Shown here: positions 1-64,000 of the stretch, in pieces
Layout of the letters: every line of letters starts with the position of its first letter
Position numbering within the stretch: the stretch's first letter is position 1
From: Thermostichus vulcanus str. 'Rupite'
GTDB lineage: Bacteria > Cyanobacteriota > Cyanobacteriia > Thermostichales > Thermostichaceae
Direction: 5' to 3'
Assembly: GCF_022848905.1 (NCBI RefSeq)
Contig: NZ_JAFIRA010000009.1
Location: 1-64,000 of the forward strand
Length of the DNA stretch: 64,000 bases
The notes under the pieces: model-generated
Database searches by the model: none
Told to the model about the DNA's origin: nothing
The model's input: the letters and a program-made list of their open reading frames with translations, nothing else
Program-made: the position numbers and the translations under genes

Positions 1-432
1 ATCTCTTCTCCATTCTGTGACCGAATATCAGCCCCCGGATGTATCTCTCCTCTTTCGTCCCATCTGCAAAGATTCGCTCATAACGTCTCCATCGGCTACG
101 CCTTACTCTCTCCCCAGGCAGCATCCACACCCCGTGGTTACTGCGAATTGAGACCATATACTCCAGCCCCATCTCTTCTAACCCATTCACAAAAGTGCTG
201 CTCTCACCGTCAAGGCTGTCTGCAAATACCAAGTCCACAAGGATTGATGACTTTCTACCCCAACGTGGCGAGCAATGGCAGGCAAGCTCTTCCGCTTCAT
301 GGGGGAAAGTAAACCCAAAAGGATAAGCTTAAAAAACTCAAAGCTGCGTACTTCAGGAAAGTGGGGGCGGTAGGCCTCACAGTAGTCATCAAGGACTTGA
401 AGGGTGGGTAGCGCCTGACGAGCTAGAGTCAT
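1..432 (-). pseudogene. Transposase remnant, IS701/IS4-like DDE type, internally deleted and cut by window edge
   Basis: Read leftwards from the ATG at 432, the first 80 or so residues resemble the N-terminus of an IS701/IS4-like DDE transposase (LPAIARHVGVESHQSLWTWY around residues 50-69). Around 205 the frame closes, but a neighbouring frame from about 204 to 1 continues with typical internal transposase sequence (MVSIRSNHGVWMLPGERVRR, then IRGLIFGHRME). The residues normally lying between these two blocks, including the first catalytic Asp region, are absent. This indicates an internal deletion plus frame change, so the element is dead. The C-terminal part lies outside the window. The family assignment is from remembered motif patterns and is moderately sure; the degenerate state is directly visible. 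Confidence 0.6.
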
Positions 433-846
433 GGCTAGGTAAGGAGTTCAGCTTCTACCTCAAGCCTAGCCTCCCCATACTGACGAAAGAGGCTTTTATA
501 CTCGAACTCCGCTTTCTTAGGTCGTCCTGGCTTCATTGGCACATTTCGAGTTCTGTCTGCTCGGACGTACTCAAAGTGATCGGGGCTGCTGCCAGCCGGG
601 GCATGCGAGTATCCGCTTATGTCCTACCCCTCAAGAGTAGGGATTTCTCTGCCATCCGGTACTGGAACAGTTGCAAGAACTGGTCACTCAGATCAGAGTA
701 GATTCGGCATAATTTGACAGCAAAGGCATCATTTCGTAAAATTGAATACAGATTAAAATCAAGTTTTACCCTTCTAGCCATTTGGATGATCTAGTGAAGG
801 GATCCTGTTTTGTAAAGCCCAGTCCTATTTTCATTGGAGTCTTCGT
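433..846. other. Non-coding stretch between transposase remnant and DUF4278 gene
   Basis: No convincing gene is seen. A 33-codon leftward reading frame (ATG at 536, stop at 435) begins MKPGRPKKAEFEYKSLFRQY and ends two bases before the transposase start, so it may be a leader or a leftover of the insertion element. The last 140 bases become AT-rich and probably hold the promoter of the rightward gene at 847; no clear -35/-10 pair could be fixed. Confidence 0.3.
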
Positions 847-1233
847 ATGCAACTGACCTATCGGGGTATTGCCCACGAGTTTTTCCCTTTCTCCACCACG
901 GTTCAAGAACGGGTTGTGCCCTGTCAACACCGGGGGCTGGAGTGGAGCTGGCATGCTCAGTCGGCAGTCATGGCTTTGCCTCAGTCTTTTGCCCTTATTT
1001 ACCGAGGTGTTGCCCTGCATCCCGCTGCGACTGTGGCACTGGGTAGCCCTGTGGCGGAAGTGGCTCCGTCAGGGGGAGGTGCCTCCTCTCGCAAACACTT
1101 CATGGCCATGATTGAGGAGACCCACCGGCAAAACCTGATTCGTCGGCTCCAGGAGCGAATCCGTTCCGCCCAAGCTCGTGGCGATGAGCATTTGCTGCAA
1201 CAACTGGAGCAGGAACGGCAACTGCTGGCTTAA
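847..1233 (+). CDS. DUF4278 family protein
   Basis: A 128-residue protein beginning MQLTYRGIAHEF, the M-x-L-x-YRG-x-x-Y/H signature of DUF4278, a family common in cyanobacteria and without a settled function. A second YRGVA motif occurs near residue 56. The C-terminal third (residues 85-128) is a charged, probably coiled-coil segment rich in Gln, Arg and Glu. GGAG lies about ten bases before the ATG. A paralogue lies at 17636-18097 on the other strand and shares the YRG blocks and a predicted C-terminal helix. No signal peptide or membrane segment is visible. The family assignment is firm; no function can be given. Confidence 0.8.
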   Translation: MQLTYRGIAHEFFPFSTTVQERVVPCQHRGLEWSWHAQSAVMALPQSFALIYRGVALHPAATVALGSPVAEVAPSGGGASSRKHFMAMIEETHRQNLIRRLQERIRSAQARGDEHLLQQLEQERQLLA

Positions 1234-1396
1234 GCTGGCCCAATCTCCTCGTCGGCACGCTCTATTTCTCTCAATGCCATCTCAATCATCCATCTCAATC
1301 GGTTTGGGATCCCGGAAATCCTAGATAATGGGGTCTTGGCTGCTTGGGGTACTCTTTCAAGGCCCCTAATTGTTCTCCGTGGTCAAGATTGAGGGG

Positions 1397-3073
1397 ATGA
1401 GTGATGTTGCAGGGGAGCCGATGATCGAGGATGCCACGACTCGGGAAGAAACCCCCGTGGGGCTGCCATCCCGTTCTTTGCTCTCGGTGGCGGGGTTGGT
1501 GGCCGGGGCGACTTTGCTCAGCAAGGGTATGGGCTTCATTCGGCAAGCCCTGATCGCGGCGGTATACGGATCGGGGCCGGAGTACAGTGCTTTTGGGGTG
1601 GCCTATATCCTACCGGGTTTTTTGTTGATTCTGCTGGGCGGGATCAACGGCCCGTTTCATAGTGCCATTGTCAGCATCCTCAAAAAACAGCGGGATCCCG
1701 CCACAGATGACCCGGCCCGCTGGTTGGAGTCCATCTCCACCTTAGTGGGTTGCCTGCTCCTGCTGGTCACCCTGGGGCTGTGGTGGGGGGCGGAATGGGT
1801 GGTGCGCCTGAATGCGCCAGGGGCTAGCCCAGAAGTTCATGCCTTGGCTGCCACCCAACTGCGGATCATGGCCCCATTGGCTTTGCTCTCGGGGTTGATT
1901 GGCATTGGCTTTGGGGCGCTAAATGCCGCCGAGCACTATGTTTTGCCTGCTCTCAGCCCGCTGATCTCCAGTTTGGCGGTGATTGGGATCCTGCTCGCAC
2001 TCGGCTGGACAGGGATCCCTTCCTTGATTGCCTGGGGAATCTTGGTGGGGGCGGTGGCTCAGTGGTTGGCCCAAGTCCCCTTGCAAATACGGTTGGGGTT
2101 GGGACGACCGCGCCTTCGGTTTGAGTGGGGATCCCCGCAGGTACGGGCGGTGGGGCTGTTGATGGTGCCGGCGGTGATTTCTTCCGGGATGATCCACATC
2201 AATGTTTATGTGGATCTGTTTTTTGCCTCTTTTGTGCCGGGGGATCGCACCATTGGCAACTTAGGGTATGCCCAACTTTTGGTACAAACTCCGCTGGGGA
2301 TTCTCTCCAACATGGTGTTGGTGCCCTTGATGCCCCTCTATGCCCAGTTGGCAGGGGATGGGGCTCGATGGCCAGAATTGCGCCAACGGATCCGCCAAAG
2401 CTTGATGATTACGGCCATCTTAACCCTGCCGCTGTCGATGCTATTGGTGGCTCTGGCGGAACCGATTGTACAGGTGGCTTACCAGCGCGGGCGCTTCACG
2501 GCAGAGGTGACCCAGGAAGTGGCAGCCCTGCTGATGGCCTATGGCTTGGGGATGAGCTGTTACCTGCTGCGGGATGTGTTGGTGCGGATCTTTTACGCGC
2601 TGGAGGATGGGGCTACACCATTACGCATCAGCGGCATCGCCATCGGTCTGAATGCCCTGCTGGACTTCCTATTTTTGCGGGCTTTCGGAGCACCGGGCAT
2701 TGCCTTGGCTACGGCAGGAGTGAACTTGGTGGCCCTAATTTGGCTAGGGATCCGGCTCCAGCACCGCCTACAAGGGATCCCTTGGCTGGAAATGGGCCGT
2801 TCCCTGCTGCCCCTGCTGGGGATCACCGGCTTGGCAGGTGGACTGAGCGGTTGGCTGTGGAACCACCTGCGCTCACTGCAGCTACTGGGATCCCCGCTGC
2901 TCACTGCCATGGTCTGGTCTAGTCTGGCCGCAGCACTGGGCTTGGGTCTATTTGCCGTGGGGGCGTTTTCTTTGCGGATCCCAGAGATGGACTGGGTAGC
3001 AGCCCAAATCCGAAATCGCGCCAATCAGGTTTTGAGTCTACTGATCCGTAAACTGAACCGGAGCCGGGATTAG
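1397..3073 (+). CDS. murJ: Lipid II flippase MurJ (MviN family)
   Basis: About 558 residues with some fourteen hydrophobic segments, typical of the MOP-superfamily flippase that moves lipid II across the cytoplasmic membrane for peptidoglycan synthesis. The N-terminal region around residues 38-60 (TLLSKGMGFIRQALIAAVYG) carries the conserved first-helix signature of MviN/MurJ, and the charged loops between helices fit the family. The ATG at 1397 is preferred over a TTG 27 bases upstream because it begins just before the first conserved segment. Its stop overlaps the stop of the convergent sigma-factor gene by a few bases, so no terminator separates them. Family assignment is confident. Confidence 0.92.
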   Translation: MSDVAGEPMIEDATTREETPVGLPSRSLLSVAGLVAGATLLSKGMGFIRQALIAAVYGSGPEYSAFGVAYILPGFLLILLGGINGPFHSAIVSILKKQRDPATDDPARWLESISTLVGCLLLLVTLGLWWGAEWVVRLNAPGASPEVHALAATQLRIMAPLALLSGLIGIGFGALNAAEHYVLPALSPLISSLAVIGILLALGWTGIPSLIAWGILVGAVAQWLAQVPLQIRLGLGRPRLRFEWGSPQVRAVGLLMVPAVISSGMIHINVYVDLFFASFVPGDRTIGNLGYAQLLVQTPLGILSNMVLVPLMPLYAQLAGDGARWPELRQRIRQSLMITAILTLPLSMLLVALAEPIVQVAYQRGRFTAEVTQEVAALLMAYGLGMSCYLLRDVLVRIFYALEDGATPLRISGIAIGLNALLDFLFLRAFGAPGIALATAGVNLVALIWLGIRLQHRLQGIPWLEMGRSLLPLLGITGLAGGLSGWLWNHLRSLQLLGSPLLTAMVWSSLAAALGLGLFAVGAFSLRIPEMDWVAAQIRNRANQVLSLLIRKLNRSRD

Positions 3074-4176
3074 CCCATCGCCTCTAGGTAATCCCGCACC
3101 CGGTTGCGCCGCTTCGGTTGCCGTAGCTTTTGCAGGGCTTTGGCTTCAATTTGCCGTACCCGTTCCCGAGACAGATCCAAGGCTCGGCCGATCTCTGCCA
3201 GCGAGTAGGTTCGCCCGTCTCCCAACCCAAACCGCATCCGGATCACATCCCGCTCGCGCATGGTCAAATCCGAGAGCAAATGCTGCAGATCCCGATGCAG
3301 GGCCTCCCGCATCATGGTTTCTTCCGGGGAGATATCGTCGGTTTCCAGCAGATCCCCCAGCTCGGTGTCTTTGTCCTTGCCGACTTTAGTCTCCAGAGAG
3401 ACAGAGCGGGGCACCCGCACCAACAATTCCCGCACCTGGGGAGGGGTCATCTCCAGCTCAGAGGCGATGTCTTCGATGGTGGGGGTGCGTCCTTTCTCCT
3501 GCGAGATTTTGCGCTGCGCTTTTTTAATTTTGTTCAGCTTCTCGGTGATGTGGACAGGCAAGCGAATGGTGCGACTCTGGGTGGCGATGGCGCGGGTGAT
3601 GCCCTGCCGAATCCACCAGTAGGCGTAGGTGCTAAAGCGGTAACCTTTTTTTGGGTCAAACTTCTCAACAGCCCGTTCCAAGCCAAGGGTACCCTCCTGG
3701 ATCAAATCCAGCAGCTCCAGGCCGCGATTTTGGTACTTTTTCGCAACCGACACCACCAGGCGCAGGTTGGCCTTGATCATGTGTTCCTTAGCGCGGTTAC
3801 CGATACGCTGTACCTGCTGCAGCTTTTCGGGGGTGAGATGTTCCCATTCACTGTGTTGATTGGCCTTGGCTGCCCATTCCGCCAGGGTGGGATCCCGTCC
3901 CAGATCTTTTTGCAGGCGAAACCGCAGATCCAAGAGCTTCATGTAGTCCTGGACTTTTTGGGCTAAAGACACCTCTTCATCCCGCCCCAGCAAAGGGACG
4001 CGACCGATTTCCTGCAAATAGAGGCGTACAAGGTCAGTAGAGCGGCGGGTAGGCTCCTCTTCCAGAAATTCGCTGTCGACCATATCGACCTCTACCCCCT
4101 CGGTGTTATCGAGGAGATCGGTAGGGCCATCGGCCATCGCTAAGACGTCGTTGAGATCAGGTTCGTAGTTAGACAT
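3070..4176 (-). CDS. RNA polymerase sigma factor, sigma-70 group 2 type
   Basis: A 368-residue sigma-70 factor. Region 1.2/2 starts with STDLVRLYLQEIGRVPLLGR (residues 46-65); region 2.3-2.4 has YRFSTYAYWWIRQGITRAIA; region 3 and the region 4 helix-turn-helix (YSLAEIGRALDLSRERVRQI) are complete. The very short region 1 and the STDLVRLYLQEIGRV opening are typical of cyanobacterial group 2 factors (SigB/SigD/SigE kind) rather than the longer primary SigA; assignment within the group is not possible by eye. These factors redirect transcription under stress, dark or nitrogen shifts. The gene stands alone, with a 520-base upstream gap that holds its promoter and a possible RNA. Confidence 0.9.
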   Translation of the reverse strand: MSNYEPDLNDVLAMADGPTDLLDNTEGVEVDMVDSEFLEEEPTRRSTDLVRLYLQEIGRVPLLGRDEEVSLAQKVQDYMKLLDLRFRLQKDLGRDPTLAEWAAKANQHSEWEHLTPEKLQQVQRIGNRAKEHMIKANLRLVVSVAKKYQNRGLELLDLIQEGTLGLERAVEKFDPKKGYRFSTYAYWWIRQGITRAIATQSRTIRLPVHITEKLNKIKKAQRKISQEKGRTPTIEDIASELEMTPPQVRELLVRVPRSVSLETKVGKDKDTELGDLLETDDISPEETMMREALHRDLQHLLSDLTMRERDVIRMRFGLGDGRTYSLAEIGRALDLSRERVRQIEAKALQKLRQPKRRNRVRDYLEAMG

Positions 4177-4698
4177 GTTAAGGTATGGCTGAAATAGCGA
4201 CAGAGGCGGGTGGGTAGTAGGTGGACTGAGAGGGTAATAACGGCAGTTAACGGCAATTACAGAGGGGGCTCAATCTAGTGTTCCCCAACAACGGTGGCCT
4301 CGCGCTATCATCATCCAAGCGGATGTGGCACTACCCTCTTCAGGAGCCTGCTTTCTAAGCTACACTCCATCCATGGAGGCAGAAGTGGCAACGGAGGGAG
4401 CATTAGATAGTTGGTAGAGCGTGAGCCTCTTATCATAACTTAATTATAGTTGCTCTTCTTGATTCAGAGACATGAGTTCTAACGTACGGCCCGGCTGTCT
4501 CAACCGTCACCGCCACTACCGAAAAGCGTATTGCCCTCTGGCAACCGTCTGCTAGGAGCAGAAGCTGTTGGAAGTACCCCAGGCAGTTCGAGAGGCAACA
4601 GGGGAGACAGGCTGCAAATCCATATTCTAAATCCATATTCTTAGGATCAGCGTCGAGAGGATGTCGCTATTTGAGAAAATTGAGAAAATCCCCTCAGC
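4177..4698. other. Gene-free region upstream of the sigma factor and downstream of radC
   Basis: No protein gene is supported. The part near 4177-4260 is presumably the leader and promoter of the leftward sigma-factor gene. An AT-rich segment at 4430-4450 precedes a long self-complementary block described separately as a possible RNA (4493-4612). A direct repeat AATCCATATTCT occurs twice at about 4617-4641. Confidence 0.4.
4493..4612. ncRNA. Possible structured RNA (rod-like fold), strand uncertain
   Basis: Nested complementary segments define a long rod. CTGTCTC at 4495-4501 pairs with GAGACAG at 4604-4610. TTGCC plus TCT at 4531-4539 (one bulged C) pairs with AGAGGCAA at 4591-4598. CAAC at 4542-4545 pairs with GTTG at 4567-4570. 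A terminal hairpin TCTGCT-AGG-AGCAGA lies at 4548-4562. The closing stem, central opening and terminal hairpin recall rod-shaped regulators such as 6S RNA, but no diagnostic consensus was recognised. An alternative is a regulatory leader. Both strands fold equally, so direction is open. Confidence 0.35.
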
Positions 4699-5430
4699 TT
4701 ATTCCGGTTGGGGAATTTCTTCCCAGAGGGTGGTACGTTGGCGCAGACTGAGGAATTGTCCACCCCCCAGGATGAGGTGATCCAGTACAGGCATTTGCAG
4801 CAGTTGCCCCGCTTGGAGCAATTGTCGGGTGAGGGCGAGATCTTCCGGGCTGGGATCCAAGCTGCCGGAGGGATGATTGTGGGCGATGAGAATGCGGCTG
4901 GCCCCCTGTTTAATGGCGCTGCGAAAGGTTTCGCGGGGATGAGAGAGGGTTTCAGTGGCAGTGCCACGGGTGATGATCTGCTGGCTGAGCAGTTTGTGCT
5001 TAACATCCAGATGCAGCACGGCAAAATGTTCCTGAGTCTCCCACATCAACTCGCCACTCAGGGCCATAGCGGCCTGTTCGGGAGAATTGATCACGGTACG
5101 TTCGGGGGGACGAGCTAAAAATACCCGTCGCCCCAGTTCGATGGCTGCCAACACGGTTGCCGCTTTGGCCGGGCCGATGCCCTCGATCCGAACCAGTTCC
5201 CCTGCTTCCACCTGCCGCAATTGCCCTAAGGGATCCCCTTGTTGTTCCAATTCTTTCAGGAGCAACTGTCCTAGCCCGACCGCCGAAAGCTTACCTGGCC
5301 CCTGTCCTGTATTCAGCAAAATCGCCAACAGCTCGGCATTGGAGAGGGTTTTGGCCCCGTAGGTGAGCAGCCGTTCGCGCGGGCGATCCTGGGCGGGGAT
5401 ATCACTCATGCGCAACACATACTGGCTCAT
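4699..5430 (-). CDS. radC: RadC family protein (JAB/MPN domain)
   Basis: A 243-residue RadC homologue. The N-terminal half carries a helix-hairpin-helix-like segment ([20 protein letters not shown], residues 60-79). The C-terminal half is the JAMM metalloprotease-like domain with the motif [14 protein letters not shown] around residue 183, whose His, Ser and Asp match the family. RadC was named as a DNA repair protein, but its actual role is unsettled. The ATG overlaps the stop of the upstream glycosyltransferase gene by four bases (ATGA), suggesting translational coupling at the end of a three-gene leftward operon. Length and motifs are normal. Confidence 0.92.
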
Positions 5431-7304
5431 GGCGAAACAGAAAAGCTAGGGGATGTTTTCAGGAGCCAAAAGGGGCCCCGTTGCTCAATCGCCTGTAAAG
5501 ACCCCAGTTCAGCCAACTCCTCCACAAAGGGATCCCAGGTAACCAGATAATCCGGCATTTGTCCCGTCCGCTCCCAGGCAGATAACTCCGCCGGAAAGGC
5601 AGCATAGGGAACCTGCAAAGGGCCATAAAAGTAGGGCACAAACGAACGAAACCCGTACAGACCCACCGTACCTGACAATAAGCCTGCCGAGCCTTCTTCA
5701 CCCCCAACAAACTGCCGAAAAAAGTGGATGGATCCCCCTTGAGTATGCTGCAACAGACGTGGGAAAACCCAGCCCCAAGCCAACTGAGCGCTCAACCCCG
5801 TGGCCAAGAGCAAGCTCACCCATCCCCAAACCTTGTGTCGCCCGATGCTCCAGGCTAGCCCACCCCCAAGCAACAACAGCGCCGGCCCATAGGTGTAAAG
5901 GGGCCAGTCTACCCCTGCCTTCAGATACCCCCAGGCCAGCTCATCTGTCAGGTCTATACCGAGATTCGCCAGCCCCTCGCCTTGGGATCCCCCCAGCCAG
6001 GGCAACACCAGCCAAAGGGATAGCCAAAAAAGGCCGCTCAGCCCGATCCAAACCGATTCCCAGAGGGTCAGTCGACTGAGGACTTCGTCCCGCTGGTGCG
6101 ATCCTGCCAGCGTTGGGGAGGAACAGTGGCCTGCCCAAATGGACTGCAGCCGCAGGGCCGCAAAATAGGCTCCCATCGGATAAAGCAGCGAGGTGTAGTG
6201 GATCAGTTTGGTTTGCACTACCAGGGAAAACAGCAGCAGCACAATCCCAAAGGCCACTAAGAGCAGGTGCTCCGCCCGCTGGCAGGGATCCATCACCTGG
6301 GCCGCTGATCCCAAACGAAACCGTGGGCGGCGGAAGCGGGATCCCCCCCCTGCCCCTGGATCTTTCCCTAGCAGGGTACGCAGGATCCCGGTCAGCGATA
6401 AGGCCGCCCAAGGAAAGCACCCCAGCCCAAACGCCAGCAGATGGAAATAAAAGGGGCCAGGATGCCCATCCGACGTGGTGAGGATGCGCCACTGATAGCG
6501 CAAAAACTGCTCCACCCACTCCGGCCCCTGTTGCCTCCATTCCAGTGCGAACCAACTGAGGGCAACACCACCCGCCAACGCCAAGAAGGCCACTACCTCG
6601 CCCCAGCGGGGCCAGGGATCCGGATGCCAAACCTTGTACCCGGCCCAAATCAACAGCGGCAAGCTCAAGCCCAACGGCCCCTTGGCTAAGACCGCCAACC
6701 CCAAAGCCAAAGCCCCCACCACCAGCCACGCCCGACCGGACTGCCCCACCAAGCGAGCCTGATCCGCACCCAACAGGGATCCCAGCCCCAAACCCATTCC
6801 CAGATTAAACAGCGGATCGATCAACCCCGTCTTGGCAAAAAACAGTGGCACATAGCCCGTCAACAGCAGGAGACCCCACAGGCAGCCAAAGCCCACCCCC
6901 CGCAAATGGGATCCCCAAGCCACCACCAGCGCCACCGTCACCCCACCCACCCAGGCATTCGGCAGACGAGCCGCCCACTCGTTCACTCCCAAAGCCCCCA
7001 TGGCCAGCGCTTGCAGCCAGAAGAAGAGGGGGGGCTTCTCAAAAAAGGGTTCACCATTGATCACCAGAGACAGGGGATCCCCACTCTCCAGCATCTGCCG
7101 GGCCAAACTGCCGTAGATCAGCTCATCCCAATCGAACAAAAAAGGGATCCCTTGCCACCACAGCAGCCATGCCCCCGCCAGCAGGCCCATACCCAAAGCT
7201 GGCCATAGGGGAAAAGTAGCCCGGAAAGGGGATCCCTGAGGAGGAAATCCGTTTCGGGGGGAGCGCCACGGGGATTTAAGCATGGAACTGTTCAACCCGT
7301 TCAA
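5427..7304 (-). CDS. Glycosyltransferase family 39 (ArnT/PMT-like) membrane protein
   Basis: About 625 residues with a dozen hydrophobic segments. After the first helix comes [20 protein letters not shown] (residues 55-74), containing the Asp-Glu pair that in ArnT/PMT-type enzymes binds the lipid-phosphate sugar donor, followed by [14 protein letters not shown] and a conserved Arg-Leu-Pro near residue 113. Such enzymes transfer sugars from polyprenyl phosphate to lipids, glycans or proteins outside the membrane; the acceptor here is unknown. The start at 7304 overlaps the upstream CIA30 gene; a second ATG at 7283 would shorten the overlap to eight bases. A dispersed hairpin repeat lies inside at 6080-6102. 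Confidence 0.82.
6080..6102 (+). repeat. Dispersed short hairpin repeat (GGAC stem type)
   Basis: GGAC-TTC-GTCC hairpin followed by CGCTGGTGCGAT, in frame within the glycosyltransferase gene. It is a copy of the family also seen at 7693, 40054, 40632, 51352 and 58812. Confidence 0.5.
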
Positions 7305-8382
7305 CTTGACCCACGGATTGGGGCGACTGCATCAGCTGCAGTAATTGTGTCACCAGGATCGATTCCTCCATGTCTGCAGCCGCTTCTACCCCACACCAAC
7401 GGCTAGAACCCACTTGCATGAGGGCCAACAGCCCCTCTGGGATCCGGTCTCGCACCACCCCGATGATTTGCGGCAAAGGATCCCGGCGATAGGCCCCTAT
7501 CCAGCGCAACCCCAGTTGAAAGGATCCCGGACGAAAGCGGGGGTTCAGGCTGCCATCCGCCTCAAACTTACTCAGCATCAACTGCAACGAGCAGATGCGA
7601 CTGGAATTGAGGGGAGGGGCATTGGGCAGTAGGCGAGCGCGAAACGTGGGTACCATCTCCGCAAAGGGGATCCGCACCGTCTGTTCTGCTGAGGACTCCG
7701 TCCCGCTGACGCGAGCAGGTCTTGTGTCAAAAGCACAGCTGAAGGCAGGGCTATCCCACCCAGTTTGATCCCGCAGAAAGAACTTGTAGCGTTGTCCATC
7801 TCCCCGCAGACGCAACTCCAAGCCGGCAAAACCAGACAAATCTAAGGGGGGTTCCAGATTGCGGGTGCGGGTGGAAACAAATCCGCCGGAGTTGGCCGTA
7901 GAAACCTGGCCGGTAAACAGAAGCTCCCCTTCTCCCCACAGCAACTGGCTTTGGCTCACCCCCCCCATCACCACATCATCCAGAATGCCCCAAAACTCCC
8001 CCAAATCTGGATTGGGTTGGCGAAAATCAAACAGCATCTGTTCCGTCCGGCCGCTGTGGCGGATCTGATCCAGATGGGTTTGCGCCAGTTCTGCATCCTC
8101 TAGACCCAGGAACACCGTCGCCGCAGCCAAACCTTGAGCCAAATCCTGGCTGGAATCCCACACCTCTACCCCTTGCTGCTTCAGGGCCTCTGCTAGCCCG
8201 GTTGGTAACCCTCTCCCCAGCAACAGCGCTTGAGCAGGGAGCGACCCGGAAAGGATAGGTGGCACAGGATTGACACTCGACTTGGGTTGAAACCCATTGT
8301 GTACCCAGCGCCAAGCCTCGGCAAAGGGCAGCGCATCGTAGTAGGTCAGCGTATTCCAGAATCGGCCCAAATCCCAGGACAT
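7276..8382 (-). CDS. CIA30 domain protein with shortened N-terminal domain
   Basis: About 368 residues. The core (residues 120-290) has FWGILDDVVMGGVSQS and a beta-rich pattern ending in FQLGLRWIG, typical of the CIA30/NADH:ubiquinone oxidoreductase assembly-factor-like fold, a galactose-binding-like domain. In many cyanobacteria this domain is joined to a full NAD-binding epimerase-like region; here the N-terminal part is only about 100 residues, so that region appears reduced. The ATG at 8382 is chosen because GAGG lies about nine bases upstream. It heads the leftward operon with the glycosyltransferase and radC. A dispersed hairpin repeat adds residues ARVSGTES in frame. The substrate or assembly partner is unknown. 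Confidence 0.75.
   Translation of the reverse strand: MSWDLGRFWNTLTYYDALPFAEAWRWVHNGFQPKSSVNPVPPILSGSLPAQALLLGRGLPTGLAEALKQQGVEVWDSSQDLAQGLAAATVFLGLEDAELAQTHLDQIRHSGRTEQMLFDFRQPNPDLGEFWGILDDVVMGGVSQSQLLWGEGELLFTGQVSTANSGGFVSTRTRNLEPPLDLSGFAGLELRLRGDGQRYKFFLRDQTGWDSPAFSCAFDTRPARVSGTESSAEQTVRIPFAEMVPTFRARLLPNAPPLNSSRICSLQLMLSKFEADGSLNPRFRPGSFQLGLRWIGAYRRDPLPQIIGVVRDRIPEGLLALMQVGSSRWCGVEAAADMEESILVTQLLQLMQSPQSVGQVERVEQFHA
7693..7716 (+). repeat. Dispersed short hairpin repeat (GGAC stem type)
   Basis: GGACTCCGTCC followed by CGCTGACGCGAGC. The first part forms a four-base-pair stem with a TCC loop. It lies in frame in the CIA30 gene, between two predicted beta strands. Confidence 0.6.
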
Positions 8383-8453
8383 CACCAAACCCTCAGCGAG
8401 ATGGCAGTGGCCTTGCCAGTGGGGCAACCGACTGCAGAACCACCCTACTGAGA

Positions 8454-9422
8454 TTGTCTGCCAACATCCAGCTCCCTGCCAAACGGCTGCGGTTCCCCGA
8501 CAATGAAAGGGATCCCGCTTTGGAGGCTGCCTTTGTGTACAGCATCACCTCATTCCCCAAGCCCTACCTGACCTATCTCCTCAAAGATGAACACAGCGGA
8601 TCCGAAGCGGAGATTGTGCCGGAGCGGGGCGGCATGCTCACCCGTTGGCGGATCCAGGGGGAGGAGATCCTCTACATGGATGAGGAGCGGTTTCTGGATC
8701 CCAGCTTGACGGTGCGGGGGGGCATTCCCATCCTGTTCCCCATTTGTGGCAACCTGCCCGACAACACGTACAGCCATGGGGGGCGGAGCTACACCCTCAA
8801 ACAGCACGGTTTTGCCCGCAATCTGCCCTGGCAGGTGGTGGATCAAGATAGCGGTGCAGAGGCCGGCCAAGCCTCGCTGACGTTGATGTTGGAAAGTGAT
8901 GCCCAAACGCTGGCTGCCTACCCCTTCGAGTTCACGCTGCTGTTCAGCTACCAACTGCGAGGTCGTCAACTCCTCCTCAAGCAACACATCACCAACTGCT
9001 CCGCAGAAAACATGCCTTTTTCGGTCGGGTTTCACCCCTATTTCAACGTCTCGGAGGCAGCCAAACCCCAGTTGCAGATCCAGATCCCGGCCCAGGAGCT
9101 ATACGACCACCTCAGCCAAACCAGCGCCCCTTTTACGGGTACTTTCGATTGGACGGCTCCTGAAATCGATGTGGCCTTCAAGACGTTAACGGCACAGGAG
9201 GCAACGGTTGTGGATCCCGTGGCCGGGAGAAAGGTAACCCTCACCTACGATGAATGCTTTCGGACTCTGGTGTTTTGGACGGTGCGGGGCAAACCCTTCT
9301 TCTGTCTAGAACCCTGGACAGGGCCCCGCAATGCTCTCATCTCAGGGGAACAACGGATCCAACTCCCGCCCGGAGACAGCCTGGAAACCCAGTTTGTGCT
9401 CCAGGTCGATGCACTGAACTGA
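8454..9422 (+). CDS. Aldose 1-epimerase / glucose-6-phosphate epimerase-like protein
   Basis: A protein of about 322 residues with the galactose mutarotase-like fold. Recognisable family features are VPERGGMLTRW near residue 57, GGIPILFPICGNLP near residue 89, a conserved FARN block, and SVGFHPYF near residue 192 holding the catalytic-type His. The family interconverts alpha and beta anomers of sugars or sugar phosphates in the cytoplasm. The frame opens with a TTG at 8454; a GTG at about 8538, just before YSITSFPKPYLTYLL, would match the usual family start better, so the first 28 residues are uncertain. It is divergent from the CIA30 operon and shares its short promoter region. Confidence 0.85.
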   Translation: MSANIQLPAKRLRFPDNERDPALEAAFVYSITSFPKPYLTYLLKDEHSGSEAEIVPERGGMLTRWRIQGEEILYMDEERFLDPSLTVRGGIPILFPICGNLPDNTYSHGGRSYTLKQHGFARNLPWQVVDQDSGAEAGQASLTLMLESDAQTLAAYPFEFTLLFSYQLRGRQLLLKQHITNCSAENMPFSVGFHPYFNVSEAAKPQLQIQIPAQELYDHLSQTSAPFTGTFDWTAPEIDVAFKTLTAQEATVVDPVAGRKVTLTYDECFRTLVFWTVRGKPFFCLEPWTGPRNALISGEQRIQLPPGDSLETQFVLQVDALN

Positions 9423-9457
9423 GTTGACAGGGATCCCAACCTTCAACAGCGATTGAG

Positions 9458-10600
9458 TCAGGATCCCTGGAAATCGGCCTCTTCTTCCCCTGCCAAAACC
9501 TGGAGCGCCACCTGCAGCCGCAGCGCCTCCGCCCCCCGCCCCAACCCGGTCTGGATCGTTGAGCCGGAAAGATGCTGTTCGATGGAACGGCAAAGGCGAC
9601 GCAAATGGGGGGTACTGGCGCCAATGTGGCCATCCAACTTCTCAGCCAGGGATCCCAGGCGTTTCCAGGTGGTGAATAGGCGTGCCAAGGTTTGCTCCAG
9701 TTGTGCCGCTTGATTCACCAAATCAGCCGTCAAGTTCAGCAACCCCAACCGCAAGGCTTCTTCTAGGGCACCCTCCAAGTCCAACCCCTCCTGTTCCTGC
9801 AGGACTTGCACCTGAGCGGCAGATTGTAAATATCGGGCCAAAAAACGGGCATCGGCGGTGGCTTGCTTGAGGGTATCCACATCCGGATTGAGGGCGATTT
9901 CTGCTTGTAGAGCTTGCTGATGGGATCCCGGCAATTTTTCCAGTTCCCGCACTAAGGGGGTGAGGTAGCGGCTGGGAATGCTCTGTTCGGCAGCTTTGGC
10001 CCGAATGGGGGCTGGGATCAACTCTGAAGTCGCCGCTGTCCACTCGTCCGTGAGGTCGCGCACCTGTCGTCGGGTAATCCGTTGGCCTTGTTGCGCTGCT
10101 TCCACCACCATTTGCTGCACAGGTGGAGGAGCTTGGGCGGTTTCCAAAAAAGCGCGTTTGCTAAAGCGATCCACCGTCTCCGGTTCCAGTTCCTGGCTTT
10201 GCATGAGGCTATCGGCACGGTCTGCCAGCTCCAGCAGCGCATAGGCTCGACTTTTGCTGATCTCCCGGTCTTTGAGCCAATTGAGAAAGCCACTGCCCCG
10301 TCCATCCCCCCGTTGTTTTTCCCGATCCCGCACTACCCGCAAAATACGCCCACGCCAAATCTCTGTTTGCAAATCAAAGCGGTCACATACCTGCCAAGCC
10401 CGTTCCACCTGCTGCTCAAACTCTGGCTCTGGCAAGGCTTCATCTGTGGGATCCGGCAACGCCAAGTCCTCCAGGGATCCCGTGGGTAGTTCAGCCGCCC
10501 AAGTTTCCAAGCGGATGGCGGATGCCTCTACGGATGTCGTTACGGATGTTGCCACTGTTTCAAGAGTCTCCATTCGCCCCTCACACTTAAGCCGACTCAT
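9458..10600 (-). CDS. Conserved hypothetical protein with helix-turn-helix-like segment
   Basis: About 380 residues, soluble and largely helical. The central part has GSGFLNWLKDREISKSRAYA (residues 102-121), which reads like a DNA-binding helix-turn-helix of the kind found in plasmid-partition and DUF3102-like proteins; the following residues ALLELADRAD extend it. The C-terminal half is rich in Gln, Leu and Ala and probably forms long helices or coiled coil. No catalytic motif is seen. Starts at 10600 and 10573 (METLETVATSV) are both possible. Neighbours are a convergent epimerase gene and an upstream VOC remnant, which give no clue. I do not recognise a named family with certainty. Confidence 0.7.
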   Translation of the reverse strand: MSRLKCEGRMETLETVATSVTTSVEASAIRLETWAAELPTGSLEDLALPDPTDEALPEPEFEQQVERAWQVCDRFDLQTEIWRGRILRVVRDREKQRGDGRGSGFLNWLKDREISKSRAYALLELADRADSLMQSQELEPETVDRFSKRAFLETAQAPPPVQQMVVEAAQQGQRITRRQVRDLTDEWTAATSELIPAPIRAKAAEQSIPSRYLTPLVRELEKLPGSHQQALQAEIALNPDVDTLKQATADARFLARYLQSAAQVQVLQEQEGLDLEGALEEALRLGLLNLTADLVNQAAQLEQTLARLFTTWKRLGSLAEKLDGHIGASTPHLRRLCRSIEQHLSGSTIQTGLGRGAEALRLQVALQVLAGEEEADFQGS

Positions 10601-10738
10601 TATGGCAGAGCTTCCCAGCGACTTTAGAACCTGTATCCAGGAGAGGGGTTGTGCTTCTCCCGAAAAAGAGGCAAAGATTGATACAGATTTTTCTCGGATC
10701 CCACCTCAGGATTAGCTTGCACGAAGTTGGGAGTGAGC

Positions 10739-10833
10739 ATGATCGAGCGGGTTGATCACGTTGCCATCGGAGTCGCGGACTTGGATGAGCGGATCCAGTT
10801 TTTTACCGAGCAGATGGGGATGATCTGGAAACT
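10739..10833 (+). pseudogene. Truncated VOC/glyoxalase-fold gene, first ~32 codons only
   Basis: From the ATG at 10739 the reading frame gives MIERVDHVAIGVADLDERIQ followed by FFTEQMGM, a clear N-terminal half-motif of a VOC domain (methylmalonyl-CoA epimerase/glyoxalase type). At about 10832 the similarity stops exactly where the 3' end of the convergent MscS gene begins. The remaining 100 or so residues of a VOC domain are missing. This looks like a deletion junction. An intact but different VOC gene lies at 63275. Confidence 0.6.
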
Positions 10834-11935
10834 AGATCGTAATCGGGGCATCCACATAAATGGTGGGATCCTGAATTTCAAAGGCAATCCCATACTCCTT
10901 CAGCCTCTGGGTAATGGTTTCGTTGGCCAAATCCAGCAGTTGTCGGCGTAAATCCATTGAAACTTCTCCGGATCCCAGAATAAAAAAGGTCAGTTGCGCT
11001 TGGCTACGGGCTGGCTGGGATCCCTGAGCATTCAACTCCCGAAAGGTGAGATCCGTGCTGCGAGAATCAATGCCAAAAATATCGCGGGTACTCTCCAAAA
11101 TCACCTGCCGAATCAGAGCCTTTTCTTCATCGGGCAAGAGGCGCTGAAAGGTCAGATAAATCAGCGACATCACCTTCTTTGCCCCGGTGAAATTCTCGAT
11201 ACTCACCTGTGTAAGGGCACTATTGGGCACAATCACCAACGTACCTTTCCCAGAGGTGCGAATGCGGGTGGAGCGCAACCCAATCGACTCGACTCGACCA
11301 AAGGTGCCATCCGGCAGCCCAATATAGTCATCCACCACAAAAGGTCGATCCACATAGATGACGATGCCCCCGAGTAGTTGCTCCAAGGTTTTCTGGGCCG
11401 CAAACGCCACGGCCAACCCCCCAATCCCCAAGCTGGCAAACAGCCCCACCACATTAATCTGATGAGTTTGGGCAAAGAGCAACAACGCCAAAAAGCCAAT
11501 CGCTAAGTTGGCACTAATCCGCCCCACGATCAGCAGCTCACTATTGACCTTGCGCCCCCCCTTAAGAGCCGTATCCCGCAGATAAACATCGGCAAAGCCT
11601 CTCACCAAGCGGGTCAACAGCCAAACCAGCGCTATCGTCAGGGCCAGGCTCACCCCCAGTTCTGTCAGGTGCAACCACAACCCACGCGGCAACGCCAGCA
11701 GCACCCCCTCAGCCAGGAGCAGCGTCACCACCAACCCGATCAATCCCGCGTAGGGATCCACCGTGCGCTCGTATACCTCCGCCACATCCGGGCTAGCCAA
11801 TTTTTTTACCATTGGCTTCAGCCACTTCGGGATCCAGCGACCCAACCCGAATGCCAGCAGCCCCACCAGGGTGATCACCCCCACCTGGGCCCACCCTCGG
11901 CTGATCTCCAGCCCTTGCAACCACTCCATAGGCAA
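10832..11935 (-). CDS. Mechanosensitive ion channel, MscS family
   Basis: A 367-residue membrane protein with an N-terminal helix (residues 18-35), further helices around 60-110 and 135-160, and the MscS core: the pore-lining, Gly/Ala-rich TM3-type segment VGLFASLGIGGLAVAFAAQK at residues 167-186, followed by the beta domain with RPFVVDDYI and GTFGRVESIGLRSTRIRT. Such channels open when membrane tension rises and protect against hypo-osmotic shock. The C-terminal alpha/beta domain is complete but ends abruptly beside a VOC remnant. A second, shorter MscS gene lies at 31746. Confidence 0.9.
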   Translation of the reverse strand: MPMEWLQGLEISRGWAQVGVITLVGLLAFGLGRWIPKWLKPMVKKLASPDVAEVYERTVDPYAGLIGLVVTLLLAEGVLLALPRGLWLHLTELGVSLALTIALVWLLTRLVRGFADVYLRDTALKGGRKVNSELLIVGRISANLAIGFLALLLFAQTHQINVVGLFASLGIGGLAVAFAAQKTLEQLLGGIVIYVDRPFVVDDYIGLPDGTFGRVESIGLRSTRIRTSGKGTLVIVPNSALTQVSIENFTGAKKVMSLIYLTFQRLLPDEEKALIRQVILESTRDIFGIDSRSTDLTFRELNAQGSQPARSQAQLTFFILGSGEVSMDLRRQLLDLANETITQRLKEYGIAFEIQDPTIYVDAPITI

Positions 11936-11983
11936 ACTCCGTTCAGGTGGCTTACCGCCTCAACCGGCCAGTTCTCAACGGAT

Positions 11984-12961
11984 TCAATTGTTCATCTCCC
12001 GTTCTAGCTTGGCCATCGAGATTTGGCTTTCAACGCGGGCAATGCTCTCCCGAATCGTGACCATTTGCGCCTCCACTTCATCTAGGGATTTGCGCACCGC
12101 TTCAGCCGCACTCATGTGTTGATTCCGTTGCACCAAAGCCTCTCGGGCCATACCGTCATTCTGGTGTTGGGTGGCCTGCTCGGCCCGGATAAACCAATCC
12201 TCTGCCTTCTGGAGGATTTCATCGTACTGCCGTTCCAGTTGTTTGCGGCTGGCCAAGGTCGTGGTGAGGCTGCGCTGCAACTGTTTCAGATCCCGCTCCA
12301 TTTGCCGGATGCTCACCTTCTTCTGGCTGGGCTTCTTCCACAGCAATTTGCTCAGACCAACCATGACCACCACTGTGGCAATGCCCACCCCCGCAGCCGC
12401 CGTCGGGTTTTCACGGATAAAAGACCCATTCAACACATTAGCCCCGGCAAAGGCCGAAGTTTGGACACCTGTCTCCCGAAACTCCCAAGGCATCACTGGG
12501 TTACGTTGCTGCCAGAACCCCAGCCGCGCCGCCTGCGCCCCCTCCTGAGCCTCCAAATAGCGCTGACGATTCGCTCCGTGCAAAAAGCGCTCGTAAACCA
12601 CCGCATGCCCCTGGCGCAGCATCTCCAAATTCACCAAACCATCGGCGTTGTACACCTGGGCAATGTGCAGCCCTTCCGGTGTGACATAGAGGGTATCCAC
12701 CTGCACCAGGGATCCCGTTGGAATCAAGTTTTGTAGTGCTTCTTGGGACAGCCGCCCCCACCGCCCTTGGGTCAGCTCCGGCGCATCCACGTAGGAAAGT
12801 CGAAACCGGGTGGGCCTGCCGTTCAGATCCGCCCAAAAGGTGTCCCCATCGACGACTGAGCGGACTCGCGCTGTCCCCGAGGATTGAGCCGCCGCAGGAA
12901 GCCCACTCCAAATACTCGATACAGCGGTAACCATTACCAGGAGGGAAGTTCTTGAGGTCAT
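11984..12961 (-). CDS. Staphylococcal-nuclease-like domain fused to PspA-like coiled coil
   Basis: About 325 residues. A signal peptide (MTSRTSLLVMVTAVSSIWSG, cleavage after AAAQ) is followed by an SNase-fold domain, residues 30-145, with VRSVVDGDTFWADL and FRLSYVDAPE, keeping the Asp, Arg and Glu positions of the first half of the active site. The usual YGR segment carrying the second catalytic Arg reads TPEGLHIAQV here, so activity is doubtful. Next come a transmembrane helix (about 175-200) and a coiled coil, 205-325, with KAEDWFIRAEQATQ and DGMAREALVQRNQH, close in pattern to the middle of PspA/IM30. The start is set by AGGAG eight bases before the ATG at 12961. Confidence 0.7.
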   Translation of the reverse strand: MTSRTSLLVMVTAVSSIWSGLPAAAQSSGTARVRSVVDGDTFWADLNGRPTRFRLSYVDAPELTQGRWGRLSQEALQNLIPTGSLVQVDTLYVTPEGLHIAQVYNADGLVNLEMLRQGHAVVYERFLHGANRQRYLEAQEGAQAARLGFWQQRNPVMPWEFRETGVQTSAFAGANVLNGSFIRENPTAAAGVGIATVVVMVGLSKLLWKKPSQKKVSIRQMERDLKQLQRSLTTTLASRKQLERQYDEILQKAEDWFIRAEQATQHQNDGMAREALVQRNQHMSAAEAVRKSLDEVEAQMVTIRESIARVESQISMAKLEREMNN

Positions 12962-13069
12962 GGGGGTCACTCCTAATAGAGCAGGGCAAGAGCAAAGATT
13001 AAGAAATAAAAAGTTCAGGAACCTAGGGCAAACCCAGGGCGTCACAAGGACTTGCAATAGAGGCTATCC

Positions 13070-13100
13070 AAAAAGCCCCTCCCATGAAGGTATTGGGGCT
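13070..13100 (-). terminator. Rho-independent terminator, leftward
   Basis: On the minus strand AGCCCC at 13100-13095 pairs with GGGGCT at 13079-13074, followed by a run of T (13074-13070). It lies about 150 bases past the stop of the 13252-14070 gene and probably ends that transcript. Confidence 0.6.
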
Positions 13101-13251
13101 GACACTTTCTCGTGCCAAAAGTAAACTTTCTTGACAAAAGGGATTGGCTCATGAAGAGTCAGCTCATGGGGTTGACATGATTTGGGCTAGAGCTTAGCTC
13201 ACATTCCTTGCCAACGTCACAACCCTAAGGCGCAATCTTCATAGACGCACT

Positions 13252-14070
13252 CTATAGACGCAAAAGGTACGGCTCTTCGTCGGGGAAGTCGGGTAGGGGT
13301 GGGGCCTGAATCTCGATCTCGCCCGTTGGCAGTGTTCGCAGGACTGTACCCAATTGGGCCAGTTGCTCCAAGACAAAGATGCGAGTATCCCGGTCAGTGG
13401 TGGAGTTAAACACGCTCATCCAAACATCAAACCGGGCACGGCGACTAAGGGGGCTACGGGCGATATTGTCCCCCAATTGGCGAAAATCATCCCCGGGTAG
13501 ACCCACTTGCTCCCGCCAAGCGGCAGCTCGGTAGTAGTCGTCTCGACCTGCTTGCGCATCTCCCAAAAACAAGAAATTCAGCAAGGCCCGATCCACGTAA
13601 AGCCGCCAGGCACCGGGGTTGGTTTCGGGGGTGAACTGCTGAATACCGCGATCCAGAATTTCAATCGCTTGCTCCGGTTGCCCGGCCCGATAGGCCAAGA
13701 CCAAACTGGACAGCCGATAGCCCAGGAAAAAATTAGGATCCAACCGGGTCATGTGGTCGAAGTAGTCGTAGGCCAAGCCATATCCGGTCAGGGTGCGTCC
13801 AGGGCCGTCGCCATAGTATTGGATCAGCTCCAACCATAGCCAGGAGGCTGCCAGGTTGCGGTAACCCAGCCAGCCCAACACATTGGCCAAGGCAATGTTG
13901 CGATCTTTGCGAGCTTCGGCATTTTCCAGTTCCCCCAGGTTGATCCGCTCCAACATCGGCAACTGAGACTGCACTAGGATCCCGCCACAAAGCAGCAACC
14001 CCAAAACGGCAGGCAAGGTGTTTTTCAGGGAGAACCGGAAATGGCGATGCGCTAGGGAAGCAGTGTTCAT
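13252..14070 (-). CDS. Membrane-anchored TPR-like hypothetical protein
   Basis: A 272-residue protein. One hydrophobic segment at residues 17-36 (NTLPAVLGLLLCGGILVQSQ) acts as signal anchor. The rest is helical with TPR-like pairs: WLGYRNLAASWLWLELIQYY, FDHMTRLDPNFFLGYRLSSL and AGQPEQAIEILDRGIQQF. Such proteins usually act as interaction scaffolds at the membrane; no partner is suggested by the context. It is transcribed leftwards alone, ending at a terminator near 13085, and diverges from the methyltransferase gene at 14209. I do not recognise a named family. Confidence 0.75.
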   Translation of the reverse strand: MNTASLAHRHFRFSLKNTLPAVLGLLLCGGILVQSQLPMLERINLGELENAEARKDRNIALANVLGWLGYRNLAASWLWLELIQYYGDGPGRTLTGYGLAYDYFDHMTRLDPNFFLGYRLSSLVLAYRAGQPEQAIEILDRGIQQFTPETNPGAWRLYVDRALLNFLFLGDAQAGRDDYYRAAAWREQVGLPGDDFRQLGDNIARSPLSRRARFDVWMSVFNSTTDRDTRIFVLEQLAQLGTVLRTLPTGEIEIQAPPLPDFPDEEPYLLRL

Positions 14071-14208
14071 CGGTGGCTATCCAAGGGAGTTGAACAATCC
14101 TTTCGGGGTAGTTCTCATCTGTAGGTCAACCTGGGATCCTGAACAAGACCGCGGTTGCGACTTCTACAGCGGCTACACTCATCTTAAATTCTGCTCTATT
14201 CCTACTTC

Positions 14209-15480
14209 ATGGCCAGTCGTACCCTCTCTGCCTCTGAACGGGCCCTCACCCTTTACGAAGCGCTGCCCTATCCCAATGTTCCGCTCTCGCAAACGGCCCG
14301 CAATGCCCTGCCAGAGATGTTCAAAATGAGCTACACCACAGCTCAGTACGTTCGTACCCATGCAGTGATTGAACCAGAGGGTAAAGTTTTGCTGAATGCG
14401 GGCTGTGGCTCCGGCTGGGAAACCCTGATGATGGCGGAGGCCAATCCTGGGGCCAAGATCGTCGCTTTTGATCTGTCTCCTGCCTCCGTTAAGCTCACGG
14501 AAGAACGTCTACGCTACCACGGCTTCACAGATACCGAGTTTTATGTGCTCAATTTGCTGGAACTGGATCGCCTTGGGATCCAATTCGATTTCATCAGTTT
14601 GAATGATGTTTTGTATTTACTGGAGGATCCCACGGATGGCTTGCGGGCGATGAAACGTGTCTTAAAACCGGAGGGCATTATCCGCGCCAATCTGCACCAT
14701 CGCTACCAACGGCAGGTATTCTTTCGTATGCAGGAAGCCTTCCAAATGGTGGGACAATTTGATGTTGCGCCGGCCACAGGGGCCAAAAATGTACGGGAGT
14801 TTATGGGATCCCTGCAGGAGGAGGTTGCTAAAGGGGTGCTCTGGAATCCAGCCAGCTACACCGAGGATCCCGCCATTCTGAATAACTACCTGCTTTCCAA
14901 CGACAAGGGTTTTACCATCCCTGAGTTGTTTGAGATGTTGCGGCAGGCTGGGTTGGGGTTTTTAAGCTTGGTGGATATGCCCGATTGGTCGGTGGAGTCT
15001 TTGTTTAAGGAGGTGCCGGAATTTGTACGGCGCAAACTGGAAGCGATGAGTCCGATGGAGCGGCTCCAACTTTATGAATTAATCCGACCTGCCCACCGCT
15101 TGATCGACTTTTGGGTAGATCACGCCGGATCTTCTTTGGTGTTTCCCTGGAGCGATGAGGATTGGTTAGAGGGATCCGTACAATTCAACCCCATTTTGCT
15201 GGATAGCCCGCGCTTTCATCAGGAGTACACCAAAGCCTTACAAGAGAACCGACCCTATGAAATGCAGTGGACAGGGGCTACCCACGGGCGGATTACCCTT
15301 CCTGCCGACAAACTCAAATGGCTCGCTCCCCTGTTGCAAGGGCCAACTCCAGTCCGAGAGGTGATTCAAGGCGTGGTGGAGTTGGGATCCCTGGAGGCAG
15401 AAAAAGCAGCCGATGAGGTGTTGACCTACCTGACGGCGTTAGAGGATTTTCTCTTTATCCTGCTGCAACCCAGCCTGTAA
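14209..15480 (+). CDS. Class I SAM-dependent methyltransferase with C-terminal extension
   Basis: A 423-residue cytoplasmic protein. Residues 45-165 form a Rossmann-type methyltransferase: motif I VLLNAGCGSGWETLMMA, motif II acidic end IVAFDLSP, and motif IV-like FDFISLNDVLYLLEDP. The preceding YEALPYPNVPLSQTA segment is common in cyanobacterial members. Residues 170-423 are an extra helical region with no motif I can name; it may bind the acceptor. The substrate is unknown. It is a single rightward gene with ATG preceded by an AT-rich leader and no convincing Shine-Dalgarno. The methyltransferase fold is sure, the specificity open. Confidence 0.8.
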   Translation: MASRTLSASERALTLYEALPYPNVPLSQTARNALPEMFKMSYTTAQYVRTHAVIEPEGKVLLNAGCGSGWETLMMAEANPGAKIVAFDLSPASVKLTEERLRYHGFTDTEFYVLNLLELDRLGIQFDFISLNDVLYLLEDPTDGLRAMKRVLKPEGIIRANLHHRYQRQVFFRMQEAFQMVGQFDVAPATGAKNVREFMGSLQEEVAKGVLWNPASYTEDPAILNNYLLSNDKGFTIPELFEMLRQAGLGFLSLVDMPDWSVESLFKEVPEFVRRKLEAMSPMERLQLYELIRPAHRLIDFWVDHAGSSLVFPWSDEDWLEGSVQFNPILLDSPRFHQEYTKALQENRPYEMQWTGATHGRITLPADKLKWLAPLLQGPTPVREVIQGVVELGSLEAEKAADEVLTYLTALEDFLFILLQPSL

Positions 15481-15619
15481 GGGAAATACCCTTGACAAGT
15501 GATTATTCACTGTGGAGACCCGCCTGGGATCCGACCTGCGGTTTGGGGGATAATGAAAGAGGTGGGGATCTGTTTCCCTGCAAGTTTGTGTCGGAGGCTG
15601 AGGTTATCAACTTCAAGAA

Positions 15620-15901
15620 ATGGCCGCTGAATTGGGGATCCCTGCCGCAGACCTAGAAACAGCGATGCAAGACTGGGAAAAAGAGCGCCCAGCTGCCACC
15701 TCTCCAGCCCCTGGCAAAACAGAATCCTCTGCTAAAGCCAAGCCGGTAGGGGATCCCTTCTGGCGCAAAGCTGCTCCTCCCGCCGTGATTGTGGGTGGAC
15801 TGCTGGTGATGGGACCAATCAGCCTGCTGGCTACGATTCCCATTGCGCACCATCTGAATAAGCGCAACAAAGCCCAGCAACACTCGCAGCCCTCCCGTTA
15901 A
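15620..15901 (+). CDS. Small single-helix membrane protein, possibly frame-disrupted at its 5' end
   Basis: A 93-residue protein: a helical start MAAELGIPAADLETAMQDWE, a Pro/Ala/Lys linker, then one membrane helix at residues 52-75 and a basic tail. Directly upstream of the ATG the same frame gives YQLQE before a stop, while a neighbouring frame starting at GTG 15588 gives SEAEV. Joined, these would read SEAEVYQLQEMAAELGIPAA, a smooth helical start. One base may therefore have been lost near 15604, or translation simply begins at the ATG. Function is unknown. Confidence 0.55.
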   Translation: MAAELGIPAADLETAMQDWEKERPAATSPAPGKTESSAKAKPVGDPFWRKAAPPAVIVGGLLVMGPISLLATIPIAHHLNKRNKAQQHSQPSR

Positions 15902-15944
15902 TCCACCCAGTTACATCAACAGATCCAATTACAGATGGGCCGAA

Positions 15945-16703
15945 TCAGCGAGTGTAGAAGGTTTCAAGACTGTCCCGGTCACCCACGAAGCGCCAATGCC
16001 AAGGTTCATAGCTCACCCCCTGAGGGTTGCCACGCGGGAAAGACAGTTCAAAGCCAAAGCGAGCAGCATGGCTCTCCAGCCAGCGAAAGGCAGGGGTGGT
16101 TTCAAATTCTTCTTTCGTATCGAATTGGGGAAACCCTGCATCACCGATATCGATGGCATAGCCGGTGTGATGTTCGCTGTAGCCCGGTGGAGCGCTGACG
16201 GCAGCCCGTTCTTCCGGTCGCAAGGCGCGGGACTGGGCCAGTTGAAAAAACAAGAACTCTTGATCCGCAATGGAACGGAACCCCGAAATCGGGACGAGAC
16301 GGATCCCGGCGGCTTGGGCAGCTTCATTCATACGACGGTAACTTTCGGCAGCCGCTTGGCGCAGGTGAATTTCCCGGCCATGGTAGCTACCGACTGCTTG
16401 CAGACTGTCTAGAGGGGCCTCTGCATAAGCAAAATGCCCCAGTAGAGACACTCGACTATCCTGAAGGGTTGGCTGCGGCAAAGGAAAAATCGACTGAATC
16501 GGCGCTTCCACCGCTACGGGATCCACCATCTTCGAGGAATCCCATAACTCCCATAGACCCCAACCCACCCAGGACAGGATCCCCAGCAGAAGTAAACCTA
16601 GCCCTAGGCGCAGCCATAACCGCCATGAGAACCCCAGACCCTGTTTCCTCCCCGCCTGAGTGGGTTGGCGACGTGCGACCGGAATGTCGTCGTTCATGCG
16701 CAA
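15945..16703 (-). CDS. D-alanyl-D-alanine carboxypeptidase, VanY/M15B family
   Basis: A 252-residue protein with an N-terminal membrane anchor (residues 29-50) and a peptidase M15B domain at 110-250. The zinc-site motifs are visible: SGFRSIADQ near 144, GYSEHHTGYAIDIGD near 185 giving His and Asp ligands, and EPWHWRF near 233 giving the second His and the catalytic Glu. The enzyme trims the terminal D-Ala of peptidoglycan side chains in the periplasm. It sits upstream of nothing obvious; a peroxiredoxin gene follows in the same direction on its right but reads toward it with 43 bases between. Family call is confident. Confidence 0.88.
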   Translation of the reverse strand: MRMNDDIPVARRQPTQAGRKQGLGFSWRLWLRLGLGLLLLGILSWVGWGLWELWDSSKMVDPVAVEAPIQSIFPLPQPTLQDSRVSLLGHFAYAEAPLDSLQAVGSYHGREIHLRQAAAESYRRMNEAAQAAGIRLVPISGFRSIADQEFLFFQLAQSRALRPEERAAVSAPPGYSEHHTGYAIDIGDAGFPQFDTKEEFETTPAFRWLESHAARFGFELSFPRGNPQGVSYEPWHWRFVGDRDSLETFYTR

Positions 16704-16746
16704 AAGCAGGGGATCCAGCTAGGGAAACAGAAGGAATGGGACCCTA

Positions 16747-17184
16747 TCACAGTCCCAAATCCGCCAAAATGTCACGGGCGTGGGTTTCGGTATTGATGTT
16801 TTGATAGACCTTAGCGATTTTACCCTCACCATCGATCACATAGGTTACCCGCTTCGAGTAGCCGCCCCCATCCACATCGTAGGCACGGGTAATCACCCCG
16901 CTGCTATCTACCAGTAGCGGGAAAGGCAGGTTGTACTTCTCCGTGAACTTTTGGTGGGAGGCTTGGTCATCCATGCTCACCCCCAAGACCACCACATCTT
17001 TGCCCTGATAATCGGCATAAGCATCACGGAATCCACAGGCTTCTTTGGTACAACCGGGGGTATCGTCTTTGGGGTAGAAGTAAAGAATGACGGTTTTGCC
17101 CGCCAAACTGGATAAGGTAATGGAATTGCCTTGGGTATCGATGGTGTTAAAGCCGGGGGCGGCAGTGCCAACGGGGAGAACCAT
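16747..17184 (-). CDS. bcp: Peroxiredoxin, BCP/PrxQ type
   Basis: A 145-residue thiol peroxidase. The active site is PKDDTPGCTKEACGFRD (residues 39-55): the first Cys is the peroxidatic one and the Cys five residues later is the usual resolving Cys of PrxQ. The thioredoxin-like fold is complete and ends HARDILADLGL. PrxQ enzymes reduce hydrogen peroxide and organic peroxides with thioredoxin as donor and protect the photosynthetic cell. The start MVLPVGTAAPGFN matches the family. The gene ends 43 bases before the VanY-type peptidase gene in the same direction, so cotranscription is possible. Confidence 0.92.
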   Translation of the reverse strand: MVLPVGTAAPGFNTIDTQGNSITLSSLAGKTVILYFYPKDDTPGCTKEACGFRDAYADYQGKDVVVLGVSMDDQASHQKFTEKYNLPFPLLVDSSGVITRAYDVDGGGYSKRVTYVIDGEGKIAKVYQNINTETHARDILADLGL

Positions 17185-17329
17185 ATGAGGAAGTTACCTT
17201 GAAAGGCGCAATGGATAGGCAAAATCCCTAAAGGGCTGCCCTCAGCATTTTCTTCAGCCATACTTGCCTCTGTCAAGCCACTGCCCAGCCAGCCAGGGAT
17301 CCCCAGGGTCTCCATACGCCGTTGACTGG

Positions 17330-17515
17330 TCACTCTACCCGTGGCAACAGCAGTGTGAACGTTGTGCCCAGGCTGGTCTGCGAGACAGACTCTGAGACAA
17401 AGGTGATTTGCCCCCCGTGTAGCTGCGTACAGGAGAGCTCCAGCGGAGGCTGATGTGAACCGGTTGAGGGTGAGAGGGAGTAGGAGTATTCGAGGGCATT
17501 GGAGAGCAAAGACAA
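17330..17515 (-). pseudogene. Histidine kinase ATPase-domain remnant
   Basis: A 61-codon leftward frame reads LLSNALEYS at its start, matching the N box of histidine kinases, and ends HGGQITFVSES then SLGTTFTLLLPR, matching the G2 box and terminal strand of the HATPase domain. About 60 residues that normally lie between them are missing, and no dimerisation domain precedes it because an in-frame stop lies just upstream. It is best read as the decayed tail of a sensor kinase. Confidence 0.5.
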
Positions 17516-17518
17516 TAG

Positions 17519-17552
17519 AGCTCAGGGATCCACAGTTGCAGATCCCTGAGCT
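17519..17552. repeat. Perfect 12-bp inverted repeat
   Basis: AGCTCAGGGATC at 17519-17530 is the exact reverse complement of GATCCCTGAGCT at 17541-17552, with a ten-base loop. No T-run follows on either strand, so it is not a standard terminator. Each arm contains half of the abundant GGGATCCC motif. Confidence 0.75.
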
Positions 17553-17635
17553 ACTCACTCAAACGATTGACTTGATTGACTTAGATTGACTTAACGAGTT
17601 GGCCTTGTCAGAACCCGCATCTGTGTCTCAGGCTA

Positions 17636-18097
17636 TCAGCTCATGCTGACATGGCTACGGTCGTAGTTAAGCCGAAAAGTGGGGTGGACTTTGCCCTGAA
17701 TGCGATTCCAAAATCCCCGCACATTGGCGTGTAGACCAATGTGTTCCACACCGCGAACCAACATGGCTTGCTGACGGATCCGAATCGCCCGTTGATGGCT
17801 CATCATCAAGCTGCGGGACAGTTCATCCAAGGCATGGGTATGGCTAGGAGCCGCCATTGAAGCGGGTTCTGCCACCGGTTGAGCGGGCTGAGCCACTTTT
17901 GTAGGAGCTTCTGTGTGATCTGTGTGATAGGCCACGCCCCGATAGAGCATATCCAGATTGGTGGGCAACACCACCGGCTTGGTCAGATGGCGGAACCGCC
18001 AGTCCAAACCCCGATAGCGGCCACCCACTTTGCCCGGAGAGACTTCCGCTGTGGCGGGAGTGTAATTGTAGTCAATACCACGGTAAGAGAGTTCCAT
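17636..18097 (-). CDS. DUF4278 family protein
   Basis: About 153 residues starting MELSYRGIDYNYTPA, the DUF4278 signature; two more YRG blocks follow at YRGLDWRF and MLYRGVAYHTD. A Pro/Ala linker leads to a basic helical C-terminus (LSRSLMMSHQRAIRIRQQAM). The start MELSYRG is chosen over an upstream ATG five codons earlier because all family members begin with the motif. The repeated YRG blocks suggest tandem copies of one short unit. Function is unknown. The paralogue at 847 has one fewer block. The gene is alone, with a 280-base upstream region. Confidence 0.8.
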   Translation of the reverse strand: MELSYRGIDYNYTPATAEVSPGKVGGRYRGLDWRFRHLTKPVVLPTNLDMLYRGVAYHTDHTEAPTKVAQPAQPVAEPASMAAPSHTHALDELSRSLMMSHQRAIRIRQQAMLVRGVEHIGLHANVRGFWNRIQGKVHPTFRLNYDRSHVSMS

Positions 18098-18495
18098 GAT
18101 TTTCGCCTCCAAAGGTTGAGTTGTGACTGGTAAGTGTCCTGTGAACGGTCACAAGGGTTGAGGCGCGTTCCTTCGGGATAGCTCCCTACTTCCGTCCTCT
18201 ACAAATGGCGTCGCTCATCAGGAGCCGCCCCGCGCACGAGAGGATGAACGATTTCTTTCTACATTCTGTATTATAAGCTACGGTTTTGAGGTATTGTCAG
18301 CAACTTTTAACAAAAATTTCCAATCGGATCTCTTTTTAAGCGGATGCTGAATGGGGTGGGATCCCTTATCGCTGTCTCCTCTTGCCGCTCCAGGCCCAGT
18401 CGAGAACCCTGTCCGGGATACCAAGGAAGGGATTATGGTGGAAGGAATCCTCAGGATTGACTACAAAAGTTCACATTCCCCCTTGGGTGGCCTCT
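18098..18495. promoter_or_regulatory. Divergent promoter region between DUF4278 and antiporter genes
   Basis: About 400 bases between two divergent genes. The stretch 18258-18330 is AT-rich (TATTATAAGC at 18269, then TTTTAACAAAAATTT) and is the likely promoter zone. No operator or riboswitch was recognised. Part of 18382-18495 would be coding if the antiporter starts at its upstream TTG. Confidence 0.35.
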
Positions 18496-20379
18496 GTGCA
18501 GGAAGACTTTCGCCTGATTTTGGACATCGTGACGGTGCTGGCGGCAGCTTCTGCCGGGGGATTTTTGGCCTCGGTGCTGAGACAACCCGTACTGTTGGGC
18601 TACTTGTTGGCCGGGATCCTCGTCGGGCCGGCGGGGTTGGGCTGGATTAAAGAACTGGTGCAGGTGGAAACCCTAGCCCAATTTGGGGTGACCTTCTTGC
18701 TCTTCAGCTTGGGGGTGGAGTTTTCTCTTAAAGAATTGCGCAAGGTGCGGGGGATCGCCATAGGTGGCGGCATCCTGCAAATTAGCCTCACGATTCTGAT
18801 CACAGCCGTTCTGGCGGTGGTGAGCGGTTGGTTAACGCCGGTGCAGGGCATTTTTCTGGGGGCGGTGCTCTCTCTCTCTTCCACCGCAGTGGTGATGAAA
18901 AGCCTGACGGAAACCAACCAGATGGGCACTCCCCAGGCCCAAGCGATGTTGGGGATCCTGATCGTGCAGGATTTGGCGGTGGGGTTGATGCTGGCGGTTT
19001 TGCCCGCTTTGGATTATCCCCTTCCAGAACTGGCGGGATCCGTGGGCAAAGCGTTGCTGGAAATTGGCTTGGTGGGGCTGGGGGCAGTGGTAGCCGGTAT
19101 TTGGCTGGTGCCCAGTTTTCTACGTCTTTTGGCCCAGCAGGAGAGCAAAGAGGTGTTCTTGCTGGGGGTGATTAGCCTCTGTGTGGGCATTGCCCTGCTG
19201 ACGGATCGCATTGGTATTTCCAGCGAGATTGGGGCTTTCATTGCCGGTTTGATGATCTCGGAGGTGGAATACGCCGATCAAACCCTGGACTATGTAGAAC
19301 CTCTGCGGGATGTCTTTGCTGCCCTCTTTTTTGCCGCCATCGGCATGTTGATCGATCCCAGCTTTATTGCCAGCCATCTGCTGTTGATCCTGACATTGGT
19401 GGGATTGGTGATGGTGGGCAAGTTTCTGATCATTGCCCCATTGGTACGGCTGTTTCGTTACTCCCTCGCAGCGGCAGTGGCGGTGGGATTGGGCCTGTCC
19501 CAGATTGGCGAGTTCTCGTTTGTGTTGGCTAGCGAAGGGCAATCTTTGGGGTTGGTGTCGCGGCAAACCTATCTCCTGATCGTCAGTACCACTGCGCTCA
19601 CCTTGCTCATCACTCCCTTTCTCTTGAAGTTGGCGCCCCGCCTTTTTGCCTGGCTAGAAGGGATCCCTGCTGTTGCCCGTTGGTTGGAATCGGGGGAGCG
19701 ACCCCGAGCGGTTGCTCCGGATACCCCCGCCCGTGGGCATGTGGTGGTGTGTGGGTATGGACAGGTGGGGCAAGACATCGTGCGGCTGTTGGAGTCCCGT
19801 CAGCATGAGCTGCTGGTGATCGACCAATCGGAGCGGGTGGTGCAGCAATTGCGTTCCCGTGGGATCCCTTACTTGTATGGCAATGCTGCCAGTGCGCTGG
19901 TGCTGGAAAAAGCCAATCTCCCCCAAGCGCGTACCCTGGTGATTGCCCTGCCGGATCGCATAAGCATCCGCCTTTGCTTGAAACGAGCTCTGGAATTGGC
20001 CCCTCAGTTGGATGTGGTGGTGCGAGCCACCCACAAAGAAGACATCGAACAGCTCTACCAGTTGGGAGCAACGGAGGTTGTTCATCCCGAGTTTGAGGCC
20101 AGTCTGGGGTTGTGCAGCCATGTGCTGCTGGAATTGGGAGAACCTCTGGCCATCATTCAGCAGGAGATCCTGGCGATTCGCAACAGCCATTACCGCGATC
20201 TCCGCCCTTTGCATCCCAGCTGTTTGATCCCCACCCCCCTCAGCTGGCTGACGCAGCAAGCTGCCCTTTCCTCCTCCCCAGAAGCCCCTGCCAACAGCAA
20301 CGGCAGCCATGGCAGTACCAAACCGGCATCCCACTTGGCTTGGTGGGAACATTGGCAACGCCCTGCCCACTACCACTAA
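18496..20379 (+). CDS. Kef-type cation:proton antiporter (CPA2) with TrkA-N domain
   Basis: About 627 residues. Residues 8-385 hold the CPA2 exchanger with a dozen membrane helices; conserved pieces include VLRQPVLLGYLLAGILVGPA, LSLSSTAVVMKSLTE and a helix with ISSEIGAFIAGLM. Residues 415-535 form a cytosolic NAD-binding TrkA-N domain (HVVVCGYGQVGQDIVRLLES). Proteins of this kind exchange K+ or Na+ for protons and are gated by nucleotides. No ATG fits: the frame can start at TTG 18382 or at GTG 18496 (VQEDFRLILDIV); the latter matches where conserved sequence begins. It is followed by pgk after hairpin-forming sequence. Confidence 0.85.
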   Translation: MQEDFRLILDIVTVLAAASAGGFLASVLRQPVLLGYLLAGILVGPAGLGWIKELVQVETLAQFGVTFLLFSLGVEFSLKELRKVRGIAIGGGILQISLTILITAVLAVVSGWLTPVQGIFLGAVLSLSSTAVVMKSLTETNQMGTPQAQAMLGILIVQDLAVGLMLAVLPALDYPLPELAGSVGKALLEIGLVGLGAVVAGIWLVPSFLRLLAQQESKEVFLLGVISLCVGIALLTDRIGISSEIGAFIAGLMISEVEYADQTLDYVEPLRDVFAALFFAAIGMLIDPSFIASHLLLILTLVGLVMVGKFLIIAPLVRLFRYSLAAAVAVGLGLSQIGEFSFVLASEGQSLGLVSRQTYLLIVSTTALTLLITPFLLKLAPRLFAWLEGIPAVARWLESGERPRAVAPDTPARGHVVVCGYGQVGQDIVRLLESRQHELLVIDQSERVVQQLRSRGIPYLYGNAASALVLEKANLPQARTLVIALPDRISIRLCLKRALELAPQLDVVVRATHKEDIEQLYQLGATEVVHPEFEASLGLCSHVLLELGEPLAIIQQEILAIRNSHYRDLRPLHPSCLIPTPLSWLTQQAALSSSPEAPANSNGSHGSTKPASHLAWWEHWQRPAHYH

Positions 20380-20387
20380 AGGAACCT

Positions 20388-20427
20388 CCCCTTTGCGGGG
20401 ATGGCTCTCCGGGCCCCGCTTAGCGGG
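20388..20427 (+). promoter_or_regulatory. Two short hairpins between antiporter and pgk
   Basis: CCCC-TTTGC-GGGG at 20388-20400 and CCCGC-TTA-GCGGG at 20415-20427 lie just after the antiporter stop. No T-run follows. They could slow readthrough or protect the 3' end of the antiporter message, or belong to the pgk leader. Confidence 0.35.
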
Positions 20428-20493
20428 ATCGGATCCCTGGTAGGATACGGAAGAAAAAGTGAAGACCCTCCTCGCTTCAAGGACAGGACGATT

Positions 20494-21732
20494 ATGGCCA
20501 AGCAAACACTGGGATCCCTGCTGTCATCCGGCTTCGATTTGACAGGCAAACGAGTGCTCGTGCGGGCCGATTTTAATGTCCCTCTGGATCCTGAAGGCAA
20601 CATCACCGATGACACCCGCATTCGGGCCGCCTTACCCACCATCCAAGCTCTCATCAGTGCCGGGGCACGGGTTATTCTCACCAGCCACCTAGGCCGTCCC
20701 ATTAAAAAAGACAAAGAAACTGGTGCCATCAAAATTACCCGTGAGGGCAATAGCCTTACCCCCGTGGCCGGTCGTCTCTCCGAACTGCTGGGTCAGTCAG
20801 TTGCCTTTGCCCCCGATTGCGTTGGCCCTGAGGCTGAAGCCGTAGTGAATGGCCTAGAGAACGGACAAGTGGCTTTGCTGGAAAATGTCCGTTTTCACCC
20901 TGAAGAAGAAGACAACAACCCCGAATTTGCTCAGCAGTTGGCCTCCCTCGCCGACCTATTTGTCAACGATGCCTTCGGTACAGCTCACCGCGCCCATGCT
21001 TCTACAGAAGGGGTAACCGCATACCTCCAGCCCTCTGTCGCCGGCTATCTGGTGGAAAAAGAATTGCAATTTCTCTCCGGGGCCATCGACAATCCCCAGC
21101 GCCCCCTAGCAGCAATCATCGGTGGCTCCAAAGTCTCTAGCAAAATTGGTGTCATTGAAGCCCTGTTGGAAAAGGTGGATAAACTCCTCCTGGGTGGCGG
21201 CATGATCTTCACCTTCTACCAAGCCCAAGGGCTGAAAACCGGCAAATCCTTGGTGGAAAGCGACAAGCTGGATTTGGCCAAGTCCCTGATGCAGAAAGCC
21301 CAAGAGCGTGGGGTGGAGCTGTTGCTGCCGGTGGACGTCGTGGTAGCCGACAAGTTCGACAAAGATGCCGAGGCCCAAACCGTTGCCATTGATGGCATCC
21401 CCGACGAATGGATGGGTTTGGATATTGGCCCGGAATCCGTCAAGGCGTTTCAGGCCGCCCTGCAAGGGTGTAAAACCGTGATTTGGAATGGGCCAATGGG
21501 CGTGTTTGAATTTGATCGCTTTGCTGTTGGTACAGAAGCCATTGCCCGCACCCTCGCGGATTTGACCCAAGCCGGAGCCATCACCATTATTGGCGGTGGG
21601 GATTCTGTAGCAGCGGTCGAAAAAGTGGGTTTGGCCAACCAAATGACCCACATCTCCACAGGTGGTGGAGCAAGCCTAGAACTGCTAGAGGGCAAAGTGC
21701 TACCCGGCATCGCCGCACTCACAGAAGCCTGA
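20494..21732 (+). CDS. pgk: Phosphoglycerate kinase
   Basis: A 412-residue enzyme that transfers phosphate between ATP and 3-phosphoglycerate in glycolysis and the Calvin cycle. Family landmarks are [13 protein letters not shown] near residue 19, TSHLGRP near 65, [11 protein letters not shown] near 128, the ATP-site [11 protein letters not shown] near 208 and [13 protein letters not shown] near the end. The ATG at 20494 ([15 protein letters not shown]) is preferred; an upstream in-frame start at 20401 would add 31 unrelated residues covering a hairpin region. A terminator follows at 21773. Unusually high confidence. Confidence 0.97.
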
Positions 21733-21772
21733 GTCGGCCTGAGTCGATAGAGAAACCCCAGAAACAAAAAAT

Positions 21773-21794
21773 AGGGGCTGAATTTAGCCCCTTT
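21773..21794 (+). terminator. Terminator between pgk and ycf35 (convergent)
   Basis: AGGGGCT at 21773-21779 pairs with AGCCCCT at 21786-21792, with a short AT-rich loop and a few T afterwards. A run of A precedes it, so it can serve pgk from the left and ycf35 from the right. Confidence 0.75.
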
Positions 21795-21834
21795 CGGAAA
21801 CCTTCGCCGTAGCGATACTAAGACGGGATCCGGC

Positions 21835-22185
21835 TTAGTGCATCACCACTTTGACGTTGGCATTGTTCAAGCCAGGACGCTTCACTTCCGCCAAGGTTTT
21901 GTTGACGGCGTACTTCTGGTTGATGGAGTTGATCAACTCAGTTTGGTTGTGCTTCTTGGCCACGCCCCAGAGATCGGCAATCAAATCAAAGGAACCATCG
22001 GGGTTCTTGGACCAGCCCAGATCGTAGTCGCCTTCCAATTGGGCCACGATGTCGGCACGAACGCGCTGACCATTGTAGCCACGCACATCGGCGCCAAGCT
22101 TGACGCTGTAGCCGAGATCGCGCAGGGAGTTTTGCAGGATTTGGGCATCCGTGATCTTGGTGCGCAAGGTGCTAAAATGAGACAT
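21835..22185 (-). CDS. ycf35: Ycf35 (DUF1257) protein
   Basis: A 116-residue soluble protein starting MSHFSTLRTKITDAQILQNS, the hallmark of Ycf35/DUF1257, which is found in cyanobacteria and in red-algal plastids. A good ribosome site AGGAGAG precedes the ATG. The role of Ycf35 is not established. It follows ycf46 in the same direction after a gap of 128 bases, and such a pairing of two conserved plastid-type reading frames hints at a shared task, possibly in photosynthetic regulation. Length is normal for the family. Confidence 0.9.
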   Translation of the reverse strand: MSHFSTLRTKITDAQILQNSLRDLGYSVKLGADVRGYNGQRVRADIVAQLEGDYDLGWSKNPDGSFDLIADLWGVAKKHNQTELINSINQKYAVNKTLAEVKRPGLNNANVKVVMH

Positions 22186-22313
22186 GGTGTTTCTCTCCTG
22201 TGTTTAGGGTTTGGAACATCGACACACAATAACGAGCAACGCTCTAGCAGGGAAATGTAGCCTGTGCCTTTTTTGCCTGTAGCTAAGCAATGTTGGCTGT
22301 GCTTACCTCCTTG

Positions 22314-23825
22314 CTAGAACTCCAGCCGCTGGTACTCGGCCACAGAGGCTGCTGCTGGCCGAGCCCGCTGCTGGGCCCATTCCCTCAACGCTACCACCTG
22401 CTCCATCATGGTGCGGGATAGCGGCTGAGTTGCTTTCGTTGCTGCCAAAATGTCCAGCTGCGTAAATTCGCGATTCTGGGCAAAGGCTTCGTACATGGCA
22501 GCAATCAAAACTTGTTCAATCTCTGCGCCAGAAAAACCCTCACAGGCCACCGCCAGCTGGCGCAGGTCAAAGCGGCTAATGTCGCGCCGCCGCTTTTTCA
22601 GGTGAATTTCCAGGATCTCCATCCGCTCAGTGGTGTTGGGCAGATCCACAAAAAAGATTTCATCAAAGCGACCCTTACGCAGAAATTCCCCTGGTAGACG
22701 ATCCACTCGGTTGGCGGTTGCCATCACAAACACTGGGGAACGCTTCTCCTGCATCCAGGTCAAGAAAGAGCCGAAGATACGGCTGGAGGTGCCCCCATCG
22801 GAATCGCTTGATCCGGCAGATCCGGCAAAGGCTTTGTCCAATTCATCGATAAACAAAATGGCTGGGGCCAACGACTCAGCAGTCCGCAGAGCACTGCGCA
22901 GGTTGGCTTCCGATTTACCCACTGTGGAGCCATCGTAAACGCGGCCCATATCCAGACGCAGCAGGGGCAAACCCCAAAGACGGGCTGTCGTTTTGGCAAT
23001 CAAGGACTTGCCACAGCCGGGCACCCCTAAAATGAGCATCCCTTTCGGTTGGGGCAACCCATAGGCCCGAGCCCGCTCGGTAAAAGCCCCAGAACGTTGG
23101 GAAAGCCAGCGCTTCAGCTCTTCTAGTCCCCCAACGGCATCAATGGTTTCGTCTTCTTCGATGAACTCCAGAATGCCATTGCGACGGATCAGCTGCTTTT
23201 TCTCGGAGAGGACGATTTCAACTTCTGCTTCGCTGAGGCGACCGTGCATCACCACGGCCTTGCGGTACACCTTTTCCGCTTCATCTTGGGTCAGGCCAAG
23301 GGCGGCTTTAACCAGCTTCTCACGGGTGTCGGGGGTCAGGGATCCAGAACGGGGCGTTTGTTCCAGTTGGCGATTCAGGGTGCGCTCGAGGGTGGCCATA
23401 TCCGGTAGAGGGAAATCCACCACACAGATGTCTTTCTCCAGCTCTACCGGCACCACTTGCACCGGCGACATGAGGAGGATGGTTTTGTGGGATCCCTTGA
23501 GGCTGAAGATGGCATCGCGGATCCAACGCTTCACCTCAGTATTGTCCAGGAAGTCGTGCAGATCCTTAAAGACACAAATGGCGGGATCCTTTTGCTCCAT
23601 CACCCACTGAATGGCAGGCTGGGGGGACTGAGTATTGTGCTGGGTGAGGCTGCGGGGGTTGCCGTACTCGACAATGCCGTGGGTGACCGTCCAGATGAAC
23701 AAGCGCCGCTGGGGCTTAAGGGCGCGGGCAATCGCTGCCAGGGCTGCTTCCGCCCGTTCCTCCTCGGGGGTGAGCAGGTAGAGCAGTGGGTATTGAGCTT
23801 GAATCAGGATGTCTAGCTCTTGCAT
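22314..23825 (-). CDS. ycf46: Ycf46-type AAA ATPase
   Basis: About 503 residues. The N-terminal 200 residues (MQELDILIQAQYPLLYLLTP) are the Ycf46-specific domain. The AAA module spans 225-470: Walker A GVPGCGKSLIAKT, Walker B APAILFIDELDKAF, sensor 1 VFVMATANRV and the arginine-finger area GEFLRKGRFDEIF. Studies in cyanobacteria have linked Ycf46 to photosynthesis and inorganic-carbon use, though its target is unknown. The ATG at 23825 matches homologue starts; another in-frame start at 23951 would add 42 residues and cannot be excluded because no Shine-Dalgarno stands before either. It is upstream of ycf35. Confidence 0.9.
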   Translation of the reverse strand: MQELDILIQAQYPLLYLLTPEEERAEAALAAIARALKPQRRLFIWTVTHGIVEYGNPRSLTQHNTQSPQPAIQWVMEQKDPAICVFKDLHDFLDNTEVKRWIRDAIFSLKGSHKTILLMSPVQVVPVELEKDICVVDFPLPDMATLERTLNRQLEQTPRSGSLTPDTREKLVKAALGLTQDEAEKVYRKAVVMHGRLSEAEVEIVLSEKKQLIRRNGILEFIEEDETIDAVGGLEELKRWLSQRSGAFTERARAYGLPQPKGMLILGVPGCGKSLIAKTTARLWGLPLLRLDMGRVYDGSTVGKSEANLRSALRTAESLAPAILFIDELDKAFAGSAGSSDSDGGTSSRIFGSFLTWMQEKRSPVFVMATANRVDRLPGEFLRKGRFDEIFFVDLPNTTERMEILEIHLKKRRRDISRFDLRQLAVACEGFSGAEIEQVLIAAMYEAFAQNREFTQLDILAATKATQPLSRTMMEQVVALREWAQQRARPAAASVAEYQRLEF

Positions 23826-23998
23826 GGGAGGCACCAACTGCACAAAGGAGAATCTGGGGGGCAACAGGGGACGATCAGGGGGAGACAAAAGGTGGATTTC
23901 AGTTTGGCTTGCTCCTGAGATGTCTTTTGTGTCGTGGACTGCTGTTATCACTCAATTTTGCAAAAAATGGCGATTGCTTGAGGAATCTTGCCGGAAAC

Positions 23999-24379
23999 TT
24001 AACAAGGCACCAAAGCATCTTGCCGCTGCTCCCCTGAACTGGGGCTGGCAGGGGTGGATCCCCAATATTCCGGCTCAACCTCCTCCAAGATGGCGTCGCT
24101 GGCCGACTGCTTGTGTAGAGAAGTTACCTCCCCATCCCGGAGGACAAAAGGATGACTACACTCGGGGCACTGGTGAACACGGTAGGCACTCCCCTGAACT
24201 CCCTCAATCACCTCAGGGTGTAACAGGTAAAAGCTCAGGGCCTTTTCGGCTACCGCTGACATGGGTTCCCGCTCAACGGCTGCCCGAATCTTCAGATCCC
24301 GATGCAGATCCGGTGAGAGATACAAGGTCACCTTCTGCTTGGCCTCTCCGCCTTCCACAACCTCTGGCCGATGATTCAT
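23999..24379 (-). CDS. Ribbon-helix-helix-like protein with a CxxC segment
   Basis: A 126-residue protein. Residues 14-55 (QKVTLYLSPDLHRDLKIRAA followed by a helix) form a ribbon-helix-helix-like DNA-binding fold as in CopG/antitoxin-type regulators. Residues 68-80 (HQCPECSHPFVLR) contain a CxxC pair next to His, possibly a small metal site, followed by a disordered acidic tail. It could be an antitoxin or a plain regulator, but no toxin-like gene is adjacent. It diverges from the small gene at 24633 and lies 173 bases upstream of ycf46. Confidence 0.65.
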   Translation of the reverse strand: MNHRPEVVEGGEAKQKVTLYLSPDLHRDLKIRAAVEREPMSAVAEKALSFYLLHPEVIEGVQGSAYRVHQCPECSHPFVLRDGEVTSLHKQSASDAILEEVEPEYWGSTPASPSSGEQRQDALVPC

Positions 24380-24632
24380 GGCTAACCGCTTTTCTTGTCA
24401 TATGCCGGACTTGCGGCCCATCATAGCCAGCTTGCCCGCTTGACGGCAAGTTTGTAACAATCGGTAATATTTGCCCCTCTGATGGGATCCCCCGGCAAAG
24501 GAGGAGGTTGAATAGGAGGGAAAATAGGGATCCCAGCCACGGGTGATGGTTTTCCCTAAGTGCAGAATCTATGCCAGGATCCAAGTCAGCCATCTTTGAA
24601 CTGTGCTTGACCCCTGATGGGAGTAAAACCGT

Positions 24633-24839
24633 ATGGAACGTCTGATCAACACCTTTAGCAAAAATCTCTCCGCCTGGGGGCGACGTGCTCTGGTGCAAAC
24701 CAGCGATGGCTTCGCCAGCCTGAAGGGGATTGCCTTGGACAATGGCAATGTGTTGCTCAGCAAAGCTCGGATTGCCCTTGCAGATGCTAGCTCTACAACC
24801 CTACAGGCCCTTCAATCCCGTTTTGGCTCCCGTCGCTGA
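24633..24839 (+). CDS. Small hypothetical protein, 68 residues
   Basis: A basic-ended small protein, MERLINTFSKNLSAWGRRAL to SRFGSRR, with protein-like composition and a GGGAG sequence about nine bases before the ATG. No membrane helix or motif is seen. It ends 23 bases before the convergent stop of the ABC exporter. Its existence as a gene is plausible but not proven. Confidence 0.45.
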   Translation: MERLINTFSKNLSAWGRRALVQTSDGFASLKGIALDNGNVLLSKARIALADASSTTLQALQSRFGSRR

Positions 24840-24862
24840 AGGCCCCCGCCCTAGAAATCTGC

Positions 24863-26725
24863 CTATCCTCCCAGATCTTGCAGGCGATAGAGGTTGGCAT
24901 AGATGCCATTAAGGGCCATCAGCTCAGCATGGGATCCCTGTTCTTTAAGTTCCCCCCGTTGCAGGACCAAAATTCGATCCACATCGCGGATGGTGGAGAG
25001 GCGGTGGGCAATGATGATGGCGGTGCGATCCCGGAGCAAGGTTTCTAGGGCCGACTGGATCAGGGCTTCTGTCCCCACATCCAAACTGGCGGTGGCCTCG
25101 TCCAACACTAAAATGTTCGGATTCCGCCACATGGCCCGCACAAAGCTGATCAGCTGCTTTTGGCCGCTAGACAAGTTGCTGCCCCGCTCCCGTACGGGTG
25201 TGGCATAGCCTTGGGGTAAATCGCAGATGAACTCGTGCAGGTTGAGCCGACGGGCGGCCTGCTCCACCTCCGCCAGACTTCCTCCTTCCCCAAGGGTAAT
25301 GTTTTGCTGGATATCCCCAGAAAAAAGAAATCCATCCTGTAGGATCACCCCCAGCCGTCGGTGCAGTTCGGCTTGGGCAATCTCCCGGATATCCACACCG
25401 TCAATGCGGATGGATCCCTGGCTGACATCGTAAAGACGACACAATAGGCGGATAATCGAGCTTTTCCCGGCTCCAGTCGGCCCCACCAATGCCACTTTTT
25501 CCCCAGGGTGAATCGTAAAGTTGAGATTTTTCAGCACCCATTCATCGCCGGTGTAAGCAAAAAAAACATTCTCAAAGCGCACTTCCCCTCCTCCCGAAGG
25601 AGGTAGGGGACGCGGTTGCAAGGGATCCCGAATGGCGATCGGTAAGCGGAGAATGTTATCAATCCGCTCGACGGCAGTAAACCCAGACTGCAAGGCGGTG
25701 AATTTTTCCGCCAACTGCCGCAGCGGGTTGAAAAACCGCTGGGAAAAGAGAATAAAGGCATACAAACTACCGAAGGTCAGGGGTTCACTCGGGGTAGGCA
25801 GGGATCCCCCCAACCCTTCTCGTACCATCCCTGTCCCGGCGGTGATCACCTGCTGTCCCCCCACCCAGAGCAGGGCTGCTACCGCTAGCCAGGAGACCCA
25901 CTCTAAAATGGCCGACAGGGCCGAGTCGTAGAGAATGGTTTGATCGACTTCGTGGATGTAGCGCTGGTTGATGGTTTGAAAAATTTGACCGTTCAGCCGT
26001 TCTCGCCGAAACAGTTGCACCACCGTGATGCCCAGAATGTTCTCCTGGATCCAAGAATTGAGTTTAGAGAGTTCCTCCCGAACCCGGAAGTTGGCATCCC
26101 GGAAGCGGCGCTGCAACCAAACCACAAGGGCAGCAATAGGGATGACGATCAGAATCAGAAGCAGGCCCAGATCCCAACGCTGACTGAGCATCACCACCGC
26201 GATCACCCCCAGGGTAAAGAGGTCACTGACAATCCCCACGGCCCCGGTGGAAAAGACATCTCCCAATGCCTCCACATCGCTGGTGATGCGGGTGATCAAC
26301 TTGCCCACTGGGGTGCGATCAAAAAACTGGGCCGGCAAAGCAAGGATATGGGCAAACAGATCGTTGCGGATATCCCGTGTCATCAACTGGCCCAACTTCT
26401 GGCTGCTATAGCCCTCCAAAGATTGAAACCCCCAGCGCACTAAGACTGTCAGGATCAACAACGCCACATAGGGCCAAAGGCCGGAGAGGATCGCGTCCCC
26501 TCGTTCCACTGCTTGAGCAATGGGGCCATCCAAGGCCCGCTGCAAGATCAAAGGCTGTACTGCATCCGCCAAAGCCAGCGGAGGCAAAAAGGCCAAAGCT
26601 GCCAGCAACAACTTCAGATGCCGACGGGCATAAGGCCAGAGAATCCGTAGCAGTCGCCAATCACTTTCCCGTTGAGGTTGGGGATCCGAACCTAAGGCAG
26701 CATCTGGAGGAGTCGCAGCAGTCAC
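24863..26725 (-). CDS. ABC exporter, fused permease and ATPase (ABCB/MsbA-like)
   Basis: A 620-residue half transporter. Residues 25-350 hold six membrane helices (ABC exporter type I, with the coupling segment FDRTPVGKLITRITSDVEAL). Residues 375-615 are the ATPase: Walker A LVGPTGAGKSSIIRLL, Q-loop, signature SNLSSGQKQLISF, Walker B ILVLDEATASLD, and switch His in IIAHRLSTI. It should act as a homodimer exporting lipids, drugs or peptides; the substrate is unknown. The start MTAATPPDAALGSDPQ is ordinary. It is transcribed alone toward the small gene at 24633. Confidence 0.92.
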   Translation of the reverse strand: MTAATPPDAALGSDPQPQRESDWRLLRILWPYARRHLKLLLAALAFLPPLALADAVQPLILQRALDGPIAQAVERGDAILSGLWPYVALLILTVLVRWGFQSLEGYSSQKLGQLMTRDIRNDLFAHILALPAQFFDRTPVGKLITRITSDVEALGDVFSTGAVGIVSDLFTLGVIAVVMLSQRWDLGLLLILIVIPIAALVVWLQRRFRDANFRVREELSKLNSWIQENILGITVVQLFRRERLNGQIFQTINQRYIHEVDQTILYDSALSAILEWVSWLAVAALLWVGGQQVITAGTGMVREGLGGSLPTPSEPLTFGSLYAFILFSQRFFNPLRQLAEKFTALQSGFTAVERIDNILRLPIAIRDPLQPRPLPPSGGGEVRFENVFFAYTGDEWVLKNLNFTIHPGEKVALVGPTGAGKSSIIRLLCRLYDVSQGSIRIDGVDIREIAQAELHRRLGVILQDGFLFSGDIQQNITLGEGGSLAEVEQAARRLNLHEFICDLPQGYATPVRERGSNLSSGQKQLISFVRAMWRNPNILVLDEATASLDVGTEALIQSALETLLRDRTAIIIAHRLSTIRDVDRILVLQRGELKEQGSHAELMALNGIYANLYRLQDLGG

Positions 26726-26927
26726 AGGGGCACATCCAAAACAAAGGGATTGGCATACGGATCCACTCTACGCGCTCAACCCCCTAGAATTCACCGTCAA
26801 CCAGAGCAGAGGATTGATTCCACCTTGAGTATGGGTATCCCTGGGAATGCAAGGGATCCCTTTGACCCTTGATTGAGAGTCTAGGATTGTGCAGCATAAA
26901 AAGCTCCGTTTCAACCCTGAGTCCAAC

Positions 26928-27527
26928 TCACGGAGTGGAATGGCTGTGGGAATGTCCGTGACTGTGGCCATGACCCTGCCCATGAGCATCGGCTCCACCT
27001 GTCAGCCTTAGCAAAGGAGCGGGTTCGGGCAAATTATGGGGATCCTCTCCCGGCTGAGCCACCTGAATCCAGTGAGAGATACCCTCTTCGCACTCTTGCA
27101 CCACCGGGATCGGGATGGTCTCGCCGGGCCGATCCGGTAACTTGAGGCTGATGCTGAACTCGTGCATAAATTCATCCGGCAGGGGGCCACCGCTCCAGAT
27201 CACCTCAGCAACGGTTTCTGTGATCATCCGTCCATGAGACTCGTAGGGAGTTTCCAGTGGTTTTTTCACAGTCTCGATTTCCCAGAGAGGATGTACCATC
27301 GGCTGTACAGAAGTCGCTCCCTCTGGGATCTGGACCCGCAAGCGGGTGGTCGGGGATCCATCGCAACCATGGGGAACACGAAAGGTTAATTTGGCATAGC
27401 TGCCTGCCGGTGCCTCCTTGGGATTGACCGTGACGTGGGCAAAAGCGGGGGAAAGGGCTAGAAGAGCCGAACCGAACGTCAGAGTGAACTTCGTTCCCAA
27501 GGACAGACCCTTTTGCAACTGTGACAT
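26928..27527 (-). CDS. YcnI-type copper-binding protein (DUF1775) with His-rich tail
   Basis: A 199-residue exported protein. The signal peptide ends in SPAFA, so the mature protein begins with HVTVNPKEAPAGSYAKLTFR. An N-terminal His right after cleavage is the copper ligand in known YcnI proteins. The beta-sandwich domain spans residues 31-160 and carries VPHGCDGSPTTRLRVQIP and VIWSGGPLPDEFMHEF. The C-terminus has an unusual His/Gly/Ser tail (HGQGHGHSHGHSHSH), likely another metal site. It is last in a leftward operon with cytochrome c6 and a His/Met-ladder protein. A tandem duplication of the start region lies immediately upstream. Confidence 0.85.
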   Translation of the reverse strand: MSQLQKGLSLGTKFTLTFGSALLALSPAFAHVTVNPKEAPAGSYAKLTFRVPHGCDGSPTTRLRVQIPEGATSVQPMVHPLWEIETVKKPLETPYESHGRMITETVAEVIWSGGPLPDEFMHEFSISLKLPDRPGETIPIPVVQECEEGISHWIQVAQPGEDPHNLPEPAPLLRLTGGADAHGQGHGHSHGHSHSHSTP

Positions 27528-27560
27528 ATCAATACCTCAACTGCGACATATCAATACCTC
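27517..27560 (-). repeat. Tandem 22-bp duplication covering the start codon of the YcnI-type gene
   Basis: AACTGTGACATATCAATACC at 27517-27536 (plus TC) is repeated at 27539-27560 with one mismatch. On the coding strand each copy holds GAGG, a spacer and ATGTC. The upstream copy gives a six-residue frame MSQLRY whose stop ends one base before the true ATG at 27527. The upstream frame may therefore couple or dampen translation. Confidence 0.85.
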
Positions 27561-27609
27561 TCTGTGTTGATTCCAAATCTTTTCCCAAAAATCTTTCTCA
27601 AATCTGGAT

Positions 27610-27924
27610 TTAGGGATGATGGTGATGGTGGGATCCCTCCGACTCGACCACACTCATGCTGTGGTGCCCCCAACTGGATAGGCCCATGGACACCAACCCA
27701 GCGCTGACCAGGCCCATGGACACCAACCCAAAGGACAAGGCCCCCATCGCGACCAAGCCAATCGAAACAATCCCGTGGGTAACGACCCCGATGGCAACAA
27801 TCCCGTGGGCAGAAATGCCAACCGCCACCAAGCCATGCGCTCCCACCCCCACAGACAAGATTTTGCGGGGGGATCGCTCTCCCTCGGAGCGGCTTTCCGG
27901 AAGCAAAATCGGATCCCTAGCCAT
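27610..27924 (-). CDS. Decapeptide-repeat protein with His/Met ladder and His tail
   Basis: A 104-residue protein. Gly recurs every five residues from 26 to 86, with small hydrophobic residues between, as in beta-solenoid or glycine-zipper repeats. At every tenth position stands a metal-type residue: His 30, 40 and 50, then Met 60, 70, 80 and 90. A HH pair at 87-88 and a terminal HHHHH follow. This regular ladder of His then Met suggests soft-metal (copper or silver) binding; this is an inference. The gene overlaps the end of petJ (ATG overlapping the TGA stop) and precedes the YcnI-type gene. No signal peptide is obvious. Confidence 0.75.
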   Translation of the reverse strand: MARDPILLPESRSEGERSPRKILSVGVGAHGLVAVGISAHGIVAIGVVTHGIVSIGLVAMGALSFGLVSMGLVSAGLVSMGLSSWGHHSMSVVESEGSHHHHHP

Positions 27925-28301
27925 CAGCTCTTACTCCAGTTGTGCTCTGCCCGATCCAAAACGTAGGCTGCTACAGATTCGATCTCTTCCGGTTTGAGGG
28001 TCTTGCCAAAAGCAGGCATGGCTCCCTTCCCTTTCGTGACCTGAGCTTGGATCAACTCCGGCGTATCCACGTGGTACTCGTGAAGAGCATCCAGAAAGAG
28101 AGTTTTCGCTGCCACCAAAGAATTGCGTCCGCCCAAATGGCACCCGATACACTTGGCTTGAAAGACTTTGGCACCTAGGGCTAAGTCGGGCTCAGCGAAG
28201 GCCCCTTGTGGGTCGAGAAGGGCAATAAAACCCAACAGCAGAAGCACTCCAAAGATCTTAATAATCGGTTTGATAATTTTGATGATCGGTATTTTGAGCA
28301 T
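27924..28301 (-). CDS. petJ: Cytochrome c6
   Basis: About 125 residues. A long, Ile/Lys-rich signal peptide runs to AFA, and the mature protein starts EPDLALGAKVFQAKCIGCHL. The haem-attachment motif is CIGCH and the Met axial ligand is in GAMPAFG. Cytochrome c6 carries electrons from cytochrome b6f to photosystem I in the thylakoid lumen and replaces plastocyanin when copper is scarce. The ATG at 28301 is preferred to an upstream start at 28346 because it leads straight into the signal peptide. It heads an operon with a metal-ladder protein and a YcnI-type protein, pointing to copper-linked control. Confidence 0.9.
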   Translation of the reverse strand: MLKIPIIKIIKPIIKIFGVLLLLGFIALLDPQGAFAEPDLALGAKVFQAKCIGCHLGGRNSLVAAKTLFLDALHEYHVDTPELIQAQVTKGKGAMPAFGKTLKPEEIESVAAYVLDRAEHNWSKS

Positions 28302-28492
28302 CGTTCTGACCGTAAAAACAGGGCAAAGTTGGTACAAAGGCAACACCCAGAAGAGAAAATCTGAGACTTACCGGCAGTCATTGTCTCAAGCCGGCCCAGA
28401 GGGGTCAAAAGACAGCCTGTCAACCTCACCCCGGATACCATAGGGTCAGAATCTCGATCGTGCTCCGCACGACCCGCAGGATCATCGAGTCC

Positions 28493-30400
28493 ATGAGCGG
28501 TCTGCCCCCCGATACGATTCATCTGGTGCGCCAAAAGGCCGATCTCGTCGAGGTGGTGGCCGAAAAAGTGGTGCTACGCAAGCAGGGTAAAAATTTTGTT
28601 GGGCTATGCCCCTTCCACAATGACCGCAAACCCAGCTTTCAGGTCAGCCCCAGCAAACAGATCTATAAGTGCTTCTCCTGTGGTGCCGGCGGGGATGTGC
28701 TGCGTTTTGTCAGCCAAATGGAGCATCTCTCCTTTGCCGAGGCAGTGCGCAAGTTGGCCCAGCGCTACCATGTGCCCCTCCCCGAGGGATCCCGGCAGGA
28801 GCGACAAGCCTACGAACGGCAACTTTCCCACCAAGAAAAGCTGCTGGAGATCCTGGCCTTAGCCGCCGACTTTTATCAGCATGCCCTCCGATCCCAGGTC
28901 GGAGCTGCTGCCCGGCAATACCTATACAGTCGCCACCTGAGCGAAGAAACCCTGCAGAAATTTCAGGTTGGCTTTGCCCCGCCCGGCTGGCAATCTTTAT
29001 ATGAGTACTTGGTTAATCAAAAGCGCCAACCGGTCAAGCTGCTGGAAGATGCCGGATTGTTGGTCGCCCGTCAACAGGGATCCGGCCATTATGACCGCTT
29101 CCGACACCGGATCATGCTGCCCATTTTTGATGGGCAAGGCCGGGTGATCGGGTTTGCTGGGCGTGCCCTCGGGGATGAGCACCCCAAGTACCTCAATTCC
29201 CCTGAGACCGAACTCTTCAACAAAAGCCAGGTGGTCTATGGTCTGAACTTTGCCCGCGAGGCCATTCTCAAAGCGGATCAAGCTTTGGTGGTGGAAGGGT
29301 ATTTTGACGTGATGGCTCTGCATCAGGCCGGGATCCAACAGACGGTGGCGGCCATGGGTACAGCCCTCACCCCGCAACAGGTCAAGACCTTACTGCGCTA
29401 CACCGAGTCCAAGCGCCTCATTTTTAATTTTGATGCCGATCGGGCCGGATTGAATGCGGCAACTCGGGCCATCGAGTCGATTGAAGAGCAGGCGCGGCGA
29501 GGAGAAGTGGAACTGCGCATTCTCACCCTTCCCGCTGGTAAAGATGCGGATGAGTTCCTGCGGGAGCACCCGGTTTCTGAATTCCAAACCTTACTGAATC
29601 AAGCCCCCCTTTGGCTGGATTGGCAAATTGAACAGGTGCTCGCCGGTCGAGATCTGAGTCGGGCCAGCGACTTTCAACAGGCCCATCAAGCCTTTGTGCG
29701 ATTGCTCGCCGGGTTGGGGGGGCAGTGGCGTTCGCTCTACTTACACCGAGTGGCCGAGTTACTCAGTCGGGGCAATGGTCGCCTCAGCCGCGATTTGGAA
29801 GAAGAACTGCGCCGGGGGGTACGACAATATCGTTGGGCCAAACCGGAACAACCTTCTCCCGCCAAGGGATCCAAACTCTTGCAATCGGAATCCCATCTGC
29901 TACAAATTTTTCTGCATTTTTGCGAGTACCGCCGTGAAATTCGGGAAGCTTTATTGGAGCGGGAATTGCAATTTAGCTTTCGCCCCCACCGGGATCTGTG
30001 GCAACGGATTTTGGAGCTGGTCTATGCTCAGCCGGAGCTGGAAACCCAAGAAGAACCTTTGCTCACAGCCTTGCGCACCATCTGTGCCCATGATGAACAG
30101 CTCAACGAGCGTCTCAGCCACTTGCTCTGGTTGGACGAGAATACCCGTGTGGCCTTGATGCGACCGCGGATTGTGGTGCGGGCTGCCATTGCCAACATGG
30201 AGCTGGAAATTCGCCAGAAACGGTATCGCTACTGGACACAACTGTGGGATCAAGCTTTTTCCGAAGGCAATACGGCCCTAGCTGCCCAGTACCAAGCCAG
30301 CATTCAACAGGAATACCAAGCGATTCAGTCTTTGCAACGGGATGTGCAACTGAGCCTGGAAGACATGCTAGAAACCCCGCTAGCTGAAGACTGGATTTGA
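28493..30400 (+). CDS. dnaG: DNA primase
   Basis: A 635-residue primase. The zinc-binding domain near residues 35-65 has CPFHNDRKPSF and CFSCG (CHC2 type). The TOPRIM core includes VVEGYFDVMALHQAG near 265 and FNFDADRAG near 315. The C-terminal 200 residues resemble the helicase-binding region. It makes RNA primers for replication. The ATG at 28493 (MSGLPPDTIHLVRQKADLVE) is where homologues begin; the frame extends 11 codons further up. It diverges from petJ across about 190 bases containing one copy of the GTGC-type hairpin stem at 28460. Confidence 0.95.
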   Translation: MSGLPPDTIHLVRQKADLVEVVAEKVVLRKQGKNFVGLCPFHNDRKPSFQVSPSKQIYKCFSCGAGGDVLRFVSQMEHLSFAEAVRKLAQRYHVPLPEGSRQERQAYERQLSHQEKLLEILALAADFYQHALRSQVGAAARQYLYSRHLSEETLQKFQVGFAPPGWQSLYEYLVNQKRQPVKLLEDAGLLVARQQGSGHYDRFRHRIMLPIFDGQGRVIGFAGRALGDEHPKYLNSPETELFNKSQVVYGLNFAREAILKADQALVVEGYFDVMALHQAGIQQTVAAMGTALTPQQVKTLLRYTESKRLIFNFDADRAGLNAATRAIESIEEQARRGEVELRILTLPAGKDADEFLREHPVSEFQTLLNQAPLWLDWQIEQVLAGRDLSRASDFQQAHQAFVRLLAGLGGQWRSLYLHRVAELLSRGNGRLSRDLEEELRRGVRQYRWAKPEQPSPAKGSKLLQSESHLLQIFLHFCEYRREIREALLERELQFSFRPHRDLWQRILELVYAQPELETQEEPLLTALRTICAHDEQLNERLSHLLWLDENTRVALMRPRIVVRAAIANMELEIRQKRYRYWTQLWDQAFSEGNTALAAQYQASIQQEYQAIQSLQRDVQLSLEDMLETPLAEDWI

Positions 30401-30422
30401 GGATCCGTTCAGGAGTATCCGT

Positions 30423-31601
30423 TCAAATCTCACCAAATCGCCCTGGAGATAGGCTAGGGATCCATTCATCTGCTTGCCCATAAGCGGATTGAGCAAAGCG
30501 GCGGGCCAAAACCGGGACGACGGCTAAGGGATTGCTGAACCCTGAAAACAGTTGCAACCCTTCCCATCCGGGCAGGGATCCCACCAAAGGCTGTTGATCG
30601 CCACTGAAGGCCACCAAACAGTGATACCACTGGCCGGGGAGGTGGGCCAATTTGGGCAGGTAGCGACCGGCCTGTTCCCGAATTTGCGCTTCACTGGCGG
30701 CGCCATCTACGACCGCATAGGGATCCGTCAACACACGGCTGATCTGGCCCATACGAATGCTGCCATCGGCAAATTGCAATACCCCCGCATCCAAAATCGG
30801 TGGGCAGGGTTCCTGCCCCGGTTCATCCCAGAGGGGAATCCGGTCGGGGCGGGTGGATCTCTGTTCCAGTTCAAAGCGTTGCGCAGGTGCGCTCATCACC
30901 AGCGCCTGCAATTTCAAGTCGGTGGGATTCAACTCCACCGACTCGGCATGGGTGAAGTAGATGGGCACTCGGATCCCGGCTTGGCGCAACAAAGCCCGTG
31001 TCCAACCCCCGGCGCACACCACCACCTGGGCCGCTCCGTGCAAAACTTCTCCCATTTCGACCCCGACAACGCGATCCCCTTGCTTGCACAAGCCTGTAAC
31101 CGTTCCGGTTAAAAGGGATCCCCCCAATCGTTGAAACGCCTTTTGAAAGGCGAGTGCCGTCAGGAAGGGGTTAATGTGCCCATGGCTGACCCAGAGGACT
31201 TGCTCCAGAGCTGCCGGATCCAGCAGCGGTTCCAGTTCACAGGCCGCCTCTACAGAAATGCGTTGGGGTGGGATCCGACAGTCGGCCATATCCGCCTCCA
31301 CCCCATCGGCATCGTAGCCAGGGGCAATTGGCATCAGCAAATCCAGCTCGCGGAACTGGATATCGGCTTCGAGTTCTTCCGATAGGGTGCGATAGCGTTG
31401 GATCCCTTCTTCGCCTAGAGCCTTGAGCATAGGCGTTTTGCCTGCCCAATGGGCCAGTCCACCGTAACTGTAGCGGGTCGCCCCATTCAGCACCGCATCT
31501 TTTTCAACCAGCAGTACGGCTCCCCCTTGGCGAGCCAGTTCATAGCTGAGAGCTGCCCCTGTGATCCCACCCCCGATGACAATCCAGTCGTAGTTTGCCA
31601 T
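30423..31601 (-). CDS. FAD-dependent oxidoreductase (DAO family)
   Basis: A 392-residue flavoenzyme. The N-terminus MANYDWIVIGGGITGAALSY gives the FAD-binding GxGxxG fold, then SYGGLAHWAGKT, and the C-terminal FSGDQQPLVGSLPGWEGLQL block typical of D-amino-acid oxidase/glycine oxidase relatives. A region around 160-200 fits the substrate domain. The substrate is unknown; glycine or D-amino-acid oxidation would be the default guess. The ATG at 31601 is chosen because conserved sequence begins there; a longer frame upstream would overlap the divergent MscS gene. The gene converges with dnaG with only 22 bases between. Confidence 0.88.
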   Translation of the reverse strand: MANYDWIVIGGGITGAALSYELARQGGAVLLVEKDAVLNGATRYSYGGLAHWAGKTPMLKALGEEGIQRYRTLSEELEADIQFRELDLLMPIAPGYDADGVEADMADCRIPPQRISVEAACELEPLLDPAALEQVLWVSHGHINPFLTALAFQKAFQRLGGSLLTGTVTGLCKQGDRVVGVEMGEVLHGAAQVVVCAGGWTRALLRQAGIRVPIYFTHAESVELNPTDLKLQALVMSAPAQRFELEQRSTRPDRIPLWDEPGQEPCPPILDAGVLQFADGSIRMGQISRVLTDPYAVVDGAASEAQIREQAGRYLPKLAHLPGQWYHCLVAFSGDQQPLVGSLPGWEGLQLFSGFSNPLAVVPVLARRFAQSAYGQADEWIPSLSPGRFGEI

Positions 31602-31745
31602 AGCCTTACTCTTTGCTGAAGCGCCCATTATTGTTGCCGCAAAAAGGGTGAGTTTAGGGTATCGGACATGGCAGAAACGGGATCCCTGTCTCTCCTCCTG
31701 GCGGATACTGGTCATGATTGAAGGATCCGAGTAGGAGGGCCAATC

Positions 31746-32624
31746 ATGAGCGAATTGCTGCAAACCATTAACCGTAGCCTGCTGGAGTTGGTGGGCCGAG
31801 GCATCGAGCTGTTGCCGGGCTTTTTGATTGCTGCTGCCATTCTCTGGGCTACCCGCTACGGCATGCAAGGGATCCGTCGTTTGGTGAGTTCTGCCGCTGC
31901 CCGTTGGATCCCCAGTCCCTCTCTGCAATTGCTGTTGGTGCAAACCAGTCAGGTGGGAGCTTGGGTGATCGGGATCCTGGCTGCCAGCGTCGTTGCTTTT
32001 CCAGATTTACGCTTGGGAGATTTGATCGGGCTATTGGGTTTGGGGTCAGTGGCGGTTGGTTTTGCCTTTCAAGATATCTTCAAGAACTTCTTGGCTGGCG
32101 TGTTGTTGCTTTTGAACGAACCCTTTCGGCTTAACGATCAAATTGTCGTTGGAGATTTTGAAGGCACTGTTGAAGAAATTAACATCCGCTCCACCCAAAT
32201 TCGCACCTACCAAGGGGAGCGCGTGGTTATCCCCAATGCCATGGTATTCACCAGCCCGATCACGGTTTTAACGGATCGCCTCTATCGCCGCACTGATCTG
32301 GAAATCGGCCTTGACTACAACACGCCTCTTGCCCGTGGACTACAGGTGTTAGGGGAAGCGATGCAGGGGGTAGAGGGGGTGTTAGTGGATCCCCCTGTTG
32401 AAATCGACATTGTTGGATTTGGGGATAGCTCGATTGATTTTGTCGTGCGCTACTGGACTCGGCCCCGTAAACCAGAGGTGCGCCTTGCTCGTACCCAAGT
32501 GATGATGGCTCTTAAACAGGCTTGTGATCAGGCAGGACTGATCATTCCCTATCCGATCCGCACCGTCTATATGTTTGACCAAGAGGTGTTTCAGGATCAC
32601 ACCCCCAATCCCAAAGCTGCCTAG
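31746..32624 (+). CDS. Mechanosensitive ion channel, small MscS family
   Basis: A 292-residue MscS-type channel with three N-terminal helices. The pore helix and following motif read LIGLLGLGSVAVGFAFQDIF then KNFLAGVLLLLNEPFRLNDQI, a classic MscS signature, followed by the beta domain GTVEEINIRSTQIRTYQGER and the C-terminal alpha/beta domain. It is closer in size to canonical MscS than the copy at 10832. A GGAGGG ribosome site precedes the ATG. It diverges from the flavoenzyme and converges with rodA. Confidence 0.93.
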   Translation: MSELLQTINRSLLELVGRGIELLPGFLIAAAILWATRYGMQGIRRLVSSAAARWIPSPSLQLLLVQTSQVGAWVIGILAASVVAFPDLRLGDLIGLLGLGSVAVGFAFQDIFKNFLAGVLLLLNEPFRLNDQIVVGDFEGTVEEINIRSTQIRTYQGERVVIPNAMVFTSPITVLTDRLYRRTDLEIGLDYNTPLARGLQVLGEAMQGVEGVLVDPPVEIDIVGFGDSSIDFVVRYWTRPRKPEVRLARTQVMMALKQACDQAGLIIPYPIRTVYMFDQEVFQDHTPNPKAA

Positions 32625-32651
32625 GGATCCCTGCTGGTGCTGGAACTGGGT

Positions 32652-33953
32652 TTAGGTGAAGAACGTGGTGCGTTGCCGGTGCATGACCACCGATTCCACC
32701 AAGCCAATGGCCAAAAAGTTGGTCAGCAGAGCGGAGCGACCATAGCTGAGAAAAGGCAGGGGCAAGCCGGTAATCGGGGCTAGGCCAATCGTCATACCGA
32801 TATTCACCACCGACTGAAACAGGATCATCGCCAGCACCCCGATGGCAATCAGGGATCCAAAATTGTCTTTGGCTCCTTGAGCAATGAAGATCAATCGCAC
32901 ACACACAATCCAAAGCAGAATCAACACCGTCAGGGTGCCGAAAAAGCCCATTTCCTCTCCAATCGCCGAAAAAATGAAGTCGGTATGTTGTTCGGGAATA
33001 AAGTCCAATTGGGTTTGGGTACCCTGCTGGATCCCTTGTCCCCAAAGGCCACCTGCCCCGATGGCAATGCGCGATTGGATCAGGTGATAGCCGGATCCCC
33101 AGGGTTCTTGGGCCGGATCGATGAAGATCTCCAGTCGCCGCCGTTGGTAGGGTTTAAGGAAGTGCCAAGCCACCTGCCCCAGATGTCCAGAAAGCAGGTT
33201 AATCACCCCAAACGTGACCGCTCCCGTCCAACGCCAGGGCAGCCGCCAAGCCGCCATACTCGCCATCCCTAAGCACCACAGCAACCACACCCACAGCATC
33301 CAGCTCAGTTCAGGACGAGTGTGGAGGCCGTAGAGAATTGCCCCTACCCCCGGTGACATGAGCAAAATGATCCAACTGCCCTTAGCCCCGGCCCAGTAGA
33401 GCATCGCCAGCAAAATCACCACAAACACCAGCGCCGTACCCAAGTTGGGCTGCAGAAAAATCAGCACCCAGGGGGGAGTAATCACAGCAACAGCTACCCA
33501 AATTTGACTGAAATACTTAATCGGCCAGTGGTGCAGGATGGCAGCCAGGGTGAGGATCACTCCCAGCTTGGCAAATTCCGAAGGTTGAATTTGGATCCCA
33601 GCGATGGAAAGCCAGCGCTCTGCCCCCCCACCCGCACTCCCAAAAAAGAGAACTGCGGTCAGTCCAGCTAACGTCAGGGCGTAGGTTACCCAATGCCAGC
33701 GCAAGAAGCGCTCATACGGGATCCGTGCCAAGGCCAAAAGGGGTACCAAACCAATCCCCGCCATGATCAACTGTTGGAGCCAGTAATGGCTAATGGGACG
33801 TTCCCGGACAGTACTGTGGATGGCCACAATACCAATGCCGGTTAAGACCAACACCGTCATCAACAAAATGCCATCGAATTCTCGCCAGGCGGCAAAGACT
33901 TGCCGGAGCTTCTTCCACGCCGATTGTGGGGATCGCGGCTGGGCCAAGGCCAT
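32652..33953 (-). CDS. rodA: Rod shape-determining protein RodA (SEDS glycosyltransferase)
   Basis: About 433 residues with ten membrane helices. SEDS landmarks are clear: QLIMAGIGLVPLLALARI in an early helix, IQPSEFAKLGVILTLA (containing the conserved Gln and Glu), and YHLIQSRIAIGAGGLWGQGI with EQHTDFIFSAIGEE near the C-terminal third. RodA polymerises lipid II into glycan strands for cell elongation. RodA is favoured over FtsW because of the QGIQQGTQTQLDFIPEQHTD spacing. Starts at 33953 or 33965 are both reasonable. It runs alongside the giant membrane protein gene with 66 bases between. Confidence 0.9.
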   Translation of the reverse strand: MALAQPRSPQSAWKKLRQVFAAWREFDGILLMTVLVLTGIGIVAIHSTVRERPISHYWLQQLIMAGIGLVPLLALARIPYERFLRWHWVTYALTLAGLTAVLFFGSAGGGAERWLSIAGIQIQPSEFAKLGVILTLAAILHHWPIKYFSQIWVAVAVITPPWVLIFLQPNLGTALVFVVILLAMLYWAGAKGSWIILLMSPGVGAILYGLHTRPELSWMLWVWLLWCLGMASMAAWRLPWRWTGAVTFGVINLLSGHLGQVAWHFLKPYQRRRLEIFIDPAQEPWGSGYHLIQSRIAIGAGGLWGQGIQQGTQTQLDFIPEQHTDFIFSAIGEEMGFFGTLTVLILLWIVCVRLIFIAQGAKDNFGSLIAIGVLAMILFQSVVNIGMTIGLAPITGLPLPFLSYGRSALLTNFLAIGLVESVVMHRQRTTFFT

Positions 33954-34019
33954 AGAAGGTTCCATCCAGTCACACCGAAACCAGTGTAGACCCAGATGCA
34001 AGAGCAGCCCCGTCCGACT

Positions 34020-37000
34020 TTATTCCCAGTTCTGCAGTTGGCCCAACCAAGTGTCTAGCCAGGATCCCAGTTGCTCCCGTCGCCGTTCAAAATTGGCCGC
34101 CACCCAAATCAAGAGCAGCCCCAAGAGAATGCCAATCCCCCAGAGCAGGAGGGAGTAGGAGGCCACCAGCAGCCACCCCTGCCGCAAGACCCCCAACCCA
34201 AAGCTGAGGGTGCCTATAAACAGATAGGCCCGCACTTGTAAAGCCAAGCCCAGCAGCCCCAAGGCCAACCCCAATCCCACTGGCCAGAACCCCGCCCAAA
34301 GTTGACCCTGGGTTTCTATTAAGGTGACCAAAACCAAGGCCCCAGAGGAAAAGGAACGCAGCCAATGCCGACCCTGACGGGCGGAAGACTGTTGTAGCCC
34401 CGGATCCACCTGTGCCACGTACAGCAGGGATCCCACGAGAGGCAGAGCATAGAGGGTTAAAGAAGACCACTCCTGCCGCCAGCCATAATCCAGGAGGATC
34501 CAGTTACTCAACAACAAACTGACATAGCCGAGGCGCACTTGGGAGCGCTGAATGGATAAGAAGGCGTAGTACACCGCCCCGAGGAGAAGGTTGCTGCTGT
34601 TGATCTGGGTGGCGGTGAGGAGCAGGATCCCAATCGGCAAGACCAAAGCCGTATTCCGCCAGGGATCCGGCCACCACCCCCAGCGCTCCCAGGGCAGGAA
34701 GTAGTACACCAACCCCAACCAGCAGGCCAGGGATCCCCCCCATATCCCCAGATCCACCTCAGGTAGCCATAGAAGCAGTGCAATAGCCAGGATCCCGGCC
34801 CATTGGAAAGCGCTGAGGTAACACCAGAGGGATTGCACCCGGTGAGGGGAAGGGTTAGCGTCTTGGCTTGTAGGAGGGATGGCAAGGGTGGGTAAGAGGG
34901 CGGGCTTTCTCCCTTGCCAGGCGGCATAGGCTGCTAACCCTGCTCCGGTGAGCAGCCAGAGGTTTTCTCCCAGCTGACTGAGCTTCACATCCAAAAGAGC
35001 AGGCAAGAGCACCAAGCTGGCCCATCCCCAGTTGCCGGCAGCAACCCGACCCAGCCAAAGGGTTTCGATCTGGAGAACCGCAGTGATCCAGAGCGGGCAA
35101 AGCCGGTAGGCCAGAGCCAAGATCAACCCCAACAGACCGATCAGCACCAGTCCAGCCCCGAAGGATCCCCCCGATTGCTGACTGAGAAAGTAAATCCAGC
35201 CCTCATAGGCAGCAAACGAAACGCCAAAAGCGCCTAGCAGCCCCATAGGGTTATCCACAGAGTTATCGGGAGAGTTATCGGGACGAGGCCTTGGCTGAGA
35301 TGGCTCCTGGGATATCGGGATCCCTTCCCGCCGCCCCAAACCCAATAACACGATGGAGAGGCCCAAGCTGCCCATACCCGTCAGCTCATTCCACTGGGCA
35401 TGGGATCCCAGCCAGCCCAAGCCGGCATAGATCAAAGGCCCCACCCAGAAACTACTCAGCTGCCGCCAAGGTTGCCCCCAGGCTTTGAGGAACACCGTTC
35501 TTTCCGGCCCAATCCAACACAGGATCCCCAAACTCAGGTTAATCGCCGCCACCAGGGAGAGAATCTCCGGCAGAGTCGACGGGGATCCCATCCACCGCCA
35601 CACTACAGCGCTGATCAGCAGCAGTTCCAAAGCCCAGCCTAGACCGTACAGCAGCGGATCCACGCTCGTACCCAAAACGGGGCTTGCCCCAGAGGACTCC
35701 GTCCCGTCGCCATCCTCGGTCTCGGAGCTGCCCGAATCTGGGGAAGGGATCCCGGCAGAGAGGGAAGCATAGAACGGGGTGATTTCCAGCCATAGCCGTA
35801 CCCCAAAAGCCATCAGGGTCAAGATGAGGGCTAAAAACAGTCTCGCTGCGATGGGTTGGGAGCCGAAGCTGCTATCTCCTTGTGAAGCGCTGTTGAGCCT
35901 GATGAACACCATGAACAAGGTGCCGCTGCTCCAAAGCAGAAGTGACACACCCAAGATCCCGCCCCAGCGATCCAATGCCGTTTGGTACACCACCTGCAAA
36001 CGCTCTGCCAGGTATTGGACTCCATAGCGACACAGACTGATTCCCAGCAACAGTGCAGCCAGGTAAATACCCCAATCCACTCCAGTCGGACGGAAGATCT
36101 GCCCCACCGCAGCAATCCCAAACCCCAGCCCTAGGGCTACCGTTAGCAGCGCGTAGGGCAAGCGAGCATACAGCCACACCTGGACGGCCACGAGCAGCAT
36201 CCCCAACCCTAGCCCCAAGATCCGGCTCCACGGTGCCCCCAGAGTGAGCACCTGGGCCAGCAGAATTGAGATAACGGCCAAGAGCTCAAGGGTCTCTCTG
36301 GAAGGGATCCCCTGCCGCCACTGTCCCCCCGATGCTGCCCCCGACGTTGATTGAGAAAGGGATCCCGGCTCGGTCGGGGGAATGGCCGTCTCCGCGTCGC
36401 GTAGGGAATGCGCAGCATCATCCGGGATCCGGTTCCCGTCGGCAGGACGGAGTCCTTGCGCCTGAGGCATAAACTCCAGCGGAGGCCAAGCCAGCACCTG
36501 CGCTACCGTCAGCACCAGAGGCACAGCCAGCCAGAGCCAGTTGAGATGTCCTGTTTCAGGCCGCCAAGGAACATCCAGCAGTATCCCTCCTTTCGTTAAG
36601 AACGTGAGATAGCTCCCCCCGGCCAATACCAACCCAATCCAATCGGCACTGCGCTGCCACACCTGCAAACCTGGAGGCCGCCCCGCTAACCCCAACGGCC
36701 AACGGTACAGGGCCACCCGTCCTACCCATTCCAGCAGCGCCAGCACCAGCAAAATCACTCCCCAAGCCGACCAACCTAGGTTAGGAAGCTGCCAGCGGAT
36801 CCCGGCCAGAAGGGCTGCCACCCCGTAGGCATGGGTGAGGAAGACCCAGCCGCGTAAGCGGTCGCGCAACGTAGTATCTTGCGTAGCAGGAAAGGGACGT
36901 TGGGCCGGCGAGGATGGCTCTGCTTCATCTCCGGCGGTTATTCCAGAGGGATAACTGGACTGATGCCACAGCCACCCGGCCAGGATCCCTGTCCCCAAAA

Positions 37001-38924
37001 GGAGGTGCCAAAAACGAATTGCCTCATTAGGCAAGCTCAGCAACAGCAGGGATCCGCCCAGCCCCAGCACCAACACTTCAGTGGGTCGCACCAAGTCCCT
37101 GAATCCAGACGCATCCGGATCCCGCTCCGCTGGGATCCCAGAACTTTCCTGGCGAGTTTCTCGTGAACCTCTCTGCCAACGGGCGGCCAAGCTCAGCCAC
37201 AGCGCCTCATAAGGCAGTAGGGCGATCCCCAACAGGGTCCAAGGCCAAAAGAAGAACGGTTGACCCAGCCAGCCCCTCAGGAGAGCCAAAGTTGCCTCTC
37301 GCCACTCCCAGGGCAGCACCTGCCAAAAGGCCCAGAGGGTTTCCAAACCCAACACAAATAGCAACGCCAGATCCAGCGCCCGCTTGCTCCGACTCAATCG
37401 CCGCCAGAAAACCTGGATCCCCAGCAGGCTAATGATGGATAACTGCCAACCCAGCCAAGGTTGAAAGGACTCCGTCCGATCTGCCCCAGGGATCCCCCCC
37501 AAGGCCAAAAGCCAACCCAACCCCAGCAGCACTAATCCGGCTCGATGCCATTCCTGAGCAACCCAAATGGGCAGGGATCCCGTTTCGGCGGATTCTGGGG
37601 ATTCTGGAGGTTCCGCATCCAGTTCAGCCTCTGGTTCGGATCCCAGATCTAGCCCTATGCTCTCGGGTTGGCTCCCCCGAGGCTCAAACACCTGAATCAG
37701 CCAGCCCAAAAGAGCCACCGCCAACCCCAACTGCCACACCTGCATTTGCCCTGTCAGCAGCCCTCGCAACACCAGCAGGGATCCGGCAGCCCCCAACAGC
37801 CATAGTTTGGATCCCCTTAGAGCCAGAGAGCGGCGACTCCAGGTGTAGGCCACCGTGCTGACAATGCCCAAGTAGGTGATCCCGAGGGGCCCCAACCCCC
37901 ACAGCGTCTGCAAACTGGAGAGCGCTAAGAAATTCACCAAGGTACCGTAAAAGGCATAACCCGCCCCAGCGCCGGAAGCTCGTACCCGCCCCCAGGCCGC
38001 CAACGGGATCCCCACCAGCAGCCCCAGCGCAACCCCACGGATCCCCCAAGCCATGTTCAGGCCATCCAGCGCCCACACGTTCACCGGCAACAACAGCAGG
38101 GCGATCGCCTCCAGGGTTTGGCCAGTCAGGCGTAATCCTTCTTGCCGATGGGCCCACCAAGCCCCAGCGCCAAACGCAGCCGTATAAGCCAGGAGCACTC
38201 CGTATTGAGCCGTTGGGGAAAACTGCTCCCACTGGCTACCTGCCAACACCCCCGATGACACCACCACCAAAAACAGCCCCAACACCAACAGCCAGCGCAC
38301 ACTCAGTTCTGCCAGCAGGTTTTGCAGCATCCGGCCCACCCAAGATGGTTGAGGAGAGAGGGATCCCGTCGCCTGGGGTGTACCGGTTGTGGAGGGTTGG
38401 GTCTTTGGTTCGGGTGGCGAAGCAGCTTCTACCTGAGATGCCTGTTGTGCAGTTTGTGGAGTTGAAGAGGGCAGGGATCCCGGTAGTGCCGCATTTTTCT
38501 CTTGCACCATGCGCGGGATCAACACCAAGTCGATCACCTGGCCAATGCCCAACAGCCCAAAGGTACACAGCCAAAGTAGCCCGGTTCGCCAGCGTCCCAG
38601 GTAAAACCGGTGTATGCCACATATGCCAAACAAGGCTAGGCCCCATAGCACGTAGGCAGGCCCAATTCCCGCAGGTACCGATGCCCCAGAAGCTGAAGGG
38701 ATCCCGCCCGTTGGAATAGCCGCTGATGTAGAAGACTGCTCCCCTTCCGCTAGCTCCCCCGGCTGATCCAGTTGATACACCTCCGCGATGGAACGCACCT
38801 GATCGGGTGTAAGTAAGCCCAGCTCCACCCAAGCCCGTAACCCCCGCAACACCGTTTGTCGGGATCCAGAAATGGTGAAGTTAAATTGATAAGACCGCGA
38901 GTCTTCTGCGGGTGAGGATCCCAT
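34020..38924 (-). CDS. Giant multi-helix membrane protein with TM2 domain
   Basis: A 1634-residue protein. Residues 1-60 form a soluble, helical N-terminus; residues 88-140 contain a TM2 domain with GICGIHRFYLGRWRTGLLWL. A Pro/Ser linker follows and then some forty or more hydrophobic segments to the end, separated by short, often acidic or Pro-rich linkers. The first block after the linker (WLLVLGLFLVVVSSGVLAGS) resembles the DUF2157-like membrane modules found in other large proteins. No catalytic motif is visible. It might act as an envelope scaffold or transporter. Several hairpin-repeat stems (35694, 36445, 37467) fall inside the acidic or Pro-rich linkers. Function unknown. Confidence 0.75.
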   Translation of the reverse strand: MGSSPAEDSRSYQFNFTISGSRQTVLRGLRAWVELGLLTPDQVRSIAEVYQLDQPGELAEGEQSSTSAAIPTGGIPSASGASVPAGIGPAYVLWGLALFGICGIHRFYLGRWRTGLLWLCTFGLLGIGQVIDLVLIPRMVQEKNAALPGSLPSSTPQTAQQASQVEAASPPEPKTQPSTTGTPQATGSLSPQPSWVGRMLQNLLAELSVRWLLVLGLFLVVVSSGVLAGSQWEQFSPTAQYGVLLAYTAAFGAGAWWAHRQEGLRLTGQTLEAIALLLLPVNVWALDGLNMAWGIRGVALGLLVGIPLAAWGRVRASGAGAGYAFYGTLVNFLALSSLQTLWGLGPLGITYLGIVSTVAYTWSRRSLALRGSKLWLLGAAGSLLVLRGLLTGQMQVWQLGLAVALLGWLIQVFEPRGSQPESIGLDLGSEPEAELDAEPPESPESAETGSLPIWVAQEWHRAGLVLLGLGWLLALGGIPGADRTESFQPWLGWQLSIISLLGIQVFWRRLSRSKRALDLALLFVLGLETLWAFWQVLPWEWREATLALLRGWLGQPFFFWPWTLLGIALLPYEALWLSLAARWQRGSRETRQESSGIPAERDPDASGFRDLVRPTEVLVLGLGGSLLLLSLPNEAIRFWHLLLGTGILAGWLWHQSSYPSGITAGDEAEPSSPAQRPFPATQDTTLRDRLRGWVFLTHAYGVAALLAGIRWQLPNLGWSAWGVILLVLALLEWVGRVALYRWPLGLAGRPPGLQVWQRSADWIGLVLAGGSYLTFLTKGGILLDVPWRPETGHLNWLWLAVPLVLTVAQVLAWPPLEFMPQAQGLRPADGNRIPDDAAHSLRDAETAIPPTEPGSLSQSTSGAASGGQWRQGIPSRETLELLAVISILLAQVLTLGAPWSRILGLGLGMLLVAVQVWLYARLPYALLTVALGLGFGIAAVGQIFRPTGVDWGIYLAALLLGISLCRYGVQYLAERLQVVYQTALDRWGGILGVSLLLWSSGTLFMVFIRLNSASQGDSSFGSQPIAARLFLALILTLMAFGVRLWLEITPFYASLSAGIPSPDSGSSETEDGDGTESSGASPVLGTSVDPLLYGLGWALELLLISAVVWRWMGSPSTLPEILSLVAAINLSLGILCWIGPERTVFLKAWGQPWRQLSSFWVGPLIYAGLGWLGSHAQWNELTGMGSLGLSIVLLGLGRREGIPISQEPSQPRPRPDNSPDNSVDNPMGLLGAFGVSFAAYEGWIYFLSQQSGGSFGAGLVLIGLLGLILALAYRLCPLWITAVLQIETLWLGRVAAGNWGWASLVLLPALLDVKLSQLGENLWLLTGAGLAAYAAWQGRKPALLPTLAIPPTSQDANPSPHRVQSLWCYLSAFQWAGILAIALLLWLPEVDLGIWGGSLACWLGLVYYFLPWERWGWWPDPWRNTALVLPIGILLLTATQINSSNLLLGAVYYAFLSIQRSQVRLGYVSLLLSNWILLDYGWRQEWSSLTLYALPLVGSLLYVAQVDPGLQQSSARQGRHWLRSFSSGALVLVTLIETQGQLWAGFWPVGLGLALGLLGLALQVRAYLFIGTLSFGLGVLRQGWLLVASYSLLLWGIGILLGLLLIWVAANFERRREQLGSWLDTWLGQLQNWE

Positions 38925-39068
38925 GGCTAGACTCCTTAAGCAAGCAGGATTTAGGCCACCGTTACTCTAGGCCAGATCGTTCCTGCAAGCCGCGTTTCTC
39001 CCAAATTCAAAAATATTGCTATTGAATGGCTCAAGGTTGAATTTTTTCCTGGTTTTCCCAGTCAACTC

Positions 39069-39350
39069 TCAAGCCAGTACTCTCGCCAAAAAGTAGGCCA
39101 TCATCCCCAATACAATCGTCAGGAGCAAATTTCGACTCCGCCAACTCACGGCTAGAGCCACCAACGCCCCTAGCCAACGCGGCCAGGCTGATAAGGGATC
39201 CCATACCCCCCCCGGGATCAGCACCTCTGGCACCACAATCGCCATTAGTACAGTCGGGGGCACATACCGCAATGAGCGAACCCAAGTGGGCGGCAACTCC
39301 ACCTTCTCCCCGAGGGCTAGGGGCAGATAGCGAATGGTGAAGGTGATCAG
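39069..39350 (-). pseudogene. azlD: azlD 3' part, split from its start by an insertion sequence
   Basis: The frame ending at 39069 encodes LITFTIRYLPLALGEKVELP and 70 more residues with three membrane helices, matching AzlD, the small subunit of the branched-chain amino acid exporter AzlCD. It opens abruptly at 39350, the left boundary of the inserted element. The first 14 codons lie beyond the element at 40765-40806. If the insertion is removed the two parts join in frame into a 107-residue protein of normal AzlD length. Confidence 0.85.
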
Positions 39351-39493
39351 CTAACGCAGCAGGAGCCCCGCGCTCTCCCGGAGGGGTTCGCGTAAGCGTG
39401 CCGTAGGCATAGCGTCGGGAGGAATGCAAGTTCAACGTGCTCCGCACCAACGAACATACAGACAACCCTATTCTGATGAGATACAATAGGACT

Positions 39494-40765
39494 ATGAATC
39501 AAGTCCTGACTATCTCCTGTAAGCTCAAGGTGTCCGAGTCGCAAGCCACAAAACTGGATGCGACCTTGGATGCTTTTGGGCAAGCGCTGAACTGGGTGAA
39601 CCAGAACACGCCGGAAAAGATCGTCAACGCCGTCAAGCTCCAATCCCTTTGCTATTACCAGATTCGCAACCGCTTTGGCTTGTCGAGCAACTTGGCTCAA
39701 CAGGTGTGCCGTCGAGTGGCGGGCTCTCGCAAGGTTGCCAAACAAAAGAATCGCCCAGTCAAAGCGTTCAAAGGTAGCTTTGTCACCTACGACGCTCGGA
39801 TTTTCTCGTTTCGGGAGAAGGACTGGACGGTTTCCTTGACAACCGTTGAGGGTCGTGAGCGGTTTGGGTTGGCCATCGGCAACTACCAGCGGGGGATGCT
39901 CAAAGGTTCCCACCCCAAGTCTGCCACCTTGGTCAAGCGACAAGATGGCTCTTATTACCTCCAGATTTGCCTGGAGTCCAAACCACCCAAGCCGCAAGGC
40001 GGGGATAAGGTGTTGGGTGTGGATTTGGGGCGAACAGATATTGCTCACACACAGTGCTCCGCACCGCTAACGCGAACGGAGGGGCAGCACTGGAATGGAC
40101 AAGACATAACCAAGGTTCGGGACCACTTTGCCAGCTTGAGAGCGAAGCTCCAGCACAAGGCCAGTAAGGGCACACGCAGTTCTAGACGCAGATGCCGTCA
40201 ACTGCTGCAACGGTTGTCTGGCCGGGAGCGTCGGTTTCAAAGTTGGGTGAATCACAATGTTTCCAAACGCATTGTTGCAACCGCCGAAGCCCTTTCTGCC
40301 AGCATTGCACTGGAAGATTTGACAGGGATCCGGGAACGGACGAATCAACAGCCTCGCAACAAGACCGAGCGCAGACGCAGTAACAGTTGGGCGTTCCACC
40401 AGTTGAGGTTGTTTATCGTCCTCCGGACGACCCAGAGGGTCATTGGCTACAAGGCGTTGCGGTCTGGGGTCAAGGTTGTGTTTGTGGACCCTAGGTACAC
40501 CAGCCAAACCTGCCACCGCTGCCTGCACATTCATTCCGATCCCGACCAGTCGTACCGGAGGGGTAAGCAGTTCCAGTGTGGGCATTGTGGTTGGTATGGG
40601 GATGCAGACTTTAACGGAGCCAAGAATATTCGTGCTCCGCACCGCTGGCGCGACCAAGCAATCGGGGCGCTTGTAAACCGCCCTGGAGGTCCCTGGTTAT
40701 CTTGCCAGATAACTGGAGGGCTACTGAAAGCCTGCGCTCTACCCGCTAGGGTCAGCGTCGGGTAG
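39494..40765 (+). CDS. tnpB: TnpB, RNA-guided nuclease-type transposon protein
   Basis: A 423-residue TnpB. RuvC residues appear intact: Asp near 177 in LGVDLGRTDIA, Glu near 274 in ALEDLTGIRER, and Asp near 370 in DADFNGAKNI. The zinc ribbon has CHRC and CGHCG. Family members cut DNA guided by a right-end RNA (omega RNA). Compared with usual sequence after GVDLGRTDIA, an insertion HTQCSAPLTRTE corresponds to a dispersed hairpin repeat, and a second copy falls at RAPHRWRD after the last catalytic Asp. The start at MNQVLTISCK is preferred; a longer frame opens at 39437. Its stop lies at the very right end of the element. Confidence 0.9.
   Translation: MNQVLTISCKLKVSESQATKLDATLDAFGQALNWVNQNTPEKIVNAVKLQSLCYYQIRNRFGLSSNLAQQVCRRVAGSRKVAKQKNRPVKAFKGSFVTYDARIFSFREKDWTVSLTTVEGRERFGLAIGNYQRGMLKGSHPKSATLVKRQDGSYYLQICLESKPPKPQGGDKVLGVDLGRTDIAHTQCSAPLTRTEGQHWNGQDITKVRDHFASLRAKLQHKASKGTRSSRRRCRQLLQRLSGRERRFQSWVNHNVSKRIVATAEALSASIALEDLTGIRERTNQQPRNKTERRRSNSWAFHQLRLFIVLRTTQRVIGYKALRSGVKVVFVDPRYTSQTCHRCLHIHSDPDQSYRRGKQFQCGHCGWYGDADFNGAKNIRAPHRWRDQAIGALVNRPGGPWLSCQITGGLLKACALPARVSVG
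40054..40077 (+). repeat. Dispersed short hairpin repeat (GTGC stem type)
   Basis: GTGCTCCGCAC followed by CGCTAACGCGAAC, in frame in tnpB just after the first RuvC motif. The second part is identical to that at 51363. Confidence 0.65.
40632..40655 (+). repeat. Dispersed short hairpin repeat (GTGC stem type)
   Basis: GTGCTCCGCAC followed by CGCTGGCGCGACC, in frame near the 3' end of tnpB. Confidence 0.6.
40739..40765 (+). repeat. Right-end hairpin of the TnpB element
   Basis: CTACCCG and CGGGTAG form a perfect seven-base-pair stem at the right boundary, overlapping the tnpB stop codon. In this transposon group such a structure marks the right end and lies next to the guide-RNA scaffold. Confidence 0.7.
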
Positions 40766-40806
40766 TTTACGGCCATACCCAAAATGAGCAGCCACTCTAG
40801 CTCCAT
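40765..40806 (-). pseudogene. azlD: azlD 5' part, 14 codons
   Basis: Leftward ATG at 40806 gives MELEWLLILGMAVN, then meets the insertion element. It continues in frame with LITFTIRYLPLA at 39350. Confidence 0.8.
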
Positions 40807-40923
40807 AAGTCACCCATCACTTGAAATCCAATGGCGGTCAGGCAGTATCTGTTCGGGTGGGATCCCGATCTTATGCTCCCACTTGGTAGGCTGATGATGC
40901 GTCTGATGCGTCTTCAACTCATT

Positions 40924-41364
40924 TCATTCAACGGGATCCCTGGGAAGTGAGGCTTGGGGTTCGGGGGACTCGGGGATCTGGGTTTCCATCCAATAACCCA
41001 CCAGCACTCCCACCAGCACGGAGAAAATCAACCCCAACTTGTGGGGCCAGCCAAAGGTGAGGAGAGCGAACCCCCCTGCACTGAGCACAGCAAGGCCCAT
41101 CGGCAGGGTCACCACATAGGGCACCATCATGCCGATAAAGGTGACGCTCATGGCAAAATCCATCCCCCACCCTTGGGTATCCGGGATCCTCTGCCCGACT
41201 GTCAACCCCAGCAGTGTGGATACCTGCCAGGCCAAGTACATCAAGCCCGCCGCCCCGAGGTAGAAAAGGCCATGGGTACTAGACAGTAGATGCTGGAAAC
41301 TGAGCGCAGATTGTGCAGATTGCTCTGATTTTAAGAAGCCCAGTTCATCAGGGTCTTGCTCTAT
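40924..41364 (-). pseudogene. azlC: azlC 3' fragment (branched-chain amino acid permease)
   Basis: The open frame ending at 40924 encodes the C-terminal half of AzlC: GLFYLGAAGLMYLAWQVSTL near its start, then MDFAMSVTFIGMMVPYV and three more membrane helices. AzlC proteins are normally around 230 residues; the frame here gives at most about 146 and has no suitable early start codon. The missing N-terminal part is replaced by the 3' end of the ABC ATPase gene, 40 bases away. This points to an older deletion next to that gene. With azlD interrupted too, the exporter is not functional as it stands. Confidence 0.75.
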
Positions 41365-41404
41365 TCAGTGTTCTACTGCGTTCTGCTGCCCCACAGCCTC
41401 CCAA

Positions 41405-42955
41405 TCACACCTCCGTCGGGATCCCGTGGATCTTGCCGCCGATCATCTGCCCTAGCCGTGAAACCGTAAGCTCCGCTACTGGAACGGGTTCAGAAACTTG
41501 TCCACCGCTAAACACCATCACCCGATCACTGTATTGCATAATTTCGTCCAAGTCGGCTGAAGTAAACAGAATCGCCGTGCCGGTTTGGGTGCGCTCTAAC
41601 AATTGACCCCACACCCATAGGGTCGACTCGATATCCAGTCCTCGCGTCGGGTGTTCCATCAGCAACAGCGTCAGGGGGGTAGGCAGAAGGGCCAGTTGGC
41701 TACGTTGCTGGTTCCCTCCCGAAAGTTGCTCTACCCGACTGTGGGTGTGCCCGCGAATGCTGAAGTGCTCGATGGCCGCTTGGGCTTGTTGACGGGCCAG
41801 GGACCAGTTCACCCAGGGATCCCGTTGCTGCAGGGCAAAATGCTCTTGTAAGGTCAGTCCAGGGATCAACCCTTCTCGCAGGCGATCCGCCGGAGAAAAA
41901 CCCACCCCGCGCCGCAAATACTCTGCATAGGGTCGGCCCGCCATCTCTTGCCCTTGCAGCCGGATTCGTCCCTGAAGGGGGGGCAACAACCCCGCACAAG
42001 CCAGTAACAATTGCCGTTGCCCGCTTCCTTCCAACCCCGCCAGACCGATCACCTCCCCCGCTTGTACTCTCAAATCGGGCAAAACAAGGGTGAGATGATC
42101 CTGTCGCAACAGCAGCGAGCGGAGCTCCAGTAAGGGATCCCCTTGCAGAACCCCTAGGCGGGGCCGACCGGGAGCTGCCAATTCCCGTCCAAACATTAGG
42201 TCAATCAGCCTTTGTTCTAGGGAGGTGGAGCGGAAGTCGTTGATAGATGCTTCTTCAACAGATAGAGAATGGCCTTGGGGAGTGTTCTGTCCCCTCACTG
42301 GAAGGGATCCCACCACCTGACCCTGCCGCATCACCGTCACCCAGTCGCAAAGCCGTTCCACATCCTCCAGTTTGTGAGACACAAAGATCACCGATTTACC
42401 CTGATCCGCCAATCGGCGCAACGCTGCAAACAAGAGATCCTTTTGGGAGGCAGAAATGCCTGTGGTGGGTTCGTCCAAGATCAGGGTGTTGATCCCCAGC
42501 GAGAGCAACCGCAAAATTTCCAGTTGTTGCCGCTCCCCCACCGTTAGGTCGCCAATGACCCCCTCTGGGCTGAGGTCAAAACCAAACTCTTCACACCCTT
42601 TCTTGAGCTGTTTTCGGCTTTCCCCACGCCCTAAGCCAAAGCGCCCCGGTTGTCCGGCAATAAAGTTTTCCAGCACCGTTAGAGACGGGAAATCCAGGGG
42701 ATCCTGGTGCAACATGCCAATGCCCAGGCGAATCGCGGCGGCGGGGCTGCCGATCTGAACCGGTTGCCCATCTACACGAATCTCCCCCTGATCACAACGC
42801 AAGAAGCCACTGAGGATCTTGACCAGAGTACTTTTGCCCGCCCCATTTTCTCCCAACAGGCCGTGAATGGTGCCCGCCTCTACCAGCAAGGACACCTCTC
42901 GGTTGGCCTGTACTGTTCCGAAGCGTTTGTGAATGTTGAGTAGTTCGATCTTCAT
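41405..42955 (-). CDS. Sugar/nucleoside-type ABC transporter ATPase (double domain)
   Basis: A 516-residue protein with two tandem ATPase domains. The first has Walker A GLLGENGAGKSTLVKIL, signature LTVGERQQLEI and Walker B LILDEPTTGIS. The second has a degenerate Walker A (GLEGSGQRQLLLA) and LSGGNQQRSQL, as is normal for RbsA/NupA-type proteins. Such subunits power import of ribose, nucleosides or similar compounds with two permeases and a BMP-type or sugar-binding lipoprotein. No permease or binding protein gene lies next to it in this window: upstream is a 248-base gap, and downstream is the azlC fragment. It may be an orphan or work with subunits elsewhere. Confidence 0.88.
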   Translation of the reverse strand: MKIELLNIHKRFGTVQANREVSLLVEAGTIHGLLGENGAGKSTLVKILSGFLRCDQGEIRVDGQPVQIGSPAAAIRLGIGMLHQDPLDFPSLTVLENFIAGQPGRFGLGRGESRKQLKKGCEEFGFDLSPEGVIGDLTVGERQQLEILRLLSLGINTLILDEPTTGISASQKDLLFAALRRLADQGKSVIFVSHKLEDVERLCDWVTVMRQGQVVGSLPVRGQNTPQGHSLSVEEASINDFRSTSLEQRLIDLMFGRELAAPGRPRLGVLQGDPLLELRSLLLRQDHLTLVLPDLRVQAGEVIGLAGLEGSGQRQLLLACAGLLPPLQGRIRLQGQEMAGRPYAEYLRRGVGFSPADRLREGLIPGLTLQEHFALQQRDPWVNWSLARQQAQAAIEHFSIRGHTHSRVEQLSGGNQQRSQLALLPTPLTLLLMEHPTRGLDIESTLWVWGQLLERTQTGTAILFTSADLDEIMQYSDRVMVFSGGQVSEPVPVAELTVSRLGQMIGGKIHGIPTEV

Positions 42956-43203
42956 GGTGCTTATGCTAGACCGCTGCCCCTCAGGGGAAAAGTTCCGACA
43001 CAGACATCATGCTACCGATATGCCCAAAGAGTTTTGATATAAGCAGTCGGCTTTCTTGCAGGAGAGGCTTCTCTAGCCATGCTCTTGAAGTCAAAAACTA
43101 AAACTCGTGCATTATCACCTGGGGGCGTCTCCCAAAGTGGCGCGTCCTCAAAGGGTCGACTCGATTTCAGGACGGCCAGAGGGGAAGGGGCGGCACTTCC
43201 GCT

Positions 43204-44022
43204 TTAGAGCAGCTCATCAATCCACAACAACACCTGTCGCAGCTCAGCCCCAAGGACTCCCCCTTGTTCTAGATTGATCTCCACCAACTGCTTAAGGGCA
43301 AGCAGCTTGATGTTCGCCTCCACGGCAGCAGTGGCAATCGCGGGTGCCCCCGGCAGATAGCCACTAGCCCCTAGATCCAGGAGGGCGGCCCGCCGCAGAT
43401 GTACATTTTCGTGAGCCAACATCGGCAACAGGCGCTGGGCAAAAGCAGGATCCTGCGTGAGGCGATAGCAAGCTCGGGCCGCTGCACATTGCAACCGCAG
43501 CGAGTCGTGCTCCAGATAGGGGTGGATGTGTTCTAGGCTTCCGGGAGGTTGGAGCTGCCCTAGGGCTTCGATGAGAGCCTCGAGAGCAGCCAGAGCTTCG
43601 GTTTCTAGCCCCTGCTCCACGAAGTGCAGCCCTTCGATCAACACGGCCCCCAACTCGGCAATATTCTGTTGAAGGTTCTGTTGAAGGGCAATTTCCGCTA
43701 GGGCTTGGGCCGCCGCCGCCACCACCTGACCATCGGAACACCGCAGGGCCTTAATCAAGGCCGGGATCCCTTCAGTAGACCCCAATTTACCCAGGGCACG
43801 AGCGGCATTGCGCCGCAGCGGGTAGCCCCCCTGAGCCGTGCGATCGGTTTCATCCGCCAATGCCTCGATCAAAGCTGGGATCCCGGCTTGAATCCGCATT
43901 CGCCCTAGCCACCAAGCCGCATAGTAACGTTCCCCCGGATCCCCGTAGCGCAACTTGGCGATCTGTCCAGCAGGGGTCAGATCCACTGGCGGATGGGGAT
44001 CCCGAGGAACGGCTGTCGTCAT
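43204..44022 (-). CDS. cpcE: Phycocyanobilin lyase subunit CpcE
   Basis: A 272-residue HEAT-repeat protein. GERYYAAWWLGRMRIQAGIP and GGYPLRRNAARALGKLGSTE are diagnostic of CpcE. With CpcF it attaches phycocyanobilin to Cys84 of the phycocyanin alpha subunit. The ATG at 44022 (MTTAVPRDPHPP) is used; an upstream start would overlap the linker gene. It follows cpcC after 22 bases, so it is cotranscribed as the last gene of cpcBACE. CpcF is not found in the window and must lie elsewhere. Five or six HEAT repeats are visible. Confidence 0.9.
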   Translation of the reverse strand: MTTAVPRDPHPPVDLTPAGQIAKLRYGDPGERYYAAWWLGRMRIQAGIPALIEALADETDRTAQGGYPLRRNAARALGKLGSTEGIPALIKALRCSDGQVVAAAAQALAEIALQQNLQQNIAELGAVLIEGLHFVEQGLETEALAALEALIEALGQLQPPGSLEHIHPYLEHDSLRLQCAAARACYRLTQDPAFAQRLLPMLAHENVHLRRAALLDLGASGYLPGAPAIATAAVEANIKLLALKQLVEINLEQGGVLGAELRQVLLWIDELL

Positions 44023-44044
44023 GAACTGGAAATTTGAGGCGGGA

Positions 44045-44902
44045 CTAAGCACTACGAACGCTGACGATCTTGGCTCCCGACTTGAGCACCCGCTGCATCG
44101 TCGCCGACAGTTGATCGGCAGAAACAAAGATTTGTTGGTTGGATTTACGTACCCGGCTAGAGGTGGCCAAGGCAGAGTCAGGGTTGAGCAAACGAGTCAC
44201 TTCCACACAGAACATGCGGTCGGATGCGCCCGTTGGCGGCCCTAGGTGCTTAGAAATGGGGCTGGGGGGCAACAGACCCCGTACTCCAATGCGCCGAATC
44301 GCCGGGGTAAAGCCAGTTGCCAAAGCTGTCATCAAGCGCGGTCTAGGCCCCTGGGAGCGATCGTTGTTGGCGTAGCCACCGTAGAGGGCAAACATATTGG
44401 TGAAATCGCGGGTGGAATAGGAGCGACGGTACTCAAAGCCGCGCGGGTAGGGGACGATGTTGTCGCCGAAGGATTCCAGATATTCTGGGCTATCGATGTA
44501 GGAGTCGATTTCCGCTCCATGACCACCAGCTTGGTAAATATCCAGGTGGCGGGCAATATCTTTACCATCTGTAGGGGCACGGCCCAACAGATGTTTGAAG
44601 TTGAGTTCGATAGCCCGGGTTTGGGAGTTGGGGTAGAAAAACCGCTTTTTATAGGCTTCGGATTTGGCGATCAAGCGTACAAATTCCCGTACCGTCAAAC
44701 TACCTTGGCGCAGCAGCGATTCGGCACTGGCCAATTCAGCTACATCGGCCCCAAACAAATGATCGTTGCCCAACACCTGACGATAGATGGCCCGCAGCAC
44801 GGCATTGATCTGATCCTGGCTGGCATTGGGGCGCAACTCCAATGGGGTGCTATCCGTAATGCCCCGGATCCCCATCTGGCTTGCCACTGTGATTGCACTC
44901 AT
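44045..44902 (-). CDS. cpcC: Phycobilisome rod linker CpcC
   Basis: A 285-residue linker. Residues 20-150 form the PBS linker domain (ELRPNASQDQINAVLRAIYR, then LTVREFVRLIAKSEAYKKRF). A Tyr/Arg/Gly-rich linker leads to the C-terminal CpcD-like domain at about 230-285 (MFCVEVTRLL, RVLKSGAKIVSV). It joins phycocyanin hexamers in the rods. The start MSAITVASQMGIRGI at 44902 is preferred over an upstream frame start. A gap of about 290 bases with a long inverted repeat separates it from cpcA, likely lowering its expression relative to cpcBA. Confidence 0.93.
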   Translation of the reverse strand: MSAITVASQMGIRGITDSTPLELRPNASQDQINAVLRAIYRQVLGNDHLFGADVAELASAESLLRQGSLTVREFVRLIAKSEAYKKRFFYPNSQTRAIELNFKHLLGRAPTDGKDIARHLDIYQAGGHGAEIDSYIDSPEYLESFGDNIVPYPRGFEYRRSYSTRDFTNMFALYGGYANNDRSQGPRPRLMTALATGFTPAIRRIGVRGLLPPSPISKHLGPPTGASDRMFCVEVTRLLNPDSALATSSRVRKSNQQIFVSADQLSATMQRVLKSGAKIVSVRSA

Positions 44903-45125
44903 GCTGATTCCCCTGATTGATTGAACTGAATTGACAAAAGGCTTTCGTGATATCCCTCTGGGCCTTGGAAGCAAGATCACCCGAGTATCGGCTAGATCAA
45001 AGTGGAGCAACAGCAGTGCTCCCCCATCCGGAAGATCGAACCCTCACCCAAGCAGGGCAGAAGAGATCCATCCACCAGGCGATAGGCTCACCCCCATTGC
45101 CCCCAATGACCTTTCCTCAGAACTG
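44903..45125. other. Rest of the cpcA-cpcC intergenic region
   Basis: No open frame of note. The part next to 44902 should hold the cpcC ribosome site. No promoter was identified. Confidence 0.3.
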
Positions 45126-45183
45126 GCCTAGAGTGCTTAACCCTCTTGGCAATCCCCAGAATCACCCGGATCCCACTCTAGGC
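45126..45183 (-). promoter_or_regulatory. Long inverted repeat between cpcA and cpcC
   Basis: GCCTAGAGTG at 45126-45135 is the exact reverse complement of CACTCTAGGC at 45174-45183. The stem starts about ten bases after the cpcA stop on the transcribed strand and has a 38-base loop. It probably works as a 3' stabiliser or partial terminator that sets the ratio of cpcBA to cpcC message. Confidence 0.65.
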
Positions 45184-45192
45184 TGAGCTGGC

Positions 45193-45675
45193 TTAGCTGA
45201 GGGCGTTGATGGCGTAGTCGATGTAGGTGTTGGCTTCCGTAGCCGCTTGTCCACTCAAGCCATGGTTGGCTTTGATGTAGCGCAGGGCTTCGATGAACCA
45301 GCTGGGGGAGAGTTCAAAAGCGGTGTTGATCTCGCGGATCCCGGCCAACTGGTACTCATCCATAGGACCAGTGCCACCCGCCACCAAGCAGTAGGTGATG
45401 TAGCGCAGGTAGTGGCGCACGTCACGAGCACACTTGTCTTTGCCGGCTTGGTTGTTGCATTGTCCACCCGGCTGGGTGGTGTAGGGGAACTTGGCGTACA
45501 CTGCCTCGGTGGCACCGCGTACTAGTTCATCAGCGCGGTTGGTCAGGGCTTGAGCCGCTTCCATGCTGGCGGCAGCACGCTGCAGGCGGCCATTGATGGC
45601 CTGCAATTCGCTGTTGCTCAGATAGCGCCCTTGGCTATCAGCGGTGGCAATGGCGTCAACAATCGGGGTTTGCAT
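45193..45675 (-). CDS. cpcA: Phycocyanin alpha subunit
   Basis: A 160-residue phycobiliprotein. The chromophore Cys lies in [15 protein letters not shown] near residue 82 and the fold is complete to [10 protein letters not shown]. The usual length is 162; the loop before the chromophore ([15 protein letters not shown]) is shorter and contains an extra Cys. AAGGAG lies before the ATG. It lies 168 bases downstream of cpcB in the same operon. The protein forms alpha-beta discs that absorb orange-red light and pass energy to allophycocyanin. Confidence 0.96.
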
Positions 45676-45843
45676 GATTCAAAACGCTCCTTTACTTAAG
45701 CTCGACGCAAAAAAACAAAGCAAAAATTCAACAAGGTGCAACTGCAAAAAGAAGATTGTTTCCTCACGGGATCCCAACAATACGGTCTCGATCCCACCGC
45801 GTGGGTACTCAGGACTGGAACTGGGACGGAAGCCCAATCCGGC

Positions 45844-46362
45844 TCAAACCACTGCAGCAGCGGCGCGATCAAAATAAGACTCCATTTCTGCTACCAGCGC
45901 ACTGCAATCGCCACGGGTGATGCCATTGGGATCGTTCACCACAGCCACGGCGGCTTTCTTCATTTTTTGGATGCCATTGGCAACCGAGCTGCCGGGGGTA
46001 CCCAGAGCTTGGTAGGTTTCCCGCAAGCCGTTCAAGCAGCGCTCGTTCAAAACACTGGCATCCCCAGCAGCCAAGGCATAGGTGATGTAGCGGAGGATAA
46101 TGTCCATATCCCGCAAACAGGCAGCCACATTACGGCTGGGGTAAGCAGGGCCACCAGGAGCATTCAGGTTAGGCTCTTCGGCGAACAGCTCACGGATGGC
46201 ATCGGTAACGATCTTGGAGGCATTGCTGGTGAGGCGGTTGACGGCATCCAAGCGCTTGTTGCCTTCGGCAATCACTTGCTGAAGGGCAGAAAACTCGTTG
46301 GCCCCTAGAAAAGCACCTTTGGAATCGGCTTGTGCAACAACTTTGCCAAATACATCATTCAT
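45844..46362 (-). CDS. cpcB: Phycocyanin beta subunit
   Basis: A 172-residue subunit, the standard length. It starts [20 protein letters not shown]. The two bilin-binding Cys are in [12 protein letters not shown] (Cys82 region) and [13 protein letters not shown] (Cys153 region). The Asn72 methylation neighbourhood is present upstream of the first Cys. The ATG at 46362 has an AGGGAG ribosome site. It heads cpcBACE and diverges from cpcT, whose product attaches the bilin at Cys153. Its leader region is about 700 bases and is described separately. Confidence 0.97.
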
Positions 46363-47111
46363 GGTTTCGGATCTCCCTAGCGAAAGCAAAAGAGGTTATG
46401 TATCTACATCCCGGTTCCACGCCACTGAGAACAGACACTTTACGGGAATGGGAGGGTGCTTGGATCCCTGTTGCCGAGGAGCACTGTTGCCAATAGAAAC
46501 AAACTCACCGACGGGATCAAAGCCAGTAGAACCAAGATGGGCAAGCAATTTCCTTCCATTCCCAGCCACAGTAGACCAACCCCCGAGGGCCATAACCACT
46601 CGACAGCGCAACCTTCGGGATCCAGCGCTCAAGGGATCCCCACCGGTGCTGCACACCCCGCAGAGCGGGATCGCTAACGGCAATCTCAACTGGGCAGACG
46701 AGGAAAAGCTGGCTCGCCTTGTTTCCAGTCCTTTTCTACCCCGAAGGCAGGAATCGATTGAGTCAAAAAATGTAAAGGGGCTTTACCTGACGCAAAAGAG
46801 CTTAGATCAGCTCTCACTACGGGATCCGGACCCATTCCCTCTACCCTTCATGGGCATAGTTTTTACAAAAGAATAGATTTCTTGATGCAATGTTATAACG
46901 CAAAGAAAAATGTAGAACCCGATTCTGGTTTTGGGGCTTGGATTAGAGCCATTCTCAGTGTACTGATGAACATTCTCATAAACCATACATAATTTAATAT
47001 TTGTCGAAATCCTTTGTTGGGGCTGAGGTTGAGGGCAAAATCGGAGAAGCTCCCCCTCGACGACCTGAAATTTTCGGTATACACCTTTACAGAACTTTTG
47101 AGTGCTCGCTG
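46363..47111. promoter_or_regulatory. Long divergent control region between cpcB and cpcT
   Basis: About 750 bases without a supported gene. A very AT-rich zone at 46855-47000 likely contains the promoters of both operons; TATAAC on the minus strand at about 46895 could be a -10 box for cpc, with no good -35. A hairpin followed by T at 46765-46786 lies between that zone and cpcB. A frame on the minus strand at 46396-46689 was judged spurious. The length fits a long cpc leader with several start points. Confidence 0.45.
46765..46786 (-). terminator. Terminator-like hairpin in the cpc leader
   Basis: On the minus strand GTAAAG-CCC-CTTTAC (46786-46772) is followed by ATTTTTT. It lies 400 bases upstream of cpcB. 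It may act as an attenuator if the cpc promoter lies in the AT-rich region, or isolate the cpc promoter from upstream transcription. Confidence 0.4.
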
Positions 47112-47735
47112 ATGTCTGCTTCATCCCATCCCCACTTTTCCCCAGAGCTGCTCCAGATGGCACGCTGGTTGGCAGGAGACTTCTGCAACCGGGAACAAGC
47201 CTGGGAAAATCCACCGTTTTTTGCACAAATTCGGGTTGCCTATCGCCCGTTGCCCACTCCAGCTTTGTCGGGGATCGGCTTTTATGTGGAGCAAGCCTAT
47301 GGCGGCCATTTGGAGGATCCCTATCGTCAGGCAGTGGTGGAATTGAGGCAAACCAGATCTGGGATGGTGATCCGCAACTATCGACCGTTAGAGCCGGAGC
47401 GATGGCGGGGATGTGCTCGGGAACAGCCTGACCGGCTGAGGCATCTGCAGGTTGCGGATATCACCTATCTGCCAGGGTGTGATGTGCATGTGCAGCAGCA
47501 GGGATCCCGCTTTGTGGGCGCAACGGAACCAGGACAGAAGTGTTGTGTGGTGCGCAAAGGCCAAACCACCTATCTGCAAACCCGCATTGAACTGAGCGAA
47601 AACCAATTGAGCAGCCACGATCAAGGCATGGATCCGACAACCCATGAGCAGGTTTGGGGGGCTTTGGCGGGGGCCTTTCGCTTCCAAAAGATCACCGATT
47701 GGCAATCCGAGTTACCTATGATCTCAGGAATCTAG
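47112..47735 (+). CDS. cpcT: CpcT/CpeT-type phycobiliprotein lyase
   Basis: About 207 residues of the CpeT/CpcT (DUF1001) family. Motifs are ELLQMARWLAGDFCNREQAW near the start, GIGFYVEQAYGG, YRQAVVELRQT and the conserved Cys region ITYLPGCDVHVQQQG. CpcT attaches phycocyanobilin to Cys153 of the beta subunit encoded by the divergent cpcB. The ATG at 47112 fits homologues; the frame opens further upstream without similarity. It sits alone, and a possible small convergent gene follows it. Confidence 0.9.
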   Translation: MSASSHPHFSPELLQMARWLAGDFCNREQAWENPPFFAQIRVAYRPLPTPALSGIGFYVEQAYGGHLEDPYRQAVVELRQTRSGMVIRNYRPLEPERWRGCAREQPDRLRHLQVADITYLPGCDVHVQQQGSRFVGATEPGQKCCVVRKGQTTYLQTRIELSENQLSSHDQGMDPTTHEQVWGALAGAFRFQKITDWQSELPMISGI

Positions 47736-47762
47736 CTTGGATCTAGCACCTCAACCCCCAAG

Positions 47763-47885
47763 TTAACTGCGCTCTTGCGCGACTGCCAGACACCAGCCCT
47801 GTGTACACTGTCCTTGAACTGGGATCCACTCCAACCCATCCTGCTGAGCAACTGCAAAGGGTTCTGTTGGAAAGCGCCAGTTCAT
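47763..47885 (-). CDS. Possible small protein, 40 residues
   Basis: A leftward ATG at 47885, preceded by AGGAAG about twelve bases away, opens a frame beginning MNWRFPTEPFAVAQQDGLEW and ending CLAVAQERS. Composition is protein-like, with two Cys in CTQGWC. It ends 28 bases from the cpcT stop. No family was recognised. Confidence 0.3.
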   Translation of the reverse strand: MNWRFPTEPFAVAQQDGLEWIPVQGQCTQGWCLAVAQERS

Positions 47886-47922
47886 TCTCTGTTCAACTTC
47901 CTGTTCAACTGAAGTGGGATCC

Positions 47923-49020
47923 ATGCACACCCTGCCTGGGAAGCTAGCCAGACAACTGGATGGATTACAGTGGGGATCCCTCTGGGGTGTCCTGCTGGCA
48001 CTGGTTTGTTTTCTGGGCAGCAGTGGGTGTTCCGGCCAAAGTGAGTCTGCGGCTCCCCCATTGGTACTGCCTCCGCCCCAGTTGGGAGCCGAATCGATCC
48101 CGATGCCGGTGCGTACCCTGGGCAACAGTCGCTTTAAATTGCTGGGCTTGAATGTGGGGGTGGCAGGAAGAGGTGCTGAGTTGCTCCTGGATACGGGGTC
48201 AGCAGGGCTGCGCATCCTGTCTAGTGCAGCGGGTGCTTTTGGCTTAGAACGGACAACGACCCCTTCTACTGTGACCTTTGGGGATGGCACTCAATTCATC
48301 GGCGTCTTGGCGCGTGCTCCCTTCAGTTTGGGGGGGATTCAAAGTCGAGAACCCGTGACGCTGCAGTTGATCGACCAAGTCACCTGTGTGGATGCTTTGG
48401 TGGGGGGCTGTTCGGAAACCTTGTTTGGGGAAGGGCGGCCCTTTGCAGGGATCCTCGGTACAGCTTTGGATGAGCGCAGTGCGGATCGGGAGGTGTTTAG
48501 TCCGCTCACGCGCTTACCGGGCAATTTTCGTTCGGGTTACATCCTCCAAACCGGCGGATTTAACTCTCCCCAAGGTATTTTCACGGTGGGGCTGACGGAG
48601 GCCAACACCGCTGGTTTTAATTTTCGACAATTTCCACAGGTAGGCACCTTTCCGGATGGCACTCCCATTTGGCGGGATGAGGCCCTACAAGTTGCTTATA
48701 CTATCAGTAATACTTCTATTCAAAATATCCTGAGTCCCACTCAATTTGATAGTGGTTCTTCGGATATCTTTCTGAATGTCAGTTTGTTGGGAGCAGCGCC
48801 CTTTTCCACCTCTACCTTGCCAGCAGGGGCAGAGTGGCGGGCAGTTTTGGAGGGGGCTTTTGACTATCGCATCCGGGTGGGTTTTCCGGTTACCCCCAGT
48901 CGGGATCGCATTTTCGTAAATGGGCTTTTGAATAAACAGTTGTTGGGTATGCCACTGTTTTTTAATGCCGATATTGCCTTTGATGTCGAGCGGGGGCGGA
49001 TAGGTTTTCGCCTGCGCTAA
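47923..49020 (+). CDS. Secreted lipoprotein with pepsin-like DTGS/DSGS motifs
   Basis: About 365 residues. A lipoprotein-type signal peptide ends at LGSSGC near residue 35, followed by a Ser/Pro linker. Two aspartic-protease-like motifs occur: LLLDTGSAGLRILSS near 88 and FDSGSSDIFLN near 275, each followed by hydrophobic strands, as in bilobed pepsin-like enzymes. A Cys pair (VTCVDALVGGC) near 150 may form a disulfide. The pattern resembles the DUF3443 group and bacterial pepsin homologues. Whether it is an active protease is not known. The start at 47923 is used; a GTG nine bases upstream is also possible. Confidence 0.65.
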   Translation: MHTLPGKLARQLDGLQWGSLWGVLLALVCFLGSSGCSGQSESAAPPLVLPPPQLGAESIPMPVRTLGNSRFKLLGLNVGVAGRGAELLLDTGSAGLRILSSAAGAFGLERTTTPSTVTFGDGTQFIGVLARAPFSLGGIQSREPVTLQLIDQVTCVDALVGGCSETLFGEGRPFAGILGTALDERSADREVFSPLTRLPGNFRSGYILQTGGFNSPQGIFTVGLTEANTAGFNFRQFPQVGTFPDGTPIWRDEALQVAYTISNTSIQNILSPTQFDSGSSDIFLNVSLLGAAPFSTSTLPAGAEWRAVLEGAFDYRIRVGFPVTPSRDRIFVNGLLNKQLLGMPLFFNADIAFDVERGRIGFRLR

Positions 49021-49063
49021 CGGGTGAGATGGTAACAGGCCGAGTTGTGGAGCAGAATCGAGG

Positions 49064-49558
49064 ATGCGAAGTCAGATGCCAACTCAGGAGGGAAGCCGAT
49101 TCCTCCCAGGAGAAAAGCGACTATCCAGATGGCTTGCCTGGATCGGTTGGCTGCTGATCGGTTGGCTGGGGTTATCCATGCCGGTGTGGGCCTTGAGCCT
49201 AGGGGATCCCTTGCCGGAGTGGGCCAAACCGATGCCTGTGGGGCGGCAGCAGGTACGGGGTGTAGAACACGACCAAGGCCAAGACCAGATTCGCGCCTAT
49301 GGCAACGAAGCGGGGCAGGTGTTTTGGATTCAAATCCAGAGCCGATCGGATCTCCCGCCAGACTATCGGGAGTATTTGGGAGAGTATCAGCAATTCCCGC
49401 CGCAGGTGGTGGAAGTGGTGCCCTTGCGGGCGCGCACATTGCGCTTTCGCCAGGGATCCCGCAGTGCTGAATGGCGGGTGATGGGCATGAGCGGCCAGTT
49501 TCAAGCGGAAGCCATTAGTCAGGATCTTGCCCCAAGAGGATTCAACCGGCAGGATTGA
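49064..49558 (+). CDS. Secreted hypothetical protein
   Basis: A 164-residue protein with an N-terminal hydrophobic segment at residues 23-44 (LAWIGWLLIGWLGLSMPVWA) that should be cleaved after WA. The mature part is beta-rich with VEVVPLRARTLRFRQG and ends in a Gln/Arg tail. No family was recognised. It begins 43 bases after the pepsin-like lipoprotein gene in the same direction, so the two may be cotranscribed and act outside the cell. Confidence 0.65.
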   Translation: MRSQMPTQEGSRFLPGEKRLSRWLAWIGWLLIGWLGLSMPVWALSLGDPLPEWAKPMPVGRQQVRGVEHDQGQDQIRAYGNEAGQVFWIQIQSRSDLPPDYREYLGEYQQFPPQVVEVVPLRARTLRFRQGSRSAEWRVMGMSGQFQAEAISQDLAPRGFNRQD

Positions 49559-49673
49559 ACAAAAGATTGAACCAATGCCAGCCTGAGGAGCAGGTTGTGT
49601 CTATGCTCAGTCTTGGCGGTTGCAACAACCCATTGCACCAAAGAAGGCACGCCAGCAGGAACGTCAGGAAGGG

Positions 49674-50951
49674 CTAGGAGCGGACAGCGGCCAATTCCGC
49701 TAACAGTTGCTTGCGCAGGGGCAGGATCTCTTCCAAAACCGATTGAGCCGTTGGGTAGCGCTCGTCGGCATCAGTGGCGATCATACGCTCCAAAATGGCC
49801 AACAGACGGGGATCCCCAAATCCAAAGGGAATCGCTTCCTCCAGAGATTCCCCGATCTCCGGCAGGGTTCCTGTAGACATTTCCACCGCCACCCGACCGA
49901 GGGCAAAAATATCGCTGTTGAAGCGGGGCCGCCCAGAATATTGTTCGTAAGGAGCATAGCCGATGGTGCCGATAAAGCTGGTGACATGCTCGCTCGGCTG
50001 GTCTTCGATGCGTTTGATGGCGCCAAAGTCGATCAGAGTAAAGTAGGTACGCTTATCCCCCTGGGTTTGGATGATGTTGGAGGGCTTGATATCGCCATGT
50101 ATGACGCCGTGCTGATGCACAAAAGTGAGGATCTTGAGAAGCTCGCAGAGAAAGTAAGCTGTTTGGGCCGGTGACCAGATCACCCCCTGGTTAGATTGTT
50201 GCCGCAGCGAGGATCCCGGCACGAAATTCTGCACGGTGTAAAACTGCCCATCCTCTTCAAAGTGGGCCAGCAACTTGGGGATATGGGGATGGCTGCCCAG
50301 CTTTTCCAGAATATCGGCCTCCCGTTCAAAGGCTGCCTTGGCGATCTCCATCACCTTTTTGTGCTCGTCTGTCCAGTCTTTGCCCTCTCCATCTTTATCG
50401 TCCATGCGCTGTAGACGCTTGATGACACAGCGAGGGTTGCCAGGGCGGTGGGTATCGCGGGCCAAATAGGTCTGGCTAAAGCCCCCAATACCCACTAAAC
50501 GTTCGATTTGGTAACGCCCCTTGCCAACGCTGTTCTGCTGCTGGGGGGCGCTGGCCCTTTTGGTTGCAGCCAGCGTGATTTGGGAGCGGATGCGGGCCAG
50601 TACCACCTCTGGGTTGAAGGGCTTGGTAATGTAGTCATCAGCACCCAGATCAAAGGCCGTCACCATCGTGTTGGAATCCGTGCGACTGGAGAGGATCAGG
50701 ACGGGCAACTCCATGCGGGAACGGGCCGAACGGATCATTTGCAGCAACTCCAAGCCACTCAAACCCGGCAGGGCCAATTCCATCAAGACCAAATCTAGGG
50801 GGTGATGGACAATTGCCTCTAGGGCCTTAGCCCCGCTCTCCACCACCACAGCACTATATCCGGCCTGCTCCAATCGGAGCTTCAGCTGCTGATTAACTGC
50901 TGGGTCTTCGTCTACCAACAGGATTTGGCCAAGCGGCTCTCCAGACACCAT
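49674..50951 (-). CDS. Receiver-like domain fused to Ser/Thr protein kinase
   Basis: A 425-residue protein. Residues 8-125 form a receiver domain: LLVDEDPAVNQQ gives the acidic pocket and ITKPF the Lys, but the phosphoacceptor position reads LVLMELALPG, with Glu in place of Asp. Residues 145-410 form a Hanks-type kinase: GIGGFSQTYLARD (Gly loop), CVIKRLQ (Lys), HGDIKPSNII (catalytic loop with Gly in place of Arg) and LIDFGAIKRI. The kinase residues appear active, while the receiver cannot be phosphorylated normally. It is a single leftward gene. The fusion implies kinase output modulated by partner binding rather than phosphorelay. Confidence 0.85.
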   Translation of the reverse strand: MVSGEPLGQILLVDEDPAVNQQLKLRLEQAGYSAVVVESGAKALEAIVHHPLDLVLMELALPGLSGLELLQMIRSARSRMELPVLILSSRTDSNTMVTAFDLGADDYITKPFNPEVVLARIRSQITLAATKRASAPQQQNSVGKGRYQIERLVGIGGFSQTYLARDTHRPGNPRCVIKRLQRMDDKDGEGKDWTDEHKKVMEIAKAAFEREADILEKLGSHPHIPKLLAHFEEDGQFYTVQNFVPGSSLRQQSNQGVIWSPAQTAYFLCELLKILTFVHQHGVIHGDIKPSNIIQTQGDKRTYFTLIDFGAIKRIEDQPSEHVTSFIGTIGYAPYEQYSGRPRFNSDIFALGRVAVEMSTGTLPEIGESLEEAIPFGFGDPRLLAILERMIATDADERYPTAQSVLEEILPLRKQLLAELAAVRS

Positions 50952-51086
50952 CGCAGTCGCTCACGCAGCGCTGAGTTGAGTATATCTAATAACAATGACA
51001 ATGCGTGGAGGTTGCCGCCGGGATCCCCATCCGGTTGGCCTTGCTAGGATTGGGGGGGATTGGTGTTGTGGTTATGGATTTTGGCT

Positions 51087-51275
51087 ATGGAAAAGAATGA
51101 GGTTTGGAAGGTATTTCTGAGCAATCCTGTTCCTTTCTGTGGGGGTTTGCTGAGCGGCCTGCTGGGTTTGGATATCAAGCAGGATCCCCTCCGCAGTTGG
51201 CTGGAATCTCAGGGGCTGACGGTGGAGGAAAAGCCAGGCAGTACGGGTGGCCCCACATCTATCTCCATTGAATGA
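51087..51275 (+). CDS. Small conserved hypothetical protein, 62 residues
   Basis: Starts MEKNEVWKVFLSNPVPFCGG, followed by LLSGLLGLDIKQDPLRSWLE and a flexible Gly/Ser tail. Its composition and regular helix pattern are protein-like; it resembles small cyanobacterial hypothetical proteins. The preceding frame reaches ATG at 51060 but the start MEKNEV is preferred. Function unknown. Confidence 0.5.
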   Translation: MEKNEVWKVFLSNPVPFCGGLLSGLLGLDIKQDPLRSWLESQGLTVEEKPGSTGGPTSISIE

Positions 51276-51351
51276 GCGTACAGTGAATGGGTGTACAGAG
51301 TCGGGATCCCTTTGCTACAGGCGATTCCCTGATCTCTTGCGCTAGTGGAAG

Positions 51352-51375
51352 GTGCTACGCACCGCTAACGCGAAC
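51352..51375 (+). repeat. Dispersed short hairpin repeat (GTGC stem type)
   Basis: GTGCTACGCAC followed by CGCTAACGCGAAC, intergenic, about 50 bases before the start of the next gene. The second part is identical to the copy in tnpB at 40065. Confidence 0.7.
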
Positions 51376-51426
51376 CAGAACAGAGCAGGGGTGCGAGGTG
51401 AACCGATGCTCCGAAAACCAGCCAGA

Positions 51427-52656
51427 ATGAAAAAGTTGCGCCGACAGAGATGGCGGTGGGGAGGGGTACTGTTGTGGGGGGTATGCAGCAGCCTTGTGGC
51501 TACGCAACACCCGCGCGACCCGCTCCTGCCCACGGCCTTTGCCCAATCCCTTGATCCATCAACTGCGGCGACAACCTCGGATCAAGCCTCCCTAGATTGG
51601 CTGGAGCGCTACAATACCGCTCTGCGTCAACTGCCCCCCTTGCCCAATTTGCAGTACCGCCAGCAGGTGCGGGTCGAGGGATCCCAAACCTTTACGGCCA
51701 CATTGGATGTGCTCTACCGCCGCGATGGCAGTTGGCAAGCTTGGGTGGCGGAAGGGGATCGAATTCGTCTGTTGGATTCGCGGCAGCTGGAGGTGGTGAA
51801 CCAATCGGATCTGCTGGGTCTGTATTCGGTGTATGTAAACCGGCCTGAGGCGCTGCTGCCCTCGGTGGGATTCAATCTGGAGGCTCCTCCAACTGCTTAC
51901 CGTGTTCTCTCCTCAGAACGGGTTGATTTGGCGGGATCCCCTGCCCAGCATTTGCGTCTGGAACCGATTCAGGAGGGCCAATTGCGGGAACTGTGGCTGG
52001 ATCCCGAATCGGGGTTGCCGCGGCAGGCGTTGCTGTTTCTGTCGGGTGTGTGGGGACAAGCCTATGCTCTCATTGGGTTTACGGCTGTACCCGCTGAAGG
52101 GGGAGTGAGCTATTGGCTACCGGAGAGCACCCGCATCCATTTGGGCTATGGGTTTTGGACGTTGGAGGGCCTGACTCGCCGGGTGTTTAGGGGATCCCTT
52201 TCCATTCAGCACGACTATCAGGAGCATCGAATTTTGCCGGAGGGAACTCAGCTGCGCTTTGTCCCCTCACAACCTCCCGTCGATGATCTGCCAGTGGTGG
52301 CCGGGTTGTCAGATAGTACCCCACCCATTGAGTTGGGGGATGTGCAGGCGCTGGGAGTCGATGAGCAGGGCAACCAACAGTTCAGCATCGGTATTGGCGG
52401 GCGCAGCTCACCGGAAACCCCCCTAGAGGATCGGATTGCCGCTTTTAATCTGACTCGTCCGGCTAGCCGCAGTGTGTTGACCCAAATCGATACATTAGCC
52501 TTCTTACCCCTTGGCTCTGACCGGTTGCCCATCTACTTGTTTCAATTCGATACGGGCCGTCCCCTGTCGCCGTTGCAGGGGATAGACAGCCCCAGGGTGG
52601 ATCCCAACGAGGTCTTCAGCCCCAGGCCACCTGCCCTCAAACTGTTCGGAGATTGA
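51427..52656 (+). CDS. Exported hypothetical protein, LolA-like fold
   Basis: About 409 residues. A basic N-terminus and hydrophobic helix (MKKLRRQRWRWGGVLLWGVC) end at FAQS, indicating export. Residues 50-260 are beta-rich with YRQQVRVEGSQTFTATLDVL, LRELWLDPESGLPRQALLFL and WLPESTRIHLGYGFWTLEGL, reminiscent of LolA/outer-membrane lipoprotein-carrier-like or DUF2092 folds. The C-terminal 130 residues are acidic with no motif. It may bind hydrophobic ligands in the periplasm, but this is uncertain. Starts at 51406 and 51427 are both possible. It is followed by the NUDIX gene nine bases later. Confidence 0.6.
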   Translation: MKKLRRQRWRWGGVLLWGVCSSLVATQHPRDPLLPTAFAQSLDPSTAATTSDQASLDWLERYNTALRQLPPLPNLQYRQQVRVEGSQTFTATLDVLYRRDGSWQAWVAEGDRIRLLDSRQLEVVNQSDLLGLYSVYVNRPEALLPSVGFNLEAPPTAYRVLSSERVDLAGSPAQHLRLEPIQEGQLRELWLDPESGLPRQALLFLSGVWGQAYALIGFTAVPAEGGVSYWLPESTRIHLGYGFWTLEGLTRRVFRGSLSIQHDYQEHRILPEGTQLRFVPSQPPVDDLPVVAGLSDSTPPIELGDVQALGVDEQGNQQFSIGIGGRSSPETPLEDRIAAFNLTRPASRSVLTQIDTLAFLPLGSDRLPIYLFQFDTGRPLSPLQGIDSPRVDPNEVFSPRPPALKLFGD

Positions 52657-52665
52657 ACGATTCCC

Positions 52666-53142
52666 ATGCTGACGGATGCTGCCTATGGCCTGATCCCCGT
52701 GATGCCTGCCGACCCCGCCCAGGGATCCCCCTATCTGTATCTCCTCATTCAGCACCAAAAAGGGCATTGGGCCTTTCCCAAGGGACACAAGAATGGTTCA
52801 GAAACTGACCTAGAAGCCGCTCAGCGAGAACTGCAGGAAGAAACCGGGTTAACCGACTATCGGGTGCTCACCCTGCCCCATCAATCCACCCCCCTGACGT
52901 TACAGGAGACTTATCATTTCACCGATAAACAGGGCAACGTGATCGCCAAAACCGTTACCTACTACGTTGCGCTACTCCCACCCCAATTCCCTCCCCCCAC
53001 CCTTCGCCTACAACCGGAAGAGGTGGCAGACTACCGTTGGTGCTCTTTCGGTGAAGCCCTAGAGCAAATTAGCTTCGAGGAAAGTCGGCAGTTGTTGCGC
53101 CGCTGTCAGTTCCAGTTGGATCAACTTTTAAGGAATGCTTAG
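52666..53142 (+). CDS. NUDIX hydrolase
   Basis: A 158-residue enzyme with a perfect NUDIX box: G-HKNGS-E-TDLEAAQ-RELQEETGL at residues 43-65. The YLLIQHQKGHWAFPKG lead-in and the C-terminal domain are typical of diadenosine tetraphosphatase-like or general NUDIX members, which hydrolyse nucleoside diphosphates linked to other groups. The substrate is unknown. It begins nine bases after the preceding exported-protein gene, so they probably share a transcript, though no functional link is evident. Confidence 0.9.
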   Translation: MLTDAAYGLIPVMPADPAQGSPYLYLLIQHQKGHWAFPKGHKNGSETDLEAAQRELQEETGLTDYRVLTLPHQSTPLTLQETYHFTDKQGNVIAKTVTYYVALLPPQFPPPTLRLQPEEVADYRWCSFGEALEQISFEESRQLLRRCQFQLDQLLRNA

Positions 53143-53441
53143 CATTTTCCCAGGGGCTTTCAGTATTCTTACGGAAGAGATCCATCTTTCTTAACTTCTA
53201 TACTCAGGGACGAATCAATATTGGCGTCAATACTGATCAAGATCTATCTTATGGCTGTTCAACTTGACTTGGCTTCAGGTCTCGGTATCAAAGCTGGGCT
53301 CTTGGATCTGAAGGATCTTTCATCTAATGTTTTTCATCAATTTTGTGCATCTATGCTTCATAGATATTCAGAAAAGCTTGATATTGGCTGGAGCTGTTTT
53401 TCAGATCAGATAAGGGTATAAGTGTGAGGAATCACTTCAGC
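53143..53441. other. Intergenic leader of the chemotaxis-like operon
   Basis: About 300 bases, AT-rich compared with neighbours. It should contain the promoter of the six-gene operon; no exact box was fixed. A 66-codon frame at 53221 starts with TTG and was judged non-coding. Confidence 0.35.
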
Positions 53442-54713
53442 ATGACTCAGTTAATGGATCGCCCAGCCGTTTTCATGGAAGTTCCCACCCATTTATTGGA
53501 AGTAAAGCCTGGTTTTACGGGAATTGTTCGCTATCAGGATGACTCCATTGCTACAGAAGAGCTCAGCTCTTGGTCACTGTTTTTTAGTCAAGGTCGGTTT
53601 GTTTTTGCCAGCCACAGTCTTGACCCGCTAGAGCGGTTGGATCGTCATTTGCGCCGCCTGAGTCATCAGATTCCCTCCTTGACTCGTGAGAAATGCCTGC
53701 GCATTCGTCAGCAAGCAGAATCCCTTTTAATCCAAGACTCTGGCTCTATGGCAGCAGATTTTCAGGTTTTGGGTTGGCTGGCAGAAGAGCAACTGCTATC
53801 TGCTGAGGCGATTCGGAAATTAAGCGCCTGGATGAGCGAGGAAGTGCTGCAAAACTTGCTGCTTTCCCCCAGCCAAGATTTGAAAAAGCAGATGATCCGC
53901 CTCGGGACTCTACCTGCCCTTGGCCAGTGGGAAGTGGGATCCCTGCTCAGTCACCTGCAAAAGCGGCTGGAAGCCTGGTATGCCTTGGGCCCTCAAATTA
54001 CATCTCCCTACCAACGGCCCTACTTCACCAGTCGTGCCCAGGCAGAGCGCCTGCCACCCGAACAACAGGAGCAACTCAGCCAACTGCTGCGGGGGTTTAG
54101 TTTTCGTCAACTCAGTGCCCTGCTCGATCAAGATGAACTGCTGATTGCCCGCCGTGTTTATCCTCTGATCAACGCCGGCATCATCGTGTTGCGGGATCCC
54201 CAGCCTCCCTTTAACCAATTGCCCAAAACCTATGTCGCCAGGGCTGCAACGGTGCCAACCCTATCGGAAGCTCCCACCACACCCCTGCAAGCGACCGCCG
54301 CGCTTGCCAACGGACTCCAGGATTTGCACCCAACCCCTCGAGCCACCCAAACTTGGACTGTAGCGTGCATTGACGATAGTCAAGCCATGTTGAGTGAGAT
54401 CTGCCGTCTGTTGGAAGGACAAAACTTGGCCATTCACACCATCAGTGATTCCCTAAAGGCCCTGATGAAATTGACCAGCCTCAAGCCGGATTTGATCCTC
54501 CTGGATGTGGGCATGCCCAATATAGATGGCTACCAACTGTGCGGGTTGATTCGCAAATCGTCTGTCCTGAAAGAGGTGCCCGTGGTGATGGTCACCGGCC
54601 ACAAAGGGTTGATCGATCGGGTGAAAGCGCGGATGGCTGGAGCTACCGACTACCTGACCAAACCCTTTCAGCAGGAGGAGTTGCTGCAGATTGTCTTTCG
54701 GTACCTCAGCTAG
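53442..54713 (+). CDS. PatA/PixG-type response regulator (pilus control)
   Basis: About 423 residues. The N-terminal 250 residues are a PatA-type (DUF4388-like) domain with TGIVRYQDDSIATEELSSWS and LLRGFSFRQLSALLDQD. After a linker the receiver domain spans 300-420: IDDSQAMLSEICRLLEG, phospho-Asp in PDLILLDVGMPNIDG, and TKPF. Proteins of this type (PixG, PilG, TaxP1) act at the output of chemosensory systems that steer type IV pili. A GTG at 53424 and this ATG are both possible; a GAGGAA ribosome site supports the ATG. It is the first gene of a rightward six-gene operon. Confidence 0.88.
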   Translation: MTQLMDRPAVFMEVPTHLLEVKPGFTGIVRYQDDSIATEELSSWSLFFSQGRFVFASHSLDPLERLDRHLRRLSHQIPSLTREKCLRIRQQAESLLIQDSGSMAADFQVLGWLAEEQLLSAEAIRKLSAWMSEEVLQNLLLSPSQDLKKQMIRLGTLPALGQWEVGSLLSHLQKRLEAWYALGPQITSPYQRPYFTSRAQAERLPPEQQEQLSQLLRGFSFRQLSALLDQDELLIARRVYPLINAGIIVLRDPQPPFNQLPKTYVARAATVPTLSEAPTTPLQATAALANGLQDLHPTPRATQTWTVACIDDSQAMLSEICRLLEGQNLAIHTISDSLKALMKLTSLKPDLILLDVGMPNIDGYQLCGLIRKSSVLKEVPVVMVTGHKGLIDRVKARMAGATDYLTKPFQQEELLQIVFRYLS

Positions 54714-54775
54714 GGATCCTGGGGGTTGGCGCGTTCGTAAGTCTTGTCGGATTTTAATTTGCTGGAGGAGTTGTC

Positions 54776-55141
54776 ATGGTAACGGTGCTGGTGGTGGAAG
54801 ATGTGGCCTCAGAGCGGCAGATGATCAGCGACTATCTCAGAGCGGAAGGGTATCAAGTGGTGCCTGCGGCCAATGCGACAGAGGCCCTACAACACCTTCG
54901 CACGGACAAACCAGATGTGGTGTTGACGGATTTGGTTATGGAAGGGATGAGTGGTTTGGAGTTATGTCGCTTAATCAAGAAAAACCCGGAAACCCGAAAA
55001 CTACCAGTTGTGGCTTGTACCTCCAAAAACCAAGAATTGGATAAGCTGTGGGGGATGAAGCAAGGGATTGATCTTTATCTCACCAAACCGTTTAGCCGCG
55101 AGGAGATTATTCGCGCGGTCAAATCAGTGATGGTCAGCTAA
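54776..55141 (+). CDS. CheY-like response regulator
   Basis: A 121-residue single receiver domain. Acidic pocket VVEDVASER, phospho-Asp in DVVLTDLVMEGMSG, and Lys in LTKPFSRE. A strong ribosome site GGAGGAG precedes the ATG. It corresponds in position to PixH/PilH, the second gene of pilus-type chemotaxis operons, and likely receives phosphate from the CheA encoded downstream. Confidence 0.92.
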   Translation: MVTVLVVEDVASERQMISDYLRAEGYQVVPAANATEALQHLRTDKPDVVLTDLVMEGMSGLELCRLIKKNPETRKLPVVACTSKNQELDKLWGMKQGIDLYLTKPFSREEIIRAVKSVMVS

Positions 55142-55167
55142 AGTTTGTCCTTAAGTTAAGCAATGGG

Positions 55168-55695
55168 GTGAGAACCGCGATGGTGGTAGGTTTTTCGCCA
55201 CAGGCAGATTCCTCCATCCGTACAGGAGAACTGTACTTGCAGCTACAGGTGCAATCAGGTTTTCAAGGGGTTTTGCCCTTGTCCTTTGCTCAGGAAGCGT
55301 TGATCGTCACTCCCCGGCAATTTACCCTACTGCCCAATCAACCCGCTTGGGTGTTGGGTCTGTTTAACTATCGCAACCAAGTGATTTGGGGGCTGGATCT
55401 GTCCCAGTTTCTTGGCTGGGATCCCTTGGACTTTGGCCTGCCCGAGTATCACCTCGTGGTTGTGCGCTTGCAAGCTTTGCGGTTGGGTTTGGCAGTACAG
55501 CTGGTGAAGGGAGTGACCCGGCTCGCAGCAGATCGGATTCAATCGGTGTCGGGATCCCCTGGGGATGGTTGGGGTGAAATCCCGATCAGCAATCCCTGTT
55601 TCAGTGGCCAGGTGATGGATGGAGGGAATCCCTTATGGGTACTCAACCCGAAGGGGATCGCCCAACAGCTGGATCAAGCCCGTGCCGGTAGCTGA
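55168..55695 (+). CDS. CheW-like adaptor
   Basis: A 175-residue CheW domain protein: FAQEALIVTPRQFTLLPNQP then WVLGLFNYRNQVIWGLDLSQ and FLGWD, the conserved core. It links the MCP receptor to CheA. Start codons are GTG at 55168 and ATG at 55180; neither can be excluded. It corresponds to PixI/PilI, third in the operon, 26 bases after the CheY gene. Confidence 0.88.
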   Translation: MRTAMVVGFSPQADSSIRTGELYLQLQVQSGFQGVLPLSFAQEALIVTPRQFTLLPNQPAWVLGLFNYRNQVIWGLDLSQFLGWDPLDFGLPEYHLVVVRLQALRLGLAVQLVKGVTRLAADRIQSVSGSPGDGWGEIPISNPCFSGQVMDGGNPLWVLNPKGIAQQLDQARAGS

Positions 55696-55764
55696 TGATC
55701 TCAATCTTGAGCACAGCTCAGACCCGAATCGTTATTCTTCTGCATTCTTCCTCAGGCCAAATCC

Positions 55765-57996
55765 ATGGTTTCCTCTTCTCGCTCTTCTCTGTCTTCTAAG
55801 CTGCAGCCGCAACGAAAGGTGGCGGGATCCCGTCTAGCCCCGGCCATTAGCCTTTCCCTGGGGCTAAGTTCGCTGTTGTTCGCCATTTCTGCCGGCACGG
55901 TGGCGCGGACATACTTTGGGTTTAACCCCACCATTTCTCGGCAATTTACCCTGCAAAACCTGAGCGATCAGGTGATTTATTTGGACGAAGTCTTGACCAT
56001 GTCTGCCCGCATGGGAGCCGCCACCGGGGACTTGGCTTGGGAAGAGCGCTACAAGAGCCACGTGCCACAATTGGATGAGGTGCTGGCAGAAATTGAGCAG
56101 TTGGATCCCGTCTCCTACGAAGCCTATGCTGCTCAAACCACAGAAGCGAATATTAAATTGGTGGACTGGGAGGTGGAAGCTTTTGACTTGATTCGGGCCG
56201 GCGAGCAGGAACAAGCCTTCGAAGTGCTCCACAGCCCTGAGTACGAGGAACAAAAGCGCATCTATGCCGAGGGGATCAACCAAACCATCGAAGAAATTCG
56301 CAGCAACATTCAGGCCAGTCTTTTGCTCTATGAGCAGGAGCTGTTGCGCTCTCTGATTCTTTCCGGCATCAGCTTCCCGATTTTGTTGGTAAGTTGGGGC
56401 ACCATTTTGATCTTGGTGCGCAATTTTGTGCGGGAACGGAATGAAACCTACGAGCGGCAAGTCTCGGACACTCGATTGGCCCAACGGTTTGCCGATATCG
56501 CCCGGATCCGCCAAGACCAGGAGCTGATCGATCCCCTGACTGACCTGTTGAGCGAAATCCAGCAACGCTATGGGGCAGAACGGGTCGCCGTCTACCGCCT
56601 CACCCAGCCGGAAGAAGCTCAGGTGATCGCCGAGGCCCGGGGCAACCGACAAACTAGCACGTTAGGGACTCAACTGAGCGGGATCCCGGCCCCCATTCAA
56701 CAGGCCCTCAACAACGGGCAAGTTTACGCCTTTAGCCAAGTGCCCACAGCAGAGCTGAGTGCCGACTACATTCAAGTGCTGGCCACGGCCCAACTCAAAG
56801 CGGAGATGGTAGCTCCAGTGATGCGCGGCGATGAGCCCTACGGCTTTTTGGTGGTGGGGCGTGCCCAAAGCCATAACTGGTCTGAAGAAGAACAGGACAA
56901 TCTAGCGGAGTTGGCCAACCGCCTGGGACAGGCCCTGAGTAACCTAGGGGCACTGGAACAAAAAGCAGTGGCAGCACAAGAAAGGGAACGGGCCGAAGCC
57001 CTCCAAAAAGAGCTGCTTCAGCTGATCAACGACGTGATGGAGGCCTCCCAAGGTGATCTGACGGTGCGAGCCCAACTGACCGCCGGACAAATTGGCATCG
57101 TCGCCGACTTTTTCAACGCCATCATCGAAAGCCTGCGGGATATCGTCACCCAGGTGCAGCAGGCTGCTGGTCAGGTGAACAACTCCATCGGTAGCAACGA
57201 GGTGGCCATCCGCGAACTGGCGGATGCAGCCCTGAAGCAAGCCACCCAAATTGGCGAGACCCTGCGTTCTGTCGAACAGATGACCCTCTCGATTCAGGAG
57301 GTTGCCGAGAAGGCCCAGCAGGCCGCCGCTGTATCCGAGTCTGCCGCCGCCACCGCCACCGCCAGCAGCCTCACCATGGATCGCACGGTACAAAACATTC
57401 TGCAACTGCGGGAAACCGTTGCCGAAACCGCCAAAAAGGTGAAGCGTTTGGGGGAATCTTCCCAACAAATTTCCAAGGTGGTGTCGTTGATCAATCAAAT
57501 CGCCCTGAAAACCAACCTCTTGGCGGTGAATGCCAGTATCGAGGCAGCCCGCGCCGGCGAAGAAGGGCGAGGCTTTGCCGTGGTAGCCGAAGAAGTAGGG
57601 GCACTGGCAGCCCAGTCTGCAGAAGCCACCCGTGAGATTGAACGCATCGTGGAAGGGATCCAACGGGAAACGGGCGAAGTGGTTCAGGCGATGGAAACCG
57701 GCACCAGCCAAGTGGTGGAAGGAACCCGCCTGGTGGAAGATGCCAAACAAAGTCTGGGGCAAATTGTGGAGGTATCGCGGCAAGTGAACCAACTGTTCCA
57801 GGCTATCGCCCAATCCACCGACTCCCAGGCGGATGCTTCCCAGATGGTGCGCCAGCTGATGGAACAGATCGCCAGCATCGCCACCCACACTTCAGAAGCC
57901 TCGCAACAGGTGGCCAACTCGCTGCAAGACACCGTGGCCGTGGCCCGCAAACTCCAAACCTCCGTATCCACCTTCAAGGTGGGGGAGGCTGTTTAG
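55765..57996 (+). CDS. Methyl-accepting chemotaxis protein with GAF domain
   Basis: A 743-residue receptor. A first membrane helix (about 24-48), an extracytoplasmic helical sensor region (60-195), a second helix (199-222), a GAF domain (255-395: [20 protein letters not shown] to [14 protein letters not shown]), a HAMP-like piece and the signalling domain with hairpin [20 protein letters not shown]. The GAF domain, and apparently the whole protein, has no Cys, so it cannot bind a bilin covalently as PixJ-type photoreceptors do. It therefore fits a PilJ-type receptor sensing a small molecule, surface contact or pilus state. It is fourth in the operon. Confidence 0.9.
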
Positions 57997-57997
57997 A

Positions 57998-60859
57998 ATG
58001 CCGCAGGAAGTCAGATCGCCACAGGCCCGTGACCGGGAATGGGAGGTAAGGCTCCAGTTCCTCGGGGAGGCCCAAACCTATTTCGACACCATCGAAGCAG
58101 GGGTGCTGGGGTTAGCCACCCAAGGGTTGGATCGCAGCCGGGCTGATCGCATCCTGCGGGCGGCCCATTCCCTCAAGGGGGGCGCGGCGATGATGGGTTT
58201 CCCAGTACTGAGCGAACTTGCCCACCGGCTGGAGGACTACTTCAAGATCCTGCAGGTGGATCCCTGCAAGGCTGATGCCAACGTAGAACGCGGCATCCTG
58301 GCGGGGTTGGACTGGATGCGTCAAATTGCCCAGCACCACCGTCAGCAGCAACCCTTACCCGAGGCTTGGGTAACGGAGCAGGTGCAGCCGATTTTTGACC
58401 AACTGAAGCAACAACTGGGGGAACTGCAACCGGAAGATGTCGCCAGCTTACTTTCAGCAGAGGCGGGGGGCGACATGCGGGTGCTGATGTTTGAGACCGA
58501 GGTCGATGCCTGTCTCCAGCGGCTGGAGGGGGTTTTGGCCCACCCTGAGCAACCCTGCCTGCGGGAGGAGTTTCTCATCGCCAGCCAGGAACTGGGAGCA
58601 CTGGGGGAAATGTTGGACTTGCCCGCCTTCACCACCCTGTGCAGATCCCTGGCCCAAACCTTGGAAGCAACGCCTATAGAAGCCAAGGAGCAGGTATTGC
58701 CTCTGGCTCAAGCTGCTTTACAGGCGTGGCGGCGGTCTCAGGCTTTGGTGCTGATCGGCCAGTTGGAGCTCTTACCCACCACTTGGGATCCCGGCCAACC
58801 CTCGGAAGTCAGGACTCCGTCCCGCTCACGTGAGCAGCCCCCACCCTCCTCCCATCAGCCTGCCATCGACCCAACAACGATTCTTTCCACGGCAGCGCCC
58901 ACAGTTCCCGCCCGCAAGGTAGATCCTGTTTTGCCTGCCCCCAGCGATGGCATGATGCGGGTACCGGTCCGCCAGTTGGAACAGCTGGGGGAACTGTTCG
59001 GAGAATTCACCACCGAGCGCAATGGTTTGAATGGCCACCTGCAACGGTTGCGGGAGCTGGTCAGCTTGCTGAAGCGGCGGGTGCGCACCCTCGAAGCAAC
59101 CAACAGCCGCCTGCGCAGCAGTTACGACCGGGTTGCGATTGGCTCTACCCATTCTCTGCTGGTCACGGAAGGCCCTGCGATTGGCCCAAGGGATCCCTTG
59201 CCAGTCCTGCCGACGGGCCTCTTGACCAGAGAATTTGACCTGCTGGAGATGGATCGCTACGGCGAGATGCACCTGCTGGCCCAGGAGGTGATGGAAACCG
59301 TCGTTCAGATCGACGAGATAACCGGCGATATTGACACCGCCCTGCAGGAGACCGAAGGCAGCGCCCGACAACTCACCCGCACCTCCAGGCAAATGCAAAC
59401 CCACCTCACCCAGGTGCGGATGCAGCCGCTGTCTGACCTGACGGATCGCTTTCCCCGCTCCCTGCGGGAGATGAGTTTAACGTATGGCAAGCCAGTGGAA
59501 TTACGGGTCTGGGGGGGATCCACTCTAATCGAACGATCCATCCTGGAGCGGTTGGCGGATCCGTTGCTACATCTGATTCGCAATGCCTTTGACCACGGCA
59601 TTGAAGATCCCGAGACTCGCCTTGCCCAGGGCAAACCCGCCAAGGGGCTGATCGAAATTACTGCTGCCCACCGAGGCAATCGCACCTTGCTCACCGTTCG
59701 GGATGATGGGGCCGGGATCCGCTTGGATAAAATCCGGGCACGGGCCTTGCAAATGGGGTTTCAGGAATCGGATCTGGATACCGCCACGCCCCAAGAGCTG
59801 CTGGAGCTGATTTTTGAACCTGGCTTTAGCACAGCGGCTCAGGTGAGCGATCTCTCCGGACGGGGGGTGGGGATGGATGTGGTGCGCACCAACCTTGAAC
59901 AGGTGGGTGGACGGGTACAGGTGGAGTCTTGGCCGGGGCAAGGCACCCTCTTTACCCTGACGTTGCCCCTTTCTCTAAGTGTGACTCGAGTTTTGTTGAC
60001 AGAATGCCATGGCTTGATGCTGGCTTTTCCAGCCAACGCGGTGGAGGAGTTGCTTATTCCCCCTGAACTGGCCGCCCCTGAACTTCCCACTTCTTTTGTC
60101 TGGGAGGATCACCAGGTCCCTCTCATCCCCTTGAGGCAATGGTTTCGCTTCTATCGACCCCAACACCGCCTGGAAACCAACGATTCTCCCACGATTGATC
60201 AACCCACTGTGCTGCTGGTGGTGGAAGGCAACCAACCCTTTGGTCTGCTGGTGGATCGCTTTTGGCGGGAACAAGAAGTCACCCTGCGCCCTGTAGAAGA
60301 GGGGTTGCCCCTACCGCCTGGATTTTCCGGCTGCACCCTGCTGGCGGATGGGCGGATTGTGCCTCTGGTGGATATTCCCGCCCTGCTCGCTTGGATCCAA
60401 ACCCAGGGATTCCCACCGAAACCTGCTGCTCTGGCGATGAGCCCACTTCACTCCCCAAGTCCTCAGCCAACCCTTTTGGTGGTGGAAGACTCGGTGAATG
60501 TGCGGCGTTTCCTGGCTATGACCCTAGAGAAGGCTGGGTTTCGCGTCGAACAAGCCCGCGATGGCCAAGAGGCACTCGAACGCCTACAGAGCGGGATCCC
60601 GATCCAAGCCGTGATCAGTGATATTGAAATGCCCCGTCTGGATGGGTTTGGCCTGCTAGCTCAGATCCGGGCTCACCCCCTGCACCATCAACTGCCGGTG
60701 TTGATGCTGACTTCCCGCAGTGGAAACAAACACCGACACCTGGCGCACACCTTAGGGGCAAGCGGTTATTTCTCTAAGCCCTTTCAGGAACAGGAGCTGA
60801 TCCATTCCCTGCGGCAAGTGCTCCAAGCTTCGACTTCGACTGTGCTGAGTGGGAGGTAA
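57998..60859 (+). CDS. Hybrid CheA histidine kinase with C-terminal receiver
   Basis: A 953-residue CheA. An N-terminal HPt domain holds the phospho-His in LRAAHSLKGGAAMMGFPVLS. A Pro/Ser linker contains a dispersed hairpin repeat (58812). Then come the dimerisation and ATPase domains: HLIRNAFDHGIEDPETR (N box), RDDGAGIRLDKI (G1) and SGRGVGMDVVRTN (G2). A CheW-like domain follows, and the C-terminal receiver has VVEDSVNVRRFLAM, ISDIEMPRLDGFG and SKPF. It resembles PixL/PilL. The start is one base after the MCP stop, implying coupled translation. Confidence 0.93.
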   Translation: MPQEVRSPQARDREWEVRLQFLGEAQTYFDTIEAGVLGLATQGLDRSRADRILRAAHSLKGGAAMMGFPVLSELAHRLEDYFKILQVDPCKADANVERGILAGLDWMRQIAQHHRQQQPLPEAWVTEQVQPIFDQLKQQLGELQPEDVASLLSAEAGGDMRVLMFETEVDACLQRLEGVLAHPEQPCLREEFLIASQELGALGEMLDLPAFTTLCRSLAQTLEATPIEAKEQVLPLAQAALQAWRRSQALVLIGQLELLPTTWDPGQPSEVRTPSRSREQPPPSSHQPAIDPTTILSTAAPTVPARKVDPVLPAPSDGMMRVPVRQLEQLGELFGEFTTERNGLNGHLQRLRELVSLLKRRVRTLEATNSRLRSSYDRVAIGSTHSLLVTEGPAIGPRDPLPVLPTGLLTREFDLLEMDRYGEMHLLAQEVMETVVQIDEITGDIDTALQETEGSARQLTRTSRQMQTHLTQVRMQPLSDLTDRFPRSLREMSLTYGKPVELRVWGGSTLIERSILERLADPLLHLIRNAFDHGIEDPETRLAQGKPAKGLIEITAAHRGNRTLLTVRDDGAGIRLDKIRARALQMGFQESDLDTATPQELLELIFEPGFSTAAQVSDLSGRGVGMDVVRTNLEQVGGRVQVESWPGQGTLFTLTLPLSLSVTRVLLTECHGLMLAFPANAVEELLIPPELAAPELPTSFVWEDHQVPLIPLRQWFRFYRPQHRLETNDSPTIDQPTVLLVVEGNQPFGLLVDRFWREQEVTLRPVEEGLPLPPGFSGCTLLADGRIVPLVDIPALLAWIQTQGFPPKPAALAMSPLHSPSPQPTLLVVEDSVNVRRFLAMTLEKAGFRVEQARDGQEALERLQSGIPIQAVISDIEMPRLDGFGLLAQIRAHPLHHQLPVLMLTSRSGNKHRHLAHTLGASGYFSKPFQEQELIHSLRQVLQASTSTVLSGR
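58812..58835 (+). repeat. Dispersed short hairpin repeat (GGAC stem type)
   Basis: GGACTCCGTCC followed by CGCTCACGTGAGC; the last part also contains the perfect palindrome GCTCACGTGAGC. In frame in the flexible linker of CheA. Confidence 0.65.
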
Positions 60860-60862
60860 CCC

Positions 60863-61393
60863 ATGGCTCTATTGTCTCCGCTGCGCTCGCGGCGCTTGGC
60901 CCAGCAGGAAGCACTAAGGCATCAGCAGAAGTTGATCACCTTTCAACTGGGATCCTATAATTTCGGGCTGCCGATCCTACGGGCGCAGCGGGTTTTGGCC
61001 TGGCAGGACATTCAAGGAGAACTCCGACCCAATGCAGGCAATGGGATCCCGTCAATTCGCCTTAGGCTTTCCCACCAATCCAGTGAAGCAGACCCATTCA
61101 TTCCTCTACTCAATCCGGGTCGGTTGTTGTTGGGCAAACACCTACCTTTCCAACCCCAAACCCTGATCCTGTTGCAGCGGCCTGATCAACAGCAAGTGGG
61201 TCTGCCCATCCCCACCCCACCCCTGTTGCGCCGCTTGCCCCTTTCTCAACTCCAGCCCGTCCCCAGCCGCAATGCCGCTCAAGCCCGCCAGCGAGGGATC
61301 GTCCAGTGGGTTCCCGCTTCGGGGACGTTCTCTCACTTGTTCATCATCGACCCCGACCTCTGGTTCACCCTCAACCCCTCATCCACTGTATAA
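60863..61393 (+). CDS. Divergent CheW-like protein at operon end
   Basis: A 176-residue protein starting three bases after the CheA stop. The segment KLITFQLGSYNFGLPILRAQ followed by RVLAWQDI resembles the opening of a CheW domain, but the conserved middle (usually LNLRG or FNYRG-like) is not evident and the rest is Pro/Gln-rich. It may be a degenerate second adaptor, or a regulator that competes with the main CheW. The position, directly after CheA in the same transcript, supports a signalling role. It converges with the hypothetical gene at 61435. Confidence 0.6.
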   Translation: MALLSPLRSRRLAQQEALRHQQKLITFQLGSYNFGLPILRAQRVLAWQDIQGELRPNAGNGIPSIRLRLSHQSSEADPFIPLLNPGRLLLGKHLPFQPQTLILLQRPDQQQVGLPIPTPPLLRRLPLSQLQPVPSRNAAQARQRGIVQWVPASGTFSHLFIIDPDLWFTLNPSSTV

Positions 61394-61434
61394 CGACCAA
61401 GATCAGCGGCGGCAGATAAGAGCCCCGAATCCGC

Positions 61435-61959
61435 TCAAGAACGAACCGCAGGGATTTCCAAGTCAGGGTTCTCGATGCGGATCAACTCCCAGCGATAGGG
61501 GTTGCCTCCAGGCCGCTGCCAGTAAAACTGAAACGGTTGCTCCAACGCATTGACCTGATCCCGAGTCAGGTTGGCCAAGGGGCCGCCGGATCCCTCGATC
61601 ACAAACCAAACCGTGGCCTTCCCTCTGGCCTCTGGGCTGATCTGCACCTGTAGCTCTTGCGGTTGAATGCGTAGGCGAAAAAATTGGCCGAAAACCTGCT
61701 GGCTGTAGGAAAGGGCCGTCTCCTTATCAAAGCCCCAATCATCGGCGTAAGCCTCGGAAAGGAGCGACTCCACCCGTTCCCAATTTCGCCCCTCCACTGC
61801 CTGGAGCAGTCGTTCGGTATGGACACGCACTTGCCGCTCCGGTTGCCCATGTTGCCAAAAAGCCCCCAACCCAATCGCCACCACCACGGATCCCACTATG
61901 GCCCAGCGGATCCAGGGGGGCAGCGGCGCAGGCGTCGGTGTTTTGGGGGTCGTAGGCAA
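61435..61959 (-). CDS. Membrane-anchored hypothetical protein, IMS/NTF2-like
   Basis: A 174-residue protein: Pro/Thr-rich start, one membrane helix at residues 19-38, then a domain with HTERLLQAVEGRNWERVESL and strands ending FQFYWQRPGGNPYRWELIRI. The helix-then-sheet order and conserved Trp positions resemble NTF2-like or ARC6-like IMS domains in cyanobacteria. No catalytic residues are evident. Single leftward gene; function unknown. Confidence 0.6.
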   Translation of the reverse strand: MPTTPKTPTPAPLPPWIRWAIVGSVVVAIGLGAFWQHGQPERQVRVHTERLLQAVEGRNWERVESLLSEAYADDWGFDKETALSYSQQVFGQFFRLRIQPQELQVQISPEARGKATVWFVIEGSGGPLANLTRDQVNALEQPFQFYWQRPGGNPYRWELIRIENPDLEIPAVRS

Positions 61960-62214
61960 GGGATCCCTTCCTGCAACGGGTATTGGTTCTTCACTCTACT
62001 CTTCTTTAACATTCTCCAGAAAGACCTTACCCAGAACGTGCGAGGGGCTAGGGGTGCAACGCAGCATAATGTGCCTGTCATGTGCGTGTGCTGGGCAGTA
62101 GAGGGTGGAAGGATTCTGTTTTTTCTGCCTGTGAGGAACCGGATGTAAGAAGGATATGAGAAGATCGACATCCAACCCTGCCCAACCCAAAGCCTGTTTT
62201 TGGATCGATCGGTC
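61960..62214. other. Divergent intergenic region upstream of accA
   Basis: About 255 bases with AT-rich patches at 61995-62010 and 62110-62165, the latter likely the accA promoter. No RNA gene seen. Confidence 0.3.
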
Positions 62215-63192
62215 ATGACCAAATCTACCGACCGTATGTTGCTGGATTTTGAACAGCCTGTTGCTGCCCTAGAGCAACGCATTGAGGAGATTCGCGCTTT
62301 GGCCGAAGACAACGAGATCGAGGCTTCCGAGCAAATTCGCCAGCTGGAGGCTAAAGCCGAAGAACTGCGCCGTGAGATCTTCCGTCAGCTGACCCCGGTG
62401 GAGCGCCTACAGGTGGCCCGTCACCCCCGCCGCCCCAGTACCCTCGACTACGTACAAACCATCTGTGATGATTGGTTCGAGCTACATGGGGATCGCCATG
62501 GCCAGGATGATCCGGCTATTGTTGGTGGCTTGGCCAAGTTGGAAGATCAGCCGGTTGTGATCGTGGGCCACCAAAAAGGCCGCGACACCAAAGACAATAT
62601 TCACCGCAACTTCGGCATGCCCAATCCGGCTGGCTACCGCAAGGCGCTGCGGCTGATGGAGCATGCCCACCGTTTTGGTCTACCCTTGCTCACGTTTATT
62701 GATACTCCAGGGGCCTACCCTGGTGTGAAGGCAGAAGAAGAAGGCCAAGGGGAGGCAATTGCCGCCAATCTGCAAGCCCTCTTCCGCTTTGAGATCCCGA
62801 TCATCTGTACCATCATCGGCGAAGGGGGATCCGGTGGAGCACTGGCCATTGGTGTTGGCGACCGGATATTGATGTTTGAACACGCCGTTTATTCGGTGAT
62901 CTCCCCAGAAGGGTGTGCAGCCATTCTCTGGAAAGATGCTAAGAAAGCTCCGCAAGCAGCGGCAGCCCTGCGCATCACGGCCCAAGACCTACTGCAGCTG
63001 GAAGTCATTGACGAGATCCTACCTGAACCCGTTGGAGGTGCCCATCGTGCTCCGGTGGAAGCAGCCCAAACCCTCAAGCAAACCCTGCTGAGGCATCTAC
63101 AGGCACTTTCTAGCTTAAGTGGCCGACAACTGCGGGAGGAACGCTACCAGAAGTTTCGCCGCATGGGATCCTTTTTGGAGGTGACCTGTTAG
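62215..63192 (+). CDS. accA: Acetyl-CoA carboxylase carboxyltransferase subunit alpha
   Basis: A 325-residue enzyme subunit that with AccD transfers the carboxyl group from biotin to acetyl-CoA, the first step of fatty acid synthesis. Motifs are [41 protein letters not shown] and the oxyanion-hole-like [17 protein letters not shown]. The start [15 protein letters not shown] at 62215 is chosen over an ATG five codons earlier. It stands alone, as accA often does in cyanobacteria. Family call is sure. Confidence 0.96.
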
Positions 63193-63274
63193 CTCAGTCA
63201 GGGCTGGGAAAGAGGTCTGACTTGATGCGAAGCATGGAGACTTAGGGGCAGATCTAAGGATTGCACAAGGAACT

Positions 63275-63787
63275 ATGGTGCTCACGGGCTTATTTCACGT
63301 CGCCATCAAAACCAACGATTTGGAAGCCACGATCCGCTTCTACACCCAGATCCTGGGTATGCGGCAAGTTCCCCGCCCCAACTTTGGCTTTCCGGGAGCC
63401 TGGTTGGCTTGCCCAACCCCCGAAAATCCCACCATCTTTCACATCTACGCCGGTGGCCCCGCCTTAGGGAAATCAGGAGTGGCCCCCTTAGAAACTGGAG
63501 CCATTGATCACATCTCCCTGCAGGCGGTAGGGTTTCACGAATTCAAGCGGCGGATTACCCAGTTGGGCCTATCCTGTCGTGAGTTTATTGTGCCAGGAAC
63601 CCACCTATGGCAACTGTTTGTCTACGATCCCAACGGGGTGTTGTTGGAGCTAACGTTCGACGGCCAAGCAGAAGCGGATCCCTTGCCGGATCTCTCCCCC
63701 GGTCGAGCCTATGTAGCTGGGGAGTCCTTCTTTGATCCGAAGGAATATCAGGGGTTGAGCCAATCCCGGCATGAGAGCCTCGTTTAG
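63275..63787 (+). CDS. VOC (glyoxalase/bleomycin resistance-like) family protein
   Basis: A 170-residue protein of the vicinal-oxygen-chelate superfamily. HVAIKTNDLEATIRFYTQIL (residues 9-28) gives the first half, with metal-type His; IDHISLQAVGFHEF gives the second His; LWQLFVYDPNGVLLELTFDG gives the Glu ligand. The substrate is unknown; members include dioxygenases, glyoxalases and resistance proteins. It lies 82 bases after accA in the same direction. It is intact, unlike the VOC remnant at 10739. Confidence 0.88.
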   Translation: MVLTGLFHVAIKTNDLEATIRFYTQILGMRQVPRPNFGFPGAWLACPTPENPTIFHIYAGGPALGKSGVAPLETGAIDHISLQAVGFHEFKRRITQLGLSCREFIVPGTHLWQLFVYDPNGVLLELTFDGQAEADPLPDLSPGRAYVAGESFFDPKEYQGLSQSRHESLV

Positions 63788-63871
63788 GTTATGGGAGAGA
63801 GTCGACAAAACCACTCAAGCGTTTCCCTCGTACCATTGCAGAGTAAGCCCCCTGCTTTGGAGAGAATCCCA

Positions 63872-64000
63872 TGGCCCTGAACAAAATGACCATCCGCAAG
63901 ATCCACCGCTTTCTCGCCCCCATCCTGTTTTTGCCGTTGGTGGTGACCGTACTGACGGGATCCCTGTATCAAATTGCCCTCCTCAATCAAAATTTTGACT
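63872..64000 (+). CDS. PepSY-type membrane protein, start only
   Basis: The frame from ATG 63872 runs off the window after 43 codons: MALNKMTIRKIHRFLAPILF followed by LPLVVTVLTGSLYQI, an N-terminal membrane helix with the Arg-Lys-x-His-Arg pattern common in PepSY-associated membrane proteins and haem/iron-related reductases. GGAGAGAA lies before the ATG. Only a tentative family name can be given. Confidence 0.5.

Follow-up and report, generated by a model that had tools for sequence, protein, structure and literature searches.

A His/Met-ladder protein encoded with cytochrome c6 in Thermostichus vulcanus is assigned to the Slr0601 family and is a probable copper-handling member of the PetR/PetP regulon

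Cytochrome c6 is the backup electron carrier of cyanobacteria and is made when copper runs out. In the published scheme, copper is sensed by the protease PetP, which acts on the regulator PetR. The PetR/PetP regulon is given as plastocyanin, cytochrome c6 and two proteins of unknown function (PMC7896320), and slr0601-slr0602 is named as a PetRP-controlled pair in a further report (PMC12382314); for these points we rely on a commentary and a later proteomics study. Direct PetR binding and copper-dependent expression are described for petE, petJ and slr0601-slr0602 in Synechocystis (PMC7896320, PMC12382314). At high pH, Synechocystis Slr0601 drops together with PetJ (PMC12382314). Two other described systems are close to the locus studied here: the copper-uptake operon ycnKJI of Bacillus subtilis, whose YcnI binds copper as Cu(II) (PMC8424229), and the Met/His-rich copper sponges such as CopM, a periplasmic, helical protein that is induced by excess copper (PMC12292863, PMC4182526).

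We analyzed a 64,000-nucleotide stretch of the Thermostichus vulcanus str. 'Rupite' genome (hereafter, the window), in which petJ, the gene of a small His/Met-ladder protein and ycnI form a collinear three-gene operon on the minus strand (26928-28301). The first gene, petJ (27924..28301, minus strand), encodes a protein with a signal peptide, a CIGCH haem site and a GAMPAFG Met-ligand motif, and its reading frame stays open further upstream, to a GTG at 28346. The start of the ladder gene (27610..27924, minus strand) overlaps the petJ stop as ATGA, and a gap of 82 bp separates it from ycnI (26928..27527, minus strand), in agreement with the three overlapping or closely spaced genes of the preliminary description. 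Pfam identified the cytochrome as c-type; its closest solved relatives are 29 PDB sequences, all of them cytochrome c6 (best 1.3e-22), and its score for NCBIfam NF045930 falls under the curated cut-off (115.9 vs 135 bits). We class this PetJ as a divergent member of cytochrome c6. In all six genomes of the genus, it is the only cytochrome c6 that was found.

The second gene encodes a 104-aa protein with a GLTT-type pentad repeat. Gly occupies each fifth residue (26, 31, ... 86), and the potential ligands H30, H40, H50, M60, M70, M80 and M90 stand where the preliminary description had placed them. Seven 10-residue units, [IV]-x-[PAST]-[HM]-G-[IVL]-[IVL]-[SA]-x-G, make up the core (residues 22-91; 27652..27861, minus strand), the C-terminus reads GSHHHHHP, and neither Cys nor an evident signal peptide was seen in the protein sequence. 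The protein matched Pfam GLTT (PF01744) at 2.4e-19, with 69 bits against a gathering cut-off of 21, and both consist of Gly-led pentads. However, PF01744 has no function attached and does not require His/Met, whereas the ladder protein has a ten-residue unit with His/Met in every second pentad.

Homologues of the ladder protein were detected in 86 of 386 sampled cyanobacterial genomes (E <= 1e-9), and further homologues came from two orders. Sixty-four non-redundant cyanobacterial homologues gave an almost gapless alignment; this set was chosen by similarity together with a pattern that required two neighbouring His/Met rungs at least once, which is a bias, and no strong match (E <= 1e-9) was seen to be dropped by that pattern. 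Rungs 40, 50 and 60 were His/Met in 64/64 sequences each, rung 70 in 60/64 and rung 80 in 62/63, whereas the end rungs were His/Met less often (30/63 at rung 30 and 40/56 at rung 90). Taken together, rungs 40-80 held His/Met in 314 of 319 cells, compared with 39 of 3582 cells for the remaining columns of the core in these homologues. The residues at rungs 40 and 50 are exclusively His or Met, each of which can stand in for the other. The column-profile similarity was 0.83 at lag 10 and 0.68 at lag 20, against 0.49 at lag 5 and 0.48 at lag 15. Judged from this alignment, the ladder pattern is beyond chance. Distant Firmicutes relatives keep the Gly spacing, but most of their rung positions are taken by other residues, among them Lys, Ser, Thr and Leu. 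Because these Gly-spaced proteins lack the ladder, it is not a by-product of the repeat, and its explanation as a mere consequence of a Gly-pentad fold was rejected; when Gly-periodic homologues without His/Met were looked for, the cyanobacterial homologues proved to retain His/Met at the tenth positions. Three Firmicutes loci (L008, L009 and L010) encode long Gly-pentad repeats of this kind, devoid of the ladder, behind an XRE-type DNA-binding or other N-terminal domain.

Ladders of one residue type are common in beta-solenoids, where they can also arise for purely structural reasons. This background and the very hydrophobic ladder core (GRAVY 1.4) would fit a PetR-regulon protein whose rungs only pack in or along a beta-solenoid and which binds no metal, but serves photosynthetic complexes as a scaffold or regulator when copper is low. 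We consider this explanation unlikely: packing alone is insufficient because rungs 40 and 50 admit only His/Met, and never Leu, Ile, Phe, Asn or Gln; the Firmicutes repeats preserve Gly and not His/Met; and His/Met-rich tails are common across the ladder family. Metal binding by the ladder protein is likely.

AlphaFold predictions were obtained for the full-length protein and for the core. With seven sequences as input, the full-length protein was modelled as a helix of low confidence (pLDDT 51). For the core, predicted from ten diverse sequences, one of five models was all beta (pLDDT 87, pTM 0.67) and the other four were poor (pLDDT 37-43). A Foldseek comparison of the core model with PDB and viral libraries yielded no match at E <= 0.001, a family-profile search of solved structures returned chance matches only, to a viral fusion peptide and with no E below 0.69, and no ladder relatives were found in a search of viral contigs. 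On the basis of the core model, the repeat probably folds as a beta-solenoid. The ten-residue unit would fit coils of either 10 or 20 residues, and at 20 residues two ligand rows would lie on opposite faces. The periodic metal-binding solenoid that had been suggested earlier is plausible, resting on one of five computed core models. The hydrophobic repeat and the helical form of the shallow full-length model would also suit membrane glycine-zipper helices with His/Met that act next to the thylakoid as a channel or receptor for copper. We hold this to be highly improbable, as the full-length model reaches so low a pLDDT, a strict ten-residue unit would not line up its residues along a single side of an alpha helix, and the more diverse alignment gave an all-beta core model.

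In a Synechocystis-like genome (L124), the genes of an SpkC-like kinase and a thioredoxin-reductase-like protein precede the ladder gene, which is followed by the genes of a 138-aa protein, a split-intein DnaE-N and LepA. In Synechocystis, slr0603 is dnaE-N. According to published work, slr0599 is SpkC (PMC2176072), the slr0600 tag stands in the Synechocystis order (PMC4182526) and slr0604 is lepA (PMC7283877). Because the six-gene L124 order matches slr0599-slr0604, the ladder family is identified as the Slr0601 family, an assignment made by gene order, with a ladder sequence present in this close relative. Slr0601 of Synechocystis sp. PCC 6803 and the window protein have in common a promoter box upstream and a regulon shared with petJ. 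Unlike at the Slr0601 locus, however, the ladder gene of the window takes second place in an operon that starts with petJ and ends with ycnI, and slr0602 is not part of it. The first three rungs also differ, being His in the window protein and Thr, Met and Met in L124.

A PetR-type candidate operator, GACAGGCTGTCTTTTGAC, lies upstream of petJ in the window (28404..28421, minus strand) and is an exact match to GACANNNTGTCTTTTGAC. Its 3' end is overlapped by the -35 element of a promoter-like sequence (28380..28408, minus strand; -35 TTGACC, -10 GACAAT, spacer 17). The same promoter box, TTTGACAGnCTGTCTTTTGAC, precedes petJ in the window and in the remaining five genomes of the genus; elsewhere it precedes the ladder gene. 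A scan of the 300 bp ahead of the ladder core, with up to two mismatches allowed, found the box in 59 of the 77 loci that are not from marine picocyanobacteria and in 0 of 35 marine picocyanobacterial loci. Among the 1013 further genes at these loci, it preceded 10, of which six were petJ. A TATAAT-like hexamer follows the box-terminal TTGAC by 15-19 nt in 57 of 65 distinct boxes, against a mean of 19.6 after shuffling; at petJ and at the ladder gene alike, the operator therefore lies directly against the -35 element. The box was present upstream of the ladder gene or its operon in 30 of 33 genomes with a PetR-type gene and in 0 of 24 without one, counts that come from related genomes rather than independent trials and, for the PetR-lacking set, from three separate families.

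These data make membership of the ladder gene in the PetR/PetP regulon well supported at the level of genomic sequence. In the genome of the window, no matching box was found at petE (best, 4 mismatches) or upstream of petR; as petE would be repressed, a different arrangement is possible for that gene. The copper-sensing role that had been suggested as possible for the module was not supported: none was found, and in the published scheme sensing belongs to PetP. Slr0601 is already known as a member of the regulon, whereas the ladder, its conservation, the operator and the match with PetR across cyanobacteria appear new in the literature searched. Exact PetR-type boxes were also seen ahead of genes -1 and -4 of L201 and gene +3 of L208. 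Their products are a PepSY-like membrane protein, whose gene opens the ladder operon, a secreted protein and an ABC-permease-like protein; these genes are possible further members of the copper regulon.

The gene neighbourhood was then compared across cyanobacteria. petJ adjoins the ladder gene in six of six same-genus genomes and in L082 and L208, and is divergent from it in L007. Genes of the petR-petP types, encoding a BlaI-type regulator and an M56/M48-type membrane protease, lie directly after the ladder gene in L007, L038, L086, L087 and L183 and close upstream of it in L201; the genome of the window has plastocyanin and carries its PetR-PetP-type genes on another contig. That the petJ linkage is a quirk of the window genus was rejected, as linkage to petJ or petR-petP recurs in other families. 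Further neighbours are a multicopper oxidase and a DUF411 protein in L078, a DUF305 protein in L039 and, by sequence inspection, heavy-metal P-type ATPases near the ladder gene in L078 and L203. The genomic link to copper or cytochrome genes that had been proposed thus exists, as adjacency to petJ, to petR-petP and to copC-copD/ycnI. A tie to the choice of electron carrier, likewise proposed earlier, is strongly supported by the Slr0601 synteny, a petJ-type promoter that tracks PetR and the gene linkages. Two genomes carry two ladder genes each (L082/L086 in G359 and L208/L209 in G557); in each of them petJ comes after one of the copies, and the second copy of G359 has petR-petP directly after it.

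The third gene of the operon encodes a YcnI/DUF1775 protein (profile match 5e-48) with a signal peptide, a predicted mature N-terminal His31 and the His-rich tail already described for it, HGQGHGHSHGHSHSHSTP. Its alignment to 7me6 begins at the N-terminal His; of the Glu and Trp copper ligands of B. subtilis YcnI, the residue at the Glu50 position appears not to be Glu, and Trp137 falls outside the aligned stretch. A YcnI-type DUF1775 protein is common to this operon and to ycnKJI, and in three sister species (L035, L037 and L046) ycnI is followed by a CopC-CopD gene, which is YcnJ-like, as in Bacillus. No match to CopC was found in the window's own genome. In contrast to the B. subtilis operon, which is under YcnK, the window ycnI is under the petJ promoter, and its product has a His-rich tail where B. 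subtilis YcnI has a C-terminal membrane helix. A short tandem duplication, CAACTG[TC]GACATATCAATACCTC (plus-strand reading), is located at the ycnI start (27517-27560) and may affect the ribosome-binding region of this gene.

Picocyanobacterial loci show a different set of neighbours. There, the ladder is fused to DUF3721 or encoded directly downstream of a DUF3721 gene, and Fur-type, Znu-type ABC transporter and MerR-type genes lie nearby without a PetR box. These neighbours (Fur/Zur-type, Znu-type) point to zinc as much as to copper, and His-rich tails fit Zn or Ni as well as Cu. The ladder protein might accordingly serve cyanobacteria in the storage of, or resistance to, metals in general (Zn/Cu/Ni), and would then have joined the copper regulon in PetR lineages only. 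We find this quite unlikely, given that the recognisable metal neighbours outside picocyanobacteria are overwhelmingly copper genes, and that the box common to petJ and the ladder gene tracks PetR.

Several features of the picocyanobacterial variants were recorded. In L042, L101, L104, L132 and 12 more loci, the ladder has a C-terminal DUF3721 of the form AYPTxxxAxxxAKxxGCxGxHxMGxxWMPCxxH. A small secreted or lipoprotein-like DUF3721 gene, whose product has a His-rich tail, is directly upstream of the fused gene (gene -1 or -2). No papers on the GLTT repeat or DUF3721 were found in the literature searched. Gene -2 of L044, L104 and L042 (Prochlorococcus-like) encodes a porin-like protein of the outer membrane, whose N-terminus (HHDH...SHMNMGDSYPSTMFMG) is rich in His and Met; it is divergent to the DUF3721-ladder pair and has no Pfam match. 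The ladder copy of L019 (G033:C1:1375192-1375443) has a TGA inside the match and may therefore be a pseudogene or frameshifted, and a second ladder-like gene is found approximately 400 bp downstream of it.

Considering the sequence evidence as a whole, the ladder protein is a probable copper-handling protein. Our preferred reading, which we hold with moderate confidence, is that this Slr0601-family member of the PetR/PetP regulon acts at low copper as a copper-binding solenoid that holds or hands over scarce copper. At low copper, PetP would be inactive and PetR would persist, and PetR would then activate petJ and the ladder gene from the site abutting the -35 element; this is the sign of regulation that we infer for the operon. 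In the window, a single promoter would drive petJ, the ladder gene and ycnI. Rows of His/Met sites in the ladder protein would bind copper, presumably as Cu(I), and the protein would buffer, scavenge or pass on the metal while cytochrome c6 replaces plastocyanin. YcnI would serve as its periplasmic Cu(II)-binding partner, with a CopC-CopD importer alongside in the sister species. Cytosolic Cu(I) proteins usually use Cys, and the lack of Cys in the ladder protein is an argument against this scheme. Lineages without PetR, namely marine picocyanobacteria, the f35 family and G019, retain the ladder, so its function is not confined to the PetR switch. We further propose, as a possible but doubtful extension, that the beta-solenoid stacks His/Met in straight rows at a spacing of about one coil (4.8 A), forming a one-dimensional Cu(I) array that stores or relays copper and would represent a new metalloprotein class. 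CopM and other copper sponges resemble the ladder protein in their many Met/His ligands and their copper link. Unlike CopM, however, the ladder protein is a periodic repeat and is apparently co-expressed with cytochrome c6 at low copper.

The switch between plastocyanin and cytochrome c6 is a textbook case of metal sparing, and one of the two proteins of unknown function among the four in its regulon now gains a concrete, testable design, that of periodic His/Met ligands. The link between the ladder and the switch is conserved across many cyanobacterial families, and a likely operator sequence is defined. Our results suggest that cells make a copper-handling protein exactly when this metal is in short supply. 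Should the ladder prove to bind copper, it would offer an unusual metal-site architecture, relevant to copper biology as well as to protein design.
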